Positions 1 through 32,504 of a stretch of 32,504 nucleotides of DNA are shown in pieces; position 1 is the stretch's first letter, and each line of letters begins with the position of its first letter. This stretch comes from an uncultured Clostridia bacterium. GTDB taxonomy: Bacteria > Bacillota > Clostridia > Christensenellales > CAG-1252. The stretch lies in contig CAMOTC010000009.1 in NCBI GenBank assembly GCA_946625545.1, forward strand, positions 1 through 32,504, in the 5' to 3' direction. The notes under the pieces are model-generated. The model searched no databases, was not told the origin of the DNA, and saw only the letters and a program-made list of their open reading frames with translations. The translations under genes and the position numbers were made by a program.

Positions 1-6
1 TTTTTT

Positions 7-1353
7 TCATCTTATTCTCAGTCCTTTCGGATAATGATTTTTGATCCTGCCGTCCACGGCTTTTCCTCCGCCGAGGGTGTGTCCGTTGACGCGCACCGCG
101 ACGTAGCCTTCCTTCGCCGATCTCGCGTCGATCTCGAGTCCCGTCAGATATTCTGTCACGCGGGGATCGTCGAGGGCGAGCTCTTCTGTATTATAAAATG
201 TGTCGCCGTAGGCGGTAAATAGGTTGTGGTGGGGGAGAAACTTGCCGCCCGAGAGTTCGCCGAGTCTGACTCCTTCGGAGAGATAGCGAAGGGGCAGGGT
301 GCGTGCGAGGGGATGGACGGCGTAGTAGTCCTCGCCTTGCTTATTGATGACGGGGATCTCTGCGGAGAGATTTCGGGAGAGAAAGTCGCGTACACGCCTC
401 TCCTCGTTGATCGAGACCTTCGGTGGAATGCTTTTTGTCGTGTAGATGCGTTCGCCCCTCTTTTCGAGCAGGGCGAAAAACTGTCCTTCGCCCGCTTCGA
501 TAAAAGGATAGAAGCGGCGGGCATTCGTTAGATCGAGCCCGCGGAGGGATATCCCGGGTGCGGTCGCGGCGAGGAGCGACTCTCGCGGCGGGAGCAAGCG
601 CATATCGTACTTTTCGATGAGATAGGCGACGATCTCCTCGTTCTCCTCGGGCGCATAGGTGCAGGTGGAGTAGAGGAGTCTCCCTCCTTTTTTCAGGGCG
701 GGCAGGACGTCCGATAGTATCTCCTTTTGCCGCTCGGCGTTCATCGCGTTGATATTCTCGTTCCACGCCGCCACCGCCTGCGGCTCCTTGCGAAACATTC
801 CCTCTCCGCTACAGGGAAGATCGGCGATGATCATATCAAAGCTCTCGGGAGTATAGCGAGCAAAGTCGCGCGGGGGAAGCGAGGTCACGGCGACGTTCGT
901 GAGTCCCATGCGTTCGACGTTTTGGAGTAAGATCTTCGCGCGGGAGAAGTTCACTTCGTTCGCGACGATAAAGGCGTCCTGTCCCGCCGTCAGTGCGGCG
1001 GCGATGGTCTTTCCTCCCGGAGCGGCGGCGACGTCGAGGACTCGACCCTTGATCTCGGGGAGCGCGGCGACCGAGCTCATCGCACCGGAGTCCTGCATAT
1101 AGTACAGCCCTGCGGCGTGGAGGGGATCTCCGCCCACCTTTTCCTCCGAGAGGAGTCGTCTCCCGATCTCGAGATAGGGGATCTTTCGTGTGGGGAGAGG
1201 AAAGAGAGCGTCAAAAGCATCCGTTTCTACCTTTGACGTATTTACGAGGAGACCTCTCGCGGGACCCTCCTCAAAGCTCGCCTCGTATCTCGGATAGTCG
1301 CTCCCGAGGAGGCGCTTCATTCTTTCCGCATAAGCGATGGGTAATATGATCAT
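7..1353 (-). CDS. rsmF: RsmF/NOL1-NOP2-Sun family 16S rRNA (cytosine-C5) methyltransferase
   Basis: ORF contains DVAAAPGGKT (SAM site), DLPCSGEGMFRK and YSTCTYAPEENE (catalytic Cys motifs), typical of the NOL1/NOP2/Sun family. Confidence 0.93.
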   Translation of the reverse strand: MIILPIAYAERMKRLLGSDYPRYEASFEEGPARGLLVNTSKVETDAFDALFPLPTRKIPYLEIGRRLLSEEKVGGDPLHAAGLYYMQDSGAMSSVAALPEIKGRVLDVAAAPGGKTIAAALTAGQDAFIVANEVNFSRAKILLQNVERMGLTNVAVTSLPPRDFARYTPESFDMIIADLPCSGEGMFRKEPQAVAAWNENINAMNAERQKEILSDVLPALKKGGRLLYSTCTYAPEENEEIVAYLIEKYDMRLLPPRESLLAATAPGISLRGLDLTNARRFYPFIEAGEGQFFALLEKRGERIYTTKSIPPKVSINEERRVRDFLSRNLSAEIPVINKQGEDYYAVHPLARTLPLRYLSEGVRLGELSGGKFLPHHNLFTAYGDTFYNTEELALDDPRVTEYLTGLEIDARSAKEGYVAVRVNGHTLGGGKAVDGRIKNHYPKGLRIR

Positions 1354-1524
1354 ATATGCATATTAGCATAGTTCCCTCGCCTTTGCAAGCGATGATCTTA
1401 TTTCGCACGCTCGGGGAGGGATCTTCGGAGAGGGAAATCGGCGTGAGATTGCTCCCTGCAAGCAGGCGCAGAAGGCAGGTGATTTTTTACGACAAGAGCC
1501 GATGCTTTTCGCCATTCTTTTCCC

Positions 1525-1554
1525 TTGCGCTAGGGAGAATGCGGGCTCTATAAT
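1525..1554 (+). promoter_or_regulatory. putative sigma70-type promoter for the 110-aa ORF
   Basis: TTGCGC (1525-1530), 18-nt spacer, TATAAT (1549-1554), upstream of ATG at 1589. Confidence 0.5.
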
Positions 1555-1588
1555 GTAGTCAATCACTTAGCTTATCGAGGTAAATGAA

Positions 1589-1921
1589 ATGAAGGAAAAT
1601 TCCGAACTCAAGAAACTCGCGCAATCGGCGAAAAACAGGTTGAAAAAGGGCTACTGGCAGGGCGCTTCGCCGGAGGAGATCGTCCCCACCCGCGCCGAAT
1701 CGGAGATCGGCTACGCCGCCGAGGAGGAGATGTACGCGAAGGTCCGGGAGATGCTGACCGCCGACGAATGCGTGATGGACCCGATCGGAAGGCTCATCGA
1801 CAGGAGCCGCTATCAACAGATGACCCAGCCCGAGCGCGACAGCTACGTCCTCGAGCTCGCAAAGATCTACGCACGGCTCAAGGAGCGCTTTTATCGGGAA
1901 AAGAGGAGACGCAATCAGTAA
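1589..1921 (+). CDS. hypothetical protein, 110 aa, charged and probably helical
   Basis: ORF with plausible upstream promoter; no family recognised. Confidence 0.65.
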   Translation: MKENSELKKLAQSAKNRLKKGYWQGASPEEIVPTRAESEIGYAAEEEMYAKVREMLTADECVMDPIGRLIDRSRYQQMTQPERDSYVLELAKIYARLKERFYREKRRRNQ

Positions 1922-1943
1922 ACTCGCGTGTTCGGAATTTTAT

Positions 1944-1973
1944 TTGACATAGTGCGCATACGTAAGATATAAT
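1944..1973 (+). promoter_or_regulatory. sigma70-type promoter upstream of rpiB and the V-ATPase operon
   Basis: TTGACA (1944-1949), 18 nt, TATAAT (1968-1973); RBS-like gggaggagg before ATG 2023. Confidence 0.8.
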
Positions 1974-2022
1974 TTCTACATAAATATTTAGCGCATTCGC
2001 GCGTAGGGAGGAGGTATCTTAT

Positions 2023-2466
2023 ATGCGTATCGCGATCGGTTGCGATCACGGCGGCATCGTCTTGAAGCCCGCCGTACTGGCATATCTCAAGGAAAAAGAC
2101 ATCGAAATCACCGATTTCGGCACCAATGACACCGCAAGCGTGGATTATCCCATCTATGCGAAAAAGGTCGCCGAGGCTGTTGCTTCGGGCGCGGCGGATA
2201 AGGGCATCCTTCTCTGCGGCACCGGTATCGGGATGTCCATCGCGGCGAATAAGGTGAAAGGCATCCGCGCGGCGGTCCTCTCGGACGAGTTTTCCGCGGC
2301 GGCGTGCTCCGCGCATAATAACGCGAATATCCTCTGTCTCGGCGGCAGAGTGGTCTCCCCCGAAAAGGCGGTAAAGCTCGTGGACCTCTGGCTCACCACC
2401 CCCTTTGAAGGAGACAGGCACAATAGACGTCTCCAGATCATCGCCGAGATGGACGAGAGGAAATAA
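2023..2466 (+). CDS. rpiB: ribose-5-phosphate isomerase B
   Basis: MRIAIGCDHGG, GILLCGTGIGMSIAANKVKGIRAA, HNNANILCLGGR: RpiB/LacAB family signatures. Confidence 0.95.
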   Translation: MRIAIGCDHGGIVLKPAVLAYLKEKDIEITDFGTNDTASVDYPIYAKKVAEAVASGAADKGILLCGTGIGMSIAANKVKGIRAAVLSDEFSAAACSAHNNANILCLGGRVVSPEKAVKLVDLWLTTPFEGDRHNRRLQIIAEMDERK

Positions 2467-2467
2467 T

Positions 2468-2780
2468 ATGCTGAAAGAAGTCATGGACGAGATCCTTTCT
2501 GCGGAGGCGCGTGCGACGGAGATCATCGCCGATGCTACTCTTCGCGCGAAGGAGATCCGTCAAGCGGGTGAGAAGGAGAGTTCTATGATCGTCGCCGAAG
2601 GAAAAAAGGCGGCGAGCGACCTTCTCGCTTCTTTAGAGAAAGAGACCGACCTCGCCGCAGCGGGCGAGGAGAGAGCCGTCCTCGAGAAGGGACAGCGTGA
2701 CGCGGCAGCGATCAAGAAGGGCGCGGAGGGGAGAGTCACCGACGCCGCCGAAAGTATCAAGGATCGTTTGCTCGAGAAGT

Positions 2781-2800
<20 letters not shown>
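2468..2800 (+). CDS. V/A-type ATPase subunit H/G-like (stalk coiled coil)
   Basis: MLKEVMDEILSAEARATEIIADATLRAKEIRQAGEKES; first gene of the V-ATPase operon; ATG at 2468 preferred over the ORF-track start at 2405, which lies inside rpiB. Confidence 0.8.
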
Positions 2801-5257
<2,457 letters not shown>

Positions 5258-5260
5258 GTT

Positions 5261-5833
5261 ATGGCAAAGCAGGAACTCATCGATAAGATCCTCTCGGACG
5301 CCGAAGCGCGCGCCCGTGAGATCATAGCCGAGGCAGAGGAAAAGTCGGCTCGCGCCGTAGCCGCCGCAGAGGAGGAGCGCTCCGCGCTTCTCGCCGGCGC
5401 GCGAAAGATGGCGTCTGCCGCCGCTCCCGAGGTCATCCGCAGGAGAAAGGCTATGGCGGAGCTCGAGGGGAGGAAACTCGTCCTCTCGGAGAAGCAATCC
5501 TTGATCAACGAGGCGTATCGCCGCGCTCTTATCGCGGTCAGAGAGAGCAAGCAGTACGAGGCTCTCCTCGTCAAGATGATTCTCTCCGTCGCGGAGGACG
5601 GCGACCAAGTGATCTTTGCCGCCGCGGACTATGATAAGATCGATCGCAAAAAGGTGCTCTCTCTGGCGATGAAGCAGGGGAATATCCGCCTGCAAGAGGC
5701 GGCAGAGAAAGGTGCTTTCAGCGGAGGGATCGTCCTCCGTGGAAAGGACTGTGACAAAAATCTCTCCCTCGAAGTGGAGCTCGATACCCTCCGTGCGGAG
5801 GAGAACGTGACGGCGAAAAAGCTGTTCTCCTAA
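5261..5833 (+). CDS. ntpE: V/A-type ATPase subunit E
   Basis: MAKQELIDKILSDAEARAREIIAEAEEKSARAV start, subunit E-like length (190 aa) and operon position. Confidence 0.85.
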   Translation: MAKQELIDKILSDAEARAREIIAEAEEKSARAVAAAEEERSALLAGARKMASAAAPEVIRRRKAMAELEGRKLVLSEKQSLINEAYRRALIAVRESKQYEALLVKMILSVAEDGDQVIFAAADYDKIDRKKVLSLAMKQGNIRLQEAAEKGAFSGGIVLRGKDCDKNLSLEVELDTLRAEENVTAKKLFS

Positions 5834-5835
5834 AG

Positions 5836-6792
5836 ATGAACGCAGGTCTTCTGTACCAAAATGCGAGAGTAAAGTCTCTCGAGATGAATCTCCTCGGAGC
5901 GGACCGCTTACAGCGTATTGCGGACGCAGGTTCCATCACGGAAGCGATGCGTCTCCTCGTCGAGGCGGGCTATCCCACGGCGGATAGCTATGACGAGATG
6001 CTCTCCGCGGCGGAGAAGGAGGCGGCTCGCCTCTTTAACGCCAATATGGCGGAGGGGTACGGCTTGGAGCTCTTCCTCGTGATCGCGGACTACCATAATG
6101 CAAAGGTCGCGGCGAAGGCGCACTACCTCGGCGGATCCAAGGACGGCTACAGACCCGAAGGGTCCCTCGCGATCTCTGCACTTGAGGAGGCTCTCGAAAA
6201 GGGCGAGTATAAAGCGCTCCCCGCAGGCGTCGGCGCCGCTTTCACAGCGCTTGACGGATTGAAGGCGAGAGAGTCTCTCCTCCCCTCCGACGTGGACTAC
6301 GCGCTCGACAGGGCGGCTTTTGAAGAGATCGCGCAGGGGAAAAAGAATGCGGCGAAGGTCATCGTGCGCTACTTTGATCTCCTCGCCGACTTAAAGAATA
6401 TCTCGGTCGCATACCGAGCCCATCGCGCGGGTTTTTCGCGTGAAAAAGCAAAGAATATGCTGCTCCCCGCAGGTACGCTCTCGGAGAGGGATCTCTTGAA
6501 GATCGCAGAGGGCGGAGAGGAGGCGGCGGAAAAGATGAAGGCGGACAGCGTCGTGCACGACGCGATCTCCTCTCTCAAAGAGGGACTCACCGCTTACGAA
6601 GTATTTACCGACAATGCGCTCCTGTCCCTTCTCAGGAAGGAGCGTTACGATATGTTCTCTCCCGCGCCCATCGCGGGGCTGTATATCGGCAAGCTGAGAG
6701 AGATCATGAACGTCAGACTCATCCTTGCCCGCATCGTGAACGGCGTGGATAAGGAAGTTATCAAATCGAGAATGAGGGAGTTATATGTCTGA
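5836..6792 (+). CDS. ntpC: V/A-type ATPase subunit C (d-like)
   Basis: 318 aa, YQNARVKSLEMNLLGADRLQRIADAGSITEAMRLL; operon position. Confidence 0.85.
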   Translation: MNAGLLYQNARVKSLEMNLLGADRLQRIADAGSITEAMRLLVEAGYPTADSYDEMLSAAEKEAARLFNANMAEGYGLELFLVIADYHNAKVAAKAHYLGGSKDGYRPEGSLAISALEEALEKGEYKALPAGVGAAFTALDGLKARESLLPSDVDYALDRAAFEEIAQGKKNAAKVIVRYFDLLADLKNISVAYRAHRAGFSREKAKNMLLPAGTLSERDLLKIAEGGEEAAEKMKADSVVHDAISSLKEGLTAYEVFTDNALLSLLRKERYDMFSPAPIAGLYIGKLREIMNVRLILARIVNGVDKEVIKSRMRELYV

Positions 6793-7117
6793 TAAAAGTA
6801 GTATCGCCGCGCTCGGAGATGCGGACACCGTCTTTGCCTTTAAGGCAGTCGGCGCAGACGCCTATCCCGTCATGGACGAGAAAGAGGCGAGGGAGAAACT
6901 CAGGATCCTCGCCCGCAATTACGACATTATATTTATCACCGAGCAGCTCGCGGAGAAGCTGCCCGATCTGATCGCACGCTACAAGACGCGTCCTTTCCCC
7001 GCCGTGATCCCGATGCCTTCCGCTTCGGGTAGCACGGGATACGGCAAGCGTTCGGTCAAGGAGGACGTCGAGAAGGCGATCGGTACGGATATATTGCAAG
7101 TAGAGGAGAAGAAATAA
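6785..7117 (+). CDS. V/A-type ATPase subunit F
   Basis: [23 protein letters not shown] and [41 protein letters not shown], typical of subunit F; overlaps the C gene by 8 nt. Confidence 0.92.
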
Positions 7118-8880
7118 TGACTAACGGTAGGATTATTAAAGTCGCGGGACCCTTGATCGTCGCTGAAAATATGCAGGACAGCAAGATGTACGACGTCGTG
7201 CGCGTAAGCCACGAAGGTCTGATCGGCGAGATCATCGAGCTCAGAGGAGATAAGGCGTCCATTCAGGTCTACGAGGAGACAGGCGGTCTCGGTGTGGGCG
7301 AGGAGGTCGTCTCCACGGGCGAACCCCTCTCCGTGGAGCTCGCTCCCGGACTCATCGAGAGTATATTCGACGGCATTCAGCGTCCTCTCGTCAAGATGCG
7401 CGACCTTTCGGGCGGCAGGATCGGGAGAGGTCTCCGGGTGGACGCTCTCGACCACGAGCGCAAGTGGGAGTTTGTCCCCCGCGTGAAAGTGGGCGACACC
7501 GTCGTCCCCGGCGACGTCCTCGGCGTCGTGAAGGAGAATACCTTGATCGATCATAAGATCCTCGTCCCCTTCGGCGTCTCGGGCAAGGTGAAGAGCATCG
7601 AGAGCGGCAGAAAGACCATCGTGGAGGATATCGCCGTCATCGAGACCGAGAAAGGAGACAAGGCGGTGCAGATGCTCAGGAAGTGGCCTGTGCGTCGTCC
7701 CCGTCCCATCAAGGAAAAGCTCTCTCCCTATATGCCGATGGTTACGGGTCAGCGCGTCATCGATACCCTTTTCCCCGTGGCGAAGGGCGGCGTGGCGGCG
7801 GTCCCCGGTCCTTTCGGCAGCGGCAAGACGGTCGTACAGCATCAGCTCGCGAAGTGGGCTGACGCAGACATCATCGTTTATATCGGATGCGGCGAACGCG
7901 GCAACGAGATGACCGACGTTTTGAATGAGTTTCCCGAGCTCATCGACCCGAAGTCGGGCGAGCCTTTGATGAAGAGGACGGTGCTCATCGCGAATACTTC
8001 GGATATGCCCGTCGCGGCGCGCGAAGCGTCCATCTATACCGGTATCACCATCGCGGAGTATTTCCGTGATATGGGCTATAACGTCGCCATCATGGCGGAC
8101 TCCACCTCGCGTTGGGCGGAGGCGCTCAGAGAGATGAGCGGCAGGTTGGAGGAGATGCCCGGTGAAGAGGGCTATCCCGCCTACCTTTCCAGCCGTCTCG
8201 CGGAGTTCTACGAGAGAGCGGGTATGGTGAAGGTGCTCGGCAAGGAGGACGTCACGGGTTCGGTCACGGCGATCGGCGCGGTCTCCCCTCCGGGCGGCGA
8301 CCTCTCGGAGCCTGTCTCTCAGGCGACGCTCCGTATCGTCAAGGTCTTCTGGGGTCTCTCCGCCCAGCTCGCGTATAAGAGACACTTCCCCGCGATCGAC
8401 TGGCTCACGAGTTACTCTCTCTACAGCGATAAGCTGAACCTTTGGTTTGATAAGAACGTGGACGCCGACTGGGAAAAGCAGCGTGCCGCGGCGATGCGCA
8501 TATTGCAGGAGGAGGCGTCGCTCGACGAGATCGTACGTCTCGTGGGTATGGACGCGCTGTCGCAGGAGGATAGACTCACGATGGAGACCGCGAAGGCCAT
8601 TCGTGAGGACTACTTGCACCAAAACGCATTCCATGAAGTGGATACTTTCGCTTCTTTGAAGAAACAGTACAAGATGCTCCGCTTGATCCTTCTCTCGGAT
8701 GAGCTCGGACGTGACGCACTCGCTCGCCGTGTGGACATCGAGGATATCCTCGCTCTCCCCGTCAGAGAGGAGATCGGCAGATCAAAGTATATCCCCGAGA
8801 CCGAGATGGACAAGCTGGATATGATCGAGAATAAGCTCAAGCAGGAGATGGCGGCGCTCATCTCCGAAGGAGAGATTTGA
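7117..8880 (+). CDS. ntpA: V/A-type ATPase catalytic subunit A
   Basis: 587 aa, Walker [70 protein letters not shown]. Confidence 0.97.
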
Positions 8881-8881
8881 T

Positions 8882-10264
8882 ATGGTAAAGGAATACAGGA
8901 CGATCCGTGAAGTCGTAGGCCCCTTGATGCTCGTGGAGAATGTCAGCGGCGTCACCTACAATGAGCTCGTGGAGATCCGTCAGGAGGACGGCGACGTCCG
9001 CCGCGGCAAGGTGCTCGAGGTGATGAACGATAAGGCGCTCGTGCAGCTCTTTGAAAATTCGCAGGGGCTGAAGATCAGCACCTCCAAGGCGCGCTTCCTC
9101 GGCAAGAGTATGGAGCTCGGCGTCTCCGCCGATATGCTCGGCAGGGTCTTTGACGGTATCGGCAGGACCAAGGACGGCGGCCCCGATATCCTCGCGGAGA
9201 AGTATCTCGATATCAATGGTCAGCCCATCAACCCCACCGCGCGTGACTATCCCGACGAGTTTATCCAGACGGGCGTCTCGGCGATCGACGGCTTAAATAC
9301 CCTCGTCAGAGGACAGAAACTCCCCGTTTTCAGCGCGTCGGGTCTCCCGCACGCAAATCTCGCGGCGCAGATCGCGCGTCAGGCAAAGGTATTAGGTGAC
9401 GAAGGGAACTTCGCCGTCGTCTTTGCCGCCGTGGGTATCACCTTTGAGGAGGCGGACTTCTTTATTCAGGACTTCAAGAGGACGGGAGCGATCGACCGCA
9501 CCGTGCTCTTTATGAACCTCGCGAACGACCCCGCCATCGAGCGTATCGCCACCCCGCGTATGGCGCTGACGGCGGCGGAATATCTCGCCTTTGACAAGGG
9601 TATGCACGTCCTCGTCATCATCACCGATATCACCAATTACGCCGAGGCGCTCCGCGAAGTGTCCGCCGCGCGTAAGGAAGTCCCCGGCAGACGCGGCTAT
9701 CCCGGCTACCTCTATACCGACCTTGCCACGATGTACGAGAGGGCAGGTAGGCTCAAGGGGAGCAAGGGTTCCATCACGATGATCCCCATCTTGACGATGC
9801 CCGAGGACGATAAGACCCACCCCATCCCCGACCTTACGGGATACATCACCGAGGGACAGATCATTCTCTCGCGTGAATTGCATAAGCGCGGTATCGTCCC
9901 CCCGGTGGACGTCCTTCCCTCTCTTTCCCGTCTGAAGGATAAGGGTATCGGCAAGGGCAAGACCCGCGAGGATCACGCCGACACGATGAATCAGCTCTTT
10001 GCCTGCTACGCACGCGGCAAGGAGTGCAAGGAGCTCGCCGCCATTCTCGGCGACGCCGCTCTGACCGAGGTGGATAAGCTGTACGCAAAATTTGCGGGCG
10101 AGTTTGAGAAGCGCTACGTCTCGCAGGGTTTTGAGAGAAATCGCTCCATCGAGGAGACCCTCGATATCGGTTGGGAGCTTCTCGGCATCCTGCCGCGCTC
10201 CGAACTCAAGCGTATCAAGGACGCCTATCTCGATAAGTACTACAAGAAGGCAGAGGAGAAGTAA
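8882..10264 (+). CDS. ntpB: V/A-type ATPase regulatory subunit B
   Basis: 460 aa, [63 protein letters not shown]. Confidence 0.97.
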
Positions 10265-10896
10265 TGGCAGTCATGCGGGTAAACCCCACGCGTATGGAAT
10301 TGACCCGCCTGAAGGGCAGGCTCAAGACCGCGACGAGGGGACACAAATTACTCAAGGATAAGTCGGACGAGATGATACGGCAGTTTATGCTGCTCATTCG
10401 CCGAAATCTCGCCTTGCGCGAGGAGGTCGAACGCGAGCTTCGCTCGGTGCTCGGCTCATTTATGCTCGCGAAAGCGGTGTCTTCCCCCGCCGACCTCGAG
10501 GAGGCTGTCGCCGTCCCCGGCAAGAAGATCAGGATCAAGTCGGGCTCAAAGAACGTGATGAGCGTCGAGGTCCCCGCCTTTATCGTGGATAGGAGCGAGA
10601 AGGGGGAGGACTATCCTTACGGCTTCGCGTCCGTCACGGGCGAACTCGACTCCTGCATCGGCGCGATGGGGGATCTCTTGCCCAAGATGATCGAGCTCGC
10701 CGAGGTGGAGAAGAGCTGTAATATGCTCGCCGACGAGATCGAGAAGAATAGGAGACGCGTCAATGCCCTAGAGTACGTGATGATCCCCGAGTTTCAGGAG
10801 ACCATCAAGTATATCACGATGAAACTCGACGAAGCCGAGAGGGCAAATACCATACGACTGATGAAGGTCAAATCCATGATCGAGGGTCGGAAATGA
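10264..10896 (+). CDS. ntpD: V/A-type ATPase subunit D
   Basis: NPTRMELTRLKGRLKTATRGHKLLKDKSDEMIRQF and RRVNALEYVMIPEFQETIKYI: subunit D signatures. Confidence 0.95.
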   Translation: MAVMRVNPTRMELTRLKGRLKTATRGHKLLKDKSDEMIRQFMLLIRRNLALREEVERELRSVLGSFMLAKAVSSPADLEEAVAVPGKKIRIKSGSKNVMSVEVPAFIVDRSEKGEDYPYGFASVTGELDSCIGAMGDLLPKMIELAEVEKSCNMLADEIEKNRRRVNALEYVMIPEFQETIKYITMKLDEAERANTIRLMKVKSMIEGRK

Positions 10897-11897
10897 CGGA
10901 GATAAGATCCACACTGCTCGAACACATATTCCAATGCGAAGGTAGGCGTTACGTGAAAAACGGGCGCCTGTTTTTGAACGCCTCGGGTGCGAGCCTCAAG
11001 GGACGTTTTAGGGGAGAGCGTCTCTCTTTGAACCTCTTTTCCGAGCCTACCGTCAAGGGGCGGAACGCCTATATCCGTTTGACTATGGACGGCGCGCGTC
11101 GCCGCGTCCGATTGCCTGTCGGGGAAAAGGTGCTTTCCTTTTCTTTCCCCGCGGGTGAGCATACCTTCGAGCTCATTAAACTCAACGAATCGGAGAGTAA
11201 TTCTCTCGCCCTTATCTCGGCGACCACCGACGGCGAGTTTCTGCCCGTCATAGAGGGCGAAAAACCGAAAATAGAGTTTATCGGCGACTCCATCACGACG
11301 GGCTTCGGCGTGCGTGCGAAAAGGGCGGACGAGGAGTACACGACCGCCACGCAGGACGTGACTCTCGCCTATTCCTATTCTACCGCTCGCGCCTTAAATG
11401 CCGAGATGGAGATCTGTGCCGCGAGCGGATGGGGACTGTATAAGTCCAAGTATGCGGAGAACGCCGTTCCCGACTTTTACGAGAATATCGACCTCACGCG
11501 CAATAGAGAAAAGTACGACTTCTCTTTCCGTCCCGACGTCATCGTCCTCGCCCTCTGCACCAACGACTTTTCCTATCTCGCCGACCTCGCGGGGGAGGAA
11601 AGGGAAAGGGAATACGCCACTCTCAAGCGGAAGTCGATCGCTTTTATAAAGAAGTTATTACAGCGCGCTCCCGTCGTATGGGTGTACGGCTTCAGCGGCT
11701 CGGAGAGTCAAAAGGGTCTCCCCGCCTTTATCGAGGAAGTTTGGCTCGAAACGGAGTGCTCTAACTTCTATACCTTGCAGGTCAAGGACTCGCACTCATT
11801 GAATGATATTTGCGCGGGACACCCGGGGAGAAGGACGCACAAGCTTGCTTCGCGCCGGCTTGCGCGCTTTTTGCGCTCCCTTATAGGCAGCGTATAA
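10893..11897 (+). CDS. SGNH/GDSL hydrolase, CE2-like carbohydrate esterase
   Basis: FIGDSITTGFG (block I), LALCTNDF (block III-like), GHPGRRTHKLAS (catalytic His region); N-terminal beta-rich region as in CE2 enzymes; ATGA overlap with ntpD. Confidence 0.8.
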   Translation: MTEIRSTLLEHIFQCEGRRYVKNGRLFLNASGASLKGRFRGERLSLNLFSEPTVKGRNAYIRLTMDGARRRVRLPVGEKVLSFSFPAGEHTFELIKLNESESNSLALISATTDGEFLPVIEGEKPKIEFIGDSITTGFGVRAKRADEEYTTATQDVTLAYSYSTARALNAEMEICAASGWGLYKSKYAENAVPDFYENIDLTRNREKYDFSFRPDVIVLALCTNDFSYLADLAGEEREREYATLKRKSIAFIKKLLQRAPVVWVYGFSGSESQKGLPAFIEEVWLETECSNFYTLQVKDSHSLNDICAGHPGRRTHKLASRRLARFLRSLIGSV

Positions 11898-11912
11898 GGG
11901 CGCATCAGCTTT

Positions 11913-12027
11913 GTTATTTGCAGAGCTTAAACTGCGGATGTAATAAAGTGCGATGGGCTTGGCATTTCGCTTGCAGAGTTTTTCTCCGCTCCCTCATTTT
12001 TCGGTTTGGAGCAGGAAATCAAATAAC
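11913..12027. repeat. intergenic segment bracketed by an 8-bp inverted repeat (GTTATTTG / CAAATAAC)
   Basis: GTTATTTG at 11913-11920 and CAAATAAC at 12020-12027 with internal stems such as GCTCC...GGAGC; no ORF. Confidence 0.35.
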
Positions 12028-12072
12028 GCTTTTTCGGAGCGAATGCGACCCGCAACTACGAGCATAGCGAGT

Positions 12073-12140
12073 AACTTCACTTGCCGCACGTAAACTTCAC
12101 TGCGCGCAAAGAGCGCGCAACTTCACTGTCCCGTAGGGAC
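12073..12140. repeat. stem-linker repeat: AACTTCACT linkers alternating with short inverted repeats
   Basis: AACTTCACT at 12073, 12093 and 12119; GCGCGC-AAAGA-GCGCGC (12102-12118) and GTCCC-GTA-GGGAC (12128-12140). Confidence 0.7.
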
Positions 12141-12202
12141 AACTCTTCGCTTCCTCTCGCATAGTCCTTTACAATTCCCGTTACTTGCTTTATACTATCG
12201 TT

Positions 12203-14725
12203 ATGGAAAATACCGCAAACGTTGAACAAAGCAAGATCCGCTCGTTCTTCCTGTCGCCCGCACTTCTCATCGCGGCACAGATCGTTTTGTCTATAGCGAT
12301 CGCCGCGGGGGCGATATTCTATACCTATGCGACCGTCATCGTCTATCGCTTGTGGAAGCTCGTCTTGATCGACATCGACTTTATCCTCTGCGCGGGGGCC
12401 CTCTTTACCATCGTGTATTTCGAGAAACATCCCGATTGTAAACTATGGCACCTCGCCTTTCCTTTCGTGATCGGCGCGGGAGTCTTTGCGGGTCTCTTTT
12501 TCGGCGCGCAGGCGATCCTCGCCCATTACTTCAATCCCACCTTATGCTGTATTATCGGCGTCTCCATCGCACTCGCCTTTGACATCGCTTGCGTGATCGC
12601 GCAGGACATCTTTGCCATCAAGCGGGACAGGCGCTTTTACCTGATCTGGACCATCGTCTTTGTGATCGCGGTATATATCGGGACGCTCCTATTATCCTTT
12701 ATGACCCTGCCGCACGGCTGGCTTTTTAAGAATCTATCCAAGGACGCCCATACCTTCAGTACGGCGGGATACGAGGCGTATGCTCTGACCGCCGAGGACA
12801 GGGAGGCGGGGAAAGACTGGATGAATGCCGCGCTTATGGGAGATGGAAAGGACGCACCCTTTGACTTCGCGATCGGGGACACGACCTTCCGCACGGCGAG
12901 CGCCTCGTGGGAGAGTATAGTCGAAAAGAACGACACTGCCGAAAACGGCGATCTCTCCTTTATCAAGACCTATACCTCTCCGTCGGGCTTGGAGGTGCGC
13001 CTCGTGGCGGCATACTACGACCTGACGGGGACGGTCGAATGGACGGTCTATCTAACGAATCGCGGCGCGGGAAATACCCCCGAGGTCACCGACCTCTACG
13101 CGATGGATGCCTCTCTCGACATCCTCTCTCCCACCCTCTATTTCAGCGGCGGGAGCAACGAGGCGAATGACGACTACGTCCTCTATTCCCGCTCACTCGG
13201 AAAGTCGGGTTGCACCTTCGATACCGTGAACGGCAGGGCGTCTAAACTCTATCTGCCTTTCTTTAATCTCACGTCGGAGGAGCGCGGCGCCACGATCGGC
13301 ATCGGCTGGTCGGGAGAGTGGACGGCGAGCTTCGCCGCAGACGAGAATACCTCGGTCAAAATCGGACAGAGCGCCCTCGCGGGCTATCTCTCGCCGGGGG
13401 AGAGCATCCGCACCCCATTGGTCTCGCTCTCTCTGTATGCGGGGGGCAATCCTCTCAAGGGCTTCAACAATTTCCGCGCAGATATAAAGCGCGGACTCGG
13501 AGAGGATCGCACGGCGAATATGGTGATGTTTGCGGGAGCGGAAGGGCAGGACGACACGTCGCGCGCGAATGAAGCGGGGACGAAAGCCTATCTCGAAAAG
13601 CTCGCGGAGCTCACGCTCCTCGACGAATTGGACTACGCTTGGTACGACGCCGCCTGGTACGATACCTCGGGGACGAAGGATTGGCGTCAGTCGATCGGAG
13701 ACTGGACGGTGGACTCTGTGAAATATCCGAGCGGTCTCGGCGCGGTCAGCGACACTCTCGGGGAAAATGAGGTCGGGATGCTTCTATGGTACGAGCCCGA
13801 GCGCGTCCCGATGACCTCTAAACTCTACGCTTCCATCAAGGCGGCGGGGCACGACTCTTGGCTGATCGAACCTACGAACGGCTCCTCAGACTGCTTATGG
13901 AATATGGGGAATCCCGCGGCCCTCGCGTATATGACGGACTATATCGCCTCCTCTCTCATCGAGAATGGGGTCAGCTATTACAGGCAGGACTTTAATATCG
14001 ACCCGAAGCGCTATTGGGAGAGGGCGGATCGCGAGCTCGAGAATGGCAGGATCGGCTTTGCCGAGAATAAGTACGTCGCGGGGGAATACGCCTTCCTCGA
14101 CGCCCTTCGCGAGCGTATCCCCGGGCTCTTGATCGACAACTGCGCCTCGGGCGGCAGACGTATCGACCTCGAGATGTGCCGTCGCGCGGTGCCCCTGTGG
14201 CGGAGCGATTATCAATGCAAGAAGGAAAAGACCGACCTCTCCGAGGCGGCGCAGCAGCAGACCTACGGCTTGTCGCTATGGCTTCCCTATTCCTCTATCA
14301 CCCATCCTGCCGCGAGCAGTGAGTACGACTTCCGCTCTCTCCTCGGCGCCTGCGTGATGTGCTACGGGGACGTGCTTTACGACGCGCCCGAAGCGTACTC
14401 GGACTTTATCCGCGACTACGAGAGGATCAAAGGCTATTTCACCGAAAATTACTATCCATTGACCCCCTGCGCTCCGCGCACGGAGTGCGTCGCGATGCAG
14501 TTCGGCAACGAAAAGGAGGGAGTGATCCTACTCTATTCGCGCGAGGGGAACGACGGTGAAGTCACCTTCCTTCTGAATGGGCTCGCGGCGGACAAGCACT
14601 ACGTCCTGCGTCCTCTCGAGGGGGGCGCGGTCGTGAGGAGCACGGGCAGTAGCCTGATGAATAAGGGATTTACTGCAGAGGCGGCGGAAAAGACGGCGCA
14701 TATCATTCTATACAGCGAGGGTTGA
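12203..14725 (+). CDS. GH36-like alpha-galactosidase with N-terminal polytopic membrane domain
   Basis: YYRQDFNIDP and DNCASGGRRIDLE match the GH36 nucleophile and acid/base regions; about five hydrophobic segments in the N-terminal ~170 aa; ATG at 12203 (MENTANVEQ) preferred, 12185 also possible. Confidence 0.87.
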   Translation: MENTANVEQSKIRSFFLSPALLIAAQIVLSIAIAAGAIFYTYATVIVYRLWKLVLIDIDFILCAGALFTIVYFEKHPDCKLWHLAFPFVIGAGVFAGLFFGAQAILAHYFNPTLCCIIGVSIALAFDIACVIAQDIFAIKRDRRFYLIWTIVFVIAVYIGTLLLSFMTLPHGWLFKNLSKDAHTFSTAGYEAYALTAEDREAGKDWMNAALMGDGKDAPFDFAIGDTTFRTASASWESIVEKNDTAENGDLSFIKTYTSPSGLEVRLVAAYYDLTGTVEWTVYLTNRGAGNTPEVTDLYAMDASLDILSPTLYFSGGSNEANDDYVLYSRSLGKSGCTFDTVNGRASKLYLPFFNLTSEERGATIGIGWSGEWTASFAADENTSVKIGQSALAGYLSPGESIRTPLVSLSLYAGGNPLKGFNNFRADIKRGLGEDRTANMVMFAGAEGQDDTSRANEAGTKAYLEKLAELTLLDELDYAWYDAAWYDTSGTKDWRQSIGDWTVDSVKYPSGLGAVSDTLGENEVGMLLWYEPERVPMTSKLYASIKAAGHDSWLIEPTNGSSDCLWNMGNPAALAYMTDYIASSLIENGVSYYRQDFNIDPKRYWERADRELENGRIGFAENKYVAGEYAFLDALRERIPGLLIDNCASGGRRIDLEMCRRAVPLWRSDYQCKKEKTDLSEAAQQQTYGLSLWLPYSSITHPAASSEYDFRSLLGACVMCYGDVLYDAPEAYSDFIRDYERIKGYFTENYYPLTPCAPRTECVAMQFGNEKEGVILLYSREGNDGEVTFLLNGLAADKHYVLRPLEGGAVVRSTGSSLMNKGFTAEAAEKTAHIILYSEG

Positions 14726-14729
14726 CCAC

Positions 14730-16511
14730 ATGAAATATACCTATCTCCCGAACGGCTATCAATCGTACACCGACAGATCGGACGCCTATCTGCGTTTCAT
14801 CATTGAAAGGCAACTGATGGACAGCGCTCTGTGGTCAAAGTTCGTCGATGTCTATAGGACGCGCGAGGACGCAGGAGACGACGGCTGGCGCGGCGAGTAC
14901 TACGGCAAGATGATGCGGGGTGCCTGCCTCGCCTATAAGTGCCGTCCCGACGAGGCGCTCTACAGCGTGCTCGAGAGGACGGTCAAGGAGCTGATCGCGA
15001 CCGCCGATGAGATGGGGCGCATCTCCACCTATCCCGTGGATCACGAGCTGTGCGGCTGGGATATGTGGTGCAGAAAGTACGTCCTCGTCGGCTCTCTCTA
15101 TTTCTACGATATTTGCCATGACAAGGATCTCAAGGAGAGCATTCTCACGGCGCTTCGCCGACATTTGGACTATATCGCGGCGAGGATCGGAGAGGGGAAG
15201 ACCTCTGTCACCGATACCTCGAATTGGTACGGTGGGATGAATGCCGCCTCTATCTTGGAGCCCGTCGTGGAGATGTATAAGATCACCCGAGAGCCTGCCT
15301 ATCTCGCCCTCGCTCAGCACATCATCGCCTCGGGCGGGTGCCGTGACGGCAGCGTTCCCGAAGCGGTGGAAAAGGGGGTACTTCCGCACGAATTTCCCAC
15401 CACCAAGGCGTATGAGACGATGTCCTACTTTGAGGGTATCCTCGCCTATTATGAGCTCACGGGGGAGAGAGAGTATCTCGACCTCGTGGAGAAGTTCTCC
15501 GACCTCGTGGCGGAGAATGAGATCACCTTGATCGGCTGTGCGGGGTGCCGTGACGAGCACTTCGATCACGCCGCCGTGACCCAGGCAAACGACGTCCCCG
15601 AGAAGACCATTATGCAGGAGACCTGCGTGACGGTGACCTGGATGCGCCTCGAGGAGAGACTGCTCCGCGTGACGGGGAATATGAAGTACGCCGAGCGCAT
15701 CGAGACCTCGGCATTGAACGCCCTCTACGGTGCGATCAATCTGTACGGTGAAAAGCAGTACTGCAAGGAGGAGAAAGCCTTTTTGGATGGCGTCCCCTTT
15801 GATAGTTACAGCCCCCTCGTTGCGTCTCGCCGCGGCGTCGGGATCGGCGGTTATAAGAAATTTGCGAGCGGCGGCTACTACGGCTGTTGCGCCTGTATCG
15901 GTGCGGCGGGCGTCGCGCTCTATCCTCTCGCTTCGGTGATGACGTCCAAGAAGGGCGCAATCGTCCTTTTCTATCACGCGGGCGAGATCAAGATCCCCTT
16001 CGATGGCGGCGAGATGCGCCTTGCGGCGACAGGATCTCTCGCAACGGGGCAGATGGATTACGTCGTGACTGCCGCCCCGACAGGGGAGTGCGAGATCACC
16101 TTCCGTATCCCCGCCTGGAGCAAAGGGAGCACGGTCACCTTGAACGGCGAGAAAGTCGAGAGTGCGGAGAGTACTTGCACCCTTCGCCGCACGTGGAAAG
16201 CGGGCGACGCTATCTCTCTCTCCTTCGCGCTCTCGGGCGAGAAATATCTTTTGAATGGAAAGGTCGCCTTCAAGTACGGCCCCTTCGTCCTCGCGCGGGA
16301 CGAAGCGAAAGGGAGCGATCCGAGTGAAAAGCTGAAACTCACGGACCTTCTACTCCTCCTCCCCATCACACCGACGGAAGAGGAAGAAGTGCGGCTCCTC
16401 CTGCATACCGAGAAGGGAGAAGTCCTCCTAAGCGACTACGCCTCCTCGGGCAAGCGCTGGACGGAGAAAAAGAGCAGGATCGCCGTTTGGCTCCCCGCTG
16501 TGCGAAAATAG
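14730..16511 (+). CDS. GH127/DUF1680-like glycoside hydrolase (beta-L-arabinofuranosidase family)
   Basis: 593 aa; WRGEYYGKMMRGACLAYK, QETCVTVTWMRLEERLLRVTG, GGYYGCCACIGAAGVALYPL (Glu plus Cys residues of the family's Zn site). Confidence 0.85.
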   Translation: MKYTYLPNGYQSYTDRSDAYLRFIIERQLMDSALWSKFVDVYRTREDAGDDGWRGEYYGKMMRGACLAYKCRPDEALYSVLERTVKELIATADEMGRISTYPVDHELCGWDMWCRKYVLVGSLYFYDICHDKDLKESILTALRRHLDYIAARIGEGKTSVTDTSNWYGGMNAASILEPVVEMYKITREPAYLALAQHIIASGGCRDGSVPEAVEKGVLPHEFPTTKAYETMSYFEGILAYYELTGEREYLDLVEKFSDLVAENEITLIGCAGCRDEHFDHAAVTQANDVPEKTIMQETCVTVTWMRLEERLLRVTGNMKYAERIETSALNALYGAINLYGEKQYCKEEKAFLDGVPFDSYSPLVASRRGVGIGGYKKFASGGYYGCCACIGAAGVALYPLASVMTSKKGAIVLFYHAGEIKIPFDGGEMRLAATGSLATGQMDYVVTAAPTGECEITFRIPAWSKGSTVTLNGEKVESAESTCTLRRTWKAGDAISLSFALSGEKYLLNGKVAFKYGPFVLARDEAKGSDPSEKLKLTDLLLLLPITPTEEEEVRLLLHTEKGEVLLSDYASSGKRWTEKKSRIAVWLPAVRK

Positions 16512-16540
16512 TTCAAGCGGGACTTGGTTATCTTCAAAGA

Positions 16541-16573
16541 AAAAAAGCAGCGATGCTTTGTCGCTGCTTTTTA
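16541..16573. terminator. bidirectional intrinsic terminator between convergent genes
   Basis: aaaaaGCAGCGA-tgctttg-TCGCTGCttttt. Confidence 0.85.
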
Positions 16574-16592
16574 TTATATCCTTTCGATATCC

Positions 16593-17528
16593 TTATTTGT
16601 CTTCTTTCGGGTTTTCTTCCTTTTCGGGGGCGCTTTCGGGAGCGGCGGGGCGCACCGCTTTCACGCTTATCGCTTTCTTTTTCTTGGGTCTAAAGAGGGT
16701 AAAGGGCTGTTTCTTTACGCGGCAGACGATATAGCGTATCAAGGCATAGATGCCGAAGACCACCCCGAGCAGTAGGGCGTAGGGGATCACGGCGATGATC
16801 ACGGTCAGGATCAAGCCGAAGACGGTGCCGATGCTCTTTGTGCTGCCAAAGAAGATCTCGCCCAGCTTTTCCCAAAAGTCGGGTTCTTCGTAGGTGCCCT
16901 CCTCGTACAAAGTGATCTCCACCGTGCTGTAATCGCTGGATTTCTTGTAAGCGGAAAGCTTTCCGTTGTAGCTGTCGATCTCGGCGGCGACCTCGATGAT
17001 CTTATCTTGGATCTTCAATTGCTCGTCAAAGGTCGTTGCCTGCGTAGCCAGCGCTTCAAATGCGGCTTTCTTTGCGATCAGGGCGTCGCGCTCTTGCTCG
17101 GCATTCGTGTATTCATCGGTGATATCCTTCCCCGCTACCGTCTGTTCCTCGACCGTCCCTATATCTCCTACCTTTTCAAGGAAGGCGTTTAGGTTTGTCG
17201 TCGGCACCCGCAGCGTGAATCTGTATAGTCCGGAATTTGAAGTATAGGAGGATTCCTCGTATCCTTCCGCTTCGCTGAGGTGGGTGCGGATGGTGGCTGC
17301 TGCTGCCGAATAGTCCTCTACGCTCAGACTGAGATCCACCGTATAGACGATCATTCTGTCGGAGGTTACTATGACTTTTTGAATGCCGTTTCGCGTGGCG
17401 CCGCCCGAGGCTACCCGCTCTTCTGCGGAACGATAATCGCTGTCCTCGGTCTTATCACACGCGGCGAAGGTGCCGATCATCGTGACGGCAAGCAGAAGGA
17501 TCAATATGGAGATCAGTACTTTTTTCAT
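16593..17528 (-). CDS. DUF4349-like lipoprotein with C-terminal TM segment
   Basis: Lipoprotein signal MKKVLISILILLLAVTMIGTFAAC; central region and coiled coil resemble DUF4349; C-terminal hydrophobic helix. Start MKKVLIS chosen inside ORF 16593-17555. Confidence 0.75.
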   Translation of the reverse strand: MKKVLISILILLLAVTMIGTFAACDKTEDSDYRSAEERVASGGATRNGIQKVIVTSDRMIVYTVDLSLSVEDYSAAAATIRTHLSEAEGYEESSYTSNSGLYRFTLRVPTTNLNAFLEKVGDIGTVEEQTVAGKDITDEYTNAEQERDALIAKKAAFEALATQATTFDEQLKIQDKIIEVAAEIDSYNGKLSAYKKSSDYSTVEITLYEEGTYEEPDFWEKLGEIFFGSTKSIGTVFGLILTVIIAVIPYALLLGVVFGIYALIRYIVCRVKKQPFTLFRPKKKKAISVKAVRPAAPESAPEKEENPKEDK

Positions 17529-17607
17529 ACGAAATTCCCCCCCCTTACGGATCATGTCCTAATTATAGCACATTCCAAAGGGGGGATTTCATAAAGATCC
17601 GATTAAA

Positions 17608-18549
17608 TTATCTAAACTGTTCCGTCACCGTCATATCGGGTCTCCTGCCTGAGATAAATCGCATCCTCCACCTTTCGTCCGAGGTCAGTGAGACGGGACC
17701 GCCGTTTGCGCTGTAGGTCTGGAGGAGATATCCTCCGCCGAGATAGATCACGACGTGCGAGATCTTGCCCGTCCCCGTGAAGTAGAAGTCGCCGCGGCGT
17801 AGATCGGCGTAAGAGGTTATCTTTTCCCCCACGGTGTAGTCCGCCTGGCTCCCCGTGTAGTTGCCGAGTTTGATCCCGCATCCGACGTAATAGCAGTATT
17901 GTACAAAAGAGGAGCAGTCAAAGCTTTTCCCCGTGAAATAGGGGCTGACGTTTCCCGACCCTGTCAAGATGCGGGTCGCTCCCCATTCGTAGGGAGTGCC
18001 GAGCTTTGCAAGTCCCGCGCGGATCACCCTCTCGATCATCTCGGTGGTCTCCGCGAGATATACGTAGTCGCCGTGAAGGTAGCCGACGCCGCTCTCGGTG
18101 CGCACTTTGATCCACTCCCCCGCCTTCTCGATATAGGGGAGGCTTGACCCCTTTTTCAGAGTGAAAAGAAGGGGATAGTTCCTTCCCGCGCCGCTCCTGA
18201 CGTTGACGTTTGTGCTTGCGCAGGCGGCGAGGTATGTATCGTATTCGGAGAGTATAGGCTCTTCTTTTGGGGCGAGGGTCTCCTCGATCTCCTCCTCAAG
18301 GGGCGGATCGCTCCCTTCTTCGATCGGGGGAGTGACGGTAAAGGGGGTATCCGATAAAAGGTCCTCTCCCTCCGAAGGTTCGTCCGATAAAGGAGAAATC
18401 GGCTCTTCGTCCGTAGGAGGGAGAGGGGCGGCTATATCCTCGTAAAAGTCGGATATTTCCGCATATTTCTCTCCGCCGCATCCCGCAAGGAGCAGGGAGA
18501 ATAGGAGGATAAATGCGATAGCGAGTGTTATTGTCCGCCGAGTTTTCAT
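17608..18549 (-). CDS. lipoprotein with SH3b domain and NlpC/P60 endopeptidase domain
   Basis: LLLAGCGG lipobox, VNVRSGAGRNYPLLFTLKKGSSLP (SH3b), KSFDCSSFVQYCYY and ISHVVIYLGGGYLLQ (NlpC/P60 Cys and His motifs). Confidence 0.88.
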   Translation of the reverse strand: MKTRRTITLAIAFILLFSLLLAGCGGEKYAEISDFYEDIAAPLPPTDEEPISPLSDEPSEGEDLLSDTPFTVTPPIEEGSDPPLEEEIEETLAPKEEPILSEYDTYLAACASTNVNVRSGAGRNYPLLFTLKKGSSLPYIEKAGEWIKVRTESGVGYLHGDYVYLAETTEMIERVIRAGLAKLGTPYEWGATRILTGSGNVSPYFTGKSFDCSSFVQYCYYVGCGIKLGNYTGSQADYTVGEKITSYADLRRGDFYFTGTGKISHVVIYLGGGYLLQTYSANGGPVSLTSDERWRMRFISGRRPDMTVTEQFR

Positions 18550-18624
18550 AAGCACCACACTCTCATTATAACGGGGGAAGCACATATCTTTTACAGGGAA
18601 ATCCTGGAAAGAGGGCGAAATCCG

Positions 18625-18653
18625 TTGACGAATACTAACTTGTATAATATACT
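18625..18653 (+). promoter_or_regulatory. putative PadR-gene promoter with overlapping palindrome
   Basis: TTGACG (18625-18630), 17 nt, TATACT (18648-18653); palindrome GTATA-A-TATAC at 18642-18652; alternative extended -10 TGTATAAT. Confidence 0.5.
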
Positions 18654-18685
18654 ATTTCTAAAATACATAGGAAAAGGTGTTTGTT

Positions 18686-19228
18686 ATGTCATTGAAACAC
18701 GGTTTACTCGGACTGCTTACTCTGCGCAAGTCGTCCGGCTACGATCTGTCGAAACTATTTCAGGAATCCCTGAGCTTTTTCTGGGTGGCGAATCAGAGTC
18801 AGATCTATCGCGAACTCGACAAGATGGAGGAGGTCGGCTGGGTGGTCTCTTCCAAGGTGGAGCAAGACGCCCGCCCCAATAAGAGGGTGTACGGCATCAC
18901 GAAGGAAGGCAATAAGGAATTGATCCGTTGGCTGAAAGAGGGCAACGCGGAGGATCTCGCCGTCGTGAGAAATCCTCTCTTGATGAAGCTCTTTTTCTCA
19001 GGCAAAGTGGACAGGGAGTACGCGATCGGTATGCTCAAGGAGTATCGCAAGATCTGCGAGGAAGCGAGAGCGGAGATCGCCGCCGAGGTCGCAGGGATCG
19101 GCGAAGTGGAGGAGAGCGCGGCAAAGCCCGCCTATTGGCTGTATGCGACGCAGTATGCCGTCCGCCAGTATGAGTTTCAGATCAAGTGGATCGACGAGAC
19201 CGTCGCACGCTTGACAAAATTGAAGTAA
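18686..19228 (+). CDS. PadR-family transcriptional regulator
   Basis: MSLKHGLLGLLTLRKSSGYDLSKLF...QSQIYRELDKMEEVGWV...RPNKRVYGITKEGNKEL plus C-terminal helical domain. Confidence 0.92.
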   Translation: MSLKHGLLGLLTLRKSSGYDLSKLFQESLSFFWVANQSQIYRELDKMEEVGWVVSSKVEQDARPNKRVYGITKEGNKELIRWLKEGNAEDLAVVRNPLLMKLFFSGKVDREYAIGMLKEYRKICEEARAEIAAEVAGIGEVEESAAKPAYWLYATQYAVRQYEFQIKWIDETVARLTKLK

Positions 19229-19233
19229 AGACC

Positions 19234-21573
19234 ATGTCCGAGGCAGCGAGACTACCCGAAAGAGTGGTCGTTGATTACGATGACTACTATCTCACGGAGT
19301 ATTCCGTCTATAAGACGGAGTCTCTCTCCCTCGCGACGGAGAAGCTCGCGGGAGTCAATCTCCTTTTGACCCATCTCGCCTTTGCCGCGCTTGCTGCGGG
19401 AATACGGGAGGGGACGTACGGATTTTCGGCGGAGGACGTAAAGTTCTTCGCCCGTTTTTCTCTCTCGGGGGAGGGTCGCACAGGGGGTGCGAGCGTTATT
19501 TTTTACGACTTTCGCTCCTATCCCGTGACCTCGAGCGGGGATATGCGGCTTAGAGGTCTCACGGATTTTCGCGTGGAGAGAGCCTCTGCCAATGACATCT
19601 CGTATGCGAAACTCTATCGCACTTTCAGCGCGGAGACAAATCTCCCTCTCCTCGACGACTTGCAGAGAAAGATCGTCTTTACCGAGGGCAAGAATATGCT
19701 CGTGCAGGGCATCGCGGGGAGCGGCAAGACCAATCTCTGTATCGACAAGATCCTCTTTGCCGCCTCGATGAATTACGGCGGGCGCACGCTGTACAGCACC
19801 TATTCGCGCGGCTTGCTCCTCGACGTGAGAAATAAGGTGGAGGCATATCTCCGCTCCTTGAAAGAGTATTACGCCGCCTATGCGGCAGGGCGGGCGACTG
19901 TCGGAGGAGACTCCGAGATCCTCGCGGCGGAGCGCTTGATCGGCGTCCCGCTCTCCTCTGCGGAAGGGGTGGCGCCTCAGCTCGAACGCATCATCGACTA
20001 TCTCGAGAATAAGGTGGACTATCTCCTGCTCGAGGACATTTTTCGCGCTTCTCTCGGAGAGAGGACGCGTGCCGACGAGAATACCTTTTTTGACTTTCTC
20101 CGTCATTCCAAAAACTATAATCTCCTCCAACGCAGGAAAAAGTCAGAGGTCTCCGACGAGGTCCTCTATAAGGAGATCTACGGCTTTATCTACGGGAAAG
20201 CCACGACTCGCCCCCTCACCAAGGAGGAATATCTCCTCGCGAGGAAGGGCGCCTTCTCCCGCTTTGACACGGAGTTTATCTACGACCTGTCCGAGGAGTA
20301 TCTCTCGGAGATCCGCGCAAGGGGGCTTTTGGACTTAAATCTCGCCTGCGCCGAGGTCGCTCTCCCCGCTATCCCCACCTACTCCCTCGCGATCCTCGAC
20401 GAGGTGCAGGACTTCACCGAGCGTCAGCTCGCTTTCTTCCGCTCTCTCGCGGTCAAGCTCTTTTGCGTGGGTGACGCCTCGCAGATGGTAAACCCCGCTT
20501 ATTTCTCCTTTGCGCGGCTCAAGGATCTCCTCTATAAAAAGGACGTGACCGACGTCGAGGAGCTCAGCTACAATTACCGCAACAGTCCCGAGATCGCAGG
20601 GGTGGTCGCCTCTCTCTCCGACCTAAATCGCGCTACCTTCGGCGTGCACGGATTCGTGCTCTCCGCAGAGGCGGTGGCGTCAGAGGCAGGCTCTATTGCG
20701 GTGCATTTCAAGACGGCGGACTTTATAAAAAGGATCGCAAGGGAAAAGACGGATAACTTCACCGTCGTCGTCGCGACCGCCCGCGAGAAGCAAGCGCTCC
20801 GCGAGCTCCTGCCGAAAAAGGAGATCTTGACCGTCTCCGAGATCAAGGGCTTAGAGCGCGATACCGTCGTCCTCTACAACGTCCTTTCCTCCAATAAGGA
20901 CAAGTTCCACGCCCTCGCTCGCACCGAGATCGACAGGAAGGGCGCGGATGAAAACAGCGTCTATCGCTACTATTTCAATCTCTTTTACGTCGGCGTGTCG
21001 AGAGCGCGCCGCCATCTCTTTGTCGCAGAGGAGGGGGAGATCGCGCAGTTCAGCGATTTCTTTAAGGAGAATTTCCGCTCTCTCACCACCGCGGACGCCG
21101 TGATGAAGCTCAAGGAGACGGTGGGCAGTACCCTCGTCGATCAGGAAGAGCACAAGCGCCGTGCGGAGGAGTTTACCCGTCTCGGGCAGTACGATAACGC
21201 TATCCACGCCGCGAATAACCTCGTCAACGATAAGGAGCGCGAGCAGGCGATCTTGAACGTCACCGTCTGGCGCGACTACGTCTCGCGTGGCGACTACGTC
21301 GGCGCGGGTGTGGCGTATTGGGAAGGGGGCGACCTCGATAATGCCAAAAAGTACTTTGCCCTCGGCGGCGAGGGAGATCTCGTCGAGCTCTTGGAGGCTG
21401 CGTCGGGCGGCACCGACGAGAAGCTGGACTACAATATCCTACGTTACTACGACAGGCTGAAGGGGAATCCTTCGGTAATGCGTATCATCGAGTCGCTCTT
21501 GCGGCGTGATATCGATATGATCAATAAGATGACGCGAGAGACCTCTCGCAAGCTGAAAGCGAAAGCAAAATAA
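19234..21573 (+). CDS. UvrD-like superfamily 1 helicase with C-terminal TPR-like region
   Basis: Walker A GIAGSGKT, Walker B LAILDEVQDF, CVGDASQMV, LSYNYRNSPEIAG, LFYVGVSRARRHLFV; tail with TPR-like helices (RRAEEFTRLGQYDNAIHAANNL...). Start at ATG 19234. Confidence 0.88.
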   Translation: MSEAARLPERVVVDYDDYYLTEYSVYKTESLSLATEKLAGVNLLLTHLAFAALAAGIREGTYGFSAEDVKFFARFSLSGEGRTGGASVIFYDFRSYPVTSSGDMRLRGLTDFRVERASANDISYAKLYRTFSAETNLPLLDDLQRKIVFTEGKNMLVQGIAGSGKTNLCIDKILFAASMNYGGRTLYSTYSRGLLLDVRNKVEAYLRSLKEYYAAYAAGRATVGGDSEILAAERLIGVPLSSAEGVAPQLERIIDYLENKVDYLLLEDIFRASLGERTRADENTFFDFLRHSKNYNLLQRRKKSEVSDEVLYKEIYGFIYGKATTRPLTKEEYLLARKGAFSRFDTEFIYDLSEEYLSEIRARGLLDLNLACAEVALPAIPTYSLAILDEVQDFTERQLAFFRSLAVKLFCVGDASQMVNPAYFSFARLKDLLYKKDVTDVEELSYNYRNSPEIAGVVASLSDLNRATFGVHGFVLSAEAVASEAGSIAVHFKTADFIKRIAREKTDNFTVVVATAREKQALRELLPKKEILTVSEIKGLERDTVVLYNVLSSNKDKFHALARTEIDRKGADENSVYRYYFNLFYVGVSRARRHLFVAEEGEIAQFSDFFKENFRSLTTADAVMKLKETVGSTLVDQEEHKRRAEEFTRLGQYDNAIHAANNLVNDKEREQAILNVTVWRDYVSRGDYVGAGVAYWEGGDLDNAKKYFALGGEGDLVELLEAASGGTDEKLDYNILRYYDRLKGNPSVMRIIESLLRRDIDMINKMTRETSRKLKAKAK

Positions 21574-21590
21574 CATAAAGGAGCAGAGCT

Positions 21591-22298
21591 ATGGAAGACG
21601 TAAAGACCTTGATAGAGACCTTTAGAGAATATCGCGATCTCTTGACCCCGATCACGGAGAATCTCCGTGACTTTGCGGATACCTACGATGGGATGAAAGG
21701 GGATATCGCGAGGCTGTCCGCCGCCTTTGAAGGGGACGTGACGGGCAATCTCGACCGCATCTATAAGACCCTATCCGCCGAGGCGGCGAAGGCGCAGAGC
21801 CTATCGCACGAGATCGACGCTTTCCTGTCAAGGAGCGAGAAGTACGAAGCGCAGCTCTCCAAGCTCACTGCGACTCTCGGCAAGCTGGACGGCACCTTGG
21901 ACTCCCTCTCCAAGCTCGAGAGCGAGGCGGAGACCCAGATCGGCAAGCTCGAAGCCACCCTCGAGGAGCGCAGGAAAAACTACAATCTGAAGGAGCTCGA
22001 GCGCACCGTCGCGAACTATCAGGCGGGCGTCACCAAGGTCAGCGAGTATATCAATCGTGACGTGGTCTCCGCTCTGCAGGATAATAACGATAAACTGAAT
22101 TCCATTCGTGACGGAATGGAGGAGATCCGCGTGGGCATTCGCGAGGGAAATCGCGATATGGAGACCCTTGTCGAATCCTTCGCTGCCACTTCGGAACTTT
22201 TACGCAAGGTCACCGAGGGCGAGCAGGTCAACGAAGCCTATATCTACGATATTCTCGATCGTTGGGCGGCGGAAAGAGGAGTCAAAAGGACGAAATAA
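21591..22298 (+). CDS. coiled-coil protein of unknown function, 235 aa
   Basis: Long heptad-like region, no TM segment, 17 nt after the helicase gene with RBS aaaggagcag. Confidence 0.8.
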   Translation: MEDVKTLIETFREYRDLLTPITENLRDFADTYDGMKGDIARLSAAFEGDVTGNLDRIYKTLSAEAAKAQSLSHEIDAFLSRSEKYEAQLSKLTATLGKLDGTLDSLSKLESEAETQIGKLEATLEERRKNYNLKELERTVANYQAGVTKVSEYINRDVVSALQDNNDKLNSIRDGMEEIRVGIREGNRDMETLVESFAATSELLRKVTEGEQVNEAYIYDILDRWAAERGVKRTK

Positions 22299-24607
22299 TG
22301 CTGAAAGAGACGCGTGAAAAACTGATCGAATGTATCCGCAAGGATGACAAGGCGGCATTCGGGGTTTTTATGACCCCCGAGATCCTCTCCGCCGTCTTCG
22401 GTCGTTTTCCCCTCCTCTCTCTCCTCTATCTCTACGACGCGAAGAGGATCGTCAAGCGCTATCTTTCCGAGCTTGTCAAGGAGAGACCGCGCAATAAGGA
22501 AGCCTCCTTCGCAGAGGCGGACGCTCTCTTTGCTTCGCGTGCGGGGAAGTGTTTGCGCTATTATATCTTCGCCGACGTCCCGCCTCTCGAGATGCTCGCG
22601 GTGCTCGGCAAGAGCAGGGAGCTCGAAAAGCTGTATGCGGTAGATCCCTCCGCCTCTCGCTCTCTCCCGATGCTCCATAAGATCTACTATACCCGCCTCG
22701 GCGCGGGCATCATCGTGAAGGGGGAGAAGCTCATCCTTCCGCGCGAGCCCCTCTCCTTTGGAGAAAAGAGGACTTTCACTCGATTTGCCCTGATCTTTCT
22801 CAGTGTATTTATCCTGATCGCCGCACTCACGAGCGTGACTTTCTTCTATTACGGCGTCGGGAGCGGCGGCAACTACTATCGCGTGAGAAGCGCGGAGGAA
22901 GTGGCGCTTTCTTTAGAGAAAGACCAAGATTTTAAGTTGGAGAAGGACGTCACCCTCTCCGCCGTCGTGGAAAATTATACCTCCAAGATGGATGGCGGCG
23001 GCCATTTCGTATATTTGAGCGCTCCCTTTGCACAAAAGCTGACGGGAGAGATCACCGACGTGATCTTTGTCATCGAGAAAGGGTTTGTCGGCGACGCGAT
23101 CATTCTCGAGAACGCAGGTGCCTTAAAGAACGTGCGCGTCATCGCAGAGGAGGTCACTTTCGCTAAAAGCGGCGAAGTCATGGGACTCCTGACTGCTGTA
23201 AACACGGGGGTCATTGAGAAGTGCACCGCCGTCCTCGACGTGACCATCGAGGGGGATGGCGGCGGAGACTGCTATTTCGCACCCTTTGCGGGAGAGAATA
23301 ACGGCACCATTCACAGCTGTGACATGGACGGCTCCGTCAAGGCGCGCAACGTGGACGTCGCGGGCGTCGTGGGCAAGAACGGCGAGAAGGGCGTCGTGAC
23401 CGACTGCGTCGTCAAAGGGGAGCTCGTCGAGCGCGCGGATATCAAAAATTGGACGCCGAACGTCGCGGGGATCGCGACGCAGAATGACGGCACGATCTAC
23501 GGCTGTACCGTGACAGGCAGTACGACCTCCATTCTCAGCGCTCCCGCTCTTGAGGAGACCGAGTCCCCTGCGAGCGCCTATGCCGCAGGGATCGCCTGCG
23601 TGAACGGCGGCAGTATCACCTCTTCGGAAAATCGCGGCACCGTCCTCGCGGAGAGCACGAACGGCTATGCCGATGCGGGCGGGATCGTGACCTTAAATGC
23701 CCACTATCTCTCTGATGGGACCATCCTCGCGGGAAAGGTGGACTCCTGCACGAGCTCGGGGGAGGTAAAGGCTCTCTCCTACAGTTATAACCCCTATGCG
23801 GGCGGGATCGCGGCGCAAAATCTGCAGGGCGGAGAGATCCGCGGGAGCACCGTCAGCGCACCTGTTCTCGCCACGCTCACTTTGGGAAAGATGACAGCGG
23901 GGCAGACGGGACTTTCCGCCGGTGCGGGCGGGATCGTCGCCTTGAATGTCGCGCTCGTCGAAGATTGCCGCGTGAATGCGCCCGTTCGCTCGATCGCCGA
24001 CTACGGACACGCGTCGGCAGGGGGCATCGTGTCGCTGAATTCCTACACGGGCAGTTATTACGGCAGGATCAGCGCTTCGCGCTCCTCGGGAGGAGTGTAC
24101 GGCGCGTCGGGGCAATATAACGTCTACGTCGGCGGGATCGCCGCGGAGAATTATCAGGCTTCTATCTCCACCTGCGGTCAGACGGGAGAGGTCTCGGGCG
24201 AGACCTCGGGCGAGCAGGCGTACTCCTTTATCGGCGGTATCGTCGGGTACAATTCGGGTGCGGTGGAAAAAAGCTTCTTTATCGGGACGATCTCGGACTA
24301 TGACGAGTCCAACTTTGTCGGCGGGATCTGCGGTCTGATCCGTCCCTCTTTCGCGATCAACCCTTTCACCGGGCGTTACCAAATGCAGATCGCCATGGCG
24401 GACAATTATTTCTCGGCGGGCGCTCATGCGAGCGGCTCTCTCTATCTCGATATGGCGTATCTCGATCTCCGTGCGAGAACGATCTACTCTCTCGCTTTCT
24501 TGGAGACGCACGAAGGATACGATCGCTACGTGACCGAATTGCTCGATTTCGGCGGGACGGCGGCAAGCGTAGATGCGATCAAGGCATCGGAGGTGTACTA
24601 TGAGTAA
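22298..24607 (+). CDS. single-pass membrane protein with GLUG-like repeat ectodomain
   Basis: N-terminal ~165-aa domain, TM helix FTRFALIFLSVFILIAALTSVTFFYY, then repeated AGGI(V/A)xxNxGxIxxCxxxG units. Start ATG 22298 overlaps the previous stop (TAATG). Confidence 0.8.
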   Translation: MLKETREKLIECIRKDDKAAFGVFMTPEILSAVFGRFPLLSLLYLYDAKRIVKRYLSELVKERPRNKEASFAEADALFASRAGKCLRYYIFADVPPLEMLAVLGKSRELEKLYAVDPSASRSLPMLHKIYYTRLGAGIIVKGEKLILPREPLSFGEKRTFTRFALIFLSVFILIAALTSVTFFYYGVGSGGNYYRVRSAEEVALSLEKDQDFKLEKDVTLSAVVENYTSKMDGGGHFVYLSAPFAQKLTGEITDVIFVIEKGFVGDAIILENAGALKNVRVIAEEVTFAKSGEVMGLLTAVNTGVIEKCTAVLDVTIEGDGGGDCYFAPFAGENNGTIHSCDMDGSVKARNVDVAGVVGKNGEKGVVTDCVVKGELVERADIKNWTPNVAGIATQNDGTIYGCTVTGSTTSILSAPALEETESPASAYAAGIACVNGGSITSSENRGTVLAESTNGYADAGGIVTLNAHYLSDGTILAGKVDSCTSSGEVKALSYSYNPYAGGIAAQNLQGGEIRGSTVSAPVLATLTLGKMTAGQTGLSAGAGGIVALNVALVEDCRVNAPVRSIADYGHASAGGIVSLNSYTGSYYGRISASRSSGGVYGASGQYNVYVGGIAAENYQASISTCGQTGEVSGETSGEQAYSFIGGIVGYNSGAVEKSFFIGTISDYDESNFVGGICGLIRPSFAINPFTGRYQMQIAMADNYFSAGAHASGSLYLDMAYLDLRARTIYSLAFLETHEGYDRYVTELLDFGGTAASVDAIKASEVYYE

Positions 24608-24863
24608 GCGTTTTAAGGTCATTGTCCTCTCCGTTGCCGCAGGACTTTTGGTGATTTTCCTCGCGATGCTGCTCCTCGCGGTGCCGATCGGGGCGAAAGC
24701 GGCGGTTTTGCCCATCCTCGCCTTTTACGTCACGGGCGGGATCGTCGGACTGCTCTATCTCGCGGCGGGGATTTTTTCTTTGGTTTGTCGCTTTCGCGGG
24801 TTGACGGGAAAGGGCGCGAAGTATTATGATAATAAAAATACCTCAAATTATAAGGGGAATTAG
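24600..24863 (+). CDS. small two-TM membrane protein, 87 aa
   Basis: ATGAGTAA overlap with the preceding gene; two hydrophobic helices. Confidence 0.65.
   Translation: MSKRFKVIVLSVAAGLLVIFLAMLLLAVPIGAKAAVLPILAFYVTGGIVGLLYLAAGIFSLVCRFRGLTGKGAKYYDNKNTSNYKGN
24801..24830 (+). promoter_or_regulatory. possible internal promoter for relA
   Basis: TTGACG (24801-24806), 18 nt, TATGAT (24825-24830), inside the small TM gene 40 nt before relA. Confidence 0.4.
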
Positions 24864-24869
24864 CGAGAT

Positions 24870-27005
24870 ATGACGAAGGTAACGCTGGATGAGAACGAAT
24901 TGATCGAGAAGATCAAGAGAGCTTATTCCGAAACGCAGAGCGATATGGTCCTGCGCGCCTTTTCTCTCGCAAAGAGGGCGCACGAAGGGCAAAAGCGTAT
25001 GTCGGGCGAGCCCTATATCATCCACCCCTGTCACGTCGCGAATATCCTCCTCGACCTCGGTATGGACGCCGAGACCGTCTCGGCAGGTTTCCTGCACGAC
25101 GTGCTCGAGGATACCGACGTCCCGCGTGAGACCCTCGTAGAGGAGTTCGGCGAGGAGGTCACCTCTCTCGTGGACGGCGTCACGAAGCTCACCAAATTGC
25201 AGTTCAAGAGCAAGGCGCAGGCGGAGGCGGAGAACCTCCGTAAGATGCTGCTCGCGATGGCGAAGGATCTCAGGGTCATCATCATCAAGTTTGCGGATCG
25301 CTTGCATAATATGCGTTCTCTCGACTATATGTCGGAGGAGTCGCAGATCGCCACGGCGCGTGAAACGATGGAGATATACGCGCCTCTCGCCGCCCGTCTC
25401 GGTATGTCGAGGATCAAGGGTGAGCTCGAGGATATCTCGATGCGCTACTTGTACCCCAAGGAGTACTACGAACTCGTGGATCTCGTCGCTTCCAAAAAAG
25501 AGGAGAGGGACGAATTCGTGAAGAAGGTCACCGAGCAGCTCCGCGCGGAGCTCGATAAACTCGGGATCAAGTGCGAGATCAACGGCAGGGCGAAGCATTT
25601 TTACAGCATTTACAGAAAGATGAAGAGGCAGAACTGCCCCATCGATCAGATCTTTGACCTCGTCGCGGTGCGCGTGATCGTGGATACGGTCAGGGACTGC
25701 TACGAGGTGCTCGGCACCGTGCACGGTATGTGGAAGTCGTTAAACCGCGTCAAGGACTATATCGCGACGCCGAAGCCGAATAACTATCGTTCGCTCCACA
25801 CCACGGTAACCAATGAATTCGGGAGACCCTTCGAGGTGCAGATCCGCACCAAGGAAATGCACCGTTTGGCTGAGTACGGTATCGCGGCGCATTGGAAGTA
25901 TAAGGACGGCAAGACCGATCGCGCTCTGGACGAAAAGATGCGCTGGATCCGCGAGGTCATGGCGATCCACGAGAGCGACGTCGAGGATAGCGAGGAATAT
26001 CTCAATATGCTGAAGAGCGAGATGTTCAATGACGAGGTCTTTGTCTTTACCCCGCAGGGAGACGTAAAGGCGCTCCCCGTCGGCTCCTGTATCGTGGACT
26101 TTGCCTATGCGATCCACAGCGACGTGGGTAATAAGTGCGTGGGCGGCAAGGTCAATATGAAGATCGTGCCTCTCTCCACCAAACTCCAGACGGGGGACAT
26201 CGTGGAGATCAATACTTCGCCGAATGCTCACCCCAGCCGCGATTGGTTCCGATTTGTCGCATCTCCCTCGACCAAGGCGAAGATCCGCCAGTATTTCAAG
26301 CGTACGATGCACGACGAGAACGTCCGCATCGGCAGGGATATGCTGATCGCCGCTTGCAAAAAGTCGGGCTACAGCGCAAAGGAATTAATGGTGGACGACT
26401 GGATCTGCGAGACGGTAGAGAAGCAGAGTTTCAATTCGACGGACGACGTCCTCGCGGCGATTGGGTACGGCGAGCTCAAACCGAAGCCCGTCATCGATAA
26501 ACTCGTCCAGCGCTATCGCGAGACGGTGCCCAAGGAGGAGATCAAGGAGCGTCCCGTCAAGAAGGTGACGGGAAATAGCGGCATCTTGATCGACGGCGAG
26601 GATGGGATGCAGATCCATCTGTGCAAGTGTTGCAATCCTCTCCCGGGAGACGAGATCGTGGGTTACGTCACGCGCGGCAGGGGGATCAACGTGCATCGCG
26701 CCGACTGTGAGAACGTCAAGACGATGGAGAAGGAGCGTCTCATCGCCGCAGAGTGGAGCGGGGTCGCCGCAGGCAAGTTCTCCGCCACCCTCTATATCTA
26801 CGCGACGAGCACCGCCGCGATCAATCAGGCGACCGAGGTCTTCAGCGGGATGAAGATCGAGTTGACGCATATCAACGCCTCGGTGGATAAGGATAAGAAC
26901 GTAAAGATCGAGGTCACGATCGAGCTCGCGAATAGGGAAGAGCTCTTTGCGGTCAAGAATAAATTATTACAAATCAAGACGGTCACAGACGTCGTGAGAG
27001 GATAA
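24870..27005 (+). CDS. relA: bifunctional RelA/SpoT (p)ppGpp synthetase/hydrolase
   Basis: 711 aa; HD domain GEPYIIHPCHVANILLDLGMDAETVSAGFLHDVLEDT, synthetase RVKDYIATPKPNNYRSLHTTV, TGS and C-terminal ACT-like regions. Confidence 0.97.
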   Translation: MTKVTLDENELIEKIKRAYSETQSDMVLRAFSLAKRAHEGQKRMSGEPYIIHPCHVANILLDLGMDAETVSAGFLHDVLEDTDVPRETLVEEFGEEVTSLVDGVTKLTKLQFKSKAQAEAENLRKMLLAMAKDLRVIIIKFADRLHNMRSLDYMSEESQIATARETMEIYAPLAARLGMSRIKGELEDISMRYLYPKEYYELVDLVASKKEERDEFVKKVTEQLRAELDKLGIKCEINGRAKHFYSIYRKMKRQNCPIDQIFDLVAVRVIVDTVRDCYEVLGTVHGMWKSLNRVKDYIATPKPNNYRSLHTTVTNEFGRPFEVQIRTKEMHRLAEYGIAAHWKYKDGKTDRALDEKMRWIREVMAIHESDVEDSEEYLNMLKSEMFNDEVFVFTPQGDVKALPVGSCIVDFAYAIHSDVGNKCVGGKVNMKIVPLSTKLQTGDIVEINTSPNAHPSRDWFRFVASPSTKAKIRQYFKRTMHDENVRIGRDMLIAACKKSGYSAKELMVDDWICETVEKQSFNSTDDVLAAIGYGELKPKPVIDKLVQRYRETVPKEEIKERPVKKVTGNSGILIDGEDGMQIHLCKCCNPLPGDEIVGYVTRGRGINVHRADCENVKTMEKERLIAAEWSGVAAGKFSATLYIYATSTAAINQATEVFSGMKIELTHINASVDKDKNVKIEVTIELANREELFAVKNKLLQIKTVTDVVRG

Positions 27006-27008
27006 AGA

Positions 27009-28142
27009 ATGATAGAGATCAGAGAAGTACAGACAGGTTGCCAGCGCCGTGCTTTTGCGAATTTTCCGCTCAAGCTTTACCGCGACAACGAACATTACGC
27101 CCCCTTGTTTTATATGGATGAGAAGGCGCTGCTCAGCGAAAAGACCAATATCTACACCGACTACACCAAGAGCCGCTTCTTCCTCGCCTACGATGAGAAG
27201 GGCAAGGTCGTTGGGCGCGTCGGCGCTATCATAAACTATGCGGACATCGAAAAGACAGGGGTAAAGGCGATGCGCTTCACCCGCCTCGACGCGGTGGACG
27301 ATCCCGCCGTTTTCGCTGCCCTGATGGGTGCGGTGGAGGACTACGCTCGCGAGGAAGGGATGAGTAGCGTACACGGTCCTCTCGGCTATAACGACCTCGA
27401 TAAAGAGGGCTTGCTCGTGGAGGGGTTCGAGTACGACGAGACCTACGGCGGCGTGTATAATTATCCCTACTATCTCCCCAGGCTCGAGGAGCTCGGCTAC
27501 GCGAAGGAGTTCGACTGGATCGAGCGTAAGATCTACGTCGGCGATAAAGTGGACGAGAGATACGTCCGCATGGCGGAGGTGGTGAAAAACCGCTACCATT
27601 TCAAGGAGCTCATCGATAACGATATGTCCACGGGCTACGTCATCGACACCTACGCGGATCAGATCTTTCAGCTTCTCGACGAAGCCTATCGCAAACTGCA
27701 CGGCACCGTCCCCTTTACCGAGAAGGCGAAGGCGTCCATCATCTCGGGGCTCCGCATCATCGTCAAATCGCGCTATATCTCCTGCATCGCGGATGAAAAC
27801 GGCAAGCTGGTCGCTTTCGGCCTCCTGCTCCCCGCCATCTGGCACGCCCTGCGTAAGAGCCGCGGCAAGCTCTTTCCCTTCGGTATCTTCCACTTCCTCC
27901 CCCTCCTTTTCAAGAAACCCAAGGAGATGGAGATGGCACTCATCGGGATCGTGGACGAATATCGCAATAGCGGCGCCCACACCCTGATCATTCGCCGCTT
28001 GTGGCAAAACGTCATCGACGACGGCATCAAAGAGCTCGAGTCCAACGCAAACCTCGAGGATAACGTGGAGATCAATAACCTCCTCGGCAAGTTCCCGCAG
28101 AAACAGCATAAACGCCGTCGCTGTTTGATAAAGCAGCTTTGA
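27009..28142 (+). CDS. GNAT-like acyltransferase-fold protein (YghO-like), 377 aa
   Basis: FLAYDEKGKVVGRVGAIINY resembles a GNAT beta-strand/acetyl-CoA region; 3 nt after relA. Confidence 0.6.
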   Translation: MIEIREVQTGCQRRAFANFPLKLYRDNEHYAPLFYMDEKALLSEKTNIYTDYTKSRFFLAYDEKGKVVGRVGAIINYADIEKTGVKAMRFTRLDAVDDPAVFAALMGAVEDYAREEGMSSVHGPLGYNDLDKEGLLVEGFEYDETYGGVYNYPYYLPRLEELGYAKEFDWIERKIYVGDKVDERYVRMAEVVKNRYHFKELIDNDMSTGYVIDTYADQIFQLLDEAYRKLHGTVPFTEKAKASIISGLRIIVKSRYISCIADENGKLVAFGLLLPAIWHALRKSRGKLFPFGIFHFLPLLFKKPKEMEMALIGIVDEYRNSGAHTLIIRRLWQNVIDDGIKELESNANLEDNVEINNLLGKFPQKQHKRRRCLIKQL

Positions 28143-28225
28143 TCGGCGTATAGCGACATATTCTCGCGAACCTAACTATCGGATAAAAAGGGCAGTCACG
28201 TAAATATGCGCGCCTGCCTTTTTCT

Positions 28226-28312
28226 TCTCGCGTGACGAGAAATATCCCTTTCGGCAGCGCCGAAAATATCACTCGAGGGAGCGAATGTCACTCCGCATCG
28301 CGAAATATCACT
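28226..28312. repeat. stem-linker repeat: AATATCACT-type linkers alternating with inverted repeats
   Basis: AATATCCCT 28241, AATATCACT 28265, AATGTCACT 28284, AATATCACT 28304; TCTCG-CGTGA-CGAGA (28226-28240), TTTCGGC-AGC-GCCGAAA (28249-28265). Confidence 0.7.
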
Positions 28313-28314
28313 AA

Positions 28315-28345
28315 GAAAAAAGAGCGCTCACTTGCGCTCTTTTTC
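28315..28345. terminator. bidirectional intrinsic terminator between convergent genes
   Basis: aaaaaAGAGCGC-tcactt-GCGCTCTttttc. Confidence 0.8.
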
Positions 28346-28906
28346 GTCGCTTTCTTCGTTTGATTTCGGTAGTTCATCGTAAAACTGATTTTTCCCCACG
28401 AGCTCGGAGAAGGACTTGATACGAGAGGTGGAGAAGAGGAGAAGGAGGGCGAGGACGATGCCGATCCCCCCCTGGATCGCGTTGCCGGGGACGCTCGTAA
28501 CTGCCACCGCGGCGCTCCCTTTCATGATCCAGGAGGCAAAGAAGTATCCCGCCACCATGAGTATCGCGGAGGGGATAGCGGATATCCCTGCCGAGAGGAA
28601 ACGATTTAGGCGGAGCTTCTTCAAGAGATAAAATAGGACGCCTGCGAGCGCGCCTTCCGCCCCCTTGATGAGGAGGGTCGGGAGGATCCAATGCGCGTAG
28701 CCCGAGATCAGGTCGGCGAGGGCGCTCCCGATCCCGCCCGCGATAAAGCCCGCCGCAGGACCGAACGCCACGCCCGTGAAGAGAACGATCCCGTCACCGA
28801 TATTGAGGTATCCGTCCGTCGCGACCATAGGGATACGGATGGCGAAGGTCGCCACCGTGACAAGGGCGCTCATCAGTGCGTACACGGCGATCGTTTTGCT
28901 CTTCAT
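28328..28906 (-). CDS. ECF transporter S component
   Basis: ~192-aa six-TM-type protein; YALMSALVTVATFAIRIPMVATDGYLNIGDGIVLFTGVAFGPAAGFIAGGIGSALADLISGYAHWILPTLLIKGAEG. Confidence 0.85.
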   Translation of the reverse strand: MKSKTIAVYALMSALVTVATFAIRIPMVATDGYLNIGDGIVLFTGVAFGPAAGFIAGGIGSALADLISGYAHWILPTLLIKGAEGALAGVLFYLLKKLRLNRFLSAGISAIPSAILMVAGYFFASWIMKGSAAVAVTSVPGNAIQGGIGIVLALLLLFSTSRIKSFSELVGKNQFYDELPKSNEESDEKERK

Positions 28907-28928
28907 ACCTTCCTCCTTTGTCTATTTC

Positions 28929-29002
28929 TCGCACCATTATGGGTGCATATCGCATTTGCGAAAGCAAACACCTCGCATCCGATAGGGCTATCGCTTCTCG
29001 CA
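28929..29002. repeat. hairpin cluster with four regularly spaced TCGCA motifs in the upstream region of the ECF S-component gene
   Basis: TCGCA at 28929, 28950, 28973, 28998; hairpins GCACC/GGTGC, TTTGC-GAAA-GCAAA, CGATAG-GG-CTATCG. Confidence 0.5.
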
Positions 29003-29073
29003 ACAGATTTTCCCCACCGATCCGATAGGTTAATTTATACTACCATCAGTAGGTGCGGATGTCAAGAAAACCG

Positions 29074-29766
29074 CTACACTTTCTTGCTGATGACTTCGCC
29101 TGTCGCGGGGTCGAGGAGGAGCGCCCAATAGTCGGAGGGCGACTTGATAAAGGAGACGTAATAGTAGTAGGGGGAGTCCTCCGAGAGGGCGTTCACGAGC
29201 TTAACGTAGATCTCGCGCTCGAGTTTGCCTGTGTCGCTCTCCGCTTTGATCGCGTCCTCAAATTCGCGCTCCGCGATGGCGAGGATCTCCTTTCTCGGGA
29301 GGGTGCCTTCCATCTTATCCGTCAGGGTGACCTCGCTACTCACGATCCCTTCGCAGGTGATGGTGACCGAGAGCACCTTGCCGATCTCCTTCGCGTCTGC
29401 GATCTCGGCGCTGAAGGCGGCGCCCACGACGTCTTTTACAAGGTCTCCGGTTCTTTCGCCCGCCTCGCCCTTGAGGGTATAGGTGTAGGTATTATTGTAG
29501 AGGGCGGCGGAGCGCGGAGTCACGGTCAGCGTGGCGAAGGGGGTCAGCTCCCCGACTTTCCCGTCGATTTCGATGAGTTTCTCCTTCTCTCCGAGGATAA
29601 AGTCGGCGGAGAAGTCGTCGCTCGCACCGACGTACACGGCGTCGTGACAGGTGCTGACGCGCTGTTCGAGGGGGCTTTTCTCCTCTTGCGGCGTCTCCTC
29701 TTTGCAGGCGGCGAAGGTAAAGAGAAGGGCGAAGATCAATGTGATCACGATAAATGCTTTTTTCAT
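29074..29766 (-). CDS. lipoprotein with PepSY-like C-terminal region
   Basis: MKKAFIVITLIFALLFTFAACKEE lipoprotein signal; C-terminus YYYYVSFIKSPSDYWALLLDPATGEVISKK PepSY-like. Confidence 0.65.
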   Translation of the reverse strand: MKKAFIVITLIFALLFTFAACKEETPQEEKSPLEQRVSTCHDAVYVGASDDFSADFILGEKEKLIEIDGKVGELTPFATLTVTPRSAALYNNTYTYTLKGEAGERTGDLVKDVVGAAFSAEIADAKEIGKVLSVTITCEGIVSSEVTLTDKMEGTLPRKEILAIAEREFEDAIKAESDTGKLEREIYVKLVNALSEDSPYYYYVSFIKSPSDYWALLLDPATGEVISKKV

Positions 29767-29845
29767 ACAGTTCCTCCGAATGAATGATGATATATGCTAT
29801 GTCTTGTCCCGAGGAATTATTCCGCGGCGATATTACGGAGAAAAC

Positions 29846-29875
29846 TTGATAAAGGGGGAAATTTTATATTATAAT
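29846..29875 (+). promoter_or_regulatory. sigma70-type promoter for hflX
   Basis: TTGATA (29846-29851), 18 nt, TATAAT (29870-29875). Confidence 0.6.
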
Positions 29876-29881
29876 AACTAT

Positions 29882-31435
29882 ATGATACACGGCAATACGG
29901 AAGGGATCAAACGCGCGCTCCTGTGGCGCTTGGAGAAACATCTCGGTTACACCGACAAGTCCTCGCTCGTCAGCGAGGAGACTCTCGCTTTGATCTCGGA
30001 GTTTACCATCGCGACGGGGAGAGAGATCTCCGTCTTTATCTCGCGCGCGGGCAGAGTGGAGGCGATCTCGATCGGAGACAGCTCCACCGTAGAGGTGCTC
30101 CCCATCGGGAAGCGCCGTGGTGAGTCGAGCAAGAGCGGCATTCGCGTGATCCACACCCACCCGAAGGGCTCCGCCGTGCTCTCGAATGCCGACGTATCCG
30201 CGCTCAAGCAGATGCACTACGACTGCATTGCGGCGGTGGGGGTATCCCAGCAAGGGGCGAGAAAGATGCAGATCGGCTATATGGCGCCCACGGGGTACAA
30301 GTACGTGGACGTGGAGATCGCGTCGATGGATCACGACGCCCTCCTCGAGATGATCCTCGAGTGCGATAAGGTGGGTAAGAATAAGTCCTCTCTCAAGGAG
30401 GAGATCAATAACCGCTGTATCCTCGTGGGGGTGGGGGACGACGAGTCTCTCTACGAATTGAAGCGTCTCGCCGAGACGGCAAATTACGAGCCTGTCGGGC
30501 AGATCTCACAGCGCCGCACCACCATAGACTCTGTCTATTACGTCGGCAGCGGCAAGATAGACGAGATCGCGATGGAGGCGCAGGTCAAGGGCGCGGCGAT
30601 CGTGATCTTTGACGCTCCCCTGACGGCGGCACAGCACGCGGCGATCGGGGAGAGACTGATGCGTAAGGTCATCGACAGGGGGACCCTGATCCTCGAGATC
30701 TTTGAGAAACACGCCACCACGGCGGAAGGCAGGCTCCAGGTCGAGCTCGCCCGATTGAAATATACTCTCCCGCTCCTCGTGGGACAGGGCGCCTCGATGA
30801 GCCGTCAGCGCGGCGGTTTATACGCGATGGGCGGCTCGGGTGAGACCAAGCTCGAGACGGACAGACGGCATATCCGCAAGCGCATCTCCGAGCTCTCGGA
30901 GAAGCTCCACGCCCTCGAGCAGGGACGTGAGCTCCGCAGGCGTAAGCGCAGTGCGAGCGGGGTAAAGAGCGTGACCCTCCTCGGCTATACGAATGCGGGC
31001 AAGAGCACCCTCATCAACCAAATGAGCCGCTCCGACCTCTACGCGGAGAATAAGCTCTTCGCCACCTTGGACAGCGTCAGCCGCAGTGTGTGGACAGAGC
31101 GCGGGACCTTTGTCCTCACCGATACCGTCGGCTTTATCCGTAATCTGCCGCACACCTTTGTAGAAGCATTCAAGTCCACGTTGGACGAGGTCAGATACGC
31201 AGACCTTTTGATCCACGTCGTGGACGCGTCTTCTCCCGAGATGGCGTCGCAGATCGCGACGGTGGAGTCGGTCATTCGTGAGATCGGCGCAGGAGAGGTC
31301 CCCATCATCACCGTATATAATAAGGCGGACAAAGCCCCCCGCGAGGAAGGCAGGATCTACATCAGCGCGAAATACGGAGAGAACGTCGATCTTCTCAAGA
31401 AGATGATCGTCGAGCGCCTCTTCGGAAAGGAGTAA
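29882..31435 (+). CDS. hflX: GTPase HflX with N-terminal JAMM-like extension
   Basis: GQGASMSRQRGGLYAMGGSGETKLETDRRHI, GYTNAGKST, DTVGFIRNLPHTFVEAFKSTLDE, NKAD; start at ATG 29882 rather than the ORF-track 29651. Confidence 0.93.
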   Translation: MIHGNTEGIKRALLWRLEKHLGYTDKSSLVSEETLALISEFTIATGREISVFISRAGRVEAISIGDSSTVEVLPIGKRRGESSKSGIRVIHTHPKGSAVLSNADVSALKQMHYDCIAAVGVSQQGARKMQIGYMAPTGYKYVDVEIASMDHDALLEMILECDKVGKNKSSLKEEINNRCILVGVGDDESLYELKRLAETANYEPVGQISQRRTTIDSVYYVGSGKIDEIAMEAQVKGAAIVIFDAPLTAAQHAAIGERLMRKVIDRGTLILEIFEKHATTAEGRLQVELARLKYTLPLLVGQGASMSRQRGGLYAMGGSGETKLETDRRHIRKRISELSEKLHALEQGRELRRRKRSASGVKSVTLLGYTNAGKSTLINQMSRSDLYAENKLFATLDSVSRSVWTERGTFVLTDTVGFIRNLPHTFVEAFKSTLDEVRYADLLIHVVDASSPEMASQIATVESVIREIGAGEVPIITVYNKADKAPREEGRIYISAKYGENVDLLKKMIVERLFGKE

Positions 31436-31438
31436 ACT

Positions 31439-31879
31439 ATGATCGTGAAAGTGAAGAAATTGGATAGACGCGCCACCCTCCCCACCTACGGCTCCCCGCA
31501 GGCGGCGGGAGCGGATCTCTATGCTCTGATCGAGGGGGAGTCCCTCGCGATCAAGGCAGGGGAGACCGTCCTCGTAGGTACGGGACTCTCCGTCGAGATC
31601 CCCGAAGGGTACGTCGGCTTGATCTATGCGCGTAGCGGACTCGCCACCAAGAAGGGTCTCGCCCCCGCAAATAAGGTCGGGGTCATCGACGCCGACTATC
31701 GCGGCGAGATCAAGGTCGCTCTGTATAATCAGTCGGGCAAGGAGCAGACCATTCTCGCAGGCGAGCGCATCGCACAGTTCGTGATCGCCCCCTATTTGAC
31801 CGCGCAGTTCGAGGAGTCGGACACCCTTTCGGACACCGCCCGCGGCGCGGGAGGCTTTGGCTCGACGGGTAATAAGTAA
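31439..31879 (+). CDS. dut: dUTP diphosphatase
   Basis: AAGADLYA, ARSGLATKKGL, VGVIDADYRGEIKVALYN, GERIAQFVI, GAGGFGSTG: five dUTPase motifs. Confidence 0.96.
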   Translation: MIVKVKKLDRRATLPTYGSPQAAGADLYALIEGESLAIKAGETVLVGTGLSVEIPEGYVGLIYARSGLATKKGLAPANKVGVIDADYRGEIKVALYNQSGKEQTILAGERIAQFVIAPYLTAQFEESDTLSDTARGAGGFGSTGNK

Positions 31880-31902
31880 AACAATCCCTAAAGTCTGATC
31901 GA

Positions 31903-31925
31903 GGCGGCAGAAATGCCGCCTTTTT
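31903..31925 (+). terminator. intrinsic terminator after dut
   Basis: GGCGGCA-GAAA-TGCCGCC-TTTTT. Confidence 0.9.
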
Positions 31926-32063
31926 AATAAGGAATTATGAATTGGGAGTTAGGAATATCGGATCGCATGGCTCCGTTTTTTTTGCGGAATGTGTGCGACC
32001 GAGTGCTATGAAGGATCAGCTATCGGGGGTTTTATTCTCTACAAATAGTAGATACAAAAGAAG

Positions 32064-32504
32064 AAACTCTATCACACGCGGATAGATAACAATCGCTGAG
32101 GGTGGAGACCGGGGGAGAGACGATTGCTCCGTAGATGCTTGCTTGCTGAGCCGTAGAGTGGTATGAGAACAAACGCTCACAAGAGAGAATAAATAAACTC
32201 TATCACACGCGGATAGATAACAATCGCAGAGGGGGGGAACGAGCGCCAGGCAGAAACATCGCTTGCTGACCCGTAGAGTGGTATGAGAACAAACGCTTAC
32301 AAGAGAGAATAAAAAACTCTATCACACGCGGATAGAGAAAAATCGCTGAGGGCGGAGAGTGGGGGAGAGACGATTGCTCCGTAGATGCTTGCTTGCTGAC
32401 CCGTAGAGTGGTATGAGAACAAACGCTTACAAAAGAGAATAAAAAAACTCTATCACACGCGGATAGAGAAAAATCGCTGAGGGCGGAGAGTGGGGGAGAG
32501 ACGA
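32064..32504. repeat. tandem array of long non-coding repeats, units of 131, 119, 131 and >=60 bp (truncated by window end)
   Basis: Units start at 32064, 32195, 32314 and 32445 with AAACTCTATCACACGCGGATAGA; shared block CCGTAGAGTGGTATGAGAACAAACGC(T/C)(T/C)ACAA(G/A)AGAGAATAAA; no ORF in the ORF track. Confidence 0.95.

Follow-up and report, generated by a model that had tools for sequence, protein, structure and literature searches.

Tandem half-copies at a contig end and a dispersed hairpin element lying at stop codons in Christensenellales

The array at the contig end and its composition

The window analyzed here is the whole of contig C9 of genome G000 (G000:C9, 32,504 bp), a fragmented MAG of 119 contigs that is 81% complete. 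Its right end carries, on the plus strand, an array (32064..32504) in which three whole units and half of a fourth, interrupted by the contig end, follow one another in tandem. The units start at 32064, 32195, 32314 and 32445 with periods of 131, 119 and 131 bp, and a mini-hairpin with arms CTCTATC and GATAGA (CTCTATC-ACACGCG-GATAGA), located in unit 1 at 32067..32086 (+), begins again at 32198, 32317 and 32448 in units 2, 3 and 4, in agreement with the starts and periods given in a preliminary description of this sequence. TRF detected the array with 98% matches, and CCGTAGAGTGGTATGAGAACAAACGC was found three times as compared to zero expected in shuffles. Units 3 and 4, whose first 60 nt were earlier described as identical, show no difference up to the contig end, and their near-identity points to a recent tandem duplication. 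A 99-aa ORF on the minus strand (window 32203-32502) crosses the array and is open at the contig end. This frame stays open by chance; the periods are all 2 mod 3, which argues against coding and is consistent with the non-coding character initially attributed to the repeats.

Upstream of the array lies a dUTPase gene (31439..31879, +) recognized by a profile match to PF00692 and followed by its own intrinsic terminator, GGCGGCAGAAATGCCGCC-TTTTT (31901..31927, +), which was read from the sequence and also detected as a palindrome; the array is therefore located beyond the terminator of the dUTPase transcript. Elsewhere in the window, a RelA/SpoT gene (24870-27005) is closely preceded, at 22262-24607, by a gene for a 781-aa protein that weakly matches the GLUG motif.

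Each unit is composed of the mini-hairpin and of two 36-nt left halves, termed A and B, of a dispersed element whose full-length copies are located outside the array. Half A derives from the full element carried by another contig of the same genome, C95, and half B from the one that occupies the orthologous site in genome G003, beside a DUF4364 gene. Compared with the left half of the C95 element, half A of unit 1 (32096..32131, +) is identical at 32 of 36 positions and that of unit 3 (32346..32381, +) at 35 of 36, the latter scoring 67 against a shuffled-control maximum of 25, and the half A of unit 4, truncated by the contig end (32477..32504, +), matches at 28/28. In unit 2, half A (32228..32246, +) is degenerate and shortened, which accounts for the 119-bp period; it was assigned by its position within the unit, and its score of 18 does not alone exceed the shuffled maximum. 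Compared to the G003 element, half B matches at 31/36 positions in unit 1 (32145..32180, +), at 31/36 in unit 2 (32265..32300, +) and at 34/40 in unit 3 (32395..32434, +; score 50, shuffled-control maximum 22). Right halves are absent from all units, and a covariance model of the element found no full-length copy anywhere in the window. The initial view of the repeats as structured holds in that they belong to a family with strong strand-specific covariation, but the units are left-half fragments and not complete RNA genes.

The first 53 nt of contig C95 (G000:C95) match unit 3 at 98%, so that the array resumes at base 1 of this contig and continues there. C95 encodes a DUF4364 protein, ribosomal protein S20, a germination protease, an Asp/Glu racemase (weak match) and an FAD-dependent protein. 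In G003, the mini-hairpin, half A and half B with its complete element are contiguous beside the same DUF4364 gene. Given the unbroken block in G003 and the continuation of the array on C95, the two contigs very probably flank one array, a join supported by orthology and by overlapping sequence rather than by reads. The dUTPase and DUF4364 genes are convergent partners. The suggestion that the array might be the RNA component of a system encoded to its right finds no counterpart in these C95 genes, nor at the orthologous site, which harbors one unit or none in other species. An element occupies the DUF4364 site in G000, G003 and G007, and the site is vacant in several species (G002, G004, G005, G008 and others). 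Halves A and B are probably what is left of elements that formerly occupied the stop codon at this site and lost their gene-proximal halves when newer copies took it over.

A dispersed, strand-biased hairpin element

A search of the genus with the array as query returned scattered short matches that terminate in a longer palindrome. The pattern GCGTACN5GTACGT occurs 3-72 times per genome, as compared to 0-1 times for a reversed control pattern. By aligning 46 copies, we found that the intact element is a rod-like hairpin of ~125 nt with 34 consensus pairs, 26 of which display compensatory change. In the covariation test 94.3% of cells were paired, none of 500 shuffles matched the observed covariation, and sliding the partners by 1-3 columns lowered pairing to 22-50%. 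From its base, the rod consists of a highly variable helix P1 of ~9-10 bp, a 3x3 internal loop (GAG/AUA) between P1 and P2, another small G/A-rich internal loop beyond P2 followed by a short helix, an asymmetric region in which GAGCGCUC or GAGGCUCG lies opposite UAGCGAAG or AAACAAAG, and a variable stem with the cap GCGUAC-NNNNN-GUACGU at the element tip. In other genera the tip stem covaries (GCGUAG/CUACGU, GCAUAC/GUAUGU, GUGUAC/GUACAU) and the closing G-U is retained. We rejected a routine copying of P1 from the target gene, as P1 extends 0-4 bp past the model in nearly all of 88 copies. In L028 and L066, where the element adjoins the stop codon of a GpmI-like gene, the left arm carries an inverted copy of the last codons of the gene (CACAGCCTGATAGAG) and P1 is longer by 11-12 bp; this is the sole such orthologous locus among the 88 copies, and the interiors of the two elements differ.

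One strand folds better than the other in 94 of 95 copies, with a mean advantage of 14.9 kcal/mol, and a separate strand test favored the same strand in 56/57 copies. Single mismatches in the stems were G-T or T-G in 52 cases vs A-C or C-A in 11. Taken together, the strand bias and the G-T excess argue that selection acts on one single strand, whether RNA or ssDNA.

With the covariance model, the element was detected in 13/13 genomes of the genus (3-85 copies each, 40 in G000), in 87/297 Christensenellales genomes representing 34 of 125 genera, and in 12 of the 392 genomes of an evenly drawn class-wide sample, where matches were mostly low-scoring. The hosts are uncultured gut bacteria, mainly from the rumen. 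Neither the array nor the element matched any of the 4227 families of Rfam 15, even at relaxed thresholds, and we found no account of such repeats in Christensenellales in the literature. The array query had no match in phage and plasmid records, the motif GCGTACN5GTACGTAACTG had none in IMG/VR viral contigs, and a phage or plasmid origin was dropped. A dUTPase scan of viral contigs retrieved generic dUTPases only and did not enter this conclusion.

Placement at stop codons and turnover of copies

In 66/87 copies, an ORF of 100 aa or more that is read from the opposite strand has its stop codon at the right edge of the element (edge between -20 and +15 nt relative to the stop codon). The same holds for the left edge in 3/87 copies, and the rate at random positions of these loci is 5.6%. 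Distances between edge and stop codon display modes at -14, -4, -1 and 0; at -14, the stop codon is supplied by the element itself (conserved CTATA). Independent gene calling agreed with this placement. The abutting genes are ordinary in appearance, the neighbors are housekeeping genes in mixed orientation that do not form cassette arrays, and about half of the left neighbors point away from the element. Identity with an intrinsic terminator was rejected, most copies having neither an A-run past the distal arm (present in 16/87) nor a U-run at the right edge (4/87). In genus G017, the element is found behind the terminator of the gene instead of at its stop codon. At many loci of G017 (L195-L210), a second repeat of ~83 nt (GGGCGGAAAAAGTGTATGAAAAAATTACGGACGGC..GCCGTCCGTAATTTTT..GGTTTCCGCC) lies to the right of the elements, between the hairpin element and the gene, and looks like a bidirectional terminator within a dispersed element.

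For the 13 genes bearing elements in two or more species, the similarity between copies at a given gene does not exceed that of unrelated pairs (67% vs 65%). Near-identical interiors were found at different loci, and in genus g74 they occur at many loci with three exchangeable outer arms, each accompanied by its matching partner arm. Part of this mobility signal could be mimicked by gene conversion that swaps interiors among resident copies. Piles of left halves and tandem copies are common beside elements elsewhere, and the spacers between outward-facing elements contain little coding sequence and many left-half fragments. Inverted element pairs flanking spacers of 0.1-1 kb were seen between convergent genes at L057, L061, L102, L104, L125, L132 and L163-L175. 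A small hairpin, GGGGTCCCC..TTCTTGGGG, and its variants (L007, L009, L067, L104) recur in several genomes of the genus, nested within the big element in L009 and L067. In g74 (L118-L132, L163-L175) a conserved TATTACCCACTTCGT motif was found on the left side of many copies; it was not seen in the genus of the window.

Direct repeats in the flanks were not in excess over the control (3.81 vs 3.75), giving no sign of a target-site duplication, and no general flank motif surrounds the copies. Y1 transposase and reverse transcriptase families were not found in the G000 assembly (81% complete). The Y1 (RAYT) family PF01797 was detected in 4 of the 13 genus genomes, these not including G000, G003 or G007; the assemblies are incomplete, and G003 and G007 are rich in copies. 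RVT_1 was present in one of the 13, which is not G000. In the sample of Y1 and RT genes that was searched, the element model had no match beside any of them, and neither enzyme could be clearly linked to the element as its mobilizer.

Interpretation and relation to known systems

We propose, with a probability of roughly 0.6, that the array arose by local amplification of left-half remnants, derived from a non-autonomous mobile hairpin element of ~125 nt that is dispersed across Christensenellales. The family, its structure, its strand preference and its location at stop codons are established by the data. In the proposed mechanism, a trans-acting factor would recognize the single-stranded hairpin, as RNA or ssDNA, via its invariant tip and would then install it beside a stop codon. 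Each new installation would oust the gene-proximal half of the previous occupant, so that left halves would accumulate on the far side; here, the block formed by A and B with the mini-hairpin would then have been duplicated in tandem. More tentatively, and with less than even confidence, the element might represent a new class of bacterial mobile elements, in which an ssRNA or ssDNA rod docks at stop codons by means of a putative enzyme and replaces the occupants, in which case gene 3' ends would contain a layered record of successive insertions. The array is of interest as a pointer to an undescribed, order-wide structured element: a strongly covarying hairpin present in about a third of the sampled Christensenellales genomes, docked at stop codons with near-nucleotide precision and absent from Rfam. 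It offers a testable case of a hairpin element choosing gene ends without target duplication, and it raises the question of whether its placement affects translation termination in gut bacteria.

An unlikely alternative is that the full-length element is a resident REP-like regulator of gene 3' ends, whose hairpin, formed in the mRNA just past the stop codon, would slow ribosomes or protect the mRNA 3' end, the copies being kept by selection and the array being debris. The position of the element edge at the stop codon and the presence of elements at the same genes in several species agree with such a role, and in E. coli, REPs located no more than 15 nt from a stop codon are reported to cause ribosome stalling and reduced translation (PMC12306157). 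The present elements would act in the same way if the weaker hairpin of the sense strand forms. However, good folding is a property of the gene-antisense strand, with a mean deficit of ~15 kcal/mol for the sense strand. Sequence is not conserved among copies at the same gene, and empty sites exist at the DUF4364 site, the one compared across the genus. As the weaker sense-strand hairpin is not what selection most clearly preserves, we favor a mobile element with a strand-specific intermediate, which may secondarily have a REP-like effect.

It appears still less probable that the element is a small RNA expressed from the folding strand, the tandem units being RNA genes or sponges. The strong strand-specific covariation and the conserved G-U and G-A features are typical of RNA, but the left flank contains no conserved promoter-like sequence, the right-edge U-run is restricted to the 4 copies in 87 mentioned above, and no read-through is to be expected from the half of the left neighbors that point away. 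The array units moreover do not possess the 3' half required for folding. The tandem small-RNA genes envisaged in the preliminary description are therefore not borne out by units made of left halves, in a window where the model finds no full-length copy; viewed as such an array, the units are ordinary debris.

In integrons, attC sites lie directly behind stop codons, and it is their gene-antisense strand that folds. The element mirrors them in both placement and strand bias, yet a new attC-like recombination site is a very improbable explanation: RYYYAAC/GTTRRRY boxes were found in 0/95 copies, the integron integrase TIGR02249 exceeded the cut-off in none of the 297 genomes, and the neighbors are housekeeping genes in mixed orientation instead of cassette arrays. 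Finally, a plain local satellite or an assembly artefact unrelated to the dispersed family could be invoked since the contig breaks within the array, as repeats often cause, but can hardly be reconciled with the 89-97% match of half A of units 1 and 3 to the full element, or with the same block occurring as a single unit at the same site of an independently assembled relative.

Our best reading is that the element is new and, while resembling REPs or attC sites in behavior, belongs to neither. Like the REP/BIME sequences associated with RAYT (Y1), it is a non-coding hairpin dispersed at gene 3' ends in dozens of copies or more per genome, often as inverted pairs between convergent genes. It differs from them by its ~125 nt and several helices, REPs being short (~20-40 nt) hairpins with a GTAG/GGAG head, by the variable start of its P1, by its registration to the stop codon on one edge only, and by the lack of a detected Y1/RAYT gene in the 81% complete assembly of G000. 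With integron attC sites such as VCR, it shares imperfect palindromes of ~125 nt behind stop codons that fold on the gene-antisense strand, and it is distinguished by the absence of R'/R'' boxes, integron integrase and cassette arrays. The PATE and MITE derivatives of IS200/IS605 are likewise small, non-coding, hairpin-based and probably moved in trans; the present element is in contrast a single rod hairpin without a fixed flanking target motif, with no model match near the Y1 genes sampled, and it shows no target-site duplication above control, in contrast to what is expected of IS-derived MITEs. A SINE-like bacterial retroelement fits poorly with RVT_1, which occurs in one of the 13 genus genomes and was not found in G000. 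CRISPR arrays, whose repeats were already noted in the preliminary description to be much shorter, differ as well, the 119-131-nt units being conserved whole and spacers absent. With the structured RNAs of Rfam 15, the element has in common covarying helices and non-canonical internal loops, and it is set apart from them by being multi-copy, probably mobile and without a visible promoter.
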